This document shows positions 1 to 64,000 of a DNA stretch of 64,000 bases, piece by piece (within the stretch, counting starts at the first letter, position 1; every line of letters starts with the position of its first letter). Under the pieces are notes generated by a model. The model was given only the letters and a program-made list of their open reading frames with translations, had not been told where the DNA came from and did no database searches. Source of the DNA: Paenibacillus dendritiformis (GTDB lineage: Bacteria; Bacillota; Bacilli; Paenibacillales; Paenibacillaceae); assembly GCF_021654795.1 (NCBI RefSeq), contig NZ_AP025344.1, forward strand, positions 1,798,501 through 1,862,500, in the 5' to 3' direction. A program made the position numbers and the translations under genes.

Positions 1-520
1 ATGCCTGCGCATAAGGGGAATTGGCCATAATCGGAGCGGGCAGATGGTCTTCATAAATTTGCATATTTCCGTTCAAAAATTCGATAATCGCACAGTCGCC
101 GCTTCGATCCGCAATCAGGTAGTGCAATTTAGATGTGCTCTGGTCAATCCGAATCGTTGCCGCTGCTTGCAGCACTTCCCTGACCGTAGCGCAAGTGTCG
201 AGCATATATTGAATCCATTGCAATTCATTCACAGTATGCTTGTCATCCGCCGGGGGATGTTCCGTTGTCCACAGCGTAGTCTGCTCCACGACGAGGCCCT
301 GTTCATTCATTCCGCCATTAGGGCTTTCCTTGCCGTTCTGGGAGACGGTCAGACTGCCATAGCGGGATACCCACGTTGCAGGAAGGGCCGGCGGCAGCAT
401 AAGAGCGGTTTTGCGGATGCCTCTATGGTTTGTAAATAAGAACACACCATCGTAAATAACATCTTGATTTTTGCATACAACTATTTTTCCATCCTGATGA
501 AGTTGAAACACAGTGCTCAT
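1..520 (-). CDS. Linear amide C-N hydrolase (Ntn family), C-terminus cut by window edge
   Basis: Reading leftward from ATG at 520-518, the open frame runs off the window (about 173 residues seen). It has the pattern of choloylglycine/penicillin-V-acylase-like Ntn hydrolases: FTNHRGIRKTAL near residue 30, a conserved NGGMNEQGLVVE block, LQWIQYMLDTCATVREVL, and LHYLIADRSGDCAIIEFLNG. These enzymes cleave linear amides such as bile salts, penicillins or N-acyl homoserine lactones. The ATG overlaps the stop of the upstream regulator (TGATG), so translation is probably coupled and both share the operator-controlled promoter at 1020-1078. Odd point: family members carry Cys as the first mature residue, whereas here residue 2 is Ser (MSTVF). 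It could be a Ser-nucleophile variant or inactive. Confidence 0.8.
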   Translation of the reverse strand, partial: MSTVFQLHQDGKIVVCKNQDVIYDGVFLFTNHRGIRKTALMLPPALPATWVSRYGSLTVSQNGKESPNGGMNEQGLVVEQTTLWTTEHPPADDKHTVNELQWIQYMLDTCATVREVLQAAATIRIDQSTSKLHYLIADRSGDCAIIEFLNGNMQIYEDHLPAPIMANSPYAQA

Positions 521-1005
521 CACTCAGACTCCTTTAACATTATTTTGAGGCCGGTTACGTCTCCGCCTTCGATATGATCTAACAAAGCATGGCATAGGCG
601 AAGGGTGCTGGCATCCGCTCCTTTCACAATGGCAGCAAACCGGCTGATGATCATCTGGTGTTCTTTTTCTATCTGAAGCTGCTTCAGCTTCTCGCGATAG
701 GCTTCCATATCCGTTCCATCTTCCGCATGTTCTAATAATCGGGTGAGGAACAGAATTTGAATATTTATTTTCATATCGACCGTCAAGTCTTTCAAATAAA
801 AGTCATCATCGACGAGGATTGCGGCATCCATGTTGAAATAATTTCCTAAGGCATGAAGCCGCTCTTTTGGCACAGGCCGTCTCTTTTTGATCCAATCGGA
901 AAATTGTTGAGGGGTTATTTTTACCTCTTTACATACATTGGTATATGAAACTTGATGAAGGAGAGCAAGGTATTGCAACGTTGTCATCGTTGGAACGGAA
1001 TCCAT
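520..1005 (-). CDS. Helix-turn-helix (XRE-like) transcriptional regulator, probable autorepressor
   Basis: Encodes 161 residues with an N-terminal helix-turn-helix (SYTNVCKEVKITPQQFSDWI, about residues 19-38) of the lambda-repressor/XRE type, followed by a helical domain of about 100 residues that I cannot assign. The frame is open back to a GTG at 1014, but the AAAGGAG at 1015-1021 sits only one base from that GTG and 8 bases from ATG 1005, so ATG is preferred. Two perfect 17-bp palindromes lie directly upstream and overlap the promoter, which suggests autoregulation. The stop overlaps the start of the Ntn hydrolase, so this is a two-gene unit in which the regulator probably controls the hydrolase, perhaps in response to its substrate (inference). 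Confidence 0.75.
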   Translation of the reverse strand: MDSVPTMTTLQYLALLHQVSYTNVCKEVKITPQQFSDWIKKRRPVPKERLHALGNYFNMDAAILVDDDFYLKDLTVDMKINIQILFLTRLLEHAEDGTDMEAYREKLKQLQIEKEHQMIISRFAAIVKGADASTLRLCHALLDHIEGGDVTGLKIMLKESE

Positions 1006-1019
1006 CGGGCACACTCCTT

Positions 1020-1077
1020 TGACATAAAATATGTCATGCGTATAGGTTTCATTATATTTGTGACATATTTTATGTCA
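1020..1077 (-). promoter_or_regulatory. Two 17-bp palindromic operators flanking the regulator's transcription start
   Basis: TGACATAAAATATGTCA (1020-1036) and TGACATATTTTATGTCA (1061-1077) have the same perfect 7-bp arms (TGACATA/TATGTCA) and are reverse complements of each other. Their centres are 41 bp apart, about four helical turns. The upstream copy covers the -35 box and most of the spacer; the downstream copy covers the start of the message and the ribosome-binding site. Expected target of the adjacent HTH protein. Confidence 0.75.
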
Positions 1078-1078
1078 A
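1051..1078 (-). promoter_or_regulatory. Sigma-A promoter of the regulator/Ntn-hydrolase unit
   Basis: On the minus strand TTGACA (1078-1073) and TATAAT (1056-1051) are separated by 16 bp. Both boxes match consensus. The -35 lies inside the upstream palindrome, so repressor binding would block polymerase. Confidence 0.75.
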
Positions 1079-1110
1079 GCGTGTGATTCAAGAGATGGAA
1101 GGCAAAACAC

Positions 1111-1145
1111 AAAAAAACCAAGCCCTGAAGATCAGGAGCCTGGTT
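1111..1145 (-). terminator. Possible intrinsic terminator, leftward
   Basis: Imperfect stem AACCA-G-C-CCTGA with TCAGG-GC-TGGTT on the other side (1116-1145), followed leftward by seven T residues on the minus strand (1117-1111). No minus-strand gene lies just upstream, so it may insulate the operon from antisense transcription out of helD. The rest of 1078-1294 holds no gene that I can see. Confidence 0.35.
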
Positions 1146-1294
1146 CGTACATGACAGGAAAAAATTAGGTCATTCGTATGTCCTTTTTTGGACCCACGAT
1201 AAAGATATAATACTACAAAGAAAAGGTTAAGTCTATATTTTTTTTGGTTTTTCTCTATACTTATCGGTATTCTCAGTAGAAAAGAGGGACCCAA

Positions 1295-3361
1295 ATGATC
1301 ACGAATAGTACGGAAGCGGAAGAAAGAGAGCATTTAGGCAGGACGTTGTCACAGCTCCGGACTGCGCTGCAGGCGATCGAACATAAGATAAGCGCTGCCC
1401 GCCAAGACATCATCGAAGCGAAAAAATATGTCTGGACCAACCTGTCTCAACTTGATCCGGCCGAAAGAGCAGCGAACCGAGTGGACATATCGCTAACCAT
1501 CGATCACGGGGAAAAGGCGGTTGAAAAACAAAGAAGACTCCGCAAATTGCTGGATGCCCCTTATTTCGGCAGAGTTGACTTCGCTGCTGACGACGCGGCG
1601 GAAAGCGGCACGTACTATATCGGGGTCCATTCCTTCAGTGACGAAGACAGCCAACAGAATGTCATTTATGATTGGCGTTCCCCGATTGCCGGCATATTTT
1701 ATGATTTTCAGATCGGCAGGGCCGGTTATTCCTCTCCCGGAGGCGACATCGAGGGGGAACTTCAGGTCAAGAGGCAGTATAAAATCAAAGACGGCGCAAT
1801 GGAGTATATGCTCGAAAGCGATATGAACATCCGTGACGAGGTGCTGCAAAAAGAACTCAGCCGCACTTCGGATGAGAGAATGAAACATATTGCGGCCACC
1901 ATTCAGAAGGAGCAAAATGCAATCATCCGCAATGAGCATTCCCATGAGCTGATCATTCAAGGGGTTGCCGGCTCCGGGAAAACCTCTGTCGCGCTGCACC
2001 GGATTGCCTTCCTCTTGTATCGGTATAAAGGAACGTTAACGTCGCAAAATATATTGATTCTCTCTCCGAACAAAGTGTTTTCCGACTATATTTCCAATGT
2101 GCTGCCGGAGTTGGGGGAAGAAAACATCATGGAGATGGGCTTTGAAGAGCTTGCCGCCAGGGAGCTGAAGGGCGTATGCGAGTTTCAGACCTTCAACGAG
2201 CAGGTGGCGGAGCTTGCGGCCTCGGCAGAGGAAGCGGTGATTGAGCGTATCCGAAGCAAAGCCCGCATTGATTTTGTGCATGAGCTGGAACGTTTTGCAG
2301 CGCATGTGGGCGAGACCTATTTCGAACCAAGCGATATATCACTCGATAATGTGCAGGTAACCAAAGAGGAGCTACAGAGCGCCTATCAAGCGGCCGGCAA
2401 GCTGCCATTCACGCAACGGGCGGCAAAAACGGCGGCGATGGTTGCGGGAAGCGCCCGGGATAAATATGGACAAAAGCTAAAGCCCGCGGCGGTTCATAAA
2501 ATCAAATCGGCGGTCAAAAAGATGTGCCGTACGCAAAATATGCTTGTCATTTATAAAGATTTCTATGATTATATGGGCAAGCCGGAATGGTTCAAGCTCA
2601 AAAAACCGAAAATGCTTGAGTTTTCGGATGTGTTTCCACTCGTTTATTTGAAGCTTCTCTTGGAAGGGGCAGCCGATTATCAAGATATCAAGCATGTCGT
2701 CATCGATGAAATGCAGGACTACACCGCTGTGCAGTATGCCGTGCTATCGCGCCTGTTCCCCTGCAAGAAGACGATTCTCGGAGACAGCAGCCAATCCGTT
2801 AATCCCTACTCGTCGTCATCGATAACCGGGATCAGGCAGGTTTTTCCCGAAGCCGATACAGTCGAACTCTTAAAAAGCTACCGCTCAACGCTGGAGATTC
2901 TCCGCTTCGCCCAGCACATCAACCCTCAGAGCAAGATGATACCGATGGAGCGTCATGGCGCCTTCCCTCAGATCAAAAAATCCGGGAGCCGGGATGGCGA
3001 ATGGGCTCATATCATTCAAACGATAAGCGGCTTTCTGGAATCGGAGCATCGCTCATTAGGCATTGTATGCAAGACGCAGGCTCAGGCGGAGCTTCTCTAT
3101 GCAAAGATAAGGGATGTTCACCATGATATCTTTCTCCTCGATTTCAGCAGCGATCAATTTCATGAAGGAATTATCGTGGCTTCCTCGCATATGGCCAAAG
3201 GATTGGAGTTCGATCACGTTCTCGTGCCTTTTAGCGACGCCGGGAATTACAGGACAGAGATGGACCGGGGCTTGCTGTACATCGCCTGCACGAGAGCCAT
3301 GCATATGCTGACGCTCACTTATTCGGGAGAAGCTTCTCCGCTGCTGCCGGAATGGGCATAG
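1295..3361 (+). CDS. helD: HelD-like RNA polymerase recycling motor ATPase
   Basis: 688 residues, a UvrD/Rep-type superfamily 1 ATPase. An N-terminal coiled-coil arm (residues 5-95) is followed by YDWRSPIAGIFYDF (about 130-143), typical of HelD. Walker A GVAGSGKT is at 223-230, Walker B VVIDEMQDYTAVQYA near 470 and LKSYRST near 528; a late TRAM motif IACTRAMHMLTL lies near the C-terminus. Bacillus HelD binds RNA polymerase, inserts arms into both channels and uses ATP to free stalled enzyme from nucleic acid; some members give rifampicin tolerance. The RBS AGAGGGA is 5 bases before ATG. It appears monocistronic. The family call is firm; the physiological role is inferred from family. Confidence 0.9.
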   Translation: MITNSTEAEEREHLGRTLSQLRTALQAIEHKISAARQDIIEAKKYVWTNLSQLDPAERAANRVDISLTIDHGEKAVEKQRRLRKLLDAPYFGRVDFAADDAAESGTYYIGVHSFSDEDSQQNVIYDWRSPIAGIFYDFQIGRAGYSSPGGDIEGELQVKRQYKIKDGAMEYMLESDMNIRDEVLQKELSRTSDERMKHIAATIQKEQNAIIRNEHSHELIIQGVAGSGKTSVALHRIAFLLYRYKGTLTSQNILILSPNKVFSDYISNVLPELGEENIMEMGFEELAARELKGVCEFQTFNEQVAELAASAEEAVIERIRSKARIDFVHELERFAAHVGETYFEPSDISLDNVQVTKEELQSAYQAAGKLPFTQRAAKTAAMVAGSARDKYGQKLKPAAVHKIKSAVKKMCRTQNMLVIYKDFYDYMGKPEWFKLKKPKMLEFSDVFPLVYLKLLLEGAADYQDIKHVVIDEMQDYTAVQYAVLSRLFPCKKTILGDSSQSVNPYSSSSITGIRQVFPEADTVELLKSYRSTLEILRFAQHINPQSKMIPMERHGAFPQIKKSGSRDGEWAHIIQTISGFLESEHRSLGIVCKTQAQAELLYAKIRDVHHDIFLLDFSSDQFHEGIIVASSHMAKGLEFDHVLVPFSDAGNYRTEMDRGLLYIACTRAMHMLTLTYSGEASPLLPEWA

Positions 3362-3477
3362 ACCATGGGGATATATGACAGAATGAAGGGATGTTCCCGG
3401 AAGCCATCGTCTAACCCGGCGTAAAACTGCGATTCAATTTTGATATATACAATATAGGAAGAAAGAAGGGGATCGCA

Positions 3478-4002
3478 TTGCAAAAACAAAGCTTCGGCGG
3501 CATGCTGCTCATTGCCGCAGGGTCACTGATCATTCTGATGCATATGCTGCAGAACGGAGAAATGAGGCTAAGTGATCCGGGATACGTGTTCGGGTATTTT
3601 TGGCCCGCCATTTTTGTCATTCCGCTCGGCATTTTATTTCATGTCATGTACTTCGGCATGACCCGGGGAAGGGCGCCGGGGCTGCTTATTCCCGGCGGCA
3701 TTCTGTGCATGGCTGGAGTCGTCTGCCAGATCTCGATGCTGTTCGACGCATGGTCCTGGATGTGGCCGGGCTTCCCGTTAGCCGTAGCCTTCGGCTTGTT
3801 CGAGTTCTATCTGTTCAGCGGCCGCAACAAATGGCTTCTTATTCCTATTTATATTTTAGGCAGCATGTCCGTCATCTTCTTCCTTCTGTTCGGCATCGGA
3901 ACGGTGATCGGGGCTGCCGGGGGCAGTTCGCTCGCCGCGATGCTGCTTATCGTAGCGGGATTGTATGTCATTTTGCGCCGCAAGCACGGCGTGCTTGATT
4001 GA
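3478..4002 (+). CDS. Small polytopic membrane protein, function unknown
   Basis: 174 residues starting at TTG with a good upstream AAGGGG. Hydrophobic segments at about residues 7-25, 37-60, 70-88, 95-112, 118-140 and 143-165 suggest five or six membrane helices. The N-terminal pair (MLLIAAGSLIILMHML, then YFWPAIFVIPLGILF) resembles LiaF/LiaI-type or DUF5668 envelope-stress membrane modules, but there is no diagnostic motif. There is no linked partner gene; a 117-bp gap separates it from helD. Confidence 0.6.
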   Translation: MQKQSFGGMLLIAAGSLIILMHMLQNGEMRLSDPGYVFGYFWPAIFVIPLGILFHVMYFGMTRGRAPGLLIPGGILCMAGVVCQISMLFDAWSWMWPGFPLAVAFGLFEFYLFSGRNKWLLIPIYILGSMSVIFFLLFGIGTVIGAAGGSSLAAMLLIVAGLYVILRRKHGVLD

Positions 4003-4135
4003 CGCGCCGTTCCCGGCCAGAACGTCTGCAGCTCCGGGTCATTCACTCCGCCTAAGCTGCAGTATCACCACTCTAGTTCCTTGCTCCACAAAAGCTGGAA
4101 CATTTCTCGCACCTCTGATCATCTTGCTCTACCAA

Positions 4136-4320
4136 TCCTGCAAGAAAGCAGCAATTTTATTGACACGAGGTTGCGAAAAATAGGATTGCTGCAAAAATAC
4201 AGCAATTCCTCCACGGCAAGGCGCAGAGAGCGTTCAAAGTGGGGAAATGCTGCAGTTTTGCAGGATTTTCCCGGAATTTCGCCTCTTAAGGCTAAAAATG
4301 CTGCGCCTGTGCAGCATTTT
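4136..4320 (+). repeat. Cluster of GCTGCA/TGCAGC inverted-repeat elements in a gene-free stretch
   Basis: The 4003-4548 stretch has no convincing gene. It holds at least four variants of one short element: an A/T-rich core flanked by GCTGCA or TGCAGC words (near 4136, 4184-4208, 4247-4266 and 4295-4320). The last is a perfect hairpin, AAAATGCTGC / GCAGCATTTT with a 6-base loop, and could act as a bidirectional terminator. Related words recur at 18640-18750 and near 57790, so this looks like a dispersed intergenic repeat family. Confidence 0.5.
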
Positions 4321-4419
4321 CATGCGGGACCAGCTCATGCGGGACCAGCTCGCTGCAAGCGCAGACCAGCTTGCCCTAACGCTGTTCTGCCTTCCCCGCC
4401 CCGCCATTCCTAACAAAAA

Positions 4420-4447
4420 GACTGTCGACCGGACTTTGTCGACAGTC
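4420..4447 (-). terminator. Strong hairpin with leftward T-run
   Basis: A perfect 10-bp stem GACTGTCGAC / GTCGACAGTC with an 8-base loop. On the minus strand it is followed by TTTTTGTT, so it would stop leftward transcription. A second perfect hairpin, GCCGCC-TCGCGA-GGCGGC followed by CTTT, lies just to the right (4452-4469) and would act rightward. Together they isolate the Rrf2 gene from its left neighbours. Confidence 0.6.
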
Positions 4448-4495
4448 TGGAGCCGCCTCGCGAGGCGGCCTTTGACATGCCTGCAAGAGGCCGCA

Positions 4496-4525
4496 TTGAC
4501 AATGAGCGCCAGTTGTAACTATAAT
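4496..4525 (+). promoter_or_regulatory. Sigma-A promoter of the Rrf2 regulator
   Basis: TTGACA (4496-4501) and TATAAT (4520-4525), both perfect, with an 18-bp spacer, ending 23 bp before the ATG. The short leader leaves room for autoregulation over the promoter, usual for Rrf2 proteins. Confidence 0.75.
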
Positions 4526-4548
4526 GGTTGCATGAAAGGGTGAGCCGA

Positions 4549-4989
4549 ATGAAGATTAGCAGCCGGTTTAGTGTGGCCGTTCATATCCTGTCCCTGCTGA
4601 CGTTGGAGCCGCAAGCTCATCATACCTCCGAATGGCTGGCCGGTAGCGTGAACACGAATCCGGTGGTCATTCGCAGAGTGACCTCCCAGTTGAAGAAGGC
4701 CGGTCTGGTGGCGGTCCGCCCCGGAACGGGCGGGGCCGCCTTGGTGCGTCCGGCGGGCGAGATTACGCTCCTCGATGTGTACCGCGCCGTGGAAGCGGTC
4801 GAGGAAGGGGAATTGTTCGGCATGCATGAGCATCCGAATCCGCAGTGTCCGGTCGGCGCCAATATCGAAGCGGTGCTGCAGCTCATCACGGCCCAGGCGC
4901 AATCCGCAATGGAACGCGTACTGGAAGGGGTTACGCTGGAGCAGGTCGCCCTGAATCTGAAAAGGCACATCAATGCGGAAGAGGAATAA
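4549..4989 (+). CDS. Rrf2 family transcriptional regulator (YwnA-like)
   Basis: 146 residues with the Rrf2 winged helix: MKISSRFSVAVHILSLL, SEWLAGSVNTNPVVIRRVTSQLKKAGLV (recognition region about 28-55) and RPGTGGAALVRPAGEITLLDVYRAVE. Only one Cys (in PQCPVG, near residue 97) remains where IscR/NsrR-type members carry three iron-sulfur ligands, so it belongs to the cluster-free YwnA/CymR-like branch. The frame is open from a TTG at 4528, but AAAGGG before ATG 4549 fixes the start. It is monocistronic between its own promoter and terminator. The target and signal are unknown. Confidence 0.85.
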   Translation: MKISSRFSVAVHILSLLTLEPQAHHTSEWLAGSVNTNPVVIRRVTSQLKKAGLVAVRPGTGGAALVRPAGEITLLDVYRAVEAVEEGELFGMHEHPNPQCPVGANIEAVLQLITAQAQSAMERVLEGVTLEQVALNLKRHINAEEE

Positions 4990-5015
4990 CACGAGAGAAA
5001 TGTATGGTGTCAGAC

Positions 5016-5054
5016 ATGCATGGCGGCAGCGGATAGCCCCCATGCATTTTTTTT
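5016..5054 (+). terminator. Intrinsic terminator of the Rrf2 gene
   Basis: ATGCATGG (5016-5023) pairs with CCATGCAT (5040-5047), followed directly by eight T residues. Confidence 0.8.
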
Positions 5055-5185
5055 CGGCAGAACAGATGGTAAATTATAGGTCTAACTACCCAATTATTAG
5101 GTCTTAGATAGATTGATCTAAAATATTTGTCGAATCAACACGATATATATTTATGGATTTTCACGAGGAAGAAATACGGAAATAG

Positions 5186-5211
5186 TAAAACGGCCATCTA
5201 ACCGCCGATTC
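5186..5211 (+). promoter_or_regulatory. Sigma-D (flagellar/chemotaxis) promoter
   Basis: TAAA (5186-5189), a 14-bp spacer and GCCGATTC (5204-5211) match the sigma-D consensus TAAA-N14/15-GCCGATAT except at the last two bases. It lies about 55 bp before the chemoreceptor start, where a motility-regulon promoter is expected. Confidence 0.75.
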
Positions 5212-5266
5212 ATATTGGATGAGAGACGCCCGTATTTTTCCTGCTTACATCTAAGGGGGCGAACAC

Positions 5267-7012
5267 ATGAGAAACAAGAGTTTAGTATTTAAATCGGTGT
5301 TGGTGCTGTCCGCGCTGATTACGATTATGTCGGTTGTGTTTACCAGCTTTTCCTATATCTCCGAACGAGGCATCTATTATGATGAGCTGTTAAATGTACA
5401 TACTTCGCTTGATCAGCAAATTACGTTGGAGATCGAAGGCATTGCCAAGGCACAGGAAAAAATGAAAATGATGAGTTATGACCAGTATATGGAAGATCAA
5501 GAAATGGATTGGATCCAGACGAATTTGGAGGGCATGACTCGCGAGGGGTATATTTCCAATACCTATCTCATTAAGCCGGAACTGATCGAAAAAGAAGGAA
5601 AAGTGTTTATGTCGGTCATCCAGGCGAATAATAACATGATCGAACATGGCAACAAGCCGCTTAGCGACGTAGAGATGACGGAAGAATTCCGCCAGGCTTA
5701 TTATGACATGAAGAATGATGGTATCGGTATCTCTAAAGTATACGCCGATTCGATGGGCGAATGGATTACGATATTATCTCCGATTGAAGATAAACAAAAT
5801 AAAACGATTGCGCTCTTGGGCATCGACTTCAGCTATTCGAAAATAAATAACGATCTAAATCAGATGATGTGGAGAAATATAGCCGTCGGCGCCGTGACCG
5901 GCATTGCTTTTATCCTCCTTATCCTGTGGCTTATCCGCAAGACTATCCGTCCGTTGAATGAGTTGGCGCAGCTGGCCAAGCGGGCGGCCAAGGGCGATTT
6001 GACGGTCCAGATCCCGGTTACTTCGCGGGATGAAATCGGCATGCTGTCAACCAGCTTCAATGAGATGATAACCGATATCCGCGAGCTGATCGGAAGCATG
6101 AAGGAGACGACAAGCCACGTGACAGAGGCTTCGAACCATCTGACCGTCATCTCTCAGCAGACGGCCCAATCGACGCACGAGATCTCGAGCGCCATTCAAG
6201 AGGTGGCGTCCGGTTCGGAGACGCAGCTGACGGGAACGGAAGAGAGCAAGATCGCGATGGGCGAGATGGCTGTCGGCATCCAGCGGATTGCGGAATCGGC
6301 ATCGAACGTGTCCGAATACAGCGTGGCGGCCGCTCAAGCCGCGAAGCAGGGGAATGAAGTCGTTCGGCAGACGATCGCACAGATGAACAGCATTCACTCT
6401 TCCGTGAATGAGTCGGTCTCGATGGTGCGGAAGCTGGCCGAGCAATCCAATGAGATCGAGCAGATTGTGTCGGTCATCGGCAATCTTGCCACGCAGACGA
6501 ATCTGTTGGCGCTGAACGCCTCGATTGAAGCGGCCCGCGCCGGCGAGCATGGCCGGGGCTTCGGGGTCGTCGCGAAGGAAGTGCGATCGCTCGCCGAGCA
6601 AGCGAAGGTATCGACGGAGCAGATCGCGGAGCTGCTGCAATCCGTCGTAGCGAGCACGAGACATGTGGCCGGCACGATGGAATCGGCGGCGGCGGATGTG
6701 CAGGAAGGGACGCAGATCGTGCAGGTGGCCGGCGAGACCTTCCAAAATTTATGGAATTCTATCCAGGAAGTATCCGATCAAATTCAAGAAGTGTCCGCGG
6801 CTTCGGAAGAAATGTCTGCCGGCAGCGAGCAGGTAGCCGCGGTCCTCGATAACCTGGCCGAGATCGCGAAGAACGCCTCCGAGAGCTCGCAGAGCGTGGC
6901 CGCTTCCTCCGAGGAGCAGCTGGCCATTGTGGAGGAGATCGCCGATTCCGCGGCGGTAATGAGCGGCAAAATGAAAGAGCTGGATCAGGAAATGAAGAAA
7001 TTTACCATCTAA
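5267..7012 (+). CDS. Methyl-accepting chemotaxis protein
   Basis: 581 residues. TM1 spans about 8-30 and TM2 about 202-221 ([19 protein letters not shown]). Between them is an extracellular sensor of about 170 residues with Cache-like features (YFDELL-type start, [12 protein letters not shown] region). A HAMP domain follows ([20 protein letters not shown]), then a long cytoplasmic coiled coil with the invariant hairpin tip, [20 protein letters not shown] and [17 protein letters not shown], which contacts CheA/CheW. The ligand is unknown. RBS AAGGGGG lies before ATG. It stands alone between a sigma-D promoter and a strong terminator, the usual pattern for orphan receptors of the motility regulon. 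Confidence 0.92.
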
Positions 7013-7048
7013 GCCACAATCCGAAACGAAAGAAGCCAGTCAACACAC

Positions 7049-7095
7049 AAACCTCCGTGAAGGCAGACATGCGCCTGCGGAGGTTTGCGTTTTTT
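7049..7095 (+). terminator. Intrinsic terminator of the chemoreceptor gene
   Basis: AAACCTCCG (7049-7057) pairs with CGGAGGTTT (7078-7086); T-run GCGTTTTTT ends at 7095. Confidence 0.8.
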
Positions 7096-7207
7096 AGGAT
7101 CACAGCCGCTTGCAATGAAGAGCGCCCCGTGACATGCTCATACTAGCGTCGCGCGCCATCCTTGGCGCAGGATGCGAATCCGACAAGCTGCATAAGGAGG
7201 ACATACG

Positions 7208-7996
7208 ATGAATCGGATGTTGCTATGGCCGCAAGGCGCGCCATTATCCATGGGGGAGGCGGCGGAAGCGGGACCGGCTCTCTGCCTTTTCCCGGCGCGC
7301 GGTTCGGAGCCTGCGGGGGCGGTCATCATCTGCCCCGGAGGCGGATACGGCTTCAAGGCGGAGCATGAGGGGGCCCCGGTCGCGGAATGGCTGAACTCGC
7401 TCGGAATTCACGCCTTCGTGCTCGACTACCGGGTGCACCCTTACCGCCATCCGGCGCCGCTGCTCGACGCCCAGCGCGCCATTCGCCTCGTGCGCAGCCA
7501 AGCCCGGGCGTGGAACATCCGGCCGGATCGGGTCGGCATTCTCGGCTTCTCGGCAGGCGGGCATCTCGCCTCTACGGCAGGGACCCGCTATGACCTGGGC
7601 GCACCGCATGCCGCCGACCCGATCGACCGGGAGAGCTGCCGCCCCGATGCGATGGTGCTCTGCTACCCGGTCATCACGATGGGCGAGACCGGGCATTCCG
7701 GCTCGCGCGAGAATCTGCTCGGCCCTAATGCGGATCCGCAGCTTATCGACGCGCTGTCCAACGAACGCCATGTGACGGAAGACACGCCGCCTGCCTTCTT
7801 GTGGCATACGGCCGAGGACGATGTGAAGGTCGAGAACAGTCTCCAGTTCGCCTTGTCGCTCAGCCGGAAGGCGGTCCCCTTCGATCTGCATGTCTACGAC
7901 AAGGGGCCGCATGGATTAGGGCTGGCCGTGTCCGACCCGTACGTCGGCAGCTGGACGGCCCAATGCGGGAAGTGGCTGAAGAAGCTCGGCTTCTAA
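7208..7996 (+). CDS. Alpha/beta hydrolase, acetyl-xylan-esterase/BD-FAE-like
   Basis: 262 residues, no signal peptide. Oxyanion-hole motif PGGGYGF (about 41-47), nucleophile elbow GFSAGGH (Ser near 118), acid in HTAEDDV (near 201) and base His in DKGPHGLG (near 236), in the order seen in cytoplasmic carbohydrate esterases and the BD-FAE group. RBS AAGGAGG 7 bases before ATG. It probably deacetylates short-chain esters or sugar esters; the substrate cannot be read from sequence. Single gene ending in a UUCG-loop terminator. Confidence 0.85.
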   Translation: MNRMLLWPQGAPLSMGEAAEAGPALCLFPARGSEPAGAVIICPGGGYGFKAEHEGAPVAEWLNSLGIHAFVLDYRVHPYRHPAPLLDAQRAIRLVRSQARAWNIRPDRVGILGFSAGGHLASTAGTRYDLGAPHAADPIDRESCRPDAMVLCYPVITMGETGHSGSRENLLGPNADPQLIDALSNERHVTEDTPPAFLWHTAEDDVKVENSLQFALSLSRKAVPFDLHVYDKGPHGLGLAVSDPYVGSWTAQCGKWLKKLGF

Positions 7997-8079
7997 CCGG
8001 CCCGCAAGAGGGCCAGACAGGAGAGAACCGCCGCCGGCGCGTCGCGGCCGCGCGGGTTGGAGGCGCGAATGGGAGAGGG

Positions 8080-8103
8080 GCGGCTGCTTCGGCAGCCGCT
8101 TTT
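8080..8103 (+). terminator. UUCG-loop terminator of the esterase gene
   Basis: Perfect 8-bp stem GCGGCTGC / GCAGCCGC closed by TTCG and followed by TTTT. Confidence 0.85.
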
Positions 8104-8264
8104 CCATGCGATATGACATATTGCGACGAGATATGACAAAACGATGGACAAGGAAGCCGGTAAAGGGTATAAAGAGAAAAAGAACTATGCAAGCAGTTCG
8201 GACTTACGATGACGTCAATGGGATGACCCGCCTGTCCGTTACCTATAGAAGGAGGCACGCCGTC

Positions 8265-10118
8265 TTGCAGAATCGCTCCTGTCCCGTTTCCCGCGCCAGC
8301 GGGCTCTGGCTTGATCAATCTTGGAAGGATTCAGATGACGCCCAGCTGCGAATAGATGAAAAAATAACCGCGCAAATGAACATGATCGACCTGACGGAAA
8401 AGGATCTGGAGATTGTGCGCTCGATTCGCCCGCTCGTGCTGGAGCATATCGACGATATCGTGGATTCTTTCTATGCTTCGGTGCTGCGCATTGATATATT
8501 AAAAAAACTGATCATGGATCACAGCCAAATCGACAAGCTTCGAAAAACGCTGAAGGAGCATTTGATCGAAATGTTCAGCGGCCGGATCGACCGGGAGTTT
8601 ATCGAAAAGCGGATGCGGATCGCGATCGTCCATGAACGAATCGGCTTGAAAACCCGCTGGTACATGGGCGCGTTCCAAAACCTTCAAAATGCGTTCATCC
8701 ATTTGCTCAACCGTCATTTGCCCGACAAGGAGCGAATGCTCACGGTCTGCTTATCGATTACGAAGCTGTTGAATCTGGAGCAGCAACTCGTGCTGGAAGC
8801 CTATGAGAAGCGATCGAATGAGAAAATCCAGCATCAGGCGTTCCATGACGAACTGACCGGGCTGCCGAACCGCCGGATGCTGCAGCAGCGGCTGCAGGAG
8901 CGGTTCGAGCTCGGTGCGGAGGCGCAGAGCCGGTTCGCGGTCATGGTGCTGGATATCGACCGGTTCAAAATGATCAATGATTCGCTGGGACACGCCTATG
9001 GCGATCAATTTTTGAAGATGGTCAGTTTCCGGCTGCTGAAGGCGGCCGGCGAGGAGAGCAGCTTCATCGCCCGGATGGGCGGAGATGAATTCGCCGTGCT
9101 GTGTCCGGCGGATGCGGAGCATGATCCCGCCGATTTGGCCATGCGCATGATCGAGCAGATCCGGCTGCCATACCAGTTGAACCGGACCGAGTTTTTTGTG
9201 ACGACGAGCATCGGCATCGCCATTTATCCGGATCATGGCCTGACCGCTTCCGAATTGCTGCGCAATGCGGACAAGGCGATGTATGAAGTGAAGAAGGACG
9301 GCAAGAACGCGTACCAGTTCTATTCCGCGGCATTCGACGCCCATTTGCAGGAGAAGATCGAGCTGGAGAATGATCTGCGCAAAGCGGTGGCCCGTCAAGA
9401 GCTGGTCGTTCACTATCAGCCGCAATATACGCTGAAGGAGAATGAACTGATCGGCGTGGAAGCGCTCGTGCGCTGGAACCATCCGCGCAAGGGCCTTCTC
9501 GATCCGTCGGTCTTTATTCCGATTGCGGAGGAGACGGGAATGATTTACGAGATGGGCGCCTGGATTTTGCGGGAGGCCTGCCGCCAGATGCGGGCCTGGC
9601 ATGATGCCGGGGGGCCCAAAATCCGCGTGTCGGTCAATCTGTCGACGCAGCAATTCCATCAGTCCAATCTCTGCGAGACGATTCGCGGCATTTTGGAAGC
9701 GACCGGTTTGGCGCCGGAATTTTTGGAGCTGGAGATTACGGAAAGCATGATGATGGACGTCACCCGCTCGACGAAAATTTTGCAGGAGCTGACGGCCCTC
9801 GGCGTGTATATCAGCATGGATGATTTCGGCACGGGGTACAGCTCGCTCAGCTATTTGAAGCTGTTCCCGATTCGCAAGCTGAAGATCGACCGCTCGTTCA
9901 TGAAGGATGTGGCGAGCAATCCGAATGACAAGGCAATCGTGGCGACGATTATCTCGATGGCGCATCATTTAAATATGCGCGTGATCGCCGAAGGGGTCGA
10001 GACGGAGGACCAGCTTCATTATTTAAGCGAGAATGGCTGCGATGACATTCAGGGCTTCTTTTTCAGCCCGCCGGTGTCCGCCGAGCAATTGGAGCGCACG
10101 ATTCTGAACGGAAAATAG
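8265..10118 (+). CDS. Globin-coupled GGDEF-EAL cyclic-di-GMP enzyme
   Basis: An N-terminal protoglobin sensor (about residues 25-185) resembles HemAT: LVLEHIDDIVDSFYASVL, then AIVHERIGLKTRWYMGAFQ with the likely haem-ligating His near 123. A GGDEF domain follows (LTGLPNRRML, GGDEF near 272-276), then an EAL domain (EALVRWNHP near 399, ELEITESMMM, DDFGTGYSSLSYLKLFPI, KIDRSFM). Both catalytic signatures are intact, so it may make and break cyclic-di-GMP under O2 or redox control. The frame opens at ATG 8106, but AGAAGGAGG followed 9 bases later by TTG 8265 is the only strong ribosome-binding site, giving 617 residues. The upstream 53 codons look non-conserved. Confidence 0.88.
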   Translation: MQNRSCPVSRASGLWLDQSWKDSDDAQLRIDEKITAQMNMIDLTEKDLEIVRSIRPLVLEHIDDIVDSFYASVLRIDILKKLIMDHSQIDKLRKTLKEHLIEMFSGRIDREFIEKRMRIAIVHERIGLKTRWYMGAFQNLQNAFIHLLNRHLPDKERMLTVCLSITKLLNLEQQLVLEAYEKRSNEKIQHQAFHDELTGLPNRRMLQQRLQERFELGAEAQSRFAVMVLDIDRFKMINDSLGHAYGDQFLKMVSFRLLKAAGEESSFIARMGGDEFAVLCPADAEHDPADLAMRMIEQIRLPYQLNRTEFFVTTSIGIAIYPDHGLTASELLRNADKAMYEVKKDGKNAYQFYSAAFDAHLQEKIELENDLRKAVARQELVVHYQPQYTLKENELIGVEALVRWNHPRKGLLDPSVFIPIAEETGMIYEMGAWILREACRQMRAWHDAGGPKIRVSVNLSTQQFHQSNLCETIRGILEATGLAPEFLELEITESMMMDVTRSTKILQELTALGVYISMDDFGTGYSSLSYLKLFPIRKLKIDRSFMKDVASNPNDKAIVATIISMAHHLNMRVIAEGVETEDQLHYLSENGCDDIQGFFFSPPVSAEQLERTILNGK

Positions 10119-10145
10119 GCCAGGGGAGCCCCGTCACCCCCCGGC

Positions 10146-10185
10146 AAAAAAAGCTGCGCATCCGGCCTTCCCGCCGATGCGCAGC
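10146..10185 (-). terminator. Intrinsic terminator of the TPM-protein gene
   Basis: Perfect 10-bp stem GCTGCGCATC / GATGCGCAGC (10153-10185) followed leftward by seven T residues on the minus strand. Confidence 0.85.
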
Positions 10186-10223
10186 CTTGCTTCCCGTCCG
10201 GGAGGCTTGCCGCTCCTCCGCAT

Positions 10224-13220
10224 CTACCAGTTCGATCCGCCGGAGGAATTATTGTTCTTGCTCCAGCTGGAACCGCCGGAGGAGGAGCTGCCGCTTCCCC
10301 AACCGGAGCCGCCGGACGAATTCGTCGTCCTGCGCTCCTGGGCCCGCCTTGCTTCCTCCCTGCGGCGTTCCTCCGCCCGCTTGGCTTCCTCTCTCCGGCG
10401 CGCTTCCGCCCGCCTCGCTTCTTCCGCCCGCCGCTCCTCCCGCAGCACATCGTTATACGCCGATTCCATGGCAGCGATAATTCCGGTCATGGCCGCTGCG
10501 GTGCGCGCAGCTTCGTCATAGGCTCCTCGCCGCATCAGATCGCCCGCCTCGCGGCGGATCGAAGCGAAGCGGGAATCATACGGCGAGACGTTGAGTTTGC
10601 TTCGCGCGCGGGAGTATGCGCGCCGGTATTGGCTGTCCAACCGATCAAGCTCCCGTTCCGCATTGCGCTTCTGTACGGCGGCCCGTTCAATGACGCCCAA
10701 GTAATCATTGGCTTCGTCGACGAATTCCCCGCTTATCTCGTTCATCAGGCCGACATCATAGGGCGGATCGGCGGCGAGGCTCCGGAGCCCGGACTGCAGC
10801 CGCTCCAGACGATGCTCCCGATCCCCCCACAGCTGGGCAAGATGCTGGCGGGAGAGGATGCGTTGGGCTTTGGCGAAGGCCGCTTCCCCGGCCGCCTGCC
10901 TCCGCAGCGCCTCCTTGTGCGCGCTGTCCAGCTCTCTTACCTGGCGCTCATACCGCTCGATGGCATGATCCAGCTCGGCCAGCCGCAGCAGCATCCGATC
11001 GAGCTCTTCCCGCGCCATGTCGTATTCCTGGACATCGATGCCCGACCAATACTCGGCCTGGCCCAGCGCCGGCCCGATATCGGACAGGGACTGGTATTTA
11101 TCGCGATACAGATGCCAGAGCTGCTCCCAATGCTTCGTCCGGTAGGCGGCCTGGACGCGCCCATTCACCTGGGACAGTTCCTGATCCTTGCGGAAGTAAC
11201 CGTCCAGTCTCGATTTGAGCTCGGCGATGTCCTTGGCATTCTTGACCTGCAAATCCGCCTGCCGCTGCGTCATGTTCACCGCGTCGGCCAGCAATTGGCT
11301 CATCAGCTCGACACGCTGGATCGCCGCCGGGATATCCCCATGCCGCAGCAGCTCGTGCATCTGCTCGTTGATCTGTCCCGTCTGGTCGATATTGCCGTAC
11401 GGATCGATGCGCACGAGCTTCAGACGGAATTGCTGCGCGATAGCCTGGACGCGCCCCCGGCTCTCCGCCATCTCCTGCGGAGTCCGGCGGTAGATCTCCG
11501 CCAGCTCGGCGATGCTTGCGATGTCGTTCTCCAGCCTGCGCAGCTCCTCATTGGCGTGCTCGACCCGGTGCTCTGCGCCCAGCGGGTCGAAAATCTCAAG
11601 CTGCTTGCTCTCCGCCAGCTCGGCCTCGACCGCCTGGCAGCGCCGCCGGAGCTTATCCAGCGTCCAGCCCCGCGCTTGACTCTCCGCCGCGATGCCGCGG
11701 CCGGCGGCCCGCAGCCTCTCCTCCGCATCCGCAATCGTCTGCTTCAACGTCCGGTCCAGCTCTTCGATATGGCCGATCGCGGCGACATGCCGTTCCGCCT
11801 CCGCCGTGCGCTCCTTCAGCTCGGCGGCCGCGGCCGCAACCTGCTTGCGGAGGGACGGCATGAGCCATTGCCGCTTCGGCATGGCCTTGAGCTCCTGCTG
11901 CCGGGCGTTCAGCCAGATGAGAATGTCCGCCAATTCCCGATCCGCCGCCCTGGCCGTATGCTGCGTCTCGCCCTGGGACAGGTCGAGGTAGATTTTGTTC
12001 TTCTCCAGCGCCTGGTTCACCCGCACCATCAATGCGGGCTGGCGCCGGAGGATCAGCCGCCGCCGGATCCACAGCTCCCCGCGCTCGCCGGCGACGGCGA
12101 GGACGAGCAGCCCGCCTGCCCACAGCAGCACCAGCTGCCAGTCGATGGAGAGGGGCGCCGCCGGCGTTATCCCTCTCCTGACAGGGGCTGGCTCCTCCAG
12201 AGGTCCATCTTGCGTCCCGTTCGGCTCGGTCTCGCCCGCGGCGGGCGCCGGCCCCTTCAAGGCATGCGTCGCTTTCATCAACGAGATGGACGCCGCGGCA
12301 AAGTCGCCTTCCTCCGCCTTCGGTATGAAGTGAGCGTCCAGCCAGGCTTTCAGGCTGCCCGGCACGTCGCCGCGGATGCCGGTCTCGGCATCGATTTTGT
12401 CCTGAAGGGCGGGGTTGTTGAAATTCATCTCCACCCGCCGCTCTTTCTTGGAAAGGAGAAGCAAAATGTCATCGGCCCCTAACCCGAGTTCCCGGTAGAG
12501 CTTGTTCGCGTATGCTTCCGGCGCCGCGCCTTTGAAGCTATCGACGGTCACCAGGCGGAACGTGTATCCCTCTCCCTGCGCCGCCTTCTTCACGGCAGGC
12601 AGAGACTCCTTCGGGATCATGCGCGCCTTGTCCTGGACGAGAGCGGGCTGGGAGGAGCTCCCTGCTGTATGGGCGGCTCCTCCTTGCTTTGAACCCTGCG
12701 TGGCGTCCGGCTTGCTTCCGGCAGCCGCCTGCGGCTTCAAGGCATGCGTCGCCTTCATCACCGAGACGGAAGCAGCGGCGAAATCGCCCTCCTTCGCCTT
12801 CGGAATGAAGTGCGTATCCAGCCATGAGGCCAGACTGGCCGCCGCGTCCCCGCGAATGCCCGCCTTGGCGTCGATTGCGGCCTGAAGGGAAGGATTGTTG
12901 AAGTTCATCTCGACCCGCCGCTCCTGCTTGGAGACGAGGAGGAGGATGTCATCCGCTCCCAGTTCCCATTGCTCGTACACGTCATTGGCATAGTCGGCCG
13001 GCGCCGTTCCATCCAAGCTGTCCACGGTCAGCAGGTAGAAGGTGTACAGCTTCCCTCGGGCCGCCTTCTCGATGGAAGCGGCCGATGTCTTGGACAGTAT
13101 CTGCGCGGTATCCTGAACCAGCCCGTCTTTGGGCGGAATTGCCCCCGCCCTTGCCGTACCCGGAACGGCGGATATGATAATGACCAGCAAAAGCATCATA
13201 ATGCGCAGCGCATTTTGCAC
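10224..13220 (-). CDS. Membrane protein with two tandem TPM domains and a long coiled coil
   Basis: 998 residues. A signal peptide (1-25) precedes two copies of a TPM-fold domain (about 28-165 and 190-330), each with LVQDKA/TAQILS, GADDILLLxSKxERRVEMNFNNP and AGIRGD blocks. A membrane helix lies near 353-375 (LVLLWAGGLLVLAVAG). A largely helical, Glu/Arg/Ala-rich cytoplasmic region of about 500 residues follows, then a low-complexity tail (RREEARRAEE, then Ser/Gly/Trp/Asn-rich). TPM domains are linked to photosystem repair and membrane-protein quality control; the bacterial role is unclear. The two TPM copies are so alike in DNA that the duplication is probably fairly recent. The gene ends in its own terminator. 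Confidence 0.8.
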   Translation of the reverse strand: MQNALRIMMLLLVIIISAVPGTARAGAIPPKDGLVQDTAQILSKTSAASIEKAARGKLYTFYLLTVDSLDGTAPADYANDVYEQWELGADDILLLVSKQERRVEMNFNNPSLQAAIDAKAGIRGDAAASLASWLDTHFIPKAKEGDFAAASVSVMKATHALKPQAAAGSKPDATQGSKQGGAAHTAGSSSQPALVQDKARMIPKESLPAVKKAAQGEGYTFRLVTVDSFKGAAPEAYANKLYRELGLGADDILLLLSKKERRVEMNFNNPALQDKIDAETGIRGDVPGSLKAWLDAHFIPKAEEGDFAAASISLMKATHALKGPAPAAGETEPNGTQDGPLEEPAPVRRGITPAAPLSIDWQLVLLWAGGLLVLAVAGERGELWIRRRLILRRQPALMVRVNQALEKNKIYLDLSQGETQHTARAADRELADILIWLNARQQELKAMPKRQWLMPSLRKQVAAAAAELKERTAEAERHVAAIGHIEELDRTLKQTIADAEERLRAAGRGIAAESQARGWTLDKLRRRCQAVEAELAESKQLEIFDPLGAEHRVEHANEELRRLENDIASIAELAEIYRRTPQEMAESRGRVQAIAQQFRLKLVRIDPYGNIDQTGQINEQMHELLRHGDIPAAIQRVELMSQLLADAVNMTQRQADLQVKNAKDIAELKSRLDGYFRKDQELSQVNGRVQAAYRTKHWEQLWHLYRDKYQSLSDIGPALGQAEYWSGIDVQEYDMAREELDRMLLRLAELDHAIERYERQVRELDSAHKEALRRQAAGEAAFAKAQRILSRQHLAQLWGDREHRLERLQSGLRSLAADPPYDVGLMNEISGEFVDEANDYLGVIERAAVQKRNAERELDRLDSQYRRAYSRARSKLNVSPYDSRFASIRREAGDLMRRGAYDEAARTAAAMTGIIAAMESAYNDVLREERRAEEARRAEARRREEAKRAEERRREEARRAQERRTTNSSGGSGWGSGSSSSGGSSWSKNNNSSGGSNW

Positions 13221-13416
13221 GTTGAACCCTCCCGTTGTCTCTCACCGATAGTCTATTTCCAGTATACCGGAATTACGGCGCACTTGGGGAAAAGTTCCTG
13301 CAAAGTTCGCGCGCTGGTCTTTGCGGCGAAAAGCGCAATAACTATCAAATGTGTCCTTCCGTAGCTTGGTACGATGGATGGGAACGAGTCAGGAGATGTA
13401 AAGGAGAGGGTAGCAG

Positions 13417-14520
13417 ATGCAAGAGAAAACGGGGTATTTTGTGAATGTGGAGGGCACGAGCCGGGAGGCGGGCCGGCAGCAGGGACGATTCGCGGCGGAG
13501 CATCCGGCATGGATGCCGATGCTCGTCCTTCCGGAACCGCTGCCGGAAGCGCGGCTGCGGGAGACGATGCGGCTGCTGGACGACTATTGCCCCGGCATCA
13601 ATGACGAACTGCTCGGGGCGGCCGAGCAGCTTGGAGTCGAGCCGGGCCGGATGGTCTACTATGCGGGGACCGATATTCAGGCGGGCTGCAGCCACTGCGC
13701 CGTCCTGCCCGGGAAGACGAGCGGCGGGCGGACCTATGTGCTGCGCAATTACGATCTGTCCCCGGAGCTTGCCGACATGCGGCTCTGCGATACCGCGATT
13801 CACGGGCGGTACCGGCATATCGGGTTCTCGACCCTTCTGTTCGGACGAACGGAAGGGATGAACGAGCACGGGCTGTGCGTCACCTTCTCGGCCTGCGGCC
13901 AGCCGGTCGGCCATATGGAGGGCATGCGGCCGGCGAAGGCGAGCGGCCTGCAGTTCTGGGCGGTCGTGCGCACGGCGCTCGAACGCTGCCGGACGGTTGC
14001 GGAGGCGGTCGCCGCCATACGCGAGATGCCGATTGCATCGAACATGAATCTGATTATCGCCGACGCGTCGGGACATGCCGCGCTGCTGGAGACGTTCGAC
14101 GGCGTAGTGTCGGTCAAGGAAGCGGACGGGACGTCAGAGTCTTATGTTACGGCGACGAACCATCCGCTGTTCCCGGAAGTCGCCCGGCTGGAGCCGCGCC
14201 GGCTGCATCACTCCGTCGTCCGCCACGAGCTGTTGAACGAGGCGCTCGGAGGGAGCGCGCCGATCGGCAAGGATGACTTGCGCGGGCTGGTACAGCGGGA
14301 ATATCCGCATGGACTGACCGTGCACAATTACCGGCAATGGTTCGGCACGCTCTATTCAATGCTGTTCGATCTGGACGAACGCTCGCTGGATGTCTGCTTC
14401 GGCTCGCCGCTCCAGAATCCATGGTATACTGTGCGTATCGGGGAACCGTTCCCGCTGGAGCAGGTGAAGGTGCGGATGGAGCATCGCGATCCGGAGCCCG
14501 GCTTCTGGCAGCTGGTCTGA
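13417..14520 (+). CDS. C45-family Ntn acyltransferase/amidohydrolase
   Basis: 367 residues. Resembles peptidase family C45 (acyl-CoA:6-aminopenicillanate acyltransferase type), made as a precursor that cleaves itself before a Cys. The likely nucleophile is Cys91 in AGCSHCAVLPGKTSGGRTYV, followed by LRNYDLSPE, GMNEHGLCVTFSAC, MNLIIADASGHAALLE and the C-terminal VHNYRQWFGTLYSMLFDL. Substrates in this family range from penicillin precursors to peptides and cannot be predicted. AAGGAG lies 10 bases before ATG. Compare with the partial Ntn hydrolase at 1-520, which lacks the Cys. Confidence 0.8.
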   Translation: MQEKTGYFVNVEGTSREAGRQQGRFAAEHPAWMPMLVLPEPLPEARLRETMRLLDDYCPGINDELLGAAEQLGVEPGRMVYYAGTDIQAGCSHCAVLPGKTSGGRTYVLRNYDLSPELADMRLCDTAIHGRYRHIGFSTLLFGRTEGMNEHGLCVTFSACGQPVGHMEGMRPAKASGLQFWAVVRTALERCRTVAEAVAAIREMPIASNMNLIIADASGHAALLETFDGVVSVKEADGTSESYVTATNHPLFPEVARLEPRRLHHSVVRHELLNEALGGSAPIGKDDLRGLVQREYPHGLTVHNYRQWFGTLYSMLFDLDERSLDVCFGSPLQNPWYTVRIGEPFPLEQVKVRMEHRDPEPGFWQLV

Positions 14521-14675
14521 TGCGATGCGGCAGCCTCCCGCCCCTTGGCCAGCCTGCGGCGGCGAGGAGGCTGGCCCCCGGCCCGGATGTTCGCCCGGCC
14601 GTTGCGGCGGAAGAGGCACGGCTAAGCAGGAGGACGGAACCCATGAACCAATGAACGGATGACGGAGGATCAGAA

Positions 14676-15566
14676 ATGAAACATTCCATCATCGAAAGCG
14701 CGGTCCATTATATCGAGACCCATCTGAAGGAACCGCTGCACGCGGACGAGGTGGCCCGGCATGTCCATGTCTCCTATTACCACTTCCACCGTATGTTCCA
14801 TGCGATGACGGGGGAGACGATCGGAGATTATATCCGCAAGCGGAGACTGACGGAAGCGTCGCTGGAGCTGATGGGAACGCGGCGGCCGATACTGGATATC
14901 GCCGTCGATTATCAATTCGAGTCGCATGAAGCCTTCAGCCGCGCCTTCAAAAAGGTGTTCGGCCTCTCCCCGCAAGCCTTCCGCCGCAAGGGGATCCGGC
15001 CGGTCGTCAACAGCAAAGGAGCGCTGATCGGCCCGCGGCTGAGGCATCGCGTCAGCAGCATCGCCATCGAACCGGAGATCGTCGAGCTGGAGCGGAGCAT
15101 TACGGTCTTCGGATTTCAGGGCCACAGCAACCTGCGCGACAATCATATCCCGGACATGTGGTCGGAATTGCTTCGGCATCGCCGGGAGGCCCCGGCCGGG
15201 AGCTTGGGTTCGACGGCTTACGGCATCTGTCAGGCACTGGGGGCCATGCCCGTGCATGATCTGAGCGAGGAGACGGTGTTCGGGCAATTCGTCGGCTTCC
15301 AGGCGGCCGGAGACGGGACGCCGCCGCCAGGGATGGCCGCCTATGTCATTCCCTCCGGCTTGTACGCGGTGTTCCGCCACCAAGGTCCAACCTCCTTGCT
15401 GCGCAGCAGCTACGAGTACATTTGGGGCACATGGCTGCCAGCCGCTGCCTGGGAGCTGGACGATCGCGACGATTTCGAACAGTATGGAGAAGACTTTTGC
15501 GGAACGGAGCATGAGGACTCCATCATTCGGATTCATATCCCGGTCAAGCCGGTCGCAGGCGGCTAA
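14676..15566 (+). CDS. AraC-family regulator with a GyrI-like effector-binding domain
   Basis: 296 residues. The N-terminal AraC-type double HTH (residues 1-105: ADEVARHVHVSYYHFHRMF and PILDIAVDYQFESHEAFSRAFKKVFGLSPQAFR) is joined to a C-terminal SOUL/GyrI-like ligand pocket (about 130-296: FQGHSNLRDNHIPDMW, YVIPSGLYAVFRHQGP, IRIHIPV). This is the Rob/BmrR-like layout used for sensing small, often lipophilic molecules. RBS GGAGG 8 bases before ATG. It follows the C45 gene by 155 bp; a GC-rich hairpin in that gap lacks a T-run, so the two may be co-transcribed. Confidence 0.87.
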   Translation: MKHSIIESAVHYIETHLKEPLHADEVARHVHVSYYHFHRMFHAMTGETIGDYIRKRRLTEASLELMGTRRPILDIAVDYQFESHEAFSRAFKKVFGLSPQAFRRKGIRPVVNSKGALIGPRLRHRVSSIAIEPEIVELERSITVFGFQGHSNLRDNHIPDMWSELLRHRREAPAGSLGSTAYGICQALGAMPVHDLSEETVFGQFVGFQAAGDGTPPPGMAAYVIPSGLYAVFRHQGPTSLLRSSYEYIWGTWLPAAAWELDDRDDFEQYGEDFCGTEHEDSIIRIHIPVKPVAGG

Positions 15567-15807
15567 GGCCGGAGGTCAAGAGAGATGACACGGAAGAAAA
15601 CAGAGTCCAGGGCGCAGCTGAATGCATCATCCCAATGCACTCGCTGCAAGCAGAGAGCGATCTTTTCCGCCATGCGCGGAGAAGGTCGTTTTTGTGCTGG
15701 CAGCCGCCCTTGCCGCAACGGGAATAGAAGCGTGTTCCATTTGATCCCGCCCGCCGCGGTGAACTCGTTGTATAATATAGGTATCAAGGCAAGGAGGAAC
15801 TTATCAC

Positions 15808-16764
15808 GTGACATTAATCAAGCAACTGACGAATCAGGACGAGTTTATCGGCTTTTATTTGTTGAAGGAGCTGGAGGTCAAGCAGACGAACGGCAATCCG
15901 CCGAAAGACTATTTGGACATCGTCCTGTGCGATGCGACCGGGCAGCTCCCTGCTAAATACTGGGATGCTTCGCCGACCGACAAGGAGACGTTTTTCCCGA
16001 TGGGGCTCGTGAAGGTGCGCGGCATCGTGCAGACCTACCGGGAGAGGCTTCAGGTGAAAATCCTGCAAATCCGGCCGGCGAGCGAGGAGGACGGGGTGAC
16101 GCTGACCGATTTCATCCGCTCGGCGCCGATCCGCCCCATCGACCTGATTCATGCGATCAAGCAGGCCATCGCCAGCATTTCCGATAAAGAGATTCGCGCG
16201 CTTGTCAGCTTCTGCGTCGGCAAGGTGGAGGAGAAGCTGATGCACTACCCGGCGGCGAAAACCCATCATCATGCCTATTTCGCCGGGTTGGCCTATCATA
16301 TGGTCCGCATGCTGGAAATCGGGGATTTTCTGTGCCGGCAGCGGCCGTTCCTGAATCCGGATCTGCTGAAGGCAGGCATCATACTTCACGATATCGCGAA
16401 GCCGGAGGAGATGGTGGCCCAGCTCGGCATCGTATCGGAATACAGCGTTCAGGGCAAGCTGGTCGGCCATATCTCGATGGCATCGAACTGGATTACGGAG
16501 GCTGCCCTGCGGCTCGACATCGATCTCGACTCGCCGAAGGTGCTTGGCCTGCAGCATCTCGTGCTCTCGCATCATAATCTGGGAGAATGGGGCAGCCCGG
16601 TGCAGCCTCAGACGCCGGAGGCGGTGGCGCTCCATCATATCGACGCGCTCGACGCGAAGCTTCAGATGGTCGAGGATGCGCTGGACACGACGCCGGAGAC
16701 GGAGGAGTGGACGCCGTTCATCCGCGGTCTGGAGAATAAGGCGATCTACCGGATGAAGCTGTAG
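15808..16764 (+). CDS. yhaM: 3'-5' exoribonuclease YhaM
   Basis: 318 residues starting at GTG 9 bases after AAGGAGG. An N-terminal OB fold (about 15-95, DIVLCDATGQLPAKYWDAS) is followed by an HD phosphohydrolase domain: HHHAYFAGLAYHM, ILHDIAKPEE (metal-binding His-Asp near 195), LQHLVLSHHN, HHIDALDAK. Length and motif order match Firmicute YhaM, a metal-dependent RNase that trims short RNA tails. A TATAAT box at 15771 lies upstream but its -35 is poor. A good terminator follows. Confidence 0.92.
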   Translation: MTLIKQLTNQDEFIGFYLLKELEVKQTNGNPPKDYLDIVLCDATGQLPAKYWDASPTDKETFFPMGLVKVRGIVQTYRERLQVKILQIRPASEEDGVTLTDFIRSAPIRPIDLIHAIKQAIASISDKEIRALVSFCVGKVEEKLMHYPAAKTHHHAYFAGLAYHMVRMLEIGDFLCRQRPFLNPDLLKAGIILHDIAKPEEMVAQLGIVSEYSVQGKLVGHISMASNWITEAALRLDIDLDSPKVLGLQHLVLSHHNLGEWGSPVQPQTPEAVALHHIDALDAKLQMVEDALDTTPETEEWTPFIRGLENKAIYRMKL

Positions 16765-16800
16765 TACATAAGGGTGCAGAGGGCCGACGCCGGAAGGAAG

Positions 16801-16840
16801 GCAGCGGGTTCATGTTCATTCATGGACCGGCTGCTTTTTT
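16801..16840 (+). terminator. Intrinsic terminator of yhaM
   Basis: GCAGC-GGT-CATG pairs with CATG-ACC-GCTGC across a short loop (two mismatches), then TTTTTT. Confidence 0.7.
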
Positions 16841-16951
16841 CCTGCAATCTTGTGTAAAGGGATCGAATTAGAGACATTTTAAAGTCGGCTGATCGGAAAA
16901 TCTCTCGAGTATAATTCGTGTAAGCGCTTTATATTTTGGGAGGTGGAGTTG

Positions 16952-18193
16952 ATGAGCAATTTCGACACGGAGCTGTATCCAGCCCGCAATCCAAGCCGTA
17001 GATGGAGAAAAGGCTTGCTCCTTCTTGGCCCGGGCTTCATTACCGCCGCGGCCGTCCTCGGTCCGGGGAGCATTACGGTCAGCAGCAGCGCCGGGGCGCT
17101 TATGCAATACTCGGTGCTGTGGGTGCTGGTCATCGCTGCCGTATTTATGTCCGCGTTCACCGTCATTGCCGGCAAGATCGGCTGCCTGAACCGCGATTCG
17201 CTGCTCTTCATCGTTCAGCGGCAGTACGGGCGCTGGCTGGCCATTCTCATCGGGCTGAGCGTGTTTCTGATCACCGCCGGCTTCCAGACCGGGAACAATA
17301 TTGGCATCGGCCTGGCCTTCGATACCGCATTTGGCGGAGGCATCGCCTTGTGGGCAAGCGTTTTTCTCGTGATCGCCCTCGCATGTATTTGGACCTCCAG
17401 CAACTTCTACAAGCTATTGGAAAAGGTGATGATGCTGATGGTCATCCTGATGATCATCGCCTTCATCGGGAATCTGTTCCGCATATCGCCGGACCTGGGC
17501 GCGCTGGCCGCAGGGTTCGCGCCTTCCCCGCCTGCCATCTGGGGGCTGGTCATTGCCATCTCGGCGACCAGCTTCAGCATTGCCGGAGCAGCCGGGCAAG
17601 CCTATATGGTTCAGGGCAAAGGCTGGCAGCCGCAAGATCTGCGCAAGAGCAATGCCAGCGCCGTCGTCGGGATCGCGGTCCTCTGCGGCCTGACCCTCAT
17701 CATTATGATTACGTCGGCGGCCGTGCTCGCCCCCCAAGGCATTCAGGTGCAGAGCGCCCTTGATATGGCCATCCAACTGGAGCCGTTGCTTGGACCGCTG
17801 GCGAAATGGCTGTTCCTCCTCGGTCTGTTCGCGGCTTCCTTCTCTTCCTTCATCGCGAACGCCGTCTTGGGGGGAATGCTGCTGTCGGACGGCTTCGGCT
17901 GGGGCCGCACGCTGAATGACAAGAGCGTTAAAATATTCACTTCCCTGCTGCTGGCGGGGAGCGCGCTGATCGCGATTTTGGCCGAGGCCAATCCGATTCA
18001 ATTGATTATTATGGCCCAAGCGACGACGGCGCTTGGAGCGCCGCTTATCGCTATCGTGCTGCTCTTGCTCGGCAACAACAAACAGGTGCTCGGCAGCCGC
18101 ACGAACGGCTGGTTCATGAATGTCCTCGCGGGGCTCGCCTCTCTCTGGCTCCTCTATTTATCCGTGAATCAGCTGCTGACCTTCTTCGCGTGA
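16952..18193 (+). CDS. Divergent Nramp-like transporter lacking canonical metal-site motifs
   Basis: 413 residues, about 11 membrane helices, with an Nramp-type (LeuT fold) layout: LLLLGPGFITAAAVLGPGSIT at the N-terminus, ISATSFSIAGAAGQAYMVQGKG in the sixth helix and FSSFIANAVLGGMLLSDGFG later. In true Nramp Mn/Fe transporters helix 1 reads DPGN and helix 6 MPHN. Here these positions read GPGS and a Met-free FSIA, so the coordinating Asp, Asn and Met are gone; the substrate is probably not Mn2+. ATG 16952 is chosen over GTG 16943 because GGGAGGTGG is correctly spaced. An AT-rich stretch upstream may hold the promoter. Confidence 0.75.
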   Translation: MSNFDTELYPARNPSRRWRKGLLLLGPGFITAAAVLGPGSITVSSSAGALMQYSVLWVLVIAAVFMSAFTVIAGKIGCLNRDSLLFIVQRQYGRWLAILIGLSVFLITAGFQTGNNIGIGLAFDTAFGGGIALWASVFLVIALACIWTSSNFYKLLEKVMMLMVILMIIAFIGNLFRISPDLGALAAGFAPSPPAIWGLVIAISATSFSIAGAAGQAYMVQGKGWQPQDLRKSNASAVVGIAVLCGLTLIIMITSAAVLAPQGIQVQSALDMAIQLEPLLGPLAKWLFLLGLFAASFSSFIANAVLGGMLLSDGFGWGRTLNDKSVKIFTSLLLAGSALIAILAEANPIQLIIMAQATTALGAPLIAIVLLLLGNNKQVLGSRTNGWFMNVLAGLASLWLLYLSVNQLLTFFA

Positions 18194-18321
18194 GACCGGC
18201 AGGAGTAAGGAGAGCAGGAGAGAGCAAGATGGAAGGGGGGCATAGGCAGGCATTGCATATGAGTGGGATAACGGATCGGCAGAGAAGGTTAGGCGGGAAA
18301 AAGGGGAATCGGGCAGAGCTG

Positions 18322-18574
18322 CGGAAGACGGAGGACAGGCCGCCTGCTTCTTGTGGAAGACGAAGATGGGACACTGTCTTCTTGTGGAAGACGAAGGATG
18401 GGGCGCCGTCTTCCTTTGGAAGACGAAGATGGGACGATGTCTTCCTGCATAAGACGAAAGATGGGACGATGTCTTCCTGCGGAAGACGAAGGGTGGACAC
18501 TAACTTCCTGTGGAAGACGGGAGATCGCCGCCAGCCTTTCTGCGGAAGACGAGGACAGGCCCCTGCCTTCATGC
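18322..18574 (+). repeat. Tandem array of about eight 31-33-bp inverted-repeat units
   Basis: Units read roughly GGAAGACGAAGATGGGAC followed by a variable pair and TGTCTTCCTG. Each unit is itself an imperfect hairpin (GGAAGAC / GTCTTCC). The first and last units are the most diverged. Pairs of units add to about 63 bp, so several frames on both strands stay open with 21-residue protein repeats. No frame has a convincing start or RBS, so I treat the array as non-coding satellite-like DNA between the Nramp-like gene and the lipoprotein. Confidence 0.7.
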
Positions 18575-18928
18575 GGCATACGGTCAGGGCGGATGTGAAG
18601 ACGGATGAGGCGGTGAAATCCTGCGTGGCTGCAGCAATTTACGCTGCTTGGGGCGATATTTGAGCAAATTCCTGCAAAAGTACATTATTTTCGCCGATTT
18701 TTGGCTTTCATCTATTGAATAATGTGAAATTGATGCAGTTTTGCAGGAACTCCCGTAACGGAGCACGCGCCGTTAAGGAAAACTGTATATTTACAGTTTT
18801 CTCAGCCGCTTCGCTGTGAGAAGCAGGGGCGGGACTGTCCGCCGCAGCTGAAAAACGACTTATGGGACAGCTCCTTCGCTGCAACCTTACCACCTTACCC
18901 GGGGGCTGGCCGCGTCAAAATGTCCTGT
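18575..18928. other. Gene-free stretch with GCTGCA-type elements
   Basis: No plausible gene. It holds words like those near 4.2 kb: GCTGCAGCAATTTACGCTGC (around 18630-18650), a TTCCTGCAAAAG box, and TGATGCAGTTTTGCAGGAAC near 18730-18750. Beyond that I see only GC-rich unique sequence. Confidence 0.4.
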
Positions 18929-19087
18929 TTATAACTCATTCCAGTTGACGGAAACCTCGACATGCCCGTTAGCATCCCGGGATTCGCTCGTTACCTTTAA
19001 GCTTTCGCTCGCGCTGTTCCCCATAAGCGACAAGCTTGTTTCGGCGGAGGAGTGGAGCAGGCTTTCAGCCAGGTATATTTTTCTGCT
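18929..19087 (-). pseudogene. Possible C-terminal remnant of a coding gene
   Basis: A leftward frame without a start codon reads plausibly as protein (AESLLHSSAETSLSLMGNSA, then SRDANGHVEVSVNWNEL and a stop at 18929-18931). An upstream in-frame stop lies at 19088-19090. The composition looks coding, but I recognise no family and no 5' part survives in frame. Confidence 0.25.
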
Positions 19088-19306
19088 CTATGACCAAAGA
19101 GGTAGAACGCTAAGCCCCGGAAGGCGGCGCTGCCCTGCAATGACCGGGGCCTGTATCCGTGTCCAGCCGCTTGTTGAGCAAGCGGGCGATGCCGCATCAG
19201 CGCATGCCGGATTATTGCCTTTACACATTTCCCTTCGGTCGTCATAATGAAAGCGGGGTAAATTTTTTCCTGAATGGAAGGTCCTGAATGGAAGGGGAGA
19301 GGAAAA

Positions 19307-20833
19307 GTGAGAGGGAGGCAATGGATATGCGCGGGTCTGGCGGCTCTCCTGCTTGTATTGGCAGGCTGTCAGCCAATCGGCGGACTGGATGTGCCGAAGC
19401 TGCTGCTGAAGCAGATGGAGGTCGCGTCTTATGAAGGGAAGCAGACGGTCTCGATTGAGATCGAAGCTGCGAACCACGAGGTGCCGGCGGTAGATGCGGC
19501 AGCGCTGCAAATGATCGACGGGGCTGAATTAACGGTCGAGACGAAGGTGCAAAATGACCAGCGCATGTCGATGGAAGGCGTGTTCAAGGCGGCGGGCCGC
19601 CAGCTTCCGTTCCGGCTGAGCTTGAAGGATCGGGCGGTCGCCGCCTGGATCGAAGGGGCGGCGGCTCCGATCATCATTTCCGAAGATGGGGATTCGTCCG
19701 GGGGAGCGTCCCTAGTTACGACAGAGGAATCGCGGGCCATCGGCCGCCTCGCGTTGGAGCTGTTCGGCAAATATGCGCCCAATCCGAGCGACATCTCCGT
19801 GAAGCCGGTGACGGAACCGGTGCTGGGGGAGGACCTGGCGTTGAAGCAGGTGCATCTGGAATTCGGGGGCGACGAGCTTCTGCCGTGGGCGAAGGAGCTG
19901 ATCCGAGCCGCGATGCAGGACAAGGAGGGGCTGAAGCAGTGGTTCGTAACGGCAGGCCGCCTGCTCTACCCGGCTGCCACCGGGGGGCTGGACAATATGC
20001 CGCCGGATCAGGACGTGCTGCCTGATGCGCTCAACGAAGGCGAAGCAATCGGGTTGTCCTTATACGAATCGTTCATGGAATACGCGCCGGAGCTGCTGGC
20101 CGAGCTGGAGCAGATGGAAAAAGACTTGCCGGCACACGCTCCGGGTGCGGACGCGCTGCTCAGTCCGGCGACGAAGCTGGTCCTGGATCTGTATGCCGAC
20201 GGGGACTTGAATATCCGCAAATCCAAGATGCAGCTTACGATCGCGCTCCCGTCGCCGGCGGACGCGCCCTTCTCCGCCATCACGATTCGTCAGACTTCGG
20301 AGATGGGCCGCTTGAACGAGGACGTCAAGGCGGATGAGATGGATATGACGAATGCGGTCGCGCTGGATGATCCGGAGATGACGCCAGGCAAATGGCTGCG
20401 GCATTTCGAATCGGGATCGCTGGCGCGCCAGTGGCTGAAGCAGTCGGGAGCGACCGCGCGAACGGCAAGCCTGCTGATGCCTGAGCCGGGAGCGGATACA
20501 TACGGTTGGGATGAGATGCCGCAGCCGTATGTCAAGAACGGGACGTTAATGGTTCCGCTGCGCCATGTGGCGGAGCAGTTCGATGCGTCGCTGACCTGGG
20601 ACAGCAAGACGAAGCTCTCGCTCGTCGACGATATTACGGGAGCTGTGACACAGATCGAGCTGAACAGCAAGAAGGCGACCGTAGGCGGTCTGGAGATCGA
20701 CCTGCCGGAAGCGCCGGAGCTGCGTGACGGCCAGCTCTATGTCCCTGTTCGTTCGGTCGCTTATATGCTGGGGCTGTGGCTGCAGAAGGTTGAGTTTTAC
20801 GATTCGGCATGGGTGGATTTGATTCGGAAATAA
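19307..20833 (+). CDS. Lipoprotein with copper-amine-oxidase N-like (stalk) domain
   Basis: 508 residues from GTG 19307 (GGGGAGAGG upstream). The lipobox LLVLAGC gives a lipid-anchored mature protein from Cys21. A central region of about 350 residues has no motif I recognise but is rich in Leu/Glu. The C-terminus (about 400-508) carries two half-repeats, PYVKNGTLMVPLRHVAEQF and LRDGQLYVPVRSVAYMLGL, with a W-D-S-KTKLSLV strand, typical of copper amine oxidase N-terminal-like domains common on Paenibacillus surface proteins. Probably cell-envelope associated; no catalytic site is seen. The longer frame from ATG 19274 would add a poor signal peptide. Confidence 0.75.
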   Translation: MRGRQWICAGLAALLLVLAGCQPIGGLDVPKLLLKQMEVASYEGKQTVSIEIEAANHEVPAVDAAALQMIDGAELTVETKVQNDQRMSMEGVFKAAGRQLPFRLSLKDRAVAAWIEGAAAPIIISEDGDSSGGASLVTTEESRAIGRLALELFGKYAPNPSDISVKPVTEPVLGEDLALKQVHLEFGGDELLPWAKELIRAAMQDKEGLKQWFVTAGRLLYPAATGGLDNMPPDQDVLPDALNEGEAIGLSLYESFMEYAPELLAELEQMEKDLPAHAPGADALLSPATKLVLDLYADGDLNIRKSKMQLTIALPSPADAPFSAITIRQTSEMGRLNEDVKADEMDMTNAVALDDPEMTPGKWLRHFESGSLARQWLKQSGATARTASLLMPEPGADTYGWDEMPQPYVKNGTLMVPLRHVAEQFDASLTWDSKTKLSLVDDITGAVTQIELNSKKATVGGLEIDLPEAPELRDGQLYVPVRSVAYMLGLWLQKVEFYDSAWVDLIRK

Positions 20834-20898
20834 ATCAGCGCGGAGCGTGTGCGGCATCGGGAGGGATGCACGCCCGGCTGCTCCGCGCAACGGGAAGA

Positions 20899-20937
20899 AA
20901 CCGGAACGGGGACAGGGATCCCGGGTTCCGGCTTTTT
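20899..20937 (+). terminator. Intrinsic terminator of the lipoprotein gene
   Basis: CCGGAAC (20901-20907) pairs with GTTCCGG (20925-20931), followed by CTTTTT. The rest of 20938-21240 has no gene. Confidence 0.7.
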
Positions 20938-21241
20938 CGCGCTGGAGGGCGGTCTACAGAAATCCGTTGAGGCGTCTGCCGATCAACAGCGACGAAGAGA
21001 TTGGAGCCTGACGTCACGGTCAAGGATCGAGGCTTATGCGAGAGAGCGAAGCGGCTCTCGTGCTCGAGCCCCCGCTGGAGCCGAACGGGGCGCTGCCCCC
21101 ATAGCGGGCCAGCCTCTGCGGTATGGCGAGGCATGAAGCGGGACGCTGCCATTGTCGGCTGGCCGCACTTGAAGGCAGTCTCTTCCGAGGAAGGGACTGT
21201 CCCATTGTGCAGCCGGTCAGGGGAAGGCTTGTGTTGCAGCC

Positions 21242-21269
21242 GATTATGGATTAATGTTAATTCATAATC
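21242..21269 (+). promoter_or_regulatory. 28-bp near-perfect palindrome before the lacI-type gene
   Basis: Outer arms GATTATG / CATAATC, then inner arms ATTAA / TTAAT around a TG centre, with one mismatched pair. It abuts the AGGAGGAAGGAGG ribosome-binding region of the regulator gene, so it may be an autoregulatory operator or an mRNA hairpin limiting translation. It differs from the two operators before the transporter genes. Confidence 0.5.
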
Positions 21270-21289
21270 AGGAGGAAGGAGGAAGCCTC

Positions 21290-22264
21290 ATGCCGACGAT
21301 TAAAGATGTGGCGGAGAAGGCTGGCGTGACCGTCACGACCGTGTCCCGCGTATTGAATAACCGCGGTTATATTAGCCAAGAGACGAGAGACAAGGTATAT
21401 CGCGTGATGGACGAATTGCAATACCGGCCGAATGAGATCGCCCGATCGCTGTCAAGGAAGCGATCGATGATGCTGGGCCTCATTATTCCGACGATCGCAC
21501 ACCCCTTTTTCGCCGAGATGACGAATTATATCGAGACCTACGCCTTTTCGCTGGGCTATAAGATTTTGCTGTGCAATTCCCGCCTTGATCGGGTGAAGGA
21601 GAAGGAATACATCAATATGCTGAAAAGCCATCGGGTGGACGGCATGATTATGGGGAGCCATACGCTCGACGTGCAGGAGTACGAGAAGCTGCGGCAGCCG
21701 GTTATCACCTTCGACCGTCAGATCGCGGATATTCCGTACATATCGTCCGACAACTATCAAGGCGGCGTGTTGGCCGCGCAATTGCTGATCGACAGGGGCT
21801 GCCGGCGAATCGCCCATATTTCGGGCAATTTGGGCCTGGATATGCTGGGCAACCGGCGCTTGGAAGGATTTCTTGACACGCTGCGGAAGCATGCGCTTGA
21901 ACCGATTGTCATTGAGCTTGGCACCGATGTGTTCGAGAGCTCGGGCTACGAGAGCATGATTCGGCGCTTGTTGGAGAGGGAGCCGGAAATAGACGGGCTG
22001 TTCGCCAGCAGCGATATTATTGCCGTTCATGTGATGAAGGTGTGCTCTTCGCTCGGGATCAAGGTGCCGGAGCGGATGAAGCTGATCGGCTACGACGATA
22101 TTTCGCTTGCTTCGCTGGTGGAACCGGAATTGACGACCATTCGGCAGCCGCTGGAGGCCATGAGCAGATTGGCGGTCGATCTGATCAACAAGCTGATTCA
22201 GGGAGAGAAGGTGCCGCTGGAAAATATCGTTCCGGTAACGCTGGTGGAGCGAAAGACTTGCTGA
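21290..22264 (+). CDS. LacI-family repressor of the adjacent sugar ABC operon
   Basis: 324 residues. HTH at the N-terminus (TIKDVAEKAGVTVTTVSRVL) with hinge helix RPNEIARSLSRK, then a periplasmic-binding-protein-like sensor: LGLIIPTIAHPFFAEM, DGMIMGSHTL, VITFDRQIADIPYISSDN, DGLFASSDIIAVHVM, GYDDISLASLVEPELTTIRQP. The ligand is a sugar or sugar-like molecule, unidentified. ATG 21290 follows AAGGAGG by 7 bases. It lies head-to-tail before a solute-binding protein and two permeases, and two LacI-type operators cover their promoter, so it very probably represses that operon. Confidence 0.92.
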   Translation: MPTIKDVAEKAGVTVTTVSRVLNNRGYISQETRDKVYRVMDELQYRPNEIARSLSRKRSMMLGLIIPTIAHPFFAEMTNYIETYAFSLGYKILLCNSRLDRVKEKEYINMLKSHRVDGMIMGSHTLDVQEYEKLRQPVITFDRQIADIPYISSDNYQGGVLAAQLLIDRGCRRIAHISGNLGLDMLGNRRLEGFLDTLRKHALEPIVIELGTDVFESSGYESMIRRLLEREPEIDGLFASSDIIAVHVMKVCSSLGIKVPERMKLIGYDDISLASLVEPELTTIRQPLEAMSRLAVDLINKLIQGEKVPLENIVPVTLVERKTC

Positions 22265-22270
22265 CAAGAG

Positions 22271-22300
22271 GCCATATCACCAAGATACGGCTTTTTATTT
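22271..22300 (+). terminator. Terminator between the repressor and transporter genes
   Basis: GCCATATC pairs with GATACGGC (one G-T pair), followed by TTTTTATTT. It separates repressor from transporter transcription. Confidence 0.65.
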
Positions 22301-22309
22301 ACGCCGATA

Positions 22310-22349
22310 TGACAATCGGTTGACATGTCAATCGGTTGTCATATATAAT
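22310..22349 (+). promoter_or_regulatory. ABC-operon promoter overlapped by two abutting LacI-type operators
   Basis: Operator 1 TGACAATCGGTTGACA (22310-22325) and operator 2 TGTCAATCGGTTGTCA (22326-22341) both have the LacI-family form CAA-N-CG-N-TTG with a central CG. The -35 TTGACA (22320-22325) is the end of operator 1, operator 2 fills most of the 18-bp spacer, and the -10 TATAAT is at 22344-22349. Bound repressor would exclude polymerase completely. Confidence 0.8.
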
Positions 22350-22402
22350 CGCCTTGAAAGCGCAACCAAAAATAGGCAAGAAGACATGGGGGGATGAGCT
22401 TT

Positions 22403-23698
22403 ATGAAGAAATCACGGTTCATGGTCTTGGCGCTGGCAGTGCTGATGTGCGCCACGGTGGCCGCTGCTTGCGGGAAGGACGGCGGCGAAAGCGGGAAGTC
22501 CGGAGAGGACGGCCAGGCGGTCACGATCACCTTCTTGAACTCGAAGGCGGAGATTCAGCAGGAGATGAATGCCGCAGCCGCCCAATTCAGGGAGGCCAAT
22601 CCGGGCATTACGGTCGAAGTCATCTCGACGACGGAAGCCCAGTCTCCGGTGGAGCGGGCATCCGCCCTGTACGCGGCAGGCACGCCTGCGACGCTGGCGA
22701 TGCTTGACGCGGGCGATATTGCCAAGTTCAAGGACAAGGCGGCCGACCTGTCCGCCGAGAAATGGGTCCGCGATCTGGCGCAACCGAATGAACTGGACGG
22801 CCGGACGATCGCCTTTCCGTTCGCCGTGGAAGGGTATGGACTCATCTATAATAAGGCCGCCGTCGAGAAGGCGTTGGGCGGCTCCTTCGATCCGGGCGCG
22901 GTTCATACTGCCGGAGCTCTGGAGAAGCTGTTCCGTCAGCTCGAAGCTTCGGGGACGGCGCCTATTACGATCGGCAGCATGGACTGGTCGCTGGGGAACC
23001 ATTTCCTCGCTCTCGCGTATGCGGCCCAGCCGGACGGCGACGTTGAGGCTTTTTTGGACGAATTGAAGGCAGGCCAGGCGGCGCTCGCCGACAATGCCGC
23101 GTTCAACGGCTTGCTGGACACCTTCGACTTGATGATGAAATATAACAAGGGCAAGGATGATCCGATGGCTGTCACTTATGAACAAAGCGCCTCGGCGGTG
23201 GCCAAGGGAGAGGCGGCGATGACCTTCAACGGCAACTGGCTTATCGGCGAGCTGCAGAAGTCCAATCCGGACGGCGAATTCGGCTTCCTCCCGGTTCCGG
23301 TCAGCAACGATGCCGGCGACAAGGCCAATTCGGCGATTGCGATCGGGGCGACGAAGCAGATTTTTATCGATAAGGAAAAGAGCACGGAGGAGCAGCAGGC
23401 GGCAGCGAAGAAATTCCTTGACTGGCTTGTCTACGAGGAAGCGGGACAAGATTTTCTGGTGAACAAGGCCCGCGTCGTTCCCGCCTTCCAAAATATCGCG
23501 ATGGAGCCCGCCAACTCCCTGGGCCAAGCCGTCAAGGCTTACAACAATGCCGGCCAGGCGCTTCCGTTCGCCGGGAACTTCGTGCCGGGCGATCATTGGA
23601 AGGTGCTCGGCGCTTCGATGCAAAAGTATCTCGCGGGCAAAGCAGACCGGGCGGCGCTGGCGGCCGAGATCGAAGACTATTGGAAAAGCGGCAAGTGA
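22403..23698 (+). CDS. Sugar ABC transporter substrate-binding lipoprotein
   Basis: 431 residues. Signal peptide and lipobox (LMCATVAAAC, lipid-modified Cys near 23), then an extracellular solute-binding family 1 fold: VTITFLNSKAEIQQEMNAAA, the cleft region ASALYAAGTPATLAMLDAG, FPFAVEGYGLIYNKAAVEK, KGEAAMTFNGNWLIGELQK. It captures an oligosaccharide or sugar outside the membrane and delivers it to the two permeases. ATG 22403 is preferred to ATG 22394 because GGGGGG would otherwise touch the start. First gene of the LacI-controlled operon; the ATPase is not encoded here, as usual for family 1 systems that share an MsmK-type subunit. Confidence 0.9.
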   Translation: MKKSRFMVLALAVLMCATVAAACGKDGGESGKSGEDGQAVTITFLNSKAEIQQEMNAAAAQFREANPGITVEVISTTEAQSPVERASALYAAGTPATLAMLDAGDIAKFKDKAADLSAEKWVRDLAQPNELDGRTIAFPFAVEGYGLIYNKAAVEKALGGSFDPGAVHTAGALEKLFRQLEASGTAPITIGSMDWSLGNHFLALAYAAQPDGDVEAFLDELKAGQAALADNAAFNGLLDTFDLMMKYNKGKDDPMAVTYEQSASAVAKGEAAMTFNGNWLIGELQKSNPDGEFGFLPVPVSNDAGDKANSAIAIGATKQIFIDKEKSTEEQQAAAKKFLDWLVYEEAGQDFLVNKARVVPAFQNIAMEPANSLGQAVKAYNNAGQALPFAGNFVPGDHWKVLGASMQKYLAGKADRAALAAEIEDYWKSGK

Positions 23699-23786
23699 TA
23701 TTGATAAGGCCATGGCCGAAGGATGAGTTGCATGCTCACGTCAATCGGCCGGCCGTTTGTCATTTAGAGAAACGGGGGATTCCGTC

Positions 23787-24671
23787 ATGCTTTCTGAACG
23801 GTGCTTCATGAAGAGACTGGGACACCGCCTCTTCTTTACAGGACCGGCGTTATTTTGTTTTTTTGCCGTCATTATCATCCCTTTTATGTATGGAATCTAT
23901 ATGACGTTTTTTCAATGGGACGGCATTGCTGCCGAGATGCCGTTCGTCGGCCTGGCCAACTATGCCGAAGTGCTGCGGGATGCGAAGTTCTGGACCTCGG
24001 TCTGGCTGACGATAAAATATGTCGGCGCGACGGTTTTGCTCATTAATGCCGTGGCCTTCTTTCTCGCCTGCGCGGTTACCTCCGGATATCGGGGACAGAA
24101 CTTTTTCCGGACCGCCTTCTTTACCCCGAATCTGATCGGCGGTCTGGTGCTCGGCTTTTTATGGCAGTTTATTTTCAACCATTTTCTAGTGAACTTCGGG
24201 CAAAAATACGATCTGCTTCTGTTCGCCAAAACATGGCTGGGCGACGAGCAGCGGGCGTTCTGGGCGCTCGTCATCGTAACGGTATGGCAGTATGCCGGTT
24301 ATATGATGGTCATCTTCATTGCCGGTCTGGTCAGCGTGCCGAAGGATGTGCTGGAGGCGGCTACGATCGACGGCTCCGGGGGCTGGACCCGGCTGACGCG
24401 CGTCGTGCTTCCGTTAATGGTGCCCTCCTTCATCGTGACGATATTCCTGTCGCTTCAGCGCGGGTTCATGGTCTATGACGTCAACTATGCGCTGACTCAG
24501 GGCGGGCCGTTCGGCAGCACGGTGCTCGTCTCGATGCATGTGTATGACCAGGCGTTCCAGCGTTACGACTACGGGGTTGGCCAGGCGGAGGCGTTCGTGC
24601 TGTTCTTTTTCGTCGCGGCGGTAACCATCCTTCAAGTCTACATCGGGAAGAAAATGGAGGTGGAAGCCTGA
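23787..24671 (+). CDS. Sugar ABC transporter permease (MalF/LacF-like)
   Basis: 294 residues, six membrane helices, the first around FTGPALFCFFAVIIIPFMYG. The EAA loop (about 200-220) reads VPKDVLEAATIDGSGGWTRLTRVVLPLM and docks onto the ATPase. It forms the pore with the next gene product. ATG 23787 has GGGGG 8 bases upstream; later ATGs are possible. A gap of 88 bp separates it from the binding-protein gene; the stop overlaps the next start by one base. Confidence 0.9.
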   Translation: MLSERCFMKRLGHRLFFTGPALFCFFAVIIIPFMYGIYMTFFQWDGIAAEMPFVGLANYAEVLRDAKFWTSVWLTIKYVGATVLLINAVAFFLACAVTSGYRGQNFFRTAFFTPNLIGGLVLGFLWQFIFNHFLVNFGQKYDLLLFAKTWLGDEQRAFWALVIVTVWQYAGYMMVIFIAGLVSVPKDVLEAATIDGSGGWTRLTRVVLPLMVPSFIVTIFLSLQRGFMVYDVNYALTQGGPFGSTVLVSMHVYDQAFQRYDYGVGQAEAFVLFFFVAAVTILQVYIGKKMEVEA

Positions 24672-25513
24672 TGCGAACCCGTTACATTCTGAAGCGGGGC
24701 GTCATCTACGTGATCCTGATCTGTTCGTTGACCGGATTTCTGTTCCCGTTCTATCTGCTGGTCGTGAACGCGTTCAAGCGCAACGCGGACATTATCGAGG
24801 CTCCGGCCGCGCTGCCGTCCTCGATACAGTTCTCCCATTTCGTGACCGTCATCCGCGAGATGGACTATGTTCACAGCTTCGTCAATTCGCTGCTCATTAC
24901 GGGGGCCAGCCTCGTATTCATTTTGCTGTTCTCCGCGATGGCGGCTCATTACTTCGTGCGGAACAACACCAGGGGGAATCAACTGATCTTCTTCATGATG
25001 GTTGCCTCGATGATCATCCCGTTCCAGGCGATTATGATTCCGTTAGTATCGTTGTACGGGAATCATCTTGGCTGGATCTCGAACGCGCCGCGGCTCACGC
25101 TTATTTTCATGTACATCGGCTTCGGCAGCTCGCTCGCGGTATTTATTTTTCACGGGTTCATCAAAAGCGTTCCGCGCGAGCTCGAAGAAGCGGCATATAT
25201 CGACGGCTGCAACCGCTGGCAATCGTTCTTCAAGGTTGTGGCTCCGATCTTGAAGCCGACTTCCGTGACGATTGGCATTTTGAACGTATTGTGGATCTGG
25301 AACGATTTCCTGCTGCCGGTGCTCATCCTGCAGAATGCAGGCAAGGACAAGCTGACCTTGCCGCTGGCGATCCAAGTCTTCAAGGGAAGCTATACTTCCG
25401 ATTTCGAGAAGTTCCTGCCCGCGGTTCTGCTCGTTATTCTCCCGATTCTGATTGTCTATATTTTCGCGCAGCGCTACATTATTCAAGGGGTGACGCAGGG
25501 CGCGGTGAAGTAA
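24671..25513 (+). CDS. Sugar ABC transporter permease (MalG/LacG-like)
   Basis: 280 residues with six predicted helices and the EAA motif VPRELEEAAYIDGCNRWQSFFKVVAPIL. N-terminal LTGFLFPFYLLVVNAFK and C-terminal AQRYIIQGVTQGAVK are typical of the carbohydrate uptake CUT1 group. Starts at ATG overlapping the previous stop (TGATG), so translation is coupled. Last gene of the operon. Confidence 0.92.
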   Translation: MRTRYILKRGVIYVILICSLTGFLFPFYLLVVNAFKRNADIIEAPAALPSSIQFSHFVTVIREMDYVHSFVNSLLITGASLVFILLFSAMAAHYFVRNNTRGNQLIFFMMVASMIIPFQAIMIPLVSLYGNHLGWISNAPRLTLIFMYIGFGSSLAVFIFHGFIKSVPRELEEAAYIDGCNRWQSFFKVVAPILKPTSVTIGILNVLWIWNDFLLPVLILQNAGKDKLTLPLAIQVFKGSYTSDFEKFLPAVLLVILPILIVYIFAQRYIIQGVTQGAVK

Positions 25514-25637
25514 AATCCATATTCATAGGAGCAAGAGCGCGGGACCGCGGCGGTGCGCCGGGTTCAGTGCTGGGATATGGCTGCGGCCGTGGAGTAGGTT
25601 CTTTTCAATAGAAAATGCAAAGAGGATAAGCAAGAGA

Positions 25638-25676
25638 GGCCCGCAATGCTCATCGAGAGGGTGCAGGCCCTTTTTC
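25638..25676 (+). terminator. Probable terminator of the ABC operon
   Basis: GGCC-GCA pairs with TGC-GGCC around a loop of about 18 bases (imperfect), then CTTTTTCTTT. Confidence 0.6.
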
Positions 25677-25763
25677 TTTCCTTGATTGTTTAATCTACCC
25701 AGACTACAATGTACTCATCTAACGTCTTCGTAAATGAAGAAGGAGACAAGGGGAGAAAAGAAA

Positions 25764-26345
25764 ATGAAACCAACGGTGATTGGAATCACAGGCGGATCGG
25801 GAAGCGGGAAATCGACTTTTTGCGGCTTAGTAGCCGATGCATTTCAAGGGTATCAAGTGAATGTGATCAGAACAGATGATTATTACAAACAGGCGTTGCC
25901 CAAAATGAAATCTCCCTTATCGAATCGCGAATTGGATGATTTTAACCATCCGGACGCCATGGACTATGACAAGTTTATGAAAGATGTTAACGGGTTATTG
26001 CATGCAGAGGATAAGGCCGACCTCATTATAATCGAAGGAATATTCACACTGTATTTTGAAGAAATAAGAAACTTGCTCGACTTAAAAATATTTGTTGATC
26101 TGGATGCGGATGAACGAATGTACCGTCGCATCGCAAGAAACATGAAGCAGTGGAACGTGACCATGGAGGAGGTGGCGGCATACTATTTGCAAGCAGCGAA
26201 ACATAGGGAACTGGAGTATGTCCTCCAGACGAAGAAATTTGCCGAAATCATTATAAATGGAAACCTTTTGGAGGGAACAGCGAAAGACGTGGTCTGCAGT
26301 TGGATCAACAGCAGGATAAGCCATTCCCGCAATGCGGATGACTAG
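25764..26345 (+). CDS. Uridine-kinase-like P-loop phosphotransferase
   Basis: 193 residues. Walker A GITGGSGSGKST (about 6-17), IRTDDYYKQALPK (substrate-binding loop), DDFNHPDAMDYDKF, and Walker-B-like ADLIIIEGIFTLYF, in the order of uridine/phosphoribulokinase-like enzymes. The late lid region (DADERMYRRIARNMKQWN) fits nucleoside binding. It is smaller than a typical Udk and diverges after residue 130, so the acceptor is uncertain (uridine, pantothenate or another small alcohol). ATG 25764 follows AGGGGAG; ATG 25734 would add a charged, unconserved leader. Confidence 0.75.
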   Translation: MKPTVIGITGGSGSGKSTFCGLVADAFQGYQVNVIRTDDYYKQALPKMKSPLSNRELDDFNHPDAMDYDKFMKDVNGLLHAEDKADLIIIEGIFTLYFEEIRNLLDLKIFVDLDADERMYRRIARNMKQWNVTMEEVAAYYLQAAKHRELEYVLQTKKFAEIIINGNLLEGTAKDVVCSWINSRISHSRNADD

Positions 26346-26621
26346 AGATGCAAGAAAAGACAGGCACCCCTATATCGTTGACATTGGAAAAGCACCCAGG
26401 GTGTGACAACCGATGACTACGCAGGGGTGCTGTTTGTTATGGTGAAAAAAGGGACGAAGGAACTATTTGTAATCATCCAAAATATGCCGATGACATCTGT
26501 GCTGCCTACAAGCAAGAACCTGGAAAGGAAATGCACCCCTTCGCCAAAGAATGGCGCTGATCAGCCTTTGTCCGCTGAATAGCGTTACGGCTTTATCGTA
26601 AAGATTGTGCAGGTGACACAG
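26346..26621 (+). other. Intergenic stretch with a possible terminator
   Basis: GCACCCC near 26373 and GGGGTGC near 26424 are complementary, with an inner GCACCC/GGGTG pair between them; the outer stem is followed by TGTTTGTT. This may be a branched terminator for the kinase gene. No gene is seen. Confidence 0.35.
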
Positions 26622-27052
26622 ATGAGAAAACTAACTTATTTCCTTATTGTCGGCATCGTGGTTATTGCAGCGGTTGTCATCTTGACTCCCAATCCCAAGC
26701 TCGGGGATGCCGATTTCATTACATCGGAGGAAGACGCGATTGAGCATTTGAAGCAGGTTCCTAGATTTATAGAACATATGGAATATTATAAGACACAGCA
26801 TACAGACGTAGGGATTGTCGCAGAAAAGGTTGTGAAGAAAGGAGAATACAAATTATTTCGTAATCTTGATCGTCGATAAGGCGGAAGCGAACGCGATAAT
26901 TACGGCGATATCCGTTCGAAGTGACGGTATGGTCGCCAATGACATAATCGATGGCGTCTTCCGGCTTCCGGAGAATTATGGGAATTATGATTGACCATGT
27001 TTCCCGCCAGGTATTTGAGGCAGAAGACATGGACGAACACGGAGGTTGTTGA
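26622..27052 (+). pseudogene. Small membrane-anchored protein gene broken by two frameshifts
   Basis: From ATG 26622 the first frame gives an N-terminal membrane helix (YFLIVGIVVIAAVVIL) and a soluble region to about residue 76, then drifts to a stop at 26877-26879. Coding sense resumes one base on (YFVILIVDKAEANAIITAIS up to a stop at 26992-26994) and again one further base on (IDHVSRQVFEAEDMDEHGGC, stop 27050-27052). Joined, it would be about 143 residues. The shifts sit near 26845-26852 and 26985-26992. I do not recognise the family. Either a decayed gene or sequencing error. Confidence 0.5.
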
Positions 27053-27068
27053 TTTTAGGTCAAAAGCA

Positions 27069-27092
27069 AACCGCCTTCCTGAAAAGGCGGTT
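27069..27092. terminator. Bidirectional terminator between convergent genes
   Basis: Stem AACCGCCTT / AAGGCGGTT with a 6-base loop; rightward tail AAACTTTT, leftward tail GCTTTTG. It lies between the broken gene and the 3' end of the SDR gene. Confidence 0.65.
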
Positions 27093-27138
27093 AAACTTTT
27101 GGCTGAACAGCTTGGATTCAGTCTTTTTTATTTGATTA

Positions 27139-28050
27139 CTAACGGTAACCGGAAGCATTCGCCGGTTTGCCCGCATTGTGCACTTCTACGAGATACCTCC
27201 AGCAATCTGGTTGTGAGCCGTCTAGATCAGAAAAACCATACACTTGTGCGAGCTCGCCGCTTGACACAGAGAGACCGTTCCATCGGGCCACTTCCGGATC
27301 TCCAGCTAGCGCGGCAACGGCACGCCCTACAAAACGGGGCGATTCCGAGATAATGAAATGAGGTTCCTTCACTGTGGCGTCACGCCAGTTTTCTTCTTTT
27401 ACACCATAGTGATCAAGCATGATTTCAGAACGCATCCAACCCGGAGTGACGGCTACTGCGGCGCATTGATAAGGTGAAAGCTCATGGGCTAAAGACTGAG
27501 CCATACGTATGACCGACGTTTTGGCCAAATCGTAGAACAGGGATAAACGGTAGTTTTGATCGTTGTACTCCGCCGTGCCGTCCGTTATCTCAATGACCAG
27601 TCCATTCTTATTACGGATTAACAGGGGGAGCGCAAAGTGGCTTGTAATAATATGCGTGTCAACCGCAAGCCGAAGCATGCGAAGCCCCCGTTCCAGGGAA
27701 TGCTCCCACACGGGCACATTCCACTGCGTCAAATATTCCCCACCCCACACATCGTTGACCAAGATGTCCAGTCTCCCCTGTTCATCCTCAATGCGAGCGA
27801 TTAGTGCCCGAACCTGATCAGGATCCAGATGATCCACTTGAACCGCAATTCCTCGGCCCCCCGCCTTACTTGCCAGCTCAGCGGTTTCTTCGATCGTTTC
27901 AGGTCGATTGTACTCCGATCGTTGTGTTCGTGTCGTTCGTCCTGTCACGTAAACTGTAGCCCCAGCCGCTCCTAACTCGATAGCTATTCCTCGACCAGCG
28001 CCGCGGGTTGCCCCCGCCACCAAAGCCACTTTTCCATTGAGAGGTTTCAT
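27139..28050 (-). CDS. Short-chain dehydrogenase/reductase (SDR)
   Basis: 303 residues, Rossmann fold with cofactor motif VAGATRGAGRGIA (about 12-24) and TGRTTR after the second strand, suggesting NADP(H). NDVWGG is in place of the usual NNAG; catalytic ITD(G) and YDLAK (Tyr and Lys near 170) follow. The C-terminal third is longer than in classical SDRs (PEVARWNGLSVSSGELAQVYGF). Oxidises or reduces an unidentified alcohol or ketone. AAAGGAG lies 9 bases before ATG. Single gene on the minus strand. Confidence 0.85.
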   Translation of the reverse strand: MKPLNGKVALVAGATRGAGRGIAIELGAAGATVYVTGRTTRTQRSEYNRPETIEETAELASKAGGRGIAVQVDHLDPDQVRALIARIEDEQGRLDILVNDVWGGEYLTQWNVPVWEHSLERGLRMLRLAVDTHIITSHFALPLLIRNKNGLVIEITDGTAEYNDQNYRLSLFYDLAKTSVIRMAQSLAHELSPYQCAAVAVTPGWMRSEIMLDHYGVKEENWRDATVKEPHFIISESPRFVGRAVAALAGDPEVARWNGLSVSSGELAQVYGFSDLDGSQPDCWRYLVEVHNAGKPANASGYR

Positions 28051-28502
28051 GATAGGGTACTCCTTTCGCCGTTCTACGGTCTATTATAGACCTCAAATAG
28101 GACAGCTTATGTCATATTAAGAACGGCGAAGGTATCCTTTCCATCTTTTCAGCTCTGATTTCCGTTAGGACGCAAGAAAAAGTTATACTGTTGGTCTGAA
28201 CGTTCACGCCGTTGCGGTGAGAGGCAACGGGGCGCTAGTGCTGCTCCCTTCGGCCTAAAATGGGTCTGGAGATCTATTCCGGAAAGTCCCGATTATTCCG
28301 ATGACATCCTATGTAAAAAGCAGGGTATGAAGGGGAATGGCGGAAACTAATAAATACGTTTGAACACAGAACGGCGGAAATTTTAGTCGGTATCGCGATA
28401 AGGATATGAACGTTCCTTCTGCTATAATGGAGCTACTTATTTTTCATCTGCTTCAACGATATCCCTACAATTTGCGACAACCATCCAAGGAGGAACGGAT
28501 CG
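28051..28502 (+). other. Gene-free stretch ending in an extended -10 promoter
   Basis: I see no gene. The promoter of the downstream gene is probably the TGCTATAAT at 28420-28428, an extended -10 without a clear -35, leaving a leader of about 70 bases with AAGGAGG at its end. Confidence 0.5.
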
Positions 28503-29633
28503 ATGCTGTACACATGCCAGATTGAACTAAATGATATCACCCCGAAAATATGGCGTCAGTTTCAGTTTCATGCAGACGTCACGTTTGACCAGCTGCACAA
28601 TATCATTCAGACCGTCATGGGCTGGGAAAATTATCATCTGTATGAGTTCCGGGTCGGTTCAACAAGAATCAGCCTGCCGGACCCGAATTTTCCGGATGGA
28701 GGAAGGCAGCTCAATGCGCGAAAAGAGACGGTCGACCAGCATGTGAATCGGGAGAAGACGGCTTTTTCCTATTTGTATGATTTCGGCGACGGATGGGAAC
28801 ATACGATTACGGTGATGAACATACAGACAGAGGTGTCGGCCGGCTTCATTCCGCTCTGTCTGGAAGGAGAGCGCAGCTGTCCGCCGGAAGATGCGGGCGG
28901 TGTGCCGGGTTATTGTCATATGGCGGAGGCATTGTCAGACCCCGGACATGATCAGCATGCCATGTTCAAGGACTGGTTGACGGAAGGATACGATCCTGAG
29001 CATTTTTCCTGTGATGAGGTGAATGCGGAATTGCGGGAGCAGGGCAGCAAGCTGGTTCCCCAATCACGCCGGAAGCAGCCGGAAAGCACGAAGCCGGTGA
29101 AGCTAACGAAGGCCGGATTGAACAAGCGCTTGAAGCAGATGAGCCGGGAAGAGCTGATGGAGCTGGTAAAGGACGGCTATAGCGCGAGCAAAGATATGCA
29201 GCGTTTTCTCGCCGCCCGGTTGATCGGAATAGAGGCGGTGGAGTCGCTTTTTCACGAATATCGGGATAAGATCAAGCAGGAATTTTTCCCTGAGCGCGGT
29301 TACGCGAAGCTGCGGCTTCAACAAGCTAAAAACGCGATCGCCGAGTTCAAGAAATTGACCGGCAGCGTCAAACATACGCTGGAGTTGAAGCTCGTCTATG
29401 TGGAGCTATCCGTCTTGTTCTCGAATACGTATGGTGATATCGATGCGCGTTTCTATGAACAGCTGATGTCGATGTATGAAGATGTCATCGATATCTTGAA
29501 TGAACATGAGACCGCCGAGCTGTTCCATGAATATAAGGAACGGATAGAGGCCGCGGCATGGAAAGCAGCGGGCTTCGGCTGGGGCGTTCATGAAGTGATG
29601 ATGGATCTGTATGACGACATAAGATGGAAATAA
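28503..29633 (+). CDS. Plasmid pRiA4b ORF-3-like protein
   Basis: 376 residues. The N-terminal 180 residues match the pRiA4b ORF-3 family: IELNDITPKIWRQFQFHADVT, HNIIQTVMGWENYHLYEFRV, FSYLYDFGDGWEHTITV and DAGGVPGYCH. The role of this fold is unknown; it is often near mobile elements or fused to other domains. The C-terminal half (from about 200) is helical and charged (KAGLNKRLKQMSREELMELVKDGY), probably the extension seen in Firmicute members. Strong RBS AAGGAGG. It stands alone; there is no transposase nearby. Confidence 0.8.
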   Translation: MLYTCQIELNDITPKIWRQFQFHADVTFDQLHNIIQTVMGWENYHLYEFRVGSTRISLPDPNFPDGGRQLNARKETVDQHVNREKTAFSYLYDFGDGWEHTITVMNIQTEVSAGFIPLCLEGERSCPPEDAGGVPGYCHMAEALSDPGHDQHAMFKDWLTEGYDPEHFSCDEVNAELREQGSKLVPQSRRKQPESTKPVKLTKAGLNKRLKQMSREELMELVKDGYSASKDMQRFLAARLIGIEAVESLFHEYRDKIKQEFFPERGYAKLRLQQAKNAIAEFKKLTGSVKHTLELKLVYVELSVLFSNTYGDIDARFYEQLMSMYEDVIDILNEHETAELFHEYKERIEAAAWKAAGFGWGVHEVMMDLYDDIRWK

Positions 29634-29698
29634 TCGCGTAGAGCAGCAAGATAGGGCCCGCCTCGCTTCCCGGAGCCAGAGCGGGTCTGCGTGCCACG

Positions 29699-30517
29699 TT
29701 ATGAATGGGTGACGTACGGAATTGCCTGCATGCCTTCTTGCATTTGTTGCCGAATATCGCGGTTGGCGGCGATAATGCCGGATGTGCCCCAGGTGAACTC
29801 GTCTCCCCGAGGGGCGGTCACGACTCCCCCGGCTTCTTGAACCAGCAAGGAACCCGCAATCCAATTGTAATATTCATGCCCGAATTCATAGTATCCGTCG
29901 ATTCTGCCGCATGCCACATTGGCAAGTTGAAGCGATGCCGAGCCAAGCATGCGGACCGCGAATGCTCGGGGCAGCAGATGGGTCAACCCTGCGATAGTCA
30001 GATTGGCAAGTTCTCTGTCTTTTGCGGGAAAAGACGGGGGCGTCGTGGATATAATGGCATCCTCCAGTTTCTTCTTCCGGGCGACATGAATTCGATTCCC
30101 GTTCCAAAAAGCGCCTTCCCCGGCAATCGCATGAAACATGTCGCGGTGGCTCGGGTCGTAAACGAACGATAACGCCGGCTTCCCGTCGCGAATTAAGCAT
30201 AGGTTTATGGCGTAAGACGGAATCCCCTGCAAAAATTGCACGGCCCCATCGATGGCATCGCAGACCCAATATTCTCCCTGGAACTCCGCGGCGCTCTGGC
30301 TTGAAATGTCAAATTCGGATTCGGACCAGCGGATATGCGGATACTTCTCGGCCAGCCCGGTCTTGATGGCCTTCGTGGCCGTGTCGTTCTCCTCTCTGAA
30401 TTGTTCAAATAAACCCTCGGCGGACGCTGCCCGTTCCTTCCGGGCCGAAGCTTCATACAACCCTTCCCCTGCAGATGTTATCAATGCTTCGCAATAACGG
30501 ATATCAATCGATGTCAT
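29699..30517 (-). CDS. Inositol-monophosphatase-family protein
   Basis: 272 residues. The phosphatase fold is clear (WVCDAIDGAVQFLQGIPSYAINLCL with metal-binding D-x-IDG near 87-91, and YYNWIAGSLLVQEAGGVVT late). The usual first metal motif GEE is replaced by WSESEFD, and the late WD is replaced by NW (YYNWIAG). Mg2+ binding may be altered. Substrate could be inositol phosphate, fructose-1,6-bisphosphate or PAP. The frame is open to 30868, but ATG 30517 has GCGAGGAA at the right distance. Confidence 0.75.
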   Translation of the reverse strand: MTSIDIRYCEALITSAGEGLYEASARKERAASAEGLFEQFREENDTATKAIKTGLAEKYPHIRWSESEFDISSQSAAEFQGEYWVCDAIDGAVQFLQGIPSYAINLCLIRDGKPALSFVYDPSHRDMFHAIAGEGAFWNGNRIHVARKKKLEDAIISTTPPSFPAKDRELANLTIAGLTHLLPRAFAVRMLGSASLQLANVACGRIDGYYEFGHEYYNWIAGSLLVQEAGGVVTAPRGDEFTWGTSGIIAANRDIRQQMQEGMQAIPYVTHS

Positions 30518-30598
30518 TTCCGATTCCTCGCTTTCTTGTTGGATAAGCTCGTTCTTACTCCATCGGGATGGGAAGATTCTCATGCTGCGTCGCTTTGG

Positions 30599-30618
30599 GT
30601 AGTATGATTGAATACTAC
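30599..30618 (-). promoter_or_regulatory. 20-bp palindrome upstream of the IMPase gene
   Basis: GTAGTAT (30599-30605) and ATACTAC (30612-30618) are perfect 7-bp arms around GATTGA. It lies about 80 bp before the start codon in an AT-rich patch, so it is a candidate operator; the regulator is unknown. Confidence 0.45.
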
Positions 30619-30803
30619 TCAAAAGTGGCGAGATGTCAACAGCCGGATTTCGCTCGCGGCTGAATTGAGGGCAGGCAGAGGAGGAGCGAATGTTCGAGGT
30701 GATTGAGCAGGCTTTGAAGGAGGCGATGGAGCGGGGGGAGATTCCAGTGTCCCCCCGACCCGAGGACGGCGGCACACGCTTTTTCACCGCGTTAGGAAGG
30801 CAC

Positions 30804-30846
30804 AAAACGATAGCCCGCCCCCCGGCAGCGCTTGAGAGAGCGGGCT
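30804..30846 (-). terminator. Terminator of the TetR gene
   Basis: AGCCCGC (30812-30818) pairs with GCGGGCT (30840-30846), followed leftward by ATCGTTTTG. A small rightward frame over this region (30690-30893) is not convincing as a gene. Confidence 0.6.
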
Positions 30847-30855
30847 TCATGCGGT

Positions 30856-31449
30856 TCAAGTGGAGCACAGCGCCTGCAAATGCTGGTCTATAATGGCCTC
30901 GAGCCGTTCCGCCGGAAGCCGCTCGGGACGCATCATGCGGTGCATGGCCAGGCCGTCGACGAGGGCGTACAGCTTCTCCGCCTCCATGCCGGCGTCCAGG
31001 CCGGGCTTGGCCAGCTTGTGCTCCAGCAGCGTGTTGACAACGAATGAGGCTGCCATGTGCATGCCGTCATGCATCCTGTCGCTCAATGCCTGAAGCTCAG
31101 GATAAATCAACGCCTTGGCTTGAAAGGAAAGCCACACCTCCATTTCCATCATTCTCTCTTCGTCCACGGGCAAAAACTGAAGAAGCAGGCGCTTCAAATC
31201 CATCAGCACCGGCCCCTCGCGATCCATCGCTTTAATCCGCTTCTCGACCCGATCGATAAAAAGGTTCATGCAGAAAGCAAACAGCTCCGCTTGAGTTGAA
31301 AAATAGTGGCGCATCGAGCCGACGGACAGGCCGGCTTCCTCGGCGATCTTGCGGACGGAGGCCTGCTCCAAGCCGGAACGGCGGATAACTCTCAGGGCCG
31401 CCTCGGCAACAATATATCTCTGTTTTTCATGATCCACGATTTTTGGCAT
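30856..31449 (-). CDS. TetR-family repressor
   Basis: 197 residues. N-terminal HTH: YIVAEAALRVIRRSGLEQAS, then VRKIAEEAGLSVGSMRHYF, with a variable helical ligand domain. It resembles TetR/AcrR proteins with a C-terminal TetR_C_6-like part (VWLSFQAKALIYPEL). The start is ATG 31449; a -10-like TATAAT sits just 7-12 bases upstream of it, so the message may be nearly leaderless. It is divergent from an alpha/beta hydrolase, and the shared region holds repeated sites, so it probably represses both. Confidence 0.87.
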   Translation of the reverse strand: MPKIVDHEKQRYIVAEAALRVIRRSGLEQASVRKIAEEAGLSVGSMRHYFSTQAELFAFCMNLFIDRVEKRIKAMDREGPVLMDLKRLLLQFLPVDEERMMEMEVWLSFQAKALIYPELQALSDRMHDGMHMAASFVVNTLLEHKLAKPGLDAGMEAEKLYALVDGLAMHRMMRPERLPAERLEAIIDQHLQALCST

Positions 31450-31480
31450 AGCTCCATTATACACGCTTTACTTTTTTTAA

Positions 31481-31520
31481 TACAGCGTGCTATATTGATT
31501 TTTGGTAGTACAGTGTGCTA
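31481..31520 (+). promoter_or_regulatory. Repeated putative TetR sites in the divergent promoter region
   Basis: TACAGCGTGCTA (31481-31492) and TACAGTGTGCTA (31509-31520) differ at one base and are spaced 28 bp. A third, weaker and inverted copy (TACACGCTTTA) lies at 31460-31470 beside the tetR start. Confidence 0.55.
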
Positions 31521-31555
31521 AAAAGAAAAGCCATCAGCAAAGGAGCTGTCAACAG

Positions 31556-32575
31556 GTGAAGACCGCAGTCGAGGAAAGCAAGCCAACAAAGAAAAGAAGG
31601 GGGAAAACGCTTCTGCTGACCGTACTGGCGCTGGCGCTCCTCATCGGATCCGGCTTCGTCTATGAGCGGATCGCATCGGAGCAGGCGAGGCGGAATGATC
31701 CGCCGCCGGGACGGCTGGTTGATGCGGGAGGATACCGCCTCCATATCCACAAATTCGGCGCCGGATCGCCGACGATCGTGCTGGAAGCCGGGAGCGGAGA
31801 GACAAGCTTATCCTGGAGAGATATCCCGGAGCAGCTGGCTGCATACGCCACCGTCGTCAGCTATGACCGGGGCGGCTATGCGTGGAGCGAGCCGGCGAGC
31901 ACGGAGCGCACCGGCGCCAGTATCGTGCGGGAGCTGCATGCTGCCCTCGAACAAGAAGGGCTCAGCGGTCCTTACCTTATGGTCGGCCATTCCTTGGGGG
32001 GAATGTACGCCCGGCTGTTCGCCCAGACGTACCGTGACGAAGTAGCCGGCCTCGTGCTGATCGACGCCCGGCCGGAGAATGATGAGCGCGAGACCCGGCT
32101 GATTCTGGAGCGGGAGAACTTCCAGGGCAATCCCCCTGCGTATGTATTGAAGCTGCTCAAAACGTCGGGAGTCCTGCGCCTGTTCCAGGATGTCTTGCTC
32201 GAAGGGCTGGTGGCGAAGGAAGATAGAGAACGGTTCCTGAATGTGATTGCGCAGCCCCATTTTTTCGAAGCCAAAGAAGAGGAAGCGCAACTGGCGGCCG
32301 CGACCGAGGACGCGATACGAGGACAGCAGTTAGGATCCCTCCCGGTCAGAATCATTGCCCGGGGGATTCCGCAGAACTATGCCCAAGCGGGCATTTCCCC
32401 GGAGAGCGGCCAGAAGCTGGAGGAGATATGGCAGGCCGGGCAGCGGGAGATGCTGAACATCTCGACCGACAGCGAGCTGATCGTCGCGAAGAAGAGCGGA
32501 CATATGGTCATTCATGACGAACCCGAGCTGGTGATCGAGGTGATTCGGGGGCTGTTGGAACAAGTCGGGACGTGA
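31556..32575 (+). CDS. Membrane-anchored alpha/beta hydrolase
   Basis: 339 residues from GTG (AAAGGAG 10 bases upstream). One N-terminal membrane helix (TLLLTVLALALLIGSGFVY, about 18-36), then an alpha/beta hydrolase fold facing outward: DRGGYAWSEP, nucleophile elbow VGHSLGGMYARL (Ser near 143), acid probably in VLIDARPEN and final His in KSGHMVIHDEP. Similar proteins act on small esters, lactones or epoxides. Probably derepressed when the divergent TetR protein binds its ligand. Confidence 0.82.
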   Translation: MKTAVEESKPTKKRRGKTLLLTVLALALLIGSGFVYERIASEQARRNDPPPGRLVDAGGYRLHIHKFGAGSPTIVLEAGSGETSLSWRDIPEQLAAYATVVSYDRGGYAWSEPASTERTGASIVRELHAALEQEGLSGPYLMVGHSLGGMYARLFAQTYRDEVAGLVLIDARPENDERETRLILERENFQGNPPAYVLKLLKTSGVLRLFQDVLLEGLVAKEDRERFLNVIAQPHFFEAKEEEAQLAAATEDAIRGQQLGSLPVRIIARGIPQNYAQAGISPESGQKLEEIWQAGQREMLNISTDSELIVAKKSGHMVIHDEPELVIEVIRGLLEQVGT

Positions 32576-32668
32576 GGCAAGCGAGCCGTCGGGAATAAAT
32601 TTATTATTTGAAGAGAATCCGCCCCGATTGCTCGATGCGATGGTTATGTTGTTTATGTTGTAGGCAAA

Positions 32669-32707
32669 GACATCAAGAGTACTACTATAGTCTATTGGTG
32701 TCTTTTT
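32669..32707 (+). terminator. Intrinsic terminator of the hydrolase gene
   Basis: GACATCAA pairs with TTGGTGTC (one T-G pair) around an 18-base loop, followed by TTTTT. Confidence 0.65.
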
Positions 32708-32813
32708 ATGCTTTAAAATAGGAGATAATGATATGATAGCTATTTCAATAGTTTACAATTCAAAAGTGATGTGATAAATTGTAGATAGCGAGAAAAATGG
32801 AGAAAAAAGGAAG

Positions 32814-34103
32814 GTGAAGGTGTGGGTGAACAGCGCGACCCTAACGATTGGGGAATCGATACACAAGTATAGGCGCGAGGCCGAGATGACATTAGCGCAG
32901 CTATCAGAGCTGAGCGGGATCCATAAGGGGACCATTTCCAGAATCGAGAATGGTGAGGTCAAGCGGCCTGGATTTGAGACGATACGCCCGCTTGCTGCAT
33001 CGTTAGGAATACCCTTCGAGGACATCGTCGAGCGCTACATAGAGATTGAGAAGAGGGCAGATTCCCTGTATACCATTTTGCTGGAAGCCGTTCCGACTGG
33101 AGATAGCGGGCTGATTAGCAAGGTTGCTGTGAAGTTTTTGGAATCGCCAAGCGAAGATACTTATTGTCTGGTTCAAAGACTGTATGAGTTGGCCGATGCC
33201 ATCGAAGACCGAAAAATACGATTATTATTGTATACCTTGATCACGAACTATTCGCGTGACCACGGAATGATGCCGTTTTTAGCCAAAGGATTGCTTCAAA
33301 CTTACTTCATTGCCCGAGATGATTTCAGCAAGCTGGAAGCTACTTATCAGGATGGAAGGCATATTTTGCACTACACGAATTTCCTGTCCGACGAAGAAAA
33401 ACTCGCTTTTCATTACAAGTTGGGTGTACATGCTTATAATCTCATGAGGTACGAGGAATGTGTGGAACTGTGCGAGTATATTATTCACAATGACCCGACG
33501 AGAAGTGAGGTTAAAGCAAAAACTCTCTATTTATTAGGGCTTGCGCATGAGCATTTAGGCGATTACGAAAAGTGGGAGTACTATTTACAGGAGTACGGAA
33601 CTTATAATCATCCTGGAGTAGAAGAGAACCGAAAGGTGACAACTGCTATCGTAAAAAGCAGGACAGATGAGATAAAATCGGCAATTAGCGTGTTGGAAGA
33701 GTTACTGCCTCAAGTGGAAGATAAAAACTTCATCATTATCCTAACAAGACTTTTTGAAATTTATTTGGAAACCAACGACCAACATGCTATTCTAGAGCTG
33801 CTTAAATACGAGGAAAGATTAGCGACCATTCCGGTCGGTACACCCATTACCCAACTGCATAAGGCATATTTCTATCGTCTCAAACAACTTGCCTTTATTA
33901 CAAGCGATTTTGATATGGCAATGGAAAGTTGCCGAATAAGCGCCCAAGAATACGCTAAAATATCACGGTTTGATCAGGTTTTCGAATGTCTCAGCATCAT
34001 ATCGAAAGAACTGTTAAAGAACAAAGGCCTAGTCCATGATGAAAATATACGAAAAATTGACATGCTCTATGATGAGTTAAGAGATTATGGCAAGGAGGAG
34101 TAG
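32814..34103 (+). CDS. RRNPP-type peptide-sensing regulator (AloR-like)
   Basis: 429 residues. XRE-type HTH at 12-66 (ESIHKYRREAEMTLAQLSEL, then SGIHKGTISRIENGEVKRP), followed by about 350 residues of helical TPR-like repeats (VHAYNLMRYEECVELCEYI, LYLLGLAHEHLGDYEKWEYY, KAYFYRLKQLAFITSDFDMA). This is the architecture of RRNPP quorum-sensing receptors (Rap, NprR, PlcR, PrgX, and AloR of Paenibacillus), which bind a re-imported short peptide in the TPR groove. It is followed after 5 bases by a gene for a 43-residue secreted propeptide. Several GTGs compete as start (32814, 32820, 32826); the RBS lies in AAGGAAGG. DNA binding and peptide response are inferred. Confidence 0.88.
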   Translation: MKVWVNSATLTIGESIHKYRREAEMTLAQLSELSGIHKGTISRIENGEVKRPGFETIRPLAASLGIPFEDIVERYIEIEKRADSLYTILLEAVPTGDSGLISKVAVKFLESPSEDTYCLVQRLYELADAIEDRKIRLLLYTLITNYSRDHGMMPFLAKGLLQTYFIARDDFSKLEATYQDGRHILHYTNFLSDEEKLAFHYKLGVHAYNLMRYEECVELCEYIIHNDPTRSEVKAKTLYLLGLAHEHLGDYEKWEYYLQEYGTYNHPGVEENRKVTTAIVKSRTDEIKSAISVLEELLPQVEDKNFIIILTRLFEIYLETNDQHAILELLKYEERLATIPVGTPITQLHKAYFYRLKQLAFITSDFDMAMESCRISAQEYAKISRFDQVFECLSIISKELLKNKGLVHDENIRKIDMLYDELRDYGKEE

Positions 34104-34108
34104 TTTTT

Positions 34109-34240
34109 ATGAAAAAAAAGTTGATTCCGGTTGTATGTCTGTTATTGTCGTTCTATGTGGCTGTAGCCCCTCTTCCTGTCCATTCTGATTACACAGAGAT
34201 CGGGTTGTATTCCGGAAATCCCGATTGGACCTCGCATTAA
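34109..34240 (+). CDS. Secreted signalling propeptide, partner of the RRNPP receptor (43 aa)
   Basis: Too short for usual gene calling. The N-terminus MKKKLIPVV is followed by a hydrophobic core CLLLSFYVAVAPLPV and an AxxP/HS-like cleavage region, a Sec signal peptide. The mature part is about 17 residues and ends in NPDWTSH. RRNPP peptides are the processed last 5-8 residues of such propeptides, so the signal is probably drawn from that C-terminus. The RBS AAGGAGG lies inside the receptor's last codons; the gap is 5 bases; a UUCG terminator follows. Receptor and peptide therefore form one operon. The mature form cannot be read from sequence. Confidence 0.85.
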   Translation: MKKKLIPVVCLLLSFYVAVAPLPVHSDYTEIGLYSGNPDWTSH

Positions 34241-34276
34241 TTGCTCCAACAGTTGTTTATATGAATCTCTTTTGAA

Positions 34277-34302
34277 AGTGCCTTTCGAGGCACTCTTTTT
34301 TT
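34277..34302 (+). terminator. UUCG-loop terminator of the receptor-peptide operon
   Basis: AGTGCCT (34277-34283), loop TTCG, AGGCACT (34288-34294), then a run of eight T residues (C at 34295 first). Confidence 0.9.
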
Positions 34303-34446
34303 AGGGTCATTTTGTAGAAATAAATCGAAAGTTACATGTTTATGAAATTTATGGATATGAAGTAACCTGTCATATAATGGGTACAACAATAATCGACAAC
34401 TTTGTTGACACGTCATCCATGGACCAAATATGCGAGGTGGCTCACG

Positions 34447-34671
34447 GTGTGCATTTATTACAGCTCTTCAAATGACAGGTTATTCAAAAAAATTCAGCAG
34501 CTTCGGCATAAGCTCGTAACAATAGTGAATGTGAAGAAAAATTTCACGGACGATGAGGTGGTGAGCGTCAGCCAGGAGTTGGATTCTTATCTCGTCGAAT
34601 TTCAGAGGAAAATGAACCACGAACAAGCGGACAGGCAACGAATCAGAAGGATAGAGTCGATTCCAGATTAG
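34447..34671 (+). CDS. Spo0E-like aspartyl-phosphate phosphatase
   Basis: 74 residues. Helical hairpin with the family motif SQELD in VVSVSQELDSYLVEFQ, preceded by FKKIQQLRHKLVTIVNVKKN. Spo0E-type proteins remove phosphate from the sporulation master regulator Spo0A and so delay sporulation. The frame begins at ATG 34402, but GTG 34447 with GAGGTGG 7 bases upstream gives the standard length. A TATAAT is at 34373. It is the next gene after the peptide-receptor pair, which suggests that the peptide system may set its level. Confidence 0.85.
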   Translation: MCIYYSSSNDRLFKKIQQLRHKLVTIVNVKKNFTDDEVVSVSQELDSYLVEFQRKMNHEQADRQRIRRIESIPD

Positions 34672-34697
34672 CATCGCAGCCATACTGGACATCGACT

Positions 34698-35569
34698 CTA
34701 TGTATCGTCCGACGCGGGTTGAAATAGACAAGACCTACCGTATAAGTACCATTCGTCAAGCCATGGATAATTCCCGTATGCCTTGCGAATAAATTGGACT
34801 GCTTGATCAATCAGTTCCCATGCTTGCTGATAGCAAGGATATTCGGACAGCTCCAAGTGCGGCGTAATCGGCTCGCCATTCGGGATGGTACGCATATAGT
34901 CTCGAATTCGCTGCTCCTGCATGCTGCCGAACCTGGTCGTGGACAGATAGGCGGAGAGCCATTTGTCATGCGGATAGCTTTTTCGATCCAATAGGTAGGA
35001 GAGCTGGCATAGGTCCCTGACGATTGTGGCGCAATGCAGGCTTGTGGCGATGATATCGCCGCGCTTGAGCGGATGCCGCATCCAATCGAGCGTAAGCTGC
35101 AGGTCCAGATACTTGCTCTTGATGGCGTCCATGGAATTTTGAAGATACGAAGCGGATAACCGGGCTATCGTATCCTGGAAGCGCGAGCCGCTGTCATGAA
35201 CCGGAACGGCCTGCTGGAATTCCCATACTTGCGGGTGATTATTCCCTAGGAAGCAGCCCTCCAACAAGCGAACGTCTCCACATGGTAATGACCCGCCCAA
35301 TCCCCGATTGGCAGAAAAATGCCGTCCTCCCGCGTGATCAAGCCAGCTTCCTTATAGTCCCTTACGATATGCCCTCGAATATCCTCATCACAGAAGAAGA
35401 CGAAGTCAATATCCGAATACTCGTCGCAGTTGCCGCGGGACACGCTGCCTTTGACGACGAGCGAGAGCTTGTCCCAATATCGGGACAATACCGGATGTTT
35501 GGATAACTCCCCGGCATATACGTATGCCTGCTTCAATAATTCCTTGCTTCTGTCATTCATGTTGTTCAT
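34698..35569 (-). pseudogene. Nucleotidyltransferase-domain protein broken by a frameshift
   Basis: The first part, from ATG 35569 (GAGAAGG upstream), carries the nucleotidyltransferase signature GSVSRGN...EYSDIDFVFF (a G-S and D-x-D pattern, about residues 42-60) and reads to HYHVETFA, then runs to a stop near 35246. The second part resumes in another frame from about 35280 (RLLEGCFLGNNHPQVWEF, then DLQLTLDWMRHPLKRGD, YLLDRKSYPHDKW) to 34698. The family adds a nucleotide to sugars, proteins or aminoglycosides. A one-base change near 35260-35280 would restore about 290 residues. Sequencing error cannot be excluded. It follows a small membrane-protein gene by 16 bp. Confidence 0.65.
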
Positions 35570-35585
35570 CGGTATACCTTCTCTC

Positions 35586-35978
35586 CTAGTCTTCTTCAAC
35601 CTTTATTCTTTGGAGCTTGATGTTTTTCTTCTTGATGTGCCTAATGATCATGAACAGCGCGACAGGTACCGCAATCAGGGATGTAACTAGCTCTCTAACC
35701 AAATCTTCAAGTCCAAGGTCCTTGATTGCGAGGGCGGTTATGATGTAAAAGAGCAGATAAAAAAGTAGAAAACCGACAAGTAAATCAATGACTTGAAAAA
35801 CCGAAAATAGCAATCCTTTTTCATTTAATTTTAGCGCGACGAGAGAAAATAGGGTGCTCAAAAAACTGCTGACCAATGCTGACCACATGATGCTGTACTG
35901 ACCTGTGGAATATATGATCCCATTACCTAAAAGGATTCCGAATGAAGAAAAAATGGTAATTAAACTTGGCTTTTCCAA
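35586..35978 (-). CDS. Small membrane protein, four predicted helices
   Basis: 130 residues from a TTG; AGGAGG lies about 11 bases upstream, so the start is only fair. Four hydrophobic stretches (SLITIFSSFGILLGNGII, ALVSSFLSTLFSLVALKL, FQVIDLLVGFLLFYLLFYII, LIAVPVALFMII) and a Lys-rich C-terminus (KKKNIKLQRIKVEED), probably cytosolic. I recognise no family. It lies just upstream of the broken nucleotidyltransferase gene and is probably co-transcribed. I see nothing in 35979-36208. Confidence 0.55.
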   Translation of the reverse strand: MEKPSLITIFSSFGILLGNGIIYSTGQYSIMWSALVSSFLSTLFSLVALKLNEKGLLFSVFQVIDLLVGFLLFYLLFYIITALAIKDLGLEDLVRELVTSLIAVPVALFMIIRHIKKKNIKLQRIKVEED

Positions 35979-36208
35979 AGAAGAACAATCCTCCTAGTTG
36001 AATTGGCGTACATCAATAAGTATCGGCAAAGGAAAGCAATTTCGACAGTCGCACAAATACGCTTGCGGAGGGCAGGTTCTTATCTGGTTTCCAAAGGAAA
36101 CGGGGAAATGCGGTTATCCCCTTTGGGCAGACCATGCAGCAAGCACATTTAGAAGATGAAGCTTGCATAGCCGCCAAAGGGGTTATTTATATTCCAGCGC
36201 AAGCCGTG

Positions 36209-37429
36209 TTAAAAGGGCTGCATCCCCAATGTATCGATTTTCTCGCCTGTAATATCCACACCCATTCTGCTTGTAATGTCACGGTAATGTCCGGCACGCC
36301 GCTTGATGGCGCCATTCGTGTCATCCAGATTGGCCTCCAAGCCGTTCAGAACCATAATGCTGATGCCGAATCCAGGCGGGGTTAGTCCTTGCGCAGCTTC
36401 CTCTTGCGAAGGCTTCCATCTGCCTATCATCACATCATGTGCCGAAGGCTTCGGCGCTTGCGGGGTCATCCAGAACAGGATGGCGGTCGCGAATCCAAGC
36501 TTGCCATCGGCAGCGATAGCCTCGGGATTTTTCAGAAGCACGTTTTTGTCTCCATAGATGATGGCACTCATTAATCCGTAGTTGAAATTCCAGCTTAACA
36601 TGATCGGACCGCGCCCATAGTATTTCTTGCCCGGAAATCCCGGATATTCTTTGCTGCTTGCCGGGTCCACAAAATCAGATTTGTTCTGGCCCGTTCTGCC
36701 CGCGATATTTTCATTCCAATAGAGTCCCCAGCGCAGCATGCCTCCCGGCGCTTCATCCCAGCCGCCGCCCGTTTCATGAGAGAGATTGGCCAGCAGGGCA
36801 GCCAGATCACGCTTGCGATCCTTTTCCAGTCCTTCATTTAAAAAACTGCCGAAATCAACAATTCGGGTTATGACTGGCTTTTCTTTATTATCAGGTGAAT
36901 TGAAATCCGCAGAACGTACAATCAGTGTCTCTGTTTTTCCCTTTTTCTCTAACCGGTAGATTTCTTGTGCGGCGAAGTTGCCTTCGCGATAGGACACTTT
37001 TTATTTGAGATTGGCTACGAGGCGCACTGCGTCAATGAGATTCCGGTAGGAATAGTAATCTGCCTGATTCGGATTGTAGTCCGCTTTCCCTTTGTTGAAT
37101 GCATGCCATTCCGGAGAACCGAGGCGCATCGGGAAAAGCGCTTCATATTCTTTCTCGGGCAGGGTGGAACGGACGGCGTCCACTGCCTTGTCTGGAGAAA
37201 AATCCTCGTCTATCCCATCCCACAGCACCTCAATCTGCTGCCTGCTAAGAATGCGGCTTTCTCCGACGGACATTTCGCTGTTCGCCTTGTGTTCGGCATG
37301 GATGCTCCCTCCCGTCCCGCAAGCGGCCGATGACGCCCCCAGCGGGGGCACGAGCAGCAAGGAAGCAAGCGTCAGGATCAAAGTGCAGCGAAGCAGTTTC
37401 TTGGAATTCGGATACGCGGAATTGTTCAT
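36209..37429 (-). pseudogene. Secreted GH19-type chitinase interrupted by an in-frame stop
   Basis: From ATG 37429 (AAAGGAG 7 bases upstream) a signal peptide (LLRCTLILTLASLLLVPPLG) leads into a 140-residue segment that ends at TAA 37003-37001. The same frame continues without a shift for 260 more residues: LANLSHETGGGWDEA with the catalytic Glu, KKYYGRGPIMLSWNFNYG, and FWMTPQAPKPSAHDVM, all GH19 (plant-class chitinase) features. One C-to-T change (CAA to TAA) would create this break. Read through, the protein would be about 405 residues. The downstream half has no secretion signal or RBS of its own. Probably inactive unless the stop is suppressed. Confidence 0.8.
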
Positions 37430-37678
37430 CACCATTCTCCTTTATTTAACGGATGCAAGGCCTTTTTCGTATTTATATCGTTTTAACTTTTGATTATGAT
37501 ACGTCTTTTTCAAGTTATCGTTGGATAGATGGATTTCGTTAGGCAAAAGGCGGGCGTGCAGAAGATTCTCGGGACGCGCATATAACAGATCACCCCCTCG
37601 GAGAGCGGGATCCGCTTGTTGTTCCTCGCATTCCGTGCTATTGTGAGTGCGTGAACGAGAAGTGAAGGGGGAGACTGC

Positions 37679-38362
37679 ATGCGATACTTTCCGCTCGGAG
37701 ACGGAGCGATCGTCGTGGAATTCGATACGGTCATCGGACCGGCGTCTCATGAACAAGTCCGATTGTTGTCGCTCTATCTCGATGACCATCCGCTCCCCGG
37801 CATGATTGAATATGTCCCCGCTTTTACCACGGTGACCGTATTTTATGATCCTCTGGTGCTGCGATATGAAGAGGCAAAAGCCAAGCTGGAACGGGCCGCA
37901 GCGCAGACGGCGGATATGCGGCTGGACAAGAAGGCGCGCACCGTCGAAATTCCGGTATGCTACGGCGGGGAATTCGGTCCCGATCTCGAGGAGGTCGCCG
38001 GGCATAACCGGCTGACGGCGGATGAGGTTGTGCGCATTCATAGCAGCGCCGAGTATCTGGTATACATGATCGGGTTTGCTCCCGGTTTTCCATATCTCGG
38101 CGGCATGCCGGAGCGAATTGCGGCACCGAGGCGCTCTTCCCCGCGCCTGGCGATTCCGGCGGGCTCGGTCGGCATTGGCGGAACGCAGACGGGGGTCTAT
38201 CCCATTGTCACGCCAGGCGGCTGGCAGTTGATCGGCCGGACGCCGGTTGCGCTCTTTCGCCCGGATATGACCCCTCCGGCCTTGCTTAGAGCAGGGGATA
38301 CGATACGCTTCGTCCCGATATCCGAGGAGGAATACGAGAGCTGGGAGGGTGACCAGCGATGA
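37679..38362 (+). CDS. pxpB: 5-oxoprolinase subunit PxpB (KipI-like)
   Basis: 227 residues. VEIPVCYGGEFGPDLEEV, YLVYMIGFAPGFPYLGGMPE, IPAGSVGIGGTQTGVYPI and TPGGWQLIGRTPV are PxpB hallmarks. With PxpC and PxpA it forms the bacterial ATP-dependent 5-oxoprolinase, which opens 5-oxoproline (a damage product of glutamine) to glutamate. KipI in Bacillus also inhibits the sporulation kinase KinA. Start at ATG with AAGGGGG upstream; the stop overlaps the next start by four bases (ATGA). Confidence 0.93.
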   Translation: MRYFPLGDGAIVVEFDTVIGPASHEQVRLLSLYLDDHPLPGMIEYVPAFTTVTVFYDPLVLRYEEAKAKLERAAAQTADMRLDKKARTVEIPVCYGGEFGPDLEEVAGHNRLTADEVVRIHSSAEYLVYMIGFAPGFPYLGGMPERIAAPRRSSPRLAIPAGSVGIGGTQTGVYPIVTPGGWQLIGRTPVALFRPDMTPPALLRAGDTIRFVPISEEEYESWEGDQR

Positions 38363-39336
38363 GCATCCGGGTTGAGACGGGAGGCTTGCTTACGACGGTA
38401 CAGGACAGCGGGCGCTTCGGATTCCAGAAATACGGCGTGCTGGCGAGCGGCGCCATGGATACGGCCGCGCTTAGACTGGCCAATCTTCTGGCAGGCAATC
38501 AGGAAGGGGCGGCGGCTCTGGAGATTACGCTATTGGGGCCCAAGCTTGTATTCGAAAAGTCGGCAGTGATTGCCCTGGCGGGCGGGAATTTATCGCCTGC
38601 CGCGGACGATGTGCGCCTTCCGCTATGGCGGCCTGTCTATATCCCTGCCGGCACGAGGCTCACCTTCGGCAGGGCAGTGTCCGGCTGCCGGACCTATCTT
38701 GCGGTCGCAGGCGGAATTCACGTTCCCGAGGTGATGGGCAGCCGCAGCACGTATTTGCGGGCCGGCATGGGCGGGTACCATGGCCGGGCACTTCAGGCTG
38801 GCGATGTGCTCGAGACGGGAGCGTCACTGGCATGGCAGGACATGGCTTCAGACAAAGCCGTGGTGCTTCCGTGGGGAGCCAGTCATGAGCTTCGGCCAGC
38901 CTATCAGGATCATCCGGTGCTGCGCGTGGTGCGCGGACCGGAATATGCTCTCTTTGATGAAGAGAGCAGACGGAATCTATGGAGGGAGCGATTCCGCGTC
39001 ACGCCTCAATCCGACCGGATGGGATATCGAATGGAAGGCGTGCCGTTGGCATTGGCCGAGCCGCTGGATATGGTCTCGTCAGCCGTTGGGGCGGGGACGA
39101 TTCAGGTGCCGCCGGAAGGCCATCCGATCGTGCTGCTGGCCGACCGGCAGACGACTGGAGGATATCCGCGCATCGCGCACGTGATTAGCGTCGATCTGCC
39201 GTTGATTGCCCAGGTGCAGCCGGGTGGACAGATACGCTTCAAGGAGGTTTCTCTGGAGGAAGCGCAGGATGTATATGTGATGCGGGAGCACAGCATCGCG
39301 CAATTCAAGCAGGGACTGGCTTTGCAAGCGCGTTAG
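38359..39336 (+). CDS. pxpC: 5-oxoprolinase subunit PxpC (KipA-like)
   Basis: 325 residues, biotin-dependent-carboxyltransferase-like fold: [70 protein letters not shown] and [15 protein letters not shown]. Forms the catalytic core with PxpB. Translationally coupled to pxpB by ATGA overlap. Confidence 0.93.
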
Positions 39337-39349
39337 GAGGGATTTGTAT

Positions 39350-40111
39350 ATGTACAAGATAGACATCAACTGCGATATGGGAGAAAGCTTCGGCCCTTAC
39401 CGGATGGGAACGGATGAGGAAATTTTGCCGCTCGTCACTTCGGCGAATATCGCCTGCGGCTTCCATGCCGGCGATCCGTCGGTCATGAGGAAGACGGTGG
39501 CCGCGGCGCTTGCGCACGGAGCGGCCATCGGGGCGCATCCGGGACTGCCTGATCTGCAGGGATTCGGCCGCCGCAATCTCGACATCACTCCGGAGGAAGC
39601 CTATGACCTTGTCGTGTATCAGGTCGGGGCTTTAGCAGGATTCGTCAAGGCGGCAGGCGGAACAATGCGGCATGTCAAGCCGCACGGGGCCCTGTACAAC
39701 ATGGCCGCTGCGCGCCGCCCATTGGCTGATGCGATCGCCCGCGCGGTCTATGACATAGACCCGGAGCTCACTCTGTTCGGCCTGTCGGGCAGCGAGTTGG
39801 TACGGGCAGGGGAGGCCGCAGGTCTCCGCACCGCGCATGAAGTATTTGCCGACCGGACGTATCAGGCGGACGGGTCATTGACGTCGCGCCGGGAAGCCCA
39901 TGCGCTGATTACGGACACAGAGCAAGCGGTGCAGCAGGTTGTTCGCATGGTGCGGGAAGGCGTTGTCCGCTCCGTACAGGGCCATGACGTGGCGATTCAG
40001 GCCGATACGGTCTGCATTCACGGCGACGGCGCTCATGCGCTGGCCTTTGCCCGCCGCCTCCGGGAGCGGTTCGAAGAGGTGGGGATTGCGGTATGGTGGC
40101 CTGTGCAGTAA
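39350..40111 (+). CDS. pxpA: 5-oxoprolinase subunit PxpA (LamB/YcsF family)
   Basis: 253 residues: [66 protein letters not shown] and [14 protein letters not shown]. Completes the PxpABC complex in the order B-C-A. AGGAGG before ATG 39350; the frame also opens at TTG 39344. The following acetyltransferase gene is 28 bp away and may be in the same transcript. Confidence 0.93.
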
Positions 40112-40139
40112 GCTTGGGATTGAACAGGAGGAATTTTTG

Positions 40140-40589
40140 ATGAATATGTTGAAACGCTTGGAGCCTTTGGGCAGGAATCATTTGCCGCTGCTGGCGGCGT
40201 GGTTCGAAGATGCGGAAGTGCAGGAACGCATGGACGGGATGCTTCCGTTGGAAGATTGGTTCGACTATGCGTCAGCCAATGACATGTACTATATGTGGCT
40301 GGCCTATCAAGAAGAACAGCCGGTTGGATTAATTTTTATCGAACTGGATGGCGAGGCGGGCTATATCGGACTCATCACCGATCCATCCTTGCGCAATCAA
40401 GGGTATGGAAAAGCAATGGTGCGTGAACTTATGAATCATCCGGAACTGCAATCCGTACATACATGGGTGGCTTGCATCGAAGCCGACAATAAGCCATGTC
40501 TGGCTTGCTTCAAGTCCCTCGGCTATGTGACTGACGAGGAGGAGCCGGACGAGGACGGATTTTATAATTTGGTATATGAACGTTCATAA
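40140..40589 (+). CDS. GNAT-family N-acetyltransferase
   Basis: 149 residues with the GNAT acetyl-CoA-binding strand and loop: YIGLITDPSLRNQGYGKAMV (R-x-x-G-Y-G form of Q/RxxGxG/A) and late IEADNKPCLACFKSLGYV. The substrate is unknown. AGGAGG lies 8 bases before ATG. It is the last gene before CRISPR array 1. Confidence 0.85.
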   Translation: MNMLKRLEPLGRNHLPLLAAWFEDAEVQERMDGMLPLEDWFDYASANDMYYMWLAYQEEQPVGLIFIELDGEAGYIGLITDPSLRNQGYGKAMVRELMNHPELQSVHTWVACIEADNKPCLACFKSLGYVTDEEEPDEDGFYNLVYERS

Positions 40590-40629
40590 GTGAATGCGGC
40601 TACAAGAAGATTAGACCTATTCAAGCTCT

Positions 40630-40818
40630 GGTGCGAATGTATAGTGCACATGAATTTCCCGGGGGATTCGCACCATGAAATTTCTATATTATAGGAAAAA
40701 TCCATCTTTTGGTTTGTGGCAAAGGTGAGAAACACCTGCTTAAGATTGATTTTATGGCTAATTTGATTCATTTAATCAGAACAGGTGCGAAAAATGATTG
40801 GAACAATCATTTTTCGCT
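40630..40818 (+). promoter_or_regulatory. Leader of CRISPR array 1
   Basis: About 190 bp that match the leader of array 2 in order and spacing. At the left end are inverted arms GGTGCGAAT (40630-40638) and ATTCGCACC (40666-40674) with GTGCAC and CCCGGG between them, then TTTCTATATTATAGG (a -10-like TATTAT). At the right end a perfect 14-bp palindrome (arms at 40787-40800 and 40804-40817, ATGATTG/CAATCAT core) ends one base before the first repeat. Such leaders drive array transcription and guide spacer insertion. Confidence 0.75.
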
Positions 40819-41516
40819 GTCGCATCCTACGCGGATGCGTGGATTGAAATTTGTCTCCGATGGCTGCGGCCGCCTTGTGATTGCCGTCGCATCCTACGCG
40901 GATGCGTGGATTGAAATAGCGCATCCTTGTTCAACTTGTTGACTTGCTGGCTTGTCGCATCCTACGCGGATGCGTGGATTGAAATCCGCAAGCAATCGTG
41001 AGTCAGATAGATCGGTCCAGCGTCGCATCCTACGCGGATGCGTGGATTGAAATAATTTGCCAAGCATTACCCACGTAACGCGGGTCGTCGCATCCTACGC
41101 GGATGCGTGGATTGAAATAAGACGTTTTTTGAGATTGGATCGGCAATTGGTAGTCGCATCCTACGCGGATGCGTGGATTGAAATGCCACCCTAACGGTTG
41201 TTATAGACCGTTAGACGCGTCGCATCCTACGCGGATGCGTGGATTGAAATTTCAACGAGTTGGGCACGGTGCCTGGACTTTACGGTCGCATCCTACGCGG
41301 ATGCGTGGATTGAAATGCGAGATGATGCCGGATGTACGTCCGGTACAGGAAGTCGCATCCTACGCGGATGCGTGGATTGAAATCTCGACCTCCGGTAAAA
41401 CAGGAAGACGCCGCTCAGTCGCATCCTACGCGGATGCGTGGATTGAAATTCGATTCCTTCGCCCATGTCTTCGGTGTGAATATTGTCGCATCCTACGCGG
41501 ATGCGCGGACTGAAAT
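40819..41516 (+). CRISPR. CRISPR array 1: 11 repeats, 10 spacers (type I-C)
   Basis: The 32-bp repeat starts GTCGCATCC and ends TGGATTGAAAT; its stem is CGCATCC/GGATGCG around loop TACGC, and the last 11 bases are the crRNA 5' handle that Cas5c cleavage leaves. Repeats start at 40819, 40886, 40954, 41022, 41087, 41153, 41219, 41285, 41352, 41418 and 41485. Spacers are 33-36 bp. Ten repeats are identical; the last (41485) has two changes in its 3' half, showing the distal end is on the right and transcription runs rightward from the leader at 40630-40818. I found no spacer match within the window by eye. Confidence 0.97.
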
Positions 41517-41554
41517 GTAGACCTCTCTAAGCAGTTCAAAAGCTCACATTGAGC

Positions 41555-41586
41555 GTCGCATTCTGCACGGACACATAGAAAACATG
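41555..41586 (+). repeat. Decayed twelfth CRISPR repeat
   Basis: GTCGCATTCTGCACGG (41555-41570) and the following bases align with the repeat start at most positions but have many changes after that. It follows the last good repeat after 38 bp, close to one spacer length, so array 1 was once longer. Confidence 0.5.
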
Positions 41587-41662
41587 ATGAAACCCAAAAA
41601 GCATCTACCCCCGTATCAAAAGATGACGTGGAGGCAGGATGCTTGTCTTTTTTTTGTAGAAC

Positions 41663-41689
41663 ATATGTTCCCTGACAGGGGGTTGTCAC
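41663..41689 (+). promoter_or_regulatory. Shared regulatory motif before the PH-domain operon
   Basis: ATATGTTCCCTGACA, 4 bases, GTTGTCAC. The identical pair with the same gap occurs before cas3 (44793-44819). TTGTCA (41683-41688) with TAGAAT 16 bp downstream could be the promoter. Lies 51 bp before the start at 41740. Confidence 0.65.
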
Positions 41690-41739
41690 TTTCTTCAACC
41701 ATAATAGAATTTATATCATCAGTACGAAGGAAGGTGAGG

Positions 41740-42261
41740 ATGTACGCAGCTATGAATACGACAGTTAGCGAACAGCAACAATTGCATCCCAATGTGGTGC
41801 CATATTGGCGAATTTATCGGCTTTTTTCTGCATTGAAGCGGACTGCGCTGGCTAGCATCCCGATCATCGTTTATTTGATGTGGCTTCCCCAATGGAAGTG
41901 GATCTTCTATGTTGTTGCGGCCTATCTCTTGTTTCATTGGAGCAAAGACGTATTCTATATCATATATGGAGTTCGCTTCAGCTATGCCAGAAGAAGTTAC
42001 GTTCTGACAAAGGATGAGATTGTGATTCGGTGGGGCAGCATATGGTCTGTTAATTCATCGGTTATTCCGCTTAGCCGTGTTCAACATGTAGATATTGAAC
42101 AGGACGTCATTCAGAAAAAGCTGGGCATATCTGAAGTCGTTATCGTAACGGCAGGTGATGCGACTGGCATCGTTGGTTTATTGGAAGAAGATGCGAATAA
42201 ACTGCGGCGGCAGGTCATTGAACTGGCGAAGATAGGTGAAACTGATGCGTACAATCCATAG
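41740..42261 (+). CDS. PH-domain (YdbS-like) membrane protein
   Basis: 173 residues. Two membrane helices (ALASIPIIVYLMWLPQ and WIFYVVAAYLLFHW) precede a bacterial PH domain 2 (YVLTKDEIVIRWGSIWSVNS, VIPLSRVQHVDIEQDVIQKK, LGISEVVIVTAGDATGIVGL), as in Bacillus YdbS. The family is linked to membrane stress and resistance to some bacteriocins; its mechanism is unknown. AAGGAAGGTGAGG just before ATG 41740. Overlaps the next gene by 17 bases; same shared motif upstream as cas3. Confidence 0.82.
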   Translation: MYAAMNTTVSEQQQLHPNVVPYWRIYRLFSALKRTALASIPIIVYLMWLPQWKWIFYVVAAYLLFHWSKDVFYIIYGVRFSYARRSYVLTKDEIVIRWGSIWSVNSSVIPLSRVQHVDIEQDVIQKKLGISEVVIVTAGDATGIVGLLEEDANKLRRQVIELAKIGETDAYNP

Positions 42262-43726
42262 ACAACATCCGATCAAGATTGCCGTACATTTGTATCGAAC
42301 GATTCGATATATGATCATCCCCTATACTCTCTTGTTATTCAAGGAGATCAAGGCCGGCACAGGTCAACAGCCTTATTGGGTATATGGGGCGGCTGTCGTT
42401 ATCGGTCTATCTATCTTGCTGTGGTCTATTATTTCCTGGTGGAAAGACACTTATCAGATTGGGGAATCTGAGATCGTCATTCAAAGAGGAGTGCTTATCA
42501 CCACCCAACGAACAATTCCGCTGGAGCGAATAACGAATATATCGATAGAACAGACTTGGACCGATCGATTAGTAGGTTCGGCTACTGCCGAAGTGCACAC
42601 TTCAGATTCGAACGAAGAGGCTGATGCCAGGTTCGTGTTGACTCAACGCAACGCAGACATGCTCCTTGCCGGAATGAATCGACCGATGTCGCGTGTCTCG
42701 AATCAAGCGAAGCCGAATTGGGTCCTTCAACCCAAGGATATTTTGATGAGGGCGATTAGTTCCAATTCGTTCTGGCTGGGGGTTCCCCTATGTCTCACTA
42801 TCGTAACGTATGTATGGGATTGGATTGAACCAAGCACGGAAGAAGTAAGCATGGTCCGTTTTTTTCAAGATGAAAGATGGAAAGAATTTTTGACGACGGA
42901 GTTTATACCCGTTCTGCTTGCGCTTCTTGGAATTATTGCCTTGTGCGTATTCACGTCCTGGTTGTTGTCTTTGGTCATGATGCAAATTCGTTATCATAAA
43001 TGGTCCGTTATCCGAGACAGTGCCTATATTCATATCCAGTACGGATGGTATGAGAGGAAATCAACCTCCCTCCATACTGTGAAGATTCAGTCGATCCGGG
43101 TCAAGGAGCAGTTGTTGAGCCGTTATTTTGGTTATGTGTCCATCTGGATGGATTGCGTTGGGTATGCAGGGGAGAGGAAGGTGAAACTGCTGCTGCCCGC
43201 GGTCCACAGGTCAGAGATGCATGCTGCATTGGAGATGCTGTTGCCCGAATTTACCATCGTGAACCCGCAGCGTCATTTACCAGCCGGAAAGGCGATGTAT
43301 TTTGTGTGGCTTCCCGTCATTGCGGTAAGCCTTGTCATCTTAGTCTCCGCAATTTTGGCCCCGTGGGCATGGTTGATGCTCCCGTTCGCGGCAACGTTAT
43401 ATTGGCGAGGAAGCCGAAAATATTCGGGAACGCTATGGGAAGTTCATGGGAATCAATGTGTGATCGCGAAGCCGGGTCTTACGCGAACTACAGTCTATGT
43501 ACAGCGCCAAGCGATCCAATCGATAACTTGTCGTCAAACTTGGATCCAATGCCTATTTGGCATATTCCAGATTGAAGTCGTGATAGATTCGCCATCCAAA
43601 GCGAAGGAATACGTATTTACCGGCGCTTCCCAAGAGGATGTACAGCAGCTTTTACATTGGTATAAAAATAGAGGTAATTCCAAATACCCATACATTGTTA
43701 ACGAAGAAAAGGGTTGTTTAGTCTAA
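42245..43726 (+). CDS. PH-domain (YdbT-like) membrane protein
   Basis: 493 residues with three repeated modules of membrane helix pair plus PH domain: IGESEIVIQRGVLITTQRTI with PLERITNISIEQTWTDRLVG; YIHIQYGWYERKSTSLHTVKI; and YVQRQAIQSITCRQTWIQCL. This is the YdbT architecture and, with the preceding YdbS-like gene, forms the usual pair. Start ATG 42245 (AGGTGA upstream); GTG 42236 is possible. Sitting between CRISPR array 1 and the WYL regulator, it may belong to the same regulon as cas3. Confidence 0.82.
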   Translation: MRTIHRQHPIKIAVHLYRTIRYMIIPYTLLLFKEIKAGTGQQPYWVYGAAVVIGLSILLWSIISWWKDTYQIGESEIVIQRGVLITTQRTIPLERITNISIEQTWTDRLVGSATAEVHTSDSNEEADARFVLTQRNADMLLAGMNRPMSRVSNQAKPNWVLQPKDILMRAISSNSFWLGVPLCLTIVTYVWDWIEPSTEEVSMVRFFQDERWKEFLTTEFIPVLLALLGIIALCVFTSWLLSLVMMQIRYHKWSVIRDSAYIHIQYGWYERKSTSLHTVKIQSIRVKEQLLSRYFGYVSIWMDCVGYAGERKVKLLLPAVHRSEMHAALEMLLPEFTIVNPQRHLPAGKAMYFVWLPVIAVSLVILVSAILAPWAWLMLPFAATLYWRGSRKYSGTLWEVHGNQCVIAKPGLTRTTVYVQRQAIQSITCRQTWIQCLFGIFQIEVVIDSPSKAKEYVFTGASQEDVQQLLHWYKNRGNSKYPYIVNEEKGCLV

Positions 43727-43770
43727 TTTTTTTTGCATAAGTAGGCAGGAAGACCTATAGATGTTGTCGA

Positions 43771-43804
43771 ATATCCAATATTTATAGGATATGATGATAT
43801 CATC
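43771..43804 (+). promoter_or_regulatory. Two adjacent palindromes before the WYL gene
   Basis: ATATCC (43771-43776) and GGATAT (43787-43792) form one inverted repeat; GATGATATCATC (43793-43804) is a perfect 12-bp palindrome directly after it. They lie 17-50 bp before the start at 43821 and could be an autoregulatory site. Confidence 0.45.
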
Positions 43805-43820
43805 TGGAGGAGAGTCAAAG

Positions 43821-44777
43821 ATGTCCGATAGAATGATACGGCTGCTGAAAATGGTCATAGCCATACAGGCGAATCCTGGCATATCGGCGCAGGAGCTGGC
43901 CGACAAATGTGAGGCTTCCGAGCGAACCATATATCGGGATTTGCGAACGCTAGATCTTGTCGTGCCTATAACAAATGATGGATACGGAACAGGGTATCGC
44001 TTTATAGGCAACTTCGCGATGTATCCGCTTAATTTTACAGAAGAAGAGGAGATGGTCTTCTCTGTCCTCCCTTCCATGGTGGACAAAAGCAAGCTGTCTC
44101 CTCTGTTCGATTCGGCATACGACAAAGTCATGGCGACGCATGCCAAGGAGAAGCAGAAGCGCAGGGAAGCAATGGAGAACTTCACGAATCTAATACAGAT
44201 GGGAACGCCTGCTTACAAGGCAGATCGTGATAGTCCAAATTACCTGCTCCCTGTGATGGAAGCGATTATAGCGGAGAAGACAATCCGTGCAGTATACCAT
44301 ACCCAAAGCCGCAATACAGTTACAGAGCGCGAGATCGATCCGTACTGTCTTGTGCCTCGCGAGCAACGCTTCTACTTAATTGGGTATTGTCATCGGAAGC
44401 AGGACATTTTAATGTTCCGCATGAGCCGGTTTCATCGCGTCGAAATAACGACTAAAAGTTTCGACAAAGGCGATTTCGACATCCACCACTATATGAAGCA
44501 TACCTGGTCGGTCCATCGGGGCGACTCGCTTATTACGTTCAAGATCAAATTTCAGCCCGATGTGGCCAGATATATTAAGGAAGAGGAGATGTTCGTGCGC
44601 CCCAAAATGACGGACTTGCCCGACGGAAGCTTATTGTTCGAGGCGACAGTCAACCATGAGCAAGGCTTCCTGAATTGGCTCGCCCAGTATGGCCCGTCTG
44701 CCGAAATTCTGGAACCGCTATCAATAAGGAAGCAGTTCATCGAGCGGTTACAGCGTTGGATGGAGATGTATAACTAA
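43821..44777 (+). CDS. HTH/WYL-domain transcriptional regulator
   Basis: 318 residues. An N-terminal HTH of the DeoR/HTH_11 type (MIRLLKMVIAIQANPGISAQ, then ELADKCEASERTIYRDLRTL) precedes a WYL domain (YCLVPREQRFYLIGYCHRKQ and LMFRMSRFHRVEIT) and a C-terminal WCX part (ITFKIKFQPDVARYI). WYL regulators bind nucleotide or nucleic-acid ligands and often control phage-defence loci, including CRISPR-Cas. RBS GGAGGAG. It lies between two operons (PH-domain pair and cas3) that share one upstream motif, so it is the best candidate to bind it. Confidence 0.88.
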   Translation: MSDRMIRLLKMVIAIQANPGISAQELADKCEASERTIYRDLRTLDLVVPITNDGYGTGYRFIGNFAMYPLNFTEEEEMVFSVLPSMVDKSKLSPLFDSAYDKVMATHAKEKQKRREAMENFTNLIQMGTPAYKADRDSPNYLLPVMEAIIAEKTIRAVYHTQSRNTVTEREIDPYCLVPREQRFYLIGYCHRKQDILMFRMSRFHRVEITTKSFDKGDFDIHHYMKHTWSVHRGDSLITFKIKFQPDVARYIKEEEMFVRPKMTDLPDGSLLFEATVNHEQGFLNWLAQYGPSAEILEPLSIRKQFIERLQRWMEMYN

Positions 44778-44792
44778 TGCATCATCTGGAAT

Positions 44793-44819
44793 ATATGTTC
44801 CCTGACATTTAGTTGTCAC
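44793..44819 (+). promoter_or_regulatory. Shared regulatory motif before cas3
   Basis: ATATGTTCCCTGACA, 4 bases, GTTGTCAC: identical to the motif at 41663-41689. It overlaps a TTGTCA -35-like box (44813-44818) and lies 44 bp before the cas3 start. Confidence 0.65.
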
Positions 44820-44862
44820 CATGTGTGCGGTACAGTTACTAGGAGTAGAAAGGGGTGCTGAA

Positions 44863-47343
44863 ATGCAATCGATTGCTCATATTCGGGTGAGCGATAAGAA
44901 GGTGCAAACCGTGGAACGGCATTTGCTGGAAGTGAAGACGCTGGCGGAAAAGTACGGCGAGAAATTAAATATTCCTCATGTCACCGGGCTGGCGGGCATG
45001 CTGCATGATATGGGGAAATATACGGAGAAGTTCAGGACATACATATTGGCGGCGGTAAGCGGAGCCGAGGATCGGCTGCGTCGGGGGGAGGTTGATCATT
45101 CTACGGCCGGAGGACGGTTGCTTTATGATCGTCTTCATGCGGATGCGAAAGCGCCTTATAAAGCGATTTTGGCTGAGGTTGTAGGCAATGCGATTATTTC
45201 GCATCATTCCTATTTGCATGATTTTCTGGATCCGGATTTGGAATCTCCTTACTTGAGACGGGTTGCTTGCAAAAAGTTGGAGGAGTTTGATCGGAGCGTC
45301 GAAGCCTTTTTTACACATGTCATGAGCGAGCAGGAGTTCCAGGCATATGTGGATCGGGCGGCTGCGGAAGTGGAACAATTTCTGGCCAGAGTGCCTGCCA
45401 AGAGTATGGAACTGAAGCTGATGTTCCTGACCAAGTTCGTGTTCAGTGCCTTGATTGATGCCGACCGGACGAACACGCGCTGGTTTGAGATGGGAGAGCC
45501 GGACGAGCCGGAACAGAACGTGATGGCATTGTTTCAAGGATACTATGACAAGTTGATGGCGCAACTTCGTTCTTTCGAGGAAAATAAAGACGCAGATACG
45601 CCAATTGCCCGGTTGCGGAGCCAAATGTCCGAGTTATGCGAACATTTTGCCTCGAAGCCGTCTTCTATTTATACACTGTCGATACCGACCGGTGGCGGCA
45701 AGACGCTGGCCAGCTTGAGGTATGGATTGAAGCATGCTTTAACCTATGACAAAAAACGGATTATTTATGTCGTCCCTTTTACAACAATTATTGAGCAGAA
45801 TGCAGCAACGGTGCGCAACATATTGCAGGACGATGCGAATATTTTGGAGCATCATTCCAACGTCGTAGAAGTGGAGATGGAGGAAGACGGCGAGGAGCAG
45901 GACGGGCTGGCGCTGACGGCGCGGCAAAAGGCGAACCTGGCTAAAGACAACTGGGATGCGCCGATCATTTTTACGACGATGGTGCAATTCCTTAACGTGT
46001 TTTTCGCCCATGGAAGCAGGAACATACGGAGACTCCATAACTTGTGTGATGCAGTCATTATATTTGACGAAGTACAGAAGGTCCCTACGCATTGTATTTC
46101 GCTGTTCAACCAGGCGCTGAACTTTTTGAAGGAGTATGGGGGCTCCAGTATCGTGCTGTGCACCGCGACGCAGCCAGCGCTGCAGTTCGTGGAGCAGAAG
46201 CTTGACATCGGGGCGGACACCGAGATGATACAGGATATTAATCGCGTAATCGATGCCTTTAAGCGTGTCGAGTTGGTAGATCAAGCTACCGACAAGGCCT
46301 GGAGTACGGAAGACTTGGCAGACTTTGTCCGGGATGCCGTTCAGGAAGCGGGAAATATGCTTGTTATCTTGAATACGAAATCGGTCGTCAAGGCGCTGTA
46401 TGAACGATTGCAAGCGATGCAGGAACAAGGCCAGTTCGGCTCGGATGGGAAAATACATTTGTATCATTTGAGCACGTCGATGTGTCCCGCTCACCGTGTA
46501 TCGATTTTGGACAAGGTCAGGGTGCATCTTCGGCAGAAGGAAAAAGTGATTTGCGTCAGCACGCAGTTGATTGAAGCAGGCGTCGATGTCAGCTTCAATT
46601 GTGTCGTACGTTCCCTGGCCGGGTTGGATTCGATTGCGCAGGCGGCGGGACGGTGCAACCGGCATGGGAAAGATAACATGCGGAACGTCTACATTATCGA
46701 TCATGCGGAAGAGAATCTGAAGCATTTGAAAGAGATTCAAGTAGGGAAGGAACTGACGCGCGCGATGCTTGTCGATATGAAGCGGGATGCGAAGGCGCAT
46801 GGCGGCGAGTTGCTGTCGCAGCAGGCGATGGAGTATTATTTCCAACGATTTTATATGAAGCTGGAAGCGGACTTGAATTATTTTGTTCCCCAGCTTCGCA
46901 AAGATATGACAATCTTGTTGTATGCCGGCCGGATGGAAGCGGACAGCTATTTCCAGGCTTATCACCAGGACAGGAAAAAGAAAGGGGAGAAAGACACATG
47001 GTTGCCGCTGTTCCTTGCCAATAGTTACGGCACGGCTGCGCAACACTTTCACGTTATTGACGATCATACGCGCTCTGTCATTGTTCCATATGGGAAGGGA
47101 GGCAAGGAAATCATCGCCGAACTGAACGGGGGCGGAAGCATTGATGATCTGACGCGCCTGCTCAGACGGGCGCAGCAATTCACGGTCAATTTGTATGATC
47201 ACGATCTCCGTGAGTTGGATCGCAGCGGCGGATTGGAGAGTTGTCTCGACGGGAAAGTGCTTGTATTGAAAGAGGGGGCCTACAGCGAGCATTTTGGAGC
47301 CGACCTGAAAAATGATAGCGTCACTGGTTTTTTAGGTTTTTAA
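44863..47343 (+). CDS. cas3: CRISPR-associated nuclease/helicase Cas3 (type I-C)
   Basis: 826 residues. The N-terminal HD nuclease has LHDMGKYTEKF (His48-Asp49) and NAIISHHSYLHDF. The SF2 helicase has Walker A TGGGKT (Lys280), DEVQ at 402-405, TATQPAL, and late CVSTQLIEAGVDV and AAGRCNRHG. It is recruited when Cascade binds a PAM-flanked target and then nicks, unwinds and degrades the invader. ATG 44863 (AAAGGGG upstream) is preferred over the in-frame ATG 44821. Separated from cas5 by 252 bp, which hold a minus-strand crRNA-like gene, so cas3 and the rest may be two transcripts. Confidence 0.96.
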   Translation: MQSIAHIRVSDKKVQTVERHLLEVKTLAEKYGEKLNIPHVTGLAGMLHDMGKYTEKFRTYILAAVSGAEDRLRRGEVDHSTAGGRLLYDRLHADAKAPYKAILAEVVGNAIISHHSYLHDFLDPDLESPYLRRVACKKLEEFDRSVEAFFTHVMSEQEFQAYVDRAAAEVEQFLARVPAKSMELKLMFLTKFVFSALIDADRTNTRWFEMGEPDEPEQNVMALFQGYYDKLMAQLRSFEENKDADTPIARLRSQMSELCEHFASKPSSIYTLSIPTGGGKTLASLRYGLKHALTYDKKRIIYVVPFTTIIEQNAATVRNILQDDANILEHHSNVVEVEMEEDGEEQDGLALTARQKANLAKDNWDAPIIFTTMVQFLNVFFAHGSRNIRRLHNLCDAVIIFDEVQKVPTHCISLFNQALNFLKEYGGSSIVLCTATQPALQFVEQKLDIGADTEMIQDINRVIDAFKRVELVDQATDKAWSTEDLADFVRDAVQEAGNMLVILNTKSVVKALYERLQAMQEQGQFGSDGKIHLYHLSTSMCPAHRVSILDKVRVHLRQKEKVICVSTQLIEAGVDVSFNCVVRSLAGLDSIAQAAGRCNRHGKDNMRNVYIIDHAEENLKHLKEIQVGKELTRAMLVDMKRDAKAHGGELLSQQAMEYYFQRFYMKLEADLNYFVPQLRKDMTILLYAGRMEADSYFQAYHQDRKKKGEKDTWLPLFLANSYGTAAQHFHVIDDHTRSVIVPYGKGGKEIIAELNGGGSIDDLTRLLRRAQQFTVNLYDHDLRELDRSGGLESCLDGKVLVLKEGAYSEHFGADLKNDSVTGFLGF

Positions 47344-47349
47344 ATAGAG

Positions 47350-47419
47350 GAAGCCTATCGCTTTGAAGATAGGCTTCTAATAAAATACTATATTTTTCAA
47401 TCCCCGCTATGACAGCGAC
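47350..47419 (-). ncRNA. crRNA-like small RNA, candidate autorepressor of the cas operon
   Basis: Minus strand. Extended -10 TGCTATAAT (47433-47425) puts the start about 47418-47419, where the RNA begins GTCGCT-gtcat-AGCG: a CRISPR-repeat-like hairpin with a 4-bp instead of a 7-bp stem. GGGATTGAAAA follows, matching the 11-nt crRNA handle at 9 of 11. A guide begins at 47393. From guide position 17 it folds into a terminator (GAAGCCTATC / GATAGGCTTC, 47377-47350). Guide positions 1-18 equal the plus strand at 47502-47519 except at position 6, directly after a TTC PAM. The target is the predicted promoter of the cas5-to-cas2 genes. Expression is not shown. Confidence 0.75.
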
Positions 47420-47498
47420 AACTAATTATAGCATAACCAAGGTCATACCTATAATAAAAGTGTCAATTATACTTCATGCAGTAAACAGCCACAAATTA

Positions 47499-47519
47499 TT
47501 CATATAATATTTTATTAGA
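47499..47519 (+). promoter_or_regulatory. Predicted cas5-operon promoter, target of the crRNA-like RNA
   Basis: TTC (47499-47501, the usual type I-C PAM) precedes ATATAATATTTTATTAGA (47502-47519), which contains a TATAAT -10 box at 47503-47508. The -35 is weak (AGTAAA region near 47480). Cascade bound here would cover the -10 and the transcription start. After position 18 the match to the guide stops, which fits binding without Cas3-driven cutting. Confidence 0.65.
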
Positions 47520-47595
47520 CAGGATTGTTATTTTTTGTTGGAGAAAGTAGAATGAAGTTGTAGTTGGAGGGAATTTGTGGAAAGGAGGCGGCGCC

Positions 47596-48318
47596 TTGAT
47601 ACGGAACAGCATTGAGTTCGAGGTGATTGGGAATTATGCGCTGTTTACAGACCCGTTAACGAAGCTGGGCGGGGAAAAGATGTCTTATCCTGTCCCAACC
47701 TATCAAGCGTTAAAGGGAATCGTCGAATCGATCTACTGGAAGCCGACGATATTGTTTGTTGTAGATGCCGTTCGCGTTATGAATCCGATTCGAATGGAGT
47801 CCAAAGGGGTTCGTCCGCTTGACTATGGCGGCGGCAATACGCTTGCTTACTACTCCTATTTAAAAGATGTTCGTTACCAATGCCGGGCTCATTTCGTGTT
47901 CAACCCGAATCGGCCGGACCTGGAATATGATCGCGACGAAAATAAGCACCACAATATTTTGAAGCGCGCACTGCGGGCGGGAGGACGCCGGGATATTTTC
48001 CTCGGAGCAAGAGAATGCCAAGGTTATGTGGAGCCATGCGAATTTGGCACAGGTGAGGGCTTCTATGACAATTATGGCGAACTCCATCTCGGAACGATGG
48101 TGCATGGCATGAATTATCCGGATGAGACAGGAAGGCAGCAGATGGAGACGAGGTTATGGAACCCGGTCATGAAGGATGGCATCATTGAGTTTATCACGCC
48201 GGAACAATGTAAGCTTGTTCGCCCTGTGGCTGAGATGCAACCGAAGAAGTTCGCGGCCGGGGAGATCGAATCGGTTGAGGAATTGGAGTCCCGCCTGGAA
48301 GCGGAGGGAAGAGGATGA
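47596..48318 (+). CDS. cas5c: Cas5c (Cas5d), crRNA-processing Cascade subunit
   Basis: 240 residues. [39 protein letters not shown] and [19 protein letters not shown] are typical of type I-C Cas5. In I-C systems it replaces Cas6: it cuts the repeat 3' of the hairpin, leaving an 11-nt handle, then stays bound. TTG 47596 is 7 bases after AAAGGAGG; the frame from 47575 would place the RBS inside the gene. Stop overlaps cas8c by ATGA. Confidence 0.93.
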
Positions 48319-50234
48319 GCTGGCTGCAGCAATTATATGAGACGTATGAGGCGAACCTCGATCGGATCGGGGTTGTCGAGAAGAAGCATAGCGGGCAAGA
48401 GTTCACGCTGCTTCCGATATCTCATACGACACAAACGGCGCACATCGAGGTTCGCGTGACGGAAGACGGTGAATTCCATTCCGCTATCGTCATTGACAAG
48501 AGCGATGCCAGCACATTGATTCCGTGCACGGAGGATTCCTCCAGCCGCTCAGGAACCGCCGTATTTCCTTATCCGCTGCATGATAAGTTAAGCTATGTGG
48601 CCGGAGACTATATTGACTATGGCGGACAAGCCAAGAAAGCGGATCAGTTCAAAGCCTATATCGAACAGTTGGAAGAATGGGCCTTATCGCCATTTCGTCA
48701 TCCTCACGTTGTCAGTATTTTCAAGTACCTGAATAAAAAACGGCTTGTTCGCGATCTGGTTGAAAAAGAGAATCTGTTGTCCCTGGATGGGGACGGTTGC
48801 CTGCTTGGAAAATGGGATAAAAAATACGGCGACGAGAAACCGCCGTTGTTTGGCGTGCTGAATGGCGAACAAGAAAGCGCCTTCATTCGTTTTACGGTCT
48901 ACTCCCCGGTCCGGCCGCTCAAGGAAGTATGGAAGGATCCGGAGATGTATGATTCGTTTATTCAGTACTATAACAGCAAGCTGGGCAACGACAAGCTGTG
49001 TTATGCGACAGGGCGATTGCTGCCAGGTACGGACAAGCATGCGAATAAAATACGAAATCCGGCAGACAAAGCGAAACTGATCTCGGCCAGCGATACAAGC
49101 GGTTTTACGTTCCGGGGCCGGTTCAGCAGCAGCCAGGAAGCGGCGGGCATTAGCTATGAAGTATCGCAAAAAGCCCATAATGCGCTGAAATGGCTCATTA
49201 ACCGCCAAGGGAAAATCATTGATGGGCGCGTGTTTCTCGTTTGGTCTAATGATGCGGTAGACGTGCCGGCTCCCGGAGAGGATACCTTCGCTCTCTTTCC
49301 GGAACAGAGCGCCGCGCACAAAAGGGAATCTTTTACGAATGAAGGGTTGGCACGGGACATTAGGAGTTATCTGGCCGGGTACGGAACAGGAAAAGAGTTG
49401 TCGATTACCAATCCCGCTGTGAACCTGTTAATTCTTGATTCTGCCACAACCGGGCGCATGGCAGTGCTCTATTATCGCAATCTGGACAAGGAGCATTACT
49501 TTGACAAGCTGGCGGAGTGGCATTCCAGTTGCGTATGGATTCACCGCTACCGCAAAGATGAGAACGGCGACTATGTCCAATTCTTCGGTGCGCCGGCAAC
49601 TAAAGACATTGCATATGCTGCTTATGGATCGACGGCAAGCGATAAAGTCGTAAAAGGGCTGATGGAGCGCATGCTGCCGTGCATGGTAGACGGCGTCAAA
49701 ATTCCCGCGGATATTGTTAACAGCGTCGTTCGCCGGACGTCCAATCCGGTGGCGATGGAAAAGTGGGAGTGGGAGAAGACGCTCAGCATCGCATGCGCCT
49801 TAGTAAATAAGTTTTATCAGAAGGAGGGATACACGGTGGCGCTGGACAAGGAGAACAAGGACCGAAGCTATTTGTTTGGGAGATTGCTGGCGGTGGCCGA
49901 TATTTTGGAGCGGCGTGCGCTAGGTTCAGAAGAGACGCGCGCAACGAATGCGATTCGCTATATGAACTCGTTTGCGCAGCATCCGGTGCGGACGTGGAAG
50001 GTGATTCAAGCGAGTTTGCAGCCGTATCAGGCGCGATTGGGCGCGAAATGTACGGATTTGACGAAATTGATGGATGAGATTCTATCTGCATTTAACTATG
50101 AAGACTTTAATGATAAGCCTTTATCCGGGAAATACTTGCTGGGACTCTCCAGCCAAAGACATGACTTTTTCCAAGGAAAGAAGAAGGAAGAAAATCAAAC
50201 CAAACCATCCAATGAAGGAGAGACTGAAGCATGA
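48315..50234 (+). CDS. cas8c: Cas8c/Csd1, large subunit of type I-C Cascade
   Basis: 639 residues: N-terminal [33 protein letters not shown], central [21 protein letters not shown] with [14 protein letters not shown], and C-terminal [16 protein letters not shown] region. It reads the TTC PAM and recruits Cas3; an internal start in family members makes Cas11c. Overlaps cas5 and cas7 by four bases at each end, so translation is coupled. Confidence 0.94.
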
Positions 50235-51091
50235 CGATTCTCGATCATAAAATTGATTTTGCTGTTGTATTTTCGGTAATCAAAGCGAATCCAAATGGAG
50301 ATCCGCTGAATGGCAATCGCCCCCGTCAAAACTATGATGGCCACGGTGAAGTGTCGGATGTCGCACTGAAGCGGAAAATTCGAAACCGGCTTCAAGATCT
50401 CGGCGAACCTATTTTTGTCCAATCCAATGATAGAAGCGATGATCAGCTCAAAAGCTTGCGCGAGCGCGCGGAAGGAAACGAGGCACTGGCGAAAATAGTA
50501 AATCAAAAAGACAGTTCCAGCGAAGAGTTTGCGAAAACGGCTTGCGAGCAGTGGATCGATGTCCGCAGTTTTGGCCAGGTGTTTGCCTTCAAGGGAAGCG
50601 GTGGTAAAGGGGTATCTGTAGGCGTGCGCGGTCCGGTGTCGATACATACCGCAACGAGCGTCGATCCGATTGATATTACGAGTATGCAGATCACGAAGAG
50701 CGTTAATTCGGAGCCGGGCGAGAAGAGAGGATCAGACACAATGGGCATGAAGCACCGCGTAGACTTCGGCGTCTATGTCTTCTATGGCAGCATCAATACG
50801 CAGTTAGCGGAGAAGACGGGCTTCACCGTGGAGGATGCGGAAAAAATCAAGCAGGCGCTCGTTACGCTGTTCGAAAATGACGCCTCTTCCGCCAGACCAG
50901 AAGGAAGTATGGAGGTGCACAAGGTGTATTGGTGGGAGCACAGCAGCAAGTTGGGTCAGTATTCATCTGCCAAAGTGCACCGCTCCTTGCATATTAGCAA
51001 AAATAGGGAAGAACCAAAATCCTTCGAACACTACGACATCACACTCAACGAACTGGAAGGTCTGAAGGTTGAAATCATCGATGGCCTATAA
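50231..51091 (+). CDS. cas7c: Cas7c/Csd2, backbone subunit of type I-C Cascade
   Basis: 286 residues: KIDFAVVFSVIKANPNGDPL, NRPRQNYDGHGEVSDVALKR, KIRNRLQD and VGVRGPVSIHTATSVDPIDI are Csd2 landmarks. Several copies coat the spacer part of the crRNA, each lifting out every sixth base, which matters for the crRNA-like RNAs described here. Starts at ATG overlapping the cas8c stop. Confidence 0.95.
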   Translation: MTILDHKIDFAVVFSVIKANPNGDPLNGNRPRQNYDGHGEVSDVALKRKIRNRLQDLGEPIFVQSNDRSDDQLKSLRERAEGNEALAKIVNQKDSSSEEFAKTACEQWIDVRSFGQVFAFKGSGGKGVSVGVRGPVSIHTATSVDPIDITSMQITKSVNSEPGEKRGSDTMGMKHRVDFGVYVFYGSINTQLAEKTGFTVEDAEKIKQALVTLFENDASSARPEGSMEVHKVYWWEHSSKLGQYSSAKVHRSLHISKNREEPKSFEHYDITLNELEGLKVEIIDGL

Positions 51092-51752
51092 TGATGAAGA
51101 CAACTACTTATTGCTGTCTGGCATTCAGCATTTTCAATTCTGTAAGCGGCAATGGGCGTTGATTCACATTGAACAGCAGTGGGAAGAGAATGTGAAGACG
51201 ATTGAAGGGCTGCATCTCCATCGGAATGCGGATCAACCGTTCACGAGGGAAAAGCGCGGCGACAAGCTTGTCGTCCGCGCTATGTCTGTCAAGTCGCATG
51301 AATTGAAGCTGACAGGCATCTGTGATGTGGTCGAGTTCATACAAGACAGCCGTGGTGTTCCGATTAATGGAGTCGAGGGAAAATATGTCGCGTACCCTGT
51401 AGAATACAAGCGCGGCAAGCCGAAGACGGATGAATCCGATGTATTGCAGCTGGCTGCGCAAGCGCTCTGTCTGGAAGAGATGCTGTTGTGCGATGTGCAG
51501 ACAGGATATATTTTTTATCAAGAGTTAAAGCGTCGAATTGAGGTTCCGCTTACGGATGATGTGAAGCAGAGGGTCAAAGTTGTGGCAGCGGAAATGCATG
51601 ATTATTATAAGCGCAGCCATACGCCAAAAGTCAAAACCGGGCCCTATTGCAAAAACTACTCGCTGCAATCCATCTGCCTGCCGGCCTTGATGAACAAACG
51701 GACGGTAAAAAGTTATATTGAGGGGAAGATCAAAGATGAAGCGTCTCCTTAA
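51081..51752 (+). CDS. cas4: Cas4 exonuclease, one Fe-S cysteine replaced
   Basis: 223 residues. RecB-type nuclease with HFQFCKRQWALIHIEQQWEE (Cys21), VEYKRGKPKTDESDVLQLAA (catalytic E-x-K and Q) and a C-terminal cluster. Most Cas4 proteins bind a 4Fe-4S cluster with one N-terminal and three C-terminal Cys, the latter spaced C-x2-C-x5-C. Here they read Cys190, Tyr193, Cys199 (YCKNYSLQSICLP), so one ligand is lost. Cas4 trims prespacers and enforces PAM choice during uptake. ATG 51081 overlaps the cas7 end; overlaps cas1 by 17 bases. Confidence 0.92.
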   Translation: MAYNDEDNYLLLSGIQHFQFCKRQWALIHIEQQWEENVKTIEGLHLHRNADQPFTREKRGDKLVVRAMSVKSHELKLTGICDVVEFIQDSRGVPINGVEGKYVAYPVEYKRGKPKTDESDVLQLAAQALCLEEMLLCDVQTGYIFYQELKRRIEVPLTDDVKQRVKVVAAEMHDYYKRSHTPKVKTGPYCKNYSLQSICLPALMNKRTVKSYIEGKIKDEASP

Positions 51753-52767
51753 CACGTTATATGTAAACCAGCCGGACGTTTATATGGCATTGGACGGGGA
51801 CAATATTGTGCTGCAGAAGGGAGAAGAGAAGCTGGGCCGTCTTCCGTTGCACAATCTGGAAGCTATCGTCGCTTTCGGTTATACAGGAGCAAGTCCTGCG
51901 TTGATGGGGTATTGTGCAGATCGGAATATTGCGATCACCTTTATGACGGTGACCGGCAGATTTCTGGCCAGGGTCATTGGACAGAGCAAAGGAAATGTAG
52001 TGCTGCGGAAAAAGCAATACCTTGTCTCTGAGGATGAGCGCTTGTCCGCCCAAATTGCACGCAATTTTATTGTCGGCAAAATTTATAACCATAAGTGGAT
52101 GATTGAGCGGATGACGCGAGACTACCCGCTGCGAATCAATGTTGATCAGTTCAAAGAGATTTCCGCGCAGTTATCGTCCCTCATGCTGGAAGTACGGGCT
52201 TGTGAAGATCTGGAACGTCTGCGTGGCTTAGAAGGACAAGCTGCAGTCAGCTACAATAAGGCTTTTGGCCAAATGATTCTGCAACAGACAGACGATTTTT
52301 ACTTTCATTCCCGTTCACGCAGGCCGCCGCTGGACAATGTAAATGCGATGTTGTCGCTTGCGTACACATTGTTGGCGAAGGATATGGCCTCCGCATTGGA
52401 AGCGGTCGGGCTGGATGCTTATGTCGGATTTTTGCATCGCGATCGTCCGGGGCGGGCTTCACTTGCTCTGGACGTGATGGAAGAGTTGCGGGGGAACTAT
52501 GCGGACCGATTTGTTCTCACCTTGATTAATAAAAAAATTGTGAACAAGGATGATTTTTACAAGAAGGAAAACGGCGCTGTCTTGATGACAGATGAGGCGA
52601 GAAAAAAATTTTTGCAGGCATGGCAGGATAAGAAGCAAGAAAAGATAGTTCATCCCTATCTGGGAGAGAAAATCAGTTGGGGACTTGTCCCGCATGCCCA
52701 GGCCCTGTTGCTAGCTCGTCATTTGCGTGAGGATCTAGATGAGTACCCTCCATTTCTCTGGAAGTAG
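51736..52767 (+). CDS. cas1: Cas1 integrase (type I-C)
   Basis: 343 residues. KRLLNTLYVNQPDVYMALDG, IVAFGYTGASPALMGYCADR, GLEGQAAVSYNKAF (metal-binding Glu), VGFLHRDRPGRASLALDVME (His and later acid). Joins new spacers at the leader end with Cas2. Start ATG 51736 after GAGGGGAAG, overlapping cas4. Confidence 0.96.
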   Translation: MKRLLNTLYVNQPDVYMALDGDNIVLQKGEEKLGRLPLHNLEAIVAFGYTGASPALMGYCADRNIAITFMTVTGRFLARVIGQSKGNVVLRKKQYLVSEDERLSAQIARNFIVGKIYNHKWMIERMTRDYPLRINVDQFKEISAQLSSLMLEVRACEDLERLRGLEGQAAVSYNKAFGQMILQQTDDFYFHSRSRRPPLDNVNAMLSLAYTLLAKDMASALEAVGLDAYVGFLHRDRPGRASLALDVMEELRGNYADRFVLTLINKKIVNKDDFYKKENGAVLMTDEARKKFLQAWQDKKQEKIVHPYLGEKISWGLVPHAQALLLARHLREDLDEYPPFLWK

Positions 52768-52777
52768 GTGGTATAAT

Positions 52778-53068
52778 TTGTTGGTACTAATCACTTATGA
52801 TGTCAGCACGACCAGTATTGCCGGGCAGCGCAGGTTACGTAAAGTCGCAAAGTTATGCCAAAATTATGGTCAGAGAGTGCAAAACTCTGTTTTTGAATGC
52901 AATGTAGACGCAGCTCAGTTCGCCAGCTTGAAGATCCAACTTATCGATATGATCGATGAACAGGAAGATAGCCTGCGATTTTATCAATTAGGAAACAACT
53001 ACAAAAGCAAGGTGGAGCATATTGGTGTGAAGGCATCGATCGATATGGAAGGGACCCTAATTTTCTAG
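52778..53068 (+). CDS. cas2: Cas2, spacer-acquisition partner of Cas1
   Basis: 96 residues. LVLITYDVSTTSIAGQRRLR with the conserved Asp, LCQNYGQRVQNSVFECNVD, DSLRFYQLGNNYKSKVEHIG. It starts at one of two TTGs (52778, 52781), after GTAGGTGG. The stop codon overlaps the left arm of the leader palindrome of array 2, so cas operon and leader are directly joined. Confidence 0.93.
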   Translation: MLVLITYDVSTTSIAGQRRLRKVAKLCQNYGQRVQNSVFECNVDAAQFASLKIQLIDMIDEQEDSLRFYQLGNNYKSKVEHIGVKASIDMEGTLIF

Positions 53069-53257
53069 TGCGAATGTGTAGTGCACATAAATTCCCCGGG
53101 GGATTCGCACCATGTTTTTTCTATATTATGGGTAAAACTATTTTGTAGGTTGAATGTAGGAGTAGGAAATAAGCAGTTTTTAGCTCTATGGATCAGTAAT
53201 TTTGATTGATTGCGTCATATCAAGAGTGAAATGTGATTATTGCAATCATTTTTCGCC
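53067..53257 (+). promoter_or_regulatory. Leader of CRISPR array 2
   Basis: Same layout as leader 1: GTGCGAAT (53068-53075) and ATTCGCAC (53103-53110) arms with GTGCAC and CCCGGG between, TTTCTATATTATGGG, and CAATCATTTTTCGCC just before the first repeat. The distance from left arm to first repeat is 190 bp, against 189 in array 1. The middle is much less alike. Confidence 0.75.
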
Positions 53258-54086
53258 GTCGCATCCTATGTGGATGCGTGGATTGAAATTCTTAGCGGCG
53301 CTGTTGCTGCTCCTAACATTCAAAGTCGCATCCTATGTGGATGCGTGGATTGAAATTCGGATGATAAGGCCTTGTTTAACGGCCTCTTCGACGTCGCATC
53401 CTATGTGGATGCGTGGATTGAAATCTTCAGGGTATGTTTCGGAGCCGGCTCAGTCGGAGGGTCGCATCCTATGTGGATGCGTGGATTGAAATTACTTTGG
53501 GCTATCGGAACTCAAAGCCCAGCCCCGGTCGCATCCTATGTGGATGCGTGGATTGAAATTTCGATCAAGTCACCATCGGATTTATCAAATCCGGTCGCAT
53601 CCTATGTGGATGCGTGGATTGAAATCGGAGGATGACGGCTTGACTGATAAGGTAGTATCGTCGCATCCTACGCGGATGCGTGGATTGAAATTTTTTCGTC
53701 GCTTAAAAACGAAATTACGAATATGTCGCATCCTACGCGGATGCGTGGATTGAAATAGGCGTGGGGGATACGAGGACATCTCGCACTTTGGTCGCATCCT
53801 ACGCGGATGCGTGGATTGAAATCGCCGCCGGCTGCTCCGCCGTACAGTATCTCAGTCGCATCCTACGCGGATGCGTGGATTGAAATTATCAGGCGAAACG
53901 AGGAACGATCAGTTTGGTTGACGTCGCATCCTACGCGGATGCGTGGATTGAAATTTCGAGTTTTGAGAGAAACCGACACCCATCGGAGTCGCATCCTACG
54001 CGGATGCGTGGATTGAAATAGTTCCCAGGTCGGCTACCTTCTTGAGGGATGGGCGTCGCATCCTACGCGGATGCATGGGTTGAAAT
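53258..54086 (+). CRISPR. CRISPR array 2: 13 repeats, 12 spacers, two repeat versions
   Basis: 32-bp repeats of the same family as array 1. The first six (53258, 53325, 53393, 53461, 53528, 53594) carry loop TATGT; the other seven (53660, 53725, 53791, 53855, 53923, 53988, 54055) carry TACGC as in array 1. The last has two further changes (GCATGGGTTG region), marking the distal end. Spacers are 32-36 bp. Transcription is rightward from the leader after cas2. The stem CGCATCC/GGATGCG and the 11-base handle are unchanged in all but the last. Confidence 0.97.
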
Positions 54087-54304
54087 GCGAACACATTCTT
54101 GGTGTCGATGACCGGCGTATCCGAGGCAGTATTTGATTCGGAATGCTAAATAGATTAAGAAATTTATTCTTTCCCAGCAAAAAGACGCCACTAAGCTTGC
54201 TCAGTATATTGCGGGTTCTGGTACATAAACACCTTTTTGACGGTTAGACATTGAAGTAGTCGGGTAAGATGCTTAAAGTTTTTAAAAAGGTTACAAAGAT
54301 ATAG
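54087..54304. other. Array 2 trailer, no gene
   Basis: About 220 bp without a gene. One rightward frame shows a short coding-like remnant (SQQKDATKLAQYIAGSGT near 54172-54227, then stop), perhaps the tail of a lost gene. Confidence 0.4.
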
Positions 54305-54407
54305 TTAAAAAAATAGAAGCTATGCTTCAGGTCAGTTAGGACTTGAGGAATAGCTTCTATTTTTTATAGCCTTTATATTAATATTTCAATCCACGCCTTT
54401 TGGCGAC
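54305..54407 (-). ncRNA. Second crRNA-like small RNA, CreA-like candidate antitoxin
   Basis: Minus strand. Extended -10 TGCTATAGT (54422-54414) sets the start near 54407, the G of GTCGCC-aaaa-GGCG, a 4-bp CRISPR-repeat-like hairpin. Next is TGGATTGAAAT, identical to the 11-nt crRNA handle. The guide starts at 54382, and a strong terminator (ATAGAAGCTAT / ATAGCTTCTAT, then TTTTTTT) ends it near 54306. Guide positions 1-18 equal the plus strand at 54530-54547 except at positions 6 and 12, after a TTC PAM; 19-20 differ, 21-24 match. This is the architecture of CreA antitoxin RNAs, which direct Cascade to a nearby toxin promoter. Confidence 0.75.
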
Positions 54408-54824
54408 AAAAACACTATAGCATTCATTGTAAGAGAGAGAGTGCATTAAAATCAACAGTTTCAAAATTTCAGAGGTTCTATATTTACAAATAACCCCATC
54501 TTGTGTAAGATGTCATTAATTAATAGTTCATTAAAATAAAAGCTATATTAAATGCACCAAAAAATTAAACTTAACCATCTTATGGAAATTAGAAAGCAAT
54601 TACAGCATTAATCCAGAAAGCTTACTTCTTTGGATTTTTACATAATGGATAATTTGATGAAGATGGGAGATGGTGCAGAAGCTAACTATTCGTTACTTTT
54701 TGTTGTAGCCTAGATATCTTATTTTTATGGATCCCCTAATAGAGTTACTTACTCATTTTTACCTCAATGTGATTGCTTTATCAAAATTAAAAATTTTATC
54801 ATATGTATCCAGGAGGGATTCTCG
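54408..54824. other. AT-rich gap holding the second RNA's target site and a possible toxin promoter
   Basis: No ORF above about 25 codons with a ribosome-binding site. TTC (54527-54529) and the matched bases 54530-54553 overlap a leftward TAATAT box (54550-54545) with TTAAGT 18 bp upstream, and a rightward TATATT (54544-54549). Leftward, the transcript would run toward the crRNA-like gene, as creT does in CreTA; candidates are a three-codon ORF (MNY) and 10- and 12-codon ORFs. Rightward, 9- and 22-codon ORFs occur. I cannot name the toxin, if there is one. Confidence 0.5.
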
Positions 54825-55442
54825 TTGAGTTGGAAGTTAATTCATCGTAACGGTGAAACTTATCCAGGAGCTTTCAATCTATTGAGACAAGAAGATCTGC
54901 CCCAATTAAAAAAGAGTGATGGCTGGTCACGTGGGATAGACTGGAGCATTTTCCTTCGAAAAAACCAGGAGTATACAGCGTATAAACTACATATAGTTGG
55001 AGACAACCGTATCCAAGGGTTGCTTGCCATCGCAATTAGAACAGGATTTGTGGAGCTCGCTATTGCAGAGAAAGCGTTCCACAATCGTAAACCAAACGAA
55101 GAGTTCAAAAATGTGGGGGATGTTTTGTTAGCACATGCCTGTTTGTGTGACTTGGTGAATAACGGTGATGGATATGTTTTATTTAAATCAAAGATGAGCT
55201 TAATGGGTCATTACGGGTACGACAATGGCATGGAAGTGGTTAACAAAAAACGAAGATTGCTATGCTGCATGGCTAAACGAGCTCGATTATTTACTTGGGG
55301 GGGGATGCTTAATGCGAAAATCCGAATCAATAACTATCGGTCGGAAAGTGTATCCGAGCCAACGCTCTGTCATTCGACCAGTCAATGGTGGAATTATGGC
55401 TGTTCCTATTCCAAGCGAGTAGCGCATGAGTGCAGACAATGA
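54825..55442 (+). CDS. Hypothetical protein with GNAT-like core; 3' end uncertain because of a G8 tract
   Basis: The frame from 54825 (AGGAGG upstream) gives 205 residues. Residues 1-145 look coding (IQGLLAIAIRTGFVELAIAE, then LLAHACLCDLVNNGDGYVLF), resembling a GNAT-like fold. The rest looks poorly coding. From about 55225 a +1 frame reads well (WKWLTKNEDCYAAWLNELDY, GRKVYPSQRSVIRPVNGGIM) and stops at 55422. A run of eight G at about 55298-55305 could restore the frame or serve as an RBS for a 36-residue ORF starting just after it. Function unknown. Confidence 0.45.
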   Translation: MSWKLIHRNGETYPGAFNLLRQEDLPQLKKSDGWSRGIDWSIFLRKNQEYTAYKLHIVGDNRIQGLLAIAIRTGFVELAIAEKAFHNRKPNEEFKNVGDVLLAHACLCDLVNNGDGYVLFKSKMSLMGHYGYDNGMEVVNKKRRLLCCMAKRARLFTWGGMLNAKIRINNYRSESVSEPTLCHSTSQWWNYGCSYSKRVAHECRQ

Positions 55443-55513
55443 AATGAAGGACTTCATTTATCGTTACAAAAAATGCAGTTTATTAAAAAATCAAAACAAC
55501 AAATAAGGAAAGC

Positions 55514-55545
55514 ACAGAGGTCATTTCACCATGGCCTCTGTTTTT
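55514..55545 (+). terminator. Intrinsic terminator
   Basis: CAGAGGTC pairs with GGCCTCTG (one T-G pair) around a short loop, then TTTTT. Closes the preceding unknown gene. 55546-55755 holds no gene. Confidence 0.7.
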
Positions 55546-55653
55546 GTAACAGGCTTGGTCCTGTCCTGCAGTGTAGCGTTCACCTCCCAACTTCCTCCAC
55601 CCAAAAATACAACGGCAGCTTTCCCCGTACATGCACTTCTGGGCCATCGCCTA

Positions 55654-55661
55654 CATACAAT
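55654..55661 (+). promoter_or_regulatory. Possible sigma-E -10 box before sigK
   Basis: CATACAAT at 55654-55661 fits the mother-cell sigma-E -10 (CATACAnT), about 95 bp before the start. The -35 is poor. In Bacillus, sigK is read by sigma-E with SpoIIID. Confidence 0.4.
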
Positions 55662-55755
55662 GTATCACTGCGCCGGGATTCGGCTTGCTGCGAAGAGAGA
55701 CTGCTAGGCGCAAGTCGCAGAATAGAACGTTGTCAGACTCCTGGAGGTGGCTAGC

Positions 55756-56463
55756 ATGACGGGTTTATTTGCTGCAATCGCCGTGTTCATCAAGCAATTG
55801 ACGCTGCTTGTATCCTACGTCAAGAACAATGCGTTTCCGCAGCCGTTGGCGGAAGAGGATGAGATGAAGCATTTGCAGCGGATGGCGGAAGGCAATGCAC
55901 AGTCGCGCAACACGCTCATTGAGCACAATCTCCGCCTGGTTGCGCATATCGTGAAGAAATTCGACAACACCGGAGAAGACTTGGAGGATTTGATTTCCAT
56001 CGGCACAATCGGACTTATCAAAGCGATCGAGAGCTTCCAGCCGAACAAGGGAACGAAGCTGGCGACCTTCGCCGCCCGCTGCATCGAGAACGAGATCTTG
56101 ATGCATCTTCGCTCTTTGAAAAAGACGCGCAAAGATGTCTCCCTTCATGATCCGATCGGGACGGACAAGGAAGGCAACGAAATCACGCTAATCGATATTC
56201 TTGGCACGGACGGCGATGAAGTCGTCGATAAAGTGCAGCTCAAAATTGAGAAAAGCAAAATATACCGGAATCTGGATATTCTCGATGAGCGGGAGCAGGA
56301 AGTGATTCGCGGCCGCTTCGGTCTGGATGGGGGCGGAGAGGAACGGACACAGCGGGAGATCGCCAAGGAGTTGGGCATCTCGCGCAGCTACGTCTCCCGG
56401 ATAGAGAAGCGGGCGTTAATGAAGCTCTATCATGAATTTTACAAAAATAAAGGTCACTTGTAA
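55756..56463 (+). CDS. sigK: Pro-sigma-K, late mother-cell sporulation sigma factor
   Basis: 235 residues. The pro-sequence [16 protein letters not shown] has Ser20-Tyr21 at the position where B. subtilis SpoIVFB cuts, so it is made inactive and activated late in the mother cell. Region 2 has [35 protein letters not shown] and [17 protein letters not shown]; region 4 has [20 protein letters not shown] and [18 protein letters not shown]. One uninterrupted gene, so there is no skin-type element here. ATG 55756 follows GGAGGTGG by 5 bases. Confidence 0.95.
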
Positions 56464-56581
56464 CAGCCGCACCGCGAGAAGGCCAGCCCTGTCCTGGTCC
56501 AATCCGCTCCATGAGTGTCCCGTGCAACACGGCCCCGGAGCCGTGCTGCGCGGGCATTCGCGATCGGCGGGGTCCATCGCG

Positions 56582-56959
56582 TCATGTCGTGCGGCGGCTC
56601 TGAATGGTGCCGTCCTGCCTGTGAATGACGATATCGGCTCCATCGGACGCCTTCCGCTGCTGAGCGTATTGAATGGCCTCCTGCTTCGTCGGCGCCGTCA
56701 TGAGCGGATGCTTCCGCCCTTCGGCTTTTACCGCCCAGTCTTCTCTGGCCGGGACGACATGAAGGACGTGATCCGGCCCGGAATGGTCCGGGAAGTGCTC
56801 TCCATGCCATTTTTTGGCCTGCGCGGTCGCAATCGCAATCGCGCGTCCTTCTTCCATGCCATCTTCCAATAAAGCGTTGGCGATCTCAATCGCCTTGGCC
56901 CGCACCTCAGACAGCAGATGCTTCATGGACGGAGGATAGTTGCGCTCGTTCCATGGCAT
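56582..56959 (-). CDS. YdaT/DUF2188-like small protein
   Basis: 125 residues. The N-terminal part PWNERNYPPSMKHLLSEVRA with KAIEIANALLEDGMEEGRAI resembles YdaT-type stress proteins; the C-terminal VVPAREDWAVKAEGRKHPLM with TKQEAIQYAQQRKASDGADI is a DUF2188 domain. General-stress genes in Bacillus have both. Start ATG 56959 after AGGAGGG; the frame opens earlier at 56992. Convergent with sigK. Confidence 0.75.
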   Translation of the reverse strand: MPWNERNYPPSMKHLLSEVRAKAIEIANALLEDGMEEGRAIAIATAQAKKWHGEHFPDHSGPDHVLHVVPAREDWAVKAEGRKHPLMTAPTKQEAIQYAQQRKASDGADIVIHRQDGTIQSRRTT

Positions 56960-57095
56960 TCGGCTTCCCTCCTTGCTGCTGGGGTTGTCCATACTTTACC
57001 CGGATAGGCCTCCCGGCAAACCGGCGCCTGCGCCGGCCGGGCGATTTTGCTATAATGAACGAGCCGGAACAACGAGATGGACGAGAGGAAGGAAG

Positions 57096-57758
57096 ATGGC
57101 AATGACATCAGAGGCGAACACAGAAGCAGTATACGGCAAGGCTACGGACGGCCTGGTCCCGCGATACATATGCCGCCGCGTGCCCGACGGCGAGCCGGAT
57201 TGGGAGGGGGCGGAGGCGGCGGTCCTGGCCGATGTCGTCACCGGGCAAGCTCCGCGCTACCGCACCCAGGTTCAGGCCTGCTGGTCCGAGCGGAGCTTAT
57301 ATCTTCGCTTCGAATGCGAGGATGAGCGCGTTGTCAGCCCGTATACGAAGCGGGATGATCCCTTGTTCGAAGCGGACGTGGTGGAATGCTTTATCCAGCC
57401 GGGGGAAGACGCGGGCGCTTACTATGAATTCAACATCAGCCCGCATAATATCGTGTTCGATTCGCGAATCGTATGCGAGCCGGGCAAGGACAAGCTCTTC
57501 CAGCCCGAGTGGGATGCGAGACTGCTGCGGACGACGGTAACCTATGTCAGCGAGCCGAAGCGGCTCCTGGTGTATGAGGCGGCGATTGCGTTCGAGGATC
57601 TGGGGCAGGCCCCTCAGCCGGGAGACTGGTGGCGCATCAATTGGTTCCGGATCGACGAGGGCGAGGACGGACAGCGGACGTTCGAGGCCTGGTCGCCGAC
57701 GGGCGCGGTGAATTTCCATGTGCCGGAACGGTTCGGGCGGATTCTGTTCGAAGCTTAG
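57096..57758 (+). CDS. CBM9-like carbohydrate-binding protein
   Basis: 220 residues without a signal peptide. VQACWSERSLYLRFECEDER, YYEFNISPHNIVFDSRI, LLVYEAAIAFEDLG and WWRINWFRIDEGEDGQRTFE with AWSPTGAVNFHVPERFGRI show a carbohydrate-binding-module 9-like beta sandwich. Standalone proteins of this kind are widespread and of unknown role; the ligand is unknown. Start ATG 57096 after GAGG; ATG 57102 is an alternative. Confidence 0.78.
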   Translation: MAMTSEANTEAVYGKATDGLVPRYICRRVPDGEPDWEGAEAAVLADVVTGQAPRYRTQVQACWSERSLYLRFECEDERVVSPYTKRDDPLFEADVVECFIQPGEDAGAYYEFNISPHNIVFDSRIVCEPGKDKLFQPEWDARLLRTTVTYVSEPKRLLVYEAAIAFEDLGQAPQPGDWWRINWFRIDEGEDGQRTFEAWSPTGAVNFHVPERFGRILFEA

Positions 57759-57815
57759 AGATATCCACAAGAAGAAGGTTCAACCAAAAGCTGCTGCAAT
57801 CTGCAACAATGAAAG

Positions 57816-57859
57816 AAGGCTTCCCGCCAACGGCTGTACAGCCCGGCGCGGGAAGCCTT
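57816..57859 (-). terminator. Hairpin after the 754-residue protein gene
   Basis: Perfect 12-bp stem AAGGCTTCCCGC / GCGGGAAGCCTT (57816-57827, 57848-57859) with an inner GGCTGTACAGCC, and a short CTTTC tail leftward. Confidence 0.6.
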
Positions 57860-57901
57860 GCTCATGAGGTCTGCCGCATGCCCAAGGCAGCCGGAGCGCG
57901 G

Positions 57902-60166
57902 CTATTGAACGCCCGGAGTAATCCCGATCTCCACGCCGCCAGCCGGGTGAATGAAGCGGATTGCGAAGGTCGAGGACGCTTCATCCCAGGCGAGATCGAA
58001 CGGGCAGGCCTGGCCGCCGCGCTGCACGCTCACGTGCGCCGGGGCAGCCGGCGCATAGAACCGCAGCACCGCCCGGACACCGGCCGGTCCGCGCGCCGTA
58101 TAGCGCTGGGTCTCCGCCGCATCGGCGGAGCCGCCTTCTGGAAGCGGGACAACCCGTCCGGCCGCGGCGACGAGGACCAGCTCCCGGCCGCTCTGCTGCG
58201 CCTGCTTCAGATCATACAGCAAGGCCTGTTCCCCCGGCCCGATCGTCACGCTCGGCCGGACCGATAATTGTCCGTCGAACAAATCGACGAACGGGCCTCT
58301 CAGGGTGACCGCATCGCTGCGGCAGCTCTCCTCAAGCACGGCTGCGGCCACGTACGGGCCCCGCTTGGCGACGAGCGCATGGGAAGGCGTCCAGCCTGCC
58401 GCCGACGGACCGTGGACCGCCGCCCATGCCGCCTTCACCGCGCCGCGCAGCCGGTTGGCGTCGTCCGCGGAGCGAGTGAAGCGGGCAGGATGCTCCGGCA
58501 GGTAGGCAACCGCGCCCCGGCCCATGCGCGTGATGGCCAGTCCCCCGTCCTGGCTCTCCATCGCGGCTCCCAGCGTCTCGAACAGATGCTGCGCCGGGCT
58601 GTCATACGTACGCGTTCCCGCGTTCCACCATTCACGCACGGCATGATACGGATCGCTGCCATCCCCCACATACAGCAGAACCCCACCGGCTTGCACCCAT
58701 TGCGCGAGCCCGTAATGGACATCCATCTGCTCCGGCTTCATGAATTCATAGCTGGCGACCAACAGCCCGTACTCGCTTAAATAGTGCGGAATCCGCCGCA
58801 CATTGTCCAGTTGGACCGGGCGGACCGGATACCCGTGCTTCAGCAGCGGCAGCGCCAAGCCGAAGAACGCATCCCACGCAATATGCTCCATCTCGGAGGC
58901 GAACCGCTCTTCCTCCTGTACCCGCTCCCAATCAAGCGATAGATCGAGCCGTTGGTACATGCAGGAATCCGCGACCAGCACGCCGATCCCGGGAAGGGAG
59001 GCCTTCTGGCTCGGCGCTTCCTCGCCGGACGTCCTGTCGGGTGATTGATCCAGAACCTGCTCCGGCGTACCGGCCAGGCCCCCCAGCGGCATGTGCTGCA
59101 GCGCGTGCATCACCGCCTGCAGGATCGTCCCGTACGCTTCCGGAAGCGGAACCTTGCCCGAGCGATCCGGGGACAAATAGGGCCTGCCGTAGATGCGATG
59201 CGGCCACGGCGCGACTTCGTAATGATCGACATGGGGGTGGAGAAGGGAAGCGACGACGGTTTTTTTGTAATTGGCCTCGTAATCGTCCCAGGTCCGTCCG
59301 GGATGGTCTTCAATCGGATCATGCAGGAACCACATGCGGCGGTCGCTTCCCCGCACGAGCTCTTGCATGACGCCATACTCCAAATACGCCGTCTCGAACG
59401 TCCGTTCCCGACGTTCGCCTTCATATACGTTGGGCACACGCGAAGTGCCTGTCCAGACCTGCGCGATATAGCCGTCGATCGCAGCAATATCCATCAGCTT
59501 CGATTCCGGGCTCACAATGCGCCATTGGCAATAGTTGAGGAGGCTGTGCGTCGCTACATAAAATTGGATATGACGCCCGTGCGCATGCTTGGCGTAAGAC
59601 TTGAGCGCGGAGCTGATCCGCTCCAGCGCCCGGGCGTACAAATGCGCTTTCAGTTTGGACGCCCGGTACTGGGCATCCGGCGACTGATGAGGCGGCATCC
59701 ACGGCTCGTTATAATACAGCTCCCATTCGCGCCGGAATGAAGGGGAATACCCGGCCTCTACCCAAAATTCCGGTTCTTCCATAAAGAAGGCGTCCACGCC
59801 GGCATCCACGGCTTTTTTTAGCCATTCGGTTATGTAATCCGCGAAAGATACGGTAGGCACCATATAAGGCACATCATCGGTCTCATGAATAAGCCGGGTC
59901 CCGTTGGCTCGGGTCTGGCTCTCGTCCCAATGCTCGCGTCCGTCGAACCCCCCGTTCAAATATGGCTGGTATTCCCCCCAGGCCGTGCCGGTCATGAGAC
60001 CGACTCGATATCCCTGCGCCGTCCAGCCGCGAATCCGCTCCTCCATCGTGTCATCCATTCCATACACCAAGACCATGTCGGTCTGCAGATCGATCGAAGC
60101 TTCGTACGAAACGATTTCCTGAAAGGCCGTCTTCTCGCCGGGCCGCTGACGGTTCAGCATTGTCAT
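57902..60166 (-). CDS. Large protein of unknown function, glycosidase-like layout
   Basis: 754 residues, no signal peptide. The N-terminal 380 residues read like a TIM barrel: GYRVGLMTGTAWGEYQPYLN, AGVDAFFMEEPEFWVEAGYS (acid pair after a strand), HIQFYVATHSLLNYCQWRIV, MDIAAIDGYIAQVWTG. A middle domain (about 410-600) has VASYEFMKPEQMDVHYGLAQ and WVQAGGVLLYVGDGSDPYH, a glutamine-amidotransferase-like/beta-galactosidase-trimerisation-like fold, and the end is beta-rich. This layout suggests a carbohydrate-active enzyme (inference); I cannot place it in a named family. Start ATG 60166 with GAGG 8 bases upstream. It stands alone. Confidence 0.6.
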   Translation of the reverse strand: MTMLNRQRPGEKTAFQEIVSYEASIDLQTDMVLVYGMDDTMEERIRGWTAQGYRVGLMTGTAWGEYQPYLNGGFDGREHWDESQTRANGTRLIHETDDVPYMVPTVSFADYITEWLKKAVDAGVDAFFMEEPEFWVEAGYSPSFRREWELYYNEPWMPPHQSPDAQYRASKLKAHLYARALERISSALKSYAKHAHGRHIQFYVATHSLLNYCQWRIVSPESKLMDIAAIDGYIAQVWTGTSRVPNVYEGERRERTFETAYLEYGVMQELVRGSDRRMWFLHDPIEDHPGRTWDDYEANYKKTVVASLLHPHVDHYEVAPWPHRIYGRPYLSPDRSGKVPLPEAYGTILQAVMHALQHMPLGGLAGTPEQVLDQSPDRTSGEEAPSQKASLPGIGVLVADSCMYQRLDLSLDWERVQEEERFASEMEHIAWDAFFGLALPLLKHGYPVRPVQLDNVRRIPHYLSEYGLLVASYEFMKPEQMDVHYGLAQWVQAGGVLLYVGDGSDPYHAVREWWNAGTRTYDSPAQHLFETLGAAMESQDGGLAITRMGRGAVAYLPEHPARFTRSADDANRLRGAVKAAWAAVHGPSAAGWTPSHALVAKRGPYVAAAVLEESCRSDAVTLRGPFVDLFDGQLSVRPSVTIGPGEQALLYDLKQAQQSGRELVLVAAAGRVVPLPEGGSADAAETQRYTARGPAGVRAVLRFYAPAAPAHVSVQRGGQACPFDLAWDEASSTFAIRFIHPAGGVEIGITPGVQ

Positions 60167-60377
60167 TCCTTCTTCCTCAATGAAGTCGTTATCCAGGCAT
60201 TGTGCTTGCCATGGGAATCGCCCTCCATTGTACACTTCGCGGGAAGCGTTGCCAACCGCGCTTACACAGACCCAGCCTGAGGCCTTTCCCTAATAATCGT
60301 GTCATTTGGATATGTGCCCCATTCAGGCCCAACTGCATACGTTAGTAGCAGGAATAACCGGAAAGGATGATAAACTT

Positions 60378-60470
60378 ATGGAAATGAAGCTGCAAGCGTG
60401 GGATATCATCTTGGTGCTGTTCGTCCTCTTGGTCATCGTTTGCCTGCTGCTGTTCGGATTAGGGCTATAA
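60378..60470 (+). CDS. 30-residue membrane peptide, YjcZ-like
   Basis: MEMKLQAWD followed by one hydrophobic helix (IILVLFVLLVIVCLLLFGLG). The LVLFVLLVIV core resembles small YjcZ-family sporulation proteins found in spore coats. AAGGATG lies upstream. It sits just before the spoVA genes, which fits a sporulation role, but the call rests on one short motif. Confidence 0.5.
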   Translation: MEMKLQAWDIILVLFVLLVIVCLLLFGLGL

Positions 60471-60566
60471 CTAGGTGCGCCATGGAGTTGAGACATATTT
60501 TAACCGCCAATGATAAATACTGAATGCATACAACTGAAAATCAGATTGGATGCAGGAGGTGAATCA

Positions 60567-61079
60567 ATGGCGACTTCGGCTAAATCCGGGTCATCCGGGT
60601 CCACAACTTGGACTTCCGGGGGAAAGACGATCTCGGAGCAAGAGTATAAGCAGATCGCCAAGCAGCGTGAACCGTCCCGCCCCGTATGGAAAAATTGCGT
60701 ACGGGCTTTTTTGGTGGGAGGAACGATCTGCCTGATTGGACAAGCCATTGAACAAATATTAATCACGTTTTTCGATATGACGAAGAAAGAGGCGGCAGGC
60801 CCGACGGTCGTCATTCTGGTGCTGGCTTCCGTTATTCTGACAAGCCTGGGCGTGTATGACAAACTCGCGCAGTGGGCCGGCGCGGGCACGGCGGTTCCCG
60901 TGACCGGGTTCGCCAATTCGATGTGCTCCGCGGCGCTGGAGCACCGCAGCGAAGGCCTCGTGCTGGGGGTCGGCGGGAATATGTTCAAGCTCGCCGGTTC
61001 TGTCATCGTCTTTGGAACGGTGGCCGCCTGTATTATTGCGCTTATCTATTACATTTTCGGGATACAGTTCCAGCATTGA
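60567..61079 (+). CDS. spoVAC: Stage V sporulation protein AC
   Basis: 170 residues. KNCVRAFLVGGTICLIGQAI, PTVVILVLASVILTSLGVYD, AQWAGAGTAVPVTGFANSMC and SEGLVLGVGGNMFKLAGSVI are SpoVAC landmarks. With the other SpoVA proteins it forms the dipicolinic-acid channel in the inner spore membrane, used in loading and in germination. ATG 60567 has GCAGGAGGTG upstream; the frame opens earlier at 60510. Confidence 0.93.
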   Translation: MATSAKSGSSGSTTWTSGGKTISEQEYKQIAKQREPSRPVWKNCVRAFLVGGTICLIGQAIEQILITFFDMTKKEAAGPTVVILVLASVILTSLGVYDKLAQWAGAGTAVPVTGFANSMCSAALEHRSEGLVLGVGGNMFKLAGSVIVFGTVAACIIALIYYIFGIQFQH

Positions 61080-61115
61080 TGCCGGACGTTCCCAGATGGT
61101 AAAGGAGGCAATCCG

Positions 61116-62141
61116 ATGCGTATAGGACGCCATACATGGCGGTTCCCCAATCAACCGGTCATTATCGGCACCGCGACCGTAGTTGGCCCCGAAGAGGGAA
61201 AAGGGCCTCTCGCCGCCGACTTTGACTTTGTTCACGAAGATTTGGATTTGAAGGAGCCAAGCTGGGAGAAGGCGGAGCGCAAGCTGCTGGAGCAGGCCTC
61301 TCAACTCGCCATCGTCAATGCGAACATTACGCAGGATGACTTGGATTATTTCGTCGGCGGCGACCTGATGAATCAGATAATCAGCAACTCCTTCGCCGCA
61401 CGCGGGTTAGGGGTGCCTTATATCGGCGTGTTCGGCGCCTGCTCCACCTCGATGGAGGCGCTGGCGCTCGGATCGCTCCTCGTCGATTCCGGCAACGCGA
61501 ACATCGTCATGGCCGGCACATGCAGCCATAACTGCTCCGTAGAGAAGCAGTTCCGCTATCCGACGGAATACGGCTCCCAGAAGCCGCCTACCGCCCAATA
61601 TACCGTAACCGGCGCCGGCGTGGCCATCGTCGGCAAAAAAGGCAGCGGACCGAAAGTGACGGCCGCGACGATCGGCAAAATCGTCGATCTGGGGATTAAA
61701 GACCCGTTCAATATGGGCGCGGCTATGGCCCCGGCGGCAGTGGATACGATTCAGACTCATTTGACCGATTTGAAGCGCAGCCCCGCCTATTACGACATGA
61801 TTGTGACCGGAGATTTGGCCACCGTGGGTTACGGGATTGCCAAAGATTTGTTCAAAAAACACGACATCAATATCCAGACGACGAACTATCAGGATTGCGG
61901 GCTCATGATGTACGACATGGTCAAGCAGAAGGTGGATGTTCAAGCGGGAGGAAGCGGAGCGGCTTGCTCGGCTGTCGTCACTTATGGACATATTTTGAAG
62001 CGGATGAGAGAGGGCGAACTGAAGAAAGTCATGATCGTGGCGACCGGAGCCCTCATGTCCCCGTTGTCCTACCAGCAAGGAGAGAGCATTCCTTGTATCG
62101 CTCATGCCGTAACGATTGAGATGGGAGGAGACGAATCATGA
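61116..62141 (+). CDS. spoVAD: Stage V sporulation protein AD
   Basis: 341 residues, thiolase-like fold: GVFGACSTSMEALALGSLLV, MAGTCSHNCSVEKQFRYPTE, TGAGVAIVGKKGSGPKVTAA and GGSGAACSAVVTYGHILKRM. SpoVAD binds dipicolinate and is required to load it into the spore. AAAGGAGG before ATG; it overlaps spoVAE by four bases. Confidence 0.94.
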   Translation: MRIGRHTWRFPNQPVIIGTATVVGPEEGKGPLAADFDFVHEDLDLKEPSWEKAERKLLEQASQLAIVNANITQDDLDYFVGGDLMNQIISNSFAARGLGVPYIGVFGACSTSMEALALGSLLVDSGNANIVMAGTCSHNCSVEKQFRYPTEYGSQKPPTAQYTVTGAGVAIVGKKGSGPKVTAATIGKIVDLGIKDPFNMGAAMAPAAVDTIQTHLTDLKRSPAYYDMIVTGDLATVGYGIAKDLFKKHDINIQTTNYQDCGLMMYDMVKQKVDVQAGGSGAACSAVVTYGHILKRMREGELKKVMIVATGALMSPLSYQQGESIPCIAHAVTIEMGGDES

Positions 62142-62488
62142 TCTTTGTGTGGGCATTTATCGTGGGAGGCCTGATCTGCGTCATCGGGCAGCTGCTGTTC
62201 GATGTCGCGAAGCTGACGCCGGCGCACACGATGGCGCTGCTGGTCGTTACCGGGGCGGTCGTGGATGGCCTGGGCTGGTACGAGCCGTTGATCGAATTCG
62301 CCGGCGCGGGCGTTACGGTCCCGATTACGAGCTTCGGCAACTCCCTGGTGCACGGAGCCATTACCGATTTGAAGTCGGATGGATGGATCGGCGCCGTCAG
62401 CGGCATCTTCAAGACGACAAGCGCGGGCATATCGGCGGCGATCGTCTTCTCCTTCCTGGCGTCGGTGTTCGTCCGGCCCAAAGGCTAA
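62138..62488 (+). CDS. spoVAE: Stage V sporulation protein AE (SpoVAEb type)
   Basis: 116 residues. FIVGGLICVIGQLLFDVAKL, VVTGAVVDGLGWYEPLIEFA, GAGVTVPITSFGNSLVHGAI, and a final helix. Homologous to SpoVAC and part of the same membrane complex. Translation is coupled to spoVAD by ATGA. The order C-D-Eb is the minimal spoVA set. Confidence 0.92.
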   Translation: MIFVWAFIVGGLICVIGQLLFDVAKLTPAHTMALLVVTGAVVDGLGWYEPLIEFAGAGVTVPITSFGNSLVHGAITDLKSDGWIGAVSGIFKTTSAGISAAIVFSFLASVFVRPKG

Positions 62489-62507
62489 GCCCGCTTCGGG
62501 CAGACAG

Positions 62508-62542
62508 GCTCCGCAACCTGAACAGGTGCGGAGCTTGTTTTA
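62508..62542 (+). terminator. Intrinsic terminator of the spoVA operon
   Basis: GCTCCGCA-CCTG pairs with CAGG-TGCGGAGC around AA, with one bulged A, then TTGTTTTA. Confidence 0.8.
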
Positions 62543-62706
62543 TGCCATTAATTAGCTTGAAGACGAATATGAGTTGTTGATGTACCTTCACCATAGAATG
62601 GTGTAAAATGAGGAAATGTAAGGCAACTTCGCTTAGGATCCCCATGCTTGATACAATATAAATTGGGTATATTTCCTTATATTACCGTCGTGGAGGAGGT
62701 TTTTCC

Positions 62707-63663
62707 TTGCATTCGCAATCATCGCTGCATTCGATTATGGAACAGATCCAAGCTGCATTGGATCAATGCATATTAGGGAAATCATTCGAGATTGAACTCA
62801 TGCTTACCGCTATGGTGGCAGGAGGCCACGTCCTCATCGAGGACGTGCCGGGAACGGGCAAGACGCAGCTGGTCAAATCGCTCGCGCGCACGATAGACGG
62901 AGCGTTCCGCCGCGTCCAATGCAACCCCGATCTGCTGCCGACCGACATTACCGGCGTTTTTATTTTCCACCCGAAAGACCAGCAATTCGTGTTCCGTCCC
63001 GGACCGGTCATGTGCAACGTGCTGCTCGTGGACGAGATTAACCGGGCGACGACGAAGACCCAATCGGCCTTGCTGGAGGCGATGGAGGAGCACCATGTTA
63101 CGGTTGACGGGGAGACCTTCGAGCTGCCCGTTCCGTTCATGCTCTTCGCCACGCAGAACCCCATCGAGTTCGAAGGAACGTTCCAATTGCCGGAAGCCCA
63201 GCTGGATCGCTTTATGTTCAAGATTAACCTGGGCTACCCGGATGAAGCGATGGAGCGGGCCATGCTGGCTCGCCATGTGCTGGGGCAGCCATCCGAGCGG
63301 GTTCAGCCGATTGCCGATATTACCGTGATTGAAAAGATGCGGGAAGCGGCGCGCGGCATACATATCGACGACGCCGTCGCTTCCTATATTATTGATGTGG
63401 TCCGCGCGACGAGGACTCATCCGCAGATCGTGCTGGGCGCAAGCCCGCGGGCTTCCGTAGCGCTTATGCAGGCGGTCAAGGCCCGGGCCTGGATTCAAGG
63501 ACGGCGCTATGTTACGCCGGATGATGTCAAAGCGCTGCTTCCGTTCGTCATCGCTCATCGCCTCGTGCTCGATATGGAGGCGAAAATGGAGGGGCTGATC
63601 CCGGAGCAGGTGCTGATGGATGCGGTCCGAGGCGTGCCGGTGCCGGTCCGGATGGAGCTGTAG
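62707..63663 (+). CDS. MoxR-family AAA+ ATPase
   Basis: 318 residues from TTG with GGAGGAGG 6 bases upstream. Walker A EDVPGTGKTQLVKSLA (about 46-61), Walker B VLLVDEINRATTKTQSALLE, sensor 1 MLFATQNPIEFEGTFQLPEA, and C-terminal GASPRASVALMQAVKARAWI. MoxR ATPases act as chaperones that assemble protein complexes or switch on metal-cofactor enzymes, usually with a DUF58/VWA partner, which is the next gene. Confidence 0.9.
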   Translation: MHSQSSLHSIMEQIQAALDQCILGKSFEIELMLTAMVAGGHVLIEDVPGTGKTQLVKSLARTIDGAFRRVQCNPDLLPTDITGVFIFHPKDQQFVFRPGPVMCNVLLVDEINRATTKTQSALLEAMEEHHVTVDGETFELPVPFMLFATQNPIEFEGTFQLPEAQLDRFMFKINLGYPDEAMERAMLARHVLGQPSERVQPIADITVIEKMREAARGIHIDDAVASYIIDVVRATRTHPQIVLGASPRASVALMQAVKARAWIQGRRYVTPDDVKALLPFVIAHRLVLDMEAKMEGLIPEQVLMDAVRGVPVPVRMEL

Positions 63664-63664
63664 C

Positions 63665-64000
63665 ATGAATTCGCCGCAGCTGGTGCCCCGCCGTCCGCGT
63701 TCGCGGAGACGGACATTTCTGATTGCTTTTGTCATTTATGGCAGTTGTGTTTTCTATTTTCTGTTCCAAGGCGGCAAGACATCCTTCATGCTGCTGTCGA
63801 TGGCGACCGTGCTTGCCGTCTACTGGGCATGCGGCTGGTTCGGAGGCGTGACCAAGGTTAAGGGCCAGCGCATGGTCCGGACCGGGACAAGCCGGTTCCT
63901 CCCCGCCCAATCCCGTATCGCGGTAGCGGTGGAGCTGCGCGTTCCGGGATGGCTTCCGCTGCCTTATGTTATCGTGCAGGACGGACTGTACCGCTTCGAT
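63665..64000 (+). CDS. DUF58-domain protein, C-terminus cut by window edge
   Basis: 112 residues are visible. Arg-rich N-terminus, then two membrane helices (FLIAFVIYGSCVFYFLFQ and SFMLLSMATVLAVYWACGWF), then GQRMVRTGTSRFLPAQSRIA with VAVELRVPGWLPLPYVIVQD. This is the start of a DUF58 protein, usual partner of MoxR. It begins one base after the moxR stop. Confidence 0.8.
   Translation, partial: MNSPQLVPRRPRSRRRTFLIAFVIYGSCVFYFLFQGGKTSFMLLSMATVLAVYWACGWFGGVTKVKGQRMVRTGTSRFLPAQSRIAVAVELRVPGWLPLPYVIVQDGLYRFD

Follow-up and report, generated by a model that had tools for sequence, protein, structure and literature searches.

CreR RNAs, demonstrated for subtypes I-B, I-E and V-A as listed in a 2026 review (PMC13131331), are cas-regulating, crRNA-like RNAs that lie beside cas genes and match a cas promoter partially and next to a PAM; in the usual mini-CRISPR of this kind, two repeats flank the spacer. 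CreA RNAs of archaeal I-B and Acinetobacter I-F systems are also crRNA-like guides, reported with either one degenerate repeat or two (PMC9458426), and are aimed at a toxin; in the I-F CreA, 17 of 20 positions pair, those left out being 6, 11 and 18 (PMC10097628). A third kind, the phage RNA anti-CRISPR Racr, is a viral solitary repeat. In class 2, tracr-L of the II-A effector Cas9 is a natural guide which turns the effector onto its own promoter; this isoform of the tracrRNA carries its guide internally and has no crRNA-like repeat unit. Shmakov et al. reportedly surveyed, in 2023, repeats that stand alone and match cas promoters in part, mostly of type I, and the survey may include I-C. We found no I-C case of CreR described in the searchable literature, though that survey may catalogue one.

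The stretch analysed here (the window, 64,000 nucleotides of the single-contig, 6.5-Mb genome of Paenibacillus dendritiformis) carries a complete type I-C locus, recognised by profile matches and composed of a WYL regulator, cas3, cas5c-cas8c-cas7-cas4-cas1-cas2 and two arrays. Its Cas5c is 94-95% identical to those of P. dendritiformis and P. apiarius, the nearest relatives of the cas locus. Between cas3 and cas5 lies a crRNA-like unit (unit 1) which we believe, with a probability of roughly 0.9, to be the gene for a CreR-like autorepressor RNA of the cas5-cas2 operon. As in CreR, a degenerate cognate repeat is found in a crRNA-like gene next to cas genes, complementarity to the cas promoter is limited and PAM-adjacent, and autorepression would be expected to depend on Cascade. 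Unlike the described CreR cases, unit 1 belongs to subtype I-C, with Cas5c and without Cas6; it has one repeat and an intrinsic terminator in place of two repeats flanking a spacer; and its match of ~15-18 positions, with the unread positions 6 and 12 revealed by coevolution, is known here from sequence alone. As the related CreA RNAs have one or two repeats, we take two repeats to be usual and not defining, and call unit 1 a putative RNA of the CreR kind, of a single-repeat, terminator-ended design, in I-C. It differs from CreA in aiming at the cas5 promoter instead of a toxin, from tracr-L in having a repeat, and from Racr in being conserved between cas3 and cas5. The features of the locus are collected in Table 1.

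Table 1. Features of the type I-C locus in the window, with positions counted from its first letter.
Feature	Position	Strand	Remarks
CRISPR array 1	40818..41517	plus	repeat family common to array 2
WYL/HTH regulator gene	43791..44777		directly upstream of cas3
cas3	44821..47343	plus	upstream of unit 1; promoter without match to guide 1
Unit 1, crRNA-like	47419..47343	minus	single repeat; sequence reading and script
Intrinsic terminator (unit 1)	47350..47377	minus	10-bp stem from guide position 17; stands where a second repeat would be
Guide 1 ATATAGTATTTTATTAGA	47376..47393	minus	18 nt; equals target except position 6
Degenerate single CRISPR repeat GTCGCTGTCATAGCGGGGATTGAAAA	47394..47419	minus	CGCU...AGCG hairpin and 11-nt handle GGGATTGAAAA
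Extended -10 TGCTATAAT	47425..47433	minus	from sequence; predicted RNA start 47418-47419, first repeat base
PAM TTC	47499..47501	plus	from sequence; TTC enriched across loci against 11 other trinucleotides
Target (protospacer) ATATAATATTTTATTAGA	47502..47519	plus	cas5 promoter region; directly 3' of TTC
Likely cas5-operon promoter	47525..47553	plus	-35 TTGTTA (47525), 17 bp, -10 TAGAAT (47548); consensus matches
cas5c (Cas5d)	47596..48318	plus	TIGR01876, PF09704; first gene of presumed controlled operon
cas8c, cas7, cas4, cas1, cas2	48315..53068	plus	TIGR01863, TIGR02589, TIGR00372, TIGR03640, TIGR01573; remaining operon genes
CRISPR array 2	53258..54086	plus	13 repeats; source of competing canonical crRNAs
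Unit 2	54407..54310	minus	downstream of array 2
Guide 2 ATTAATATAAAGGCTATA	54365..54382	minus	18 nt; followed by long, strong terminator hairpin, ~54365-54310
Second solitary repeat GTCGCCAAAAGGCGTGGATTGAAAT	54383..54407	minus	handle identical to arrays; preceded by TGCTATAGT (54422-54414)
PAM TTC and unit 2 target ATTAAAATAAAAGCTATA	54527..54529 and 54530..54547	plus	mismatches only at 6 and 12
ORF	54825..55442		~280 bp after unit 2 target; good ribosome site

The anatomy of unit 1 is legible in the sequence itself. An earlier note on this DNA had described a minus-strand unit with an extended -10, a repeat-like hairpin, a handle with 9 of 11 bases matching and a guide, and direct reading together with a script bore this description out. 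The array repeat is GTCGCATCCTATGTGGATGCGTGGATTGAAAT and its handle TGGATTGAAAT, to which the handle of unit 1, GGGATTGAAAA, is identical at 9 of 11 positions; a TATAAT-like box immediately 5' of the GTCGC start was seen again in many related units, and folding of the whole unit gave a z-score of -3.35. The 252 bp given in that note for the cas3-cas5 gap are correct if cas5 starts at TTG 47596, just 5' of which stands the ribosome site AAAGGAGG. Within the terminator stem (47377-47350), the word CCTATC, often ACCTATC, is kept in many species, beyond what a hairpin needs.

Guide 1 is identical to the plus strand directly after TTC at 17 of 18 positions, position 6 being the only mismatch, exactly as had been claimed. 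Dinucleotide shuffling of the gap, a control which the earlier note had proposed and which was scored with the real guide over TTC-adjacent sites at the non-sixth positions of 1-17, never reached the observed 15/15 in 5000 trials (best 13/15, once). The 20-base pattern of TTC plus guide 1 occurs a single time in the 6.5-Mb genome, where its reversed control has no occurrence. Two other targets were considered and rejected: cas3, as the guide pattern occurs only that once, and the cas5 mRNA, for which the guide RNA cannot be an antisense RNA because it has the same sense as the plus strand of the target.

The target sits between two divergent promoters. TATAAT is indeed present within it (47503-47508), as the earlier note had pointed out, but it is probably not the -10 of cas5: TTGTTA-17-TAGAAT, which would place the transcription start near 47560, is the likelier promoter, and the target abuts its -35 (47525). 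Several relatives do not keep the TATAAT (GCACAACATGATATTATTGACT in locus L148, ATATATTGTGTAAAGTATTGACA in locus L094). Over 37 loci, the -35-like TTKAY boxes were commonest 20-29 bp after the target start (20 hits); 13 and 8 fell in the bins 0-9 and 10-19, where the target and the first of the -35s lie, 10 in the bin -40 to -31, and 1-4 in each of the others. Lying as it does upstream of the predicted -35, not across the -10, the target could also serve a Cascade-guided RNA which acts at the cas5 promoter without repressing the operon, by masking a regulator site, by activating, or by controlling its own divergent promoter. A Cascade placed on TTC 47499-47501 would, however, cover the -35 with a footprint of ~35 bp from the PAM, and the CreR and CreA precedents repress (PMC13131331, PMC10097628); we regard a non-repressing role as improbable.

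The occurrence of such units was surveyed in 121 type I-C loci in total, drawn from 40 regions of genus and family relatives and 80 named Bacillales loci. The 1.6 kb upstream of cas5 were scanned for GATTGAAA, a single deviation being allowed, together with a TTC target that matched at 13 or more of 17 equally weighted positions. A unit with its TTC target was found upstream of cas5 in 54 of the 121 loci (some species being represented twice), against 0-3 loci for each of eleven other trinucleotides put in the place of TTC. The named carriers include Paenibacillus, Aeribacillus, Aquibacillus, Cytobacillus, Fictibacillus, Evansella, Metabacillus, Pontibacillus and one Sporosarcina MAG. When the full fetched loci were scanned, hardly any unit turned up elsewhere than between cas3 and cas5. 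About half of the 121 Bacillales loci had no recognisable unit, so that it is not essential to I-C, and a phylum-wide sample yielded candidates in only 2 of 29 loci, one of them weak (13/15). Of 39 distinct guide-target pairs, 32 were mismatched at position 6 and 28 at position 12, with 0-1 mismatches at every other position up to 15; there were 8 at position 16 and 20 at position 17, and the pairs were near random by 17-18. Position 6 is thus free to vary, as is position 12, in keeping with the suggestion that it is not read.

Some loci depart from the common arrangement. In Paenibacillus montaniterrae (-1300 to -315 from cas5) the target lies ~110 bp before a small cargo ORF between cas3 and cas5, whose product looks, by its sequence, like a TIR or deoxyribosyltransferase-type protein. 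Paenibacillus sp. SZ31 has a plus-strand unit (-3906 to -3851 from cas5) whose guide lies 55 bp downstream of the target, an arrangement that looks like a unit placed in the cas operon leader to repress the shared promoter. The unit and target of P. alvei DSM 29 (-2383 and -2294) are ~2.3 kb from cas5, a natural displacement that seems due to genes inserted in between. Four further loci (L134, L143, L144 and L155) have different guides and targets 320-505 bp from cas5, and may control transcripts other than cas5.

The guide and its target have changed together. At the read positions (the 13 positions of 1-15 without 6 and 12), they agree in 402 of 403 cases over 31 distinct cas5-proximal pairs; when guides were re-paired with the targets of other species, 301 agreements were obtained (sd 7, maximum 339, 20,000 trials). 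Mapped on the Cas5c tree, these positions underwent 49 changes in the guide and 50 in the target, of which 49 fell on the same branch, while positions 6 and 12 had 8-14 changes per side and only 2 shared at each. The same-branch counts follow in part from the near-identity of the pairs at the tips, and the point is that ~49 substitutions were answered on the other side. Spacer bases 6, 12, 18 and so on of the crRNA are flipped out by Cas7, as shown for type I-E (PMC5965380). Because the match starts at the TTC and at the handle, skips positions 6 and 12, and drifts yet stays matched, we take the guide to be read by Cascade; such coevolution with free positions 6 and 12 is the signature of a Cascade-read guide, and not of chance, of an accidental duplication or of a protein operator. 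The proposal of the earlier note that the RNA steers I-C Cascade to the cas5 promoter region without cutting is strongly supported, by the coevolution, the PAM, the free sixth positions and the short match, all but for its use of TATAAT as the -10.

The two sites also form an inverted repeat in DNA, and a WYL/HTH regulator gene lies directly upstream of cas3, so they might be an inverted operator pair for a protein regulator such as this WYL protein, their likeness to a handle being incidental. An operator pair would not be expected to have one site begin precisely where the handle passes into the guide and the other directly after TTC, to vary freely at positions 6 and 12, or to stay matched while the site differs as widely between species as GCACA-CATGA and ATATA-TATTT; this explanation is largely refuted, and we give it very little credence. 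A decayed one-repeat array with a functionless self-targeting spacer, suggested by the solitary and degenerate repeat, is refuted by the covariation, as the kept position, promoter and terminator and the 49 paired changes imply lasting selection, and a chance pairing of a handle-like word with a similar stretch after TTC, in an AT-rich gap where TTKAY or TATAAT, taken singly, is often met, is refuted by the 5000 shuffles and by recurrence with covariation in dozens of species; both are negligible.

For the CreR-like autorepressor we infer the following course of events. Transcription would begin at the first base of the solitary repeat, and the RNA would end at its own terminator instead of a second repeat. 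Cas5c (Cas5d), the crRNA-processing subunit in I-C, would recognise the degenerate repeat and cut or bind at the handle. Cascade loaded with this RNA would then recognise the TTC and pair over ~15-18 positions, with bases 6 and 12 flipped out and unread. Pairing of guide and target ends near position 16 (up to 18), and interference by a Xanthomonas I-C system takes ~27 bp or more beside the TTC PAM (PMC8406640); binding without cutting is proposed on account of this difference, the match being presumably too short to license Cas3, so that Cascade would remain bound beside and over the -35 and block RNA polymerase at the cas5-cas8c-cas7-cas4-cas1-cas2 operon. I-C Cascade without Cas3 placed on a promoter does repress transcription (PMC10865793). 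In the I-B system of H. hispanica, spacers of 20-24 nt repress with no interference or priming, and a 16-nt spacer represses mildly, lowering expression only to 67% (PMC10989794); from the latter value, repression by unit 1 may likewise be mild. A plentiful supply of crRNAs or an inhibition of Cascade should relieve it, because canonical crRNAs would consume, and anti-CRISPRs disable, the same complex.

A second solitary-repeat unit (unit 2) lies after array 2. Guide 2 matches its target at 15 of 15 non-sixth positions of 1-17, which none of 5000 shuffles equalled, and the genome contains no second such match. The target is ~150 bp from the guide unit, just 3' of a possible promoter, TTTACA-17-TAAGAT (54483-54511). 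With a CreA-like guide that has a PAM-adjacent partial match beside a cas locus, as in CreTA, unit 2 may resemble CreA by its layout; the gene which it would control is not identified as a toxin. The ORF that follows the target had no Pfam, NCBIfam or PDB match, and no clear small toxin ORF was found. Elsewhere in the genus, a homologue of this ORF turned up in a single genome, with 35% identity and on another contig; a G run near 55299, together with homologue matches confined to the first two thirds, suggests a possible frameshift. Its AlphaFold model was discarded at a pLDDT of 30. Viral contigs contained no relatives of this ORF or of the Cas5c of the window, and unit 2 was found in none of the fetched relatives. 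An Rfam search gave nothing relevant, with one subthreshold microRNA match over the terminator hairpin of unit 2.

A broader scenario, which we offer tentatively and would not bet on at even odds, is that one I-C locus uses two compact repeat-guide-terminator guides, one setting the dose of Cascade and the other keeping a neighbouring gene repressed as a guard, both through a shortened Cascade on 15-18 nt that would sense crRNA load and anti-CRISPR attack. If true, this would be a two-guide sensor, and the demonstration of either function would be new for the subtype. The natural covariation reveals which guide positions are used, with 1-5, 7-11 and 13-15 held, 6 and 12 free, and pairing fading after 16, and this pattern provides a design rule, taken from nature, for guides that repress but do not cut. 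On the autorepressor reading, an anti-CRISPR that acts against I-C should lead to more Cascade. Few CRISPR subtypes are as common as I-C, and the control of its cas operon is little known; a conserved guide tying the level of Cascade to the supply of crRNA would explain cas control in many Bacillales.
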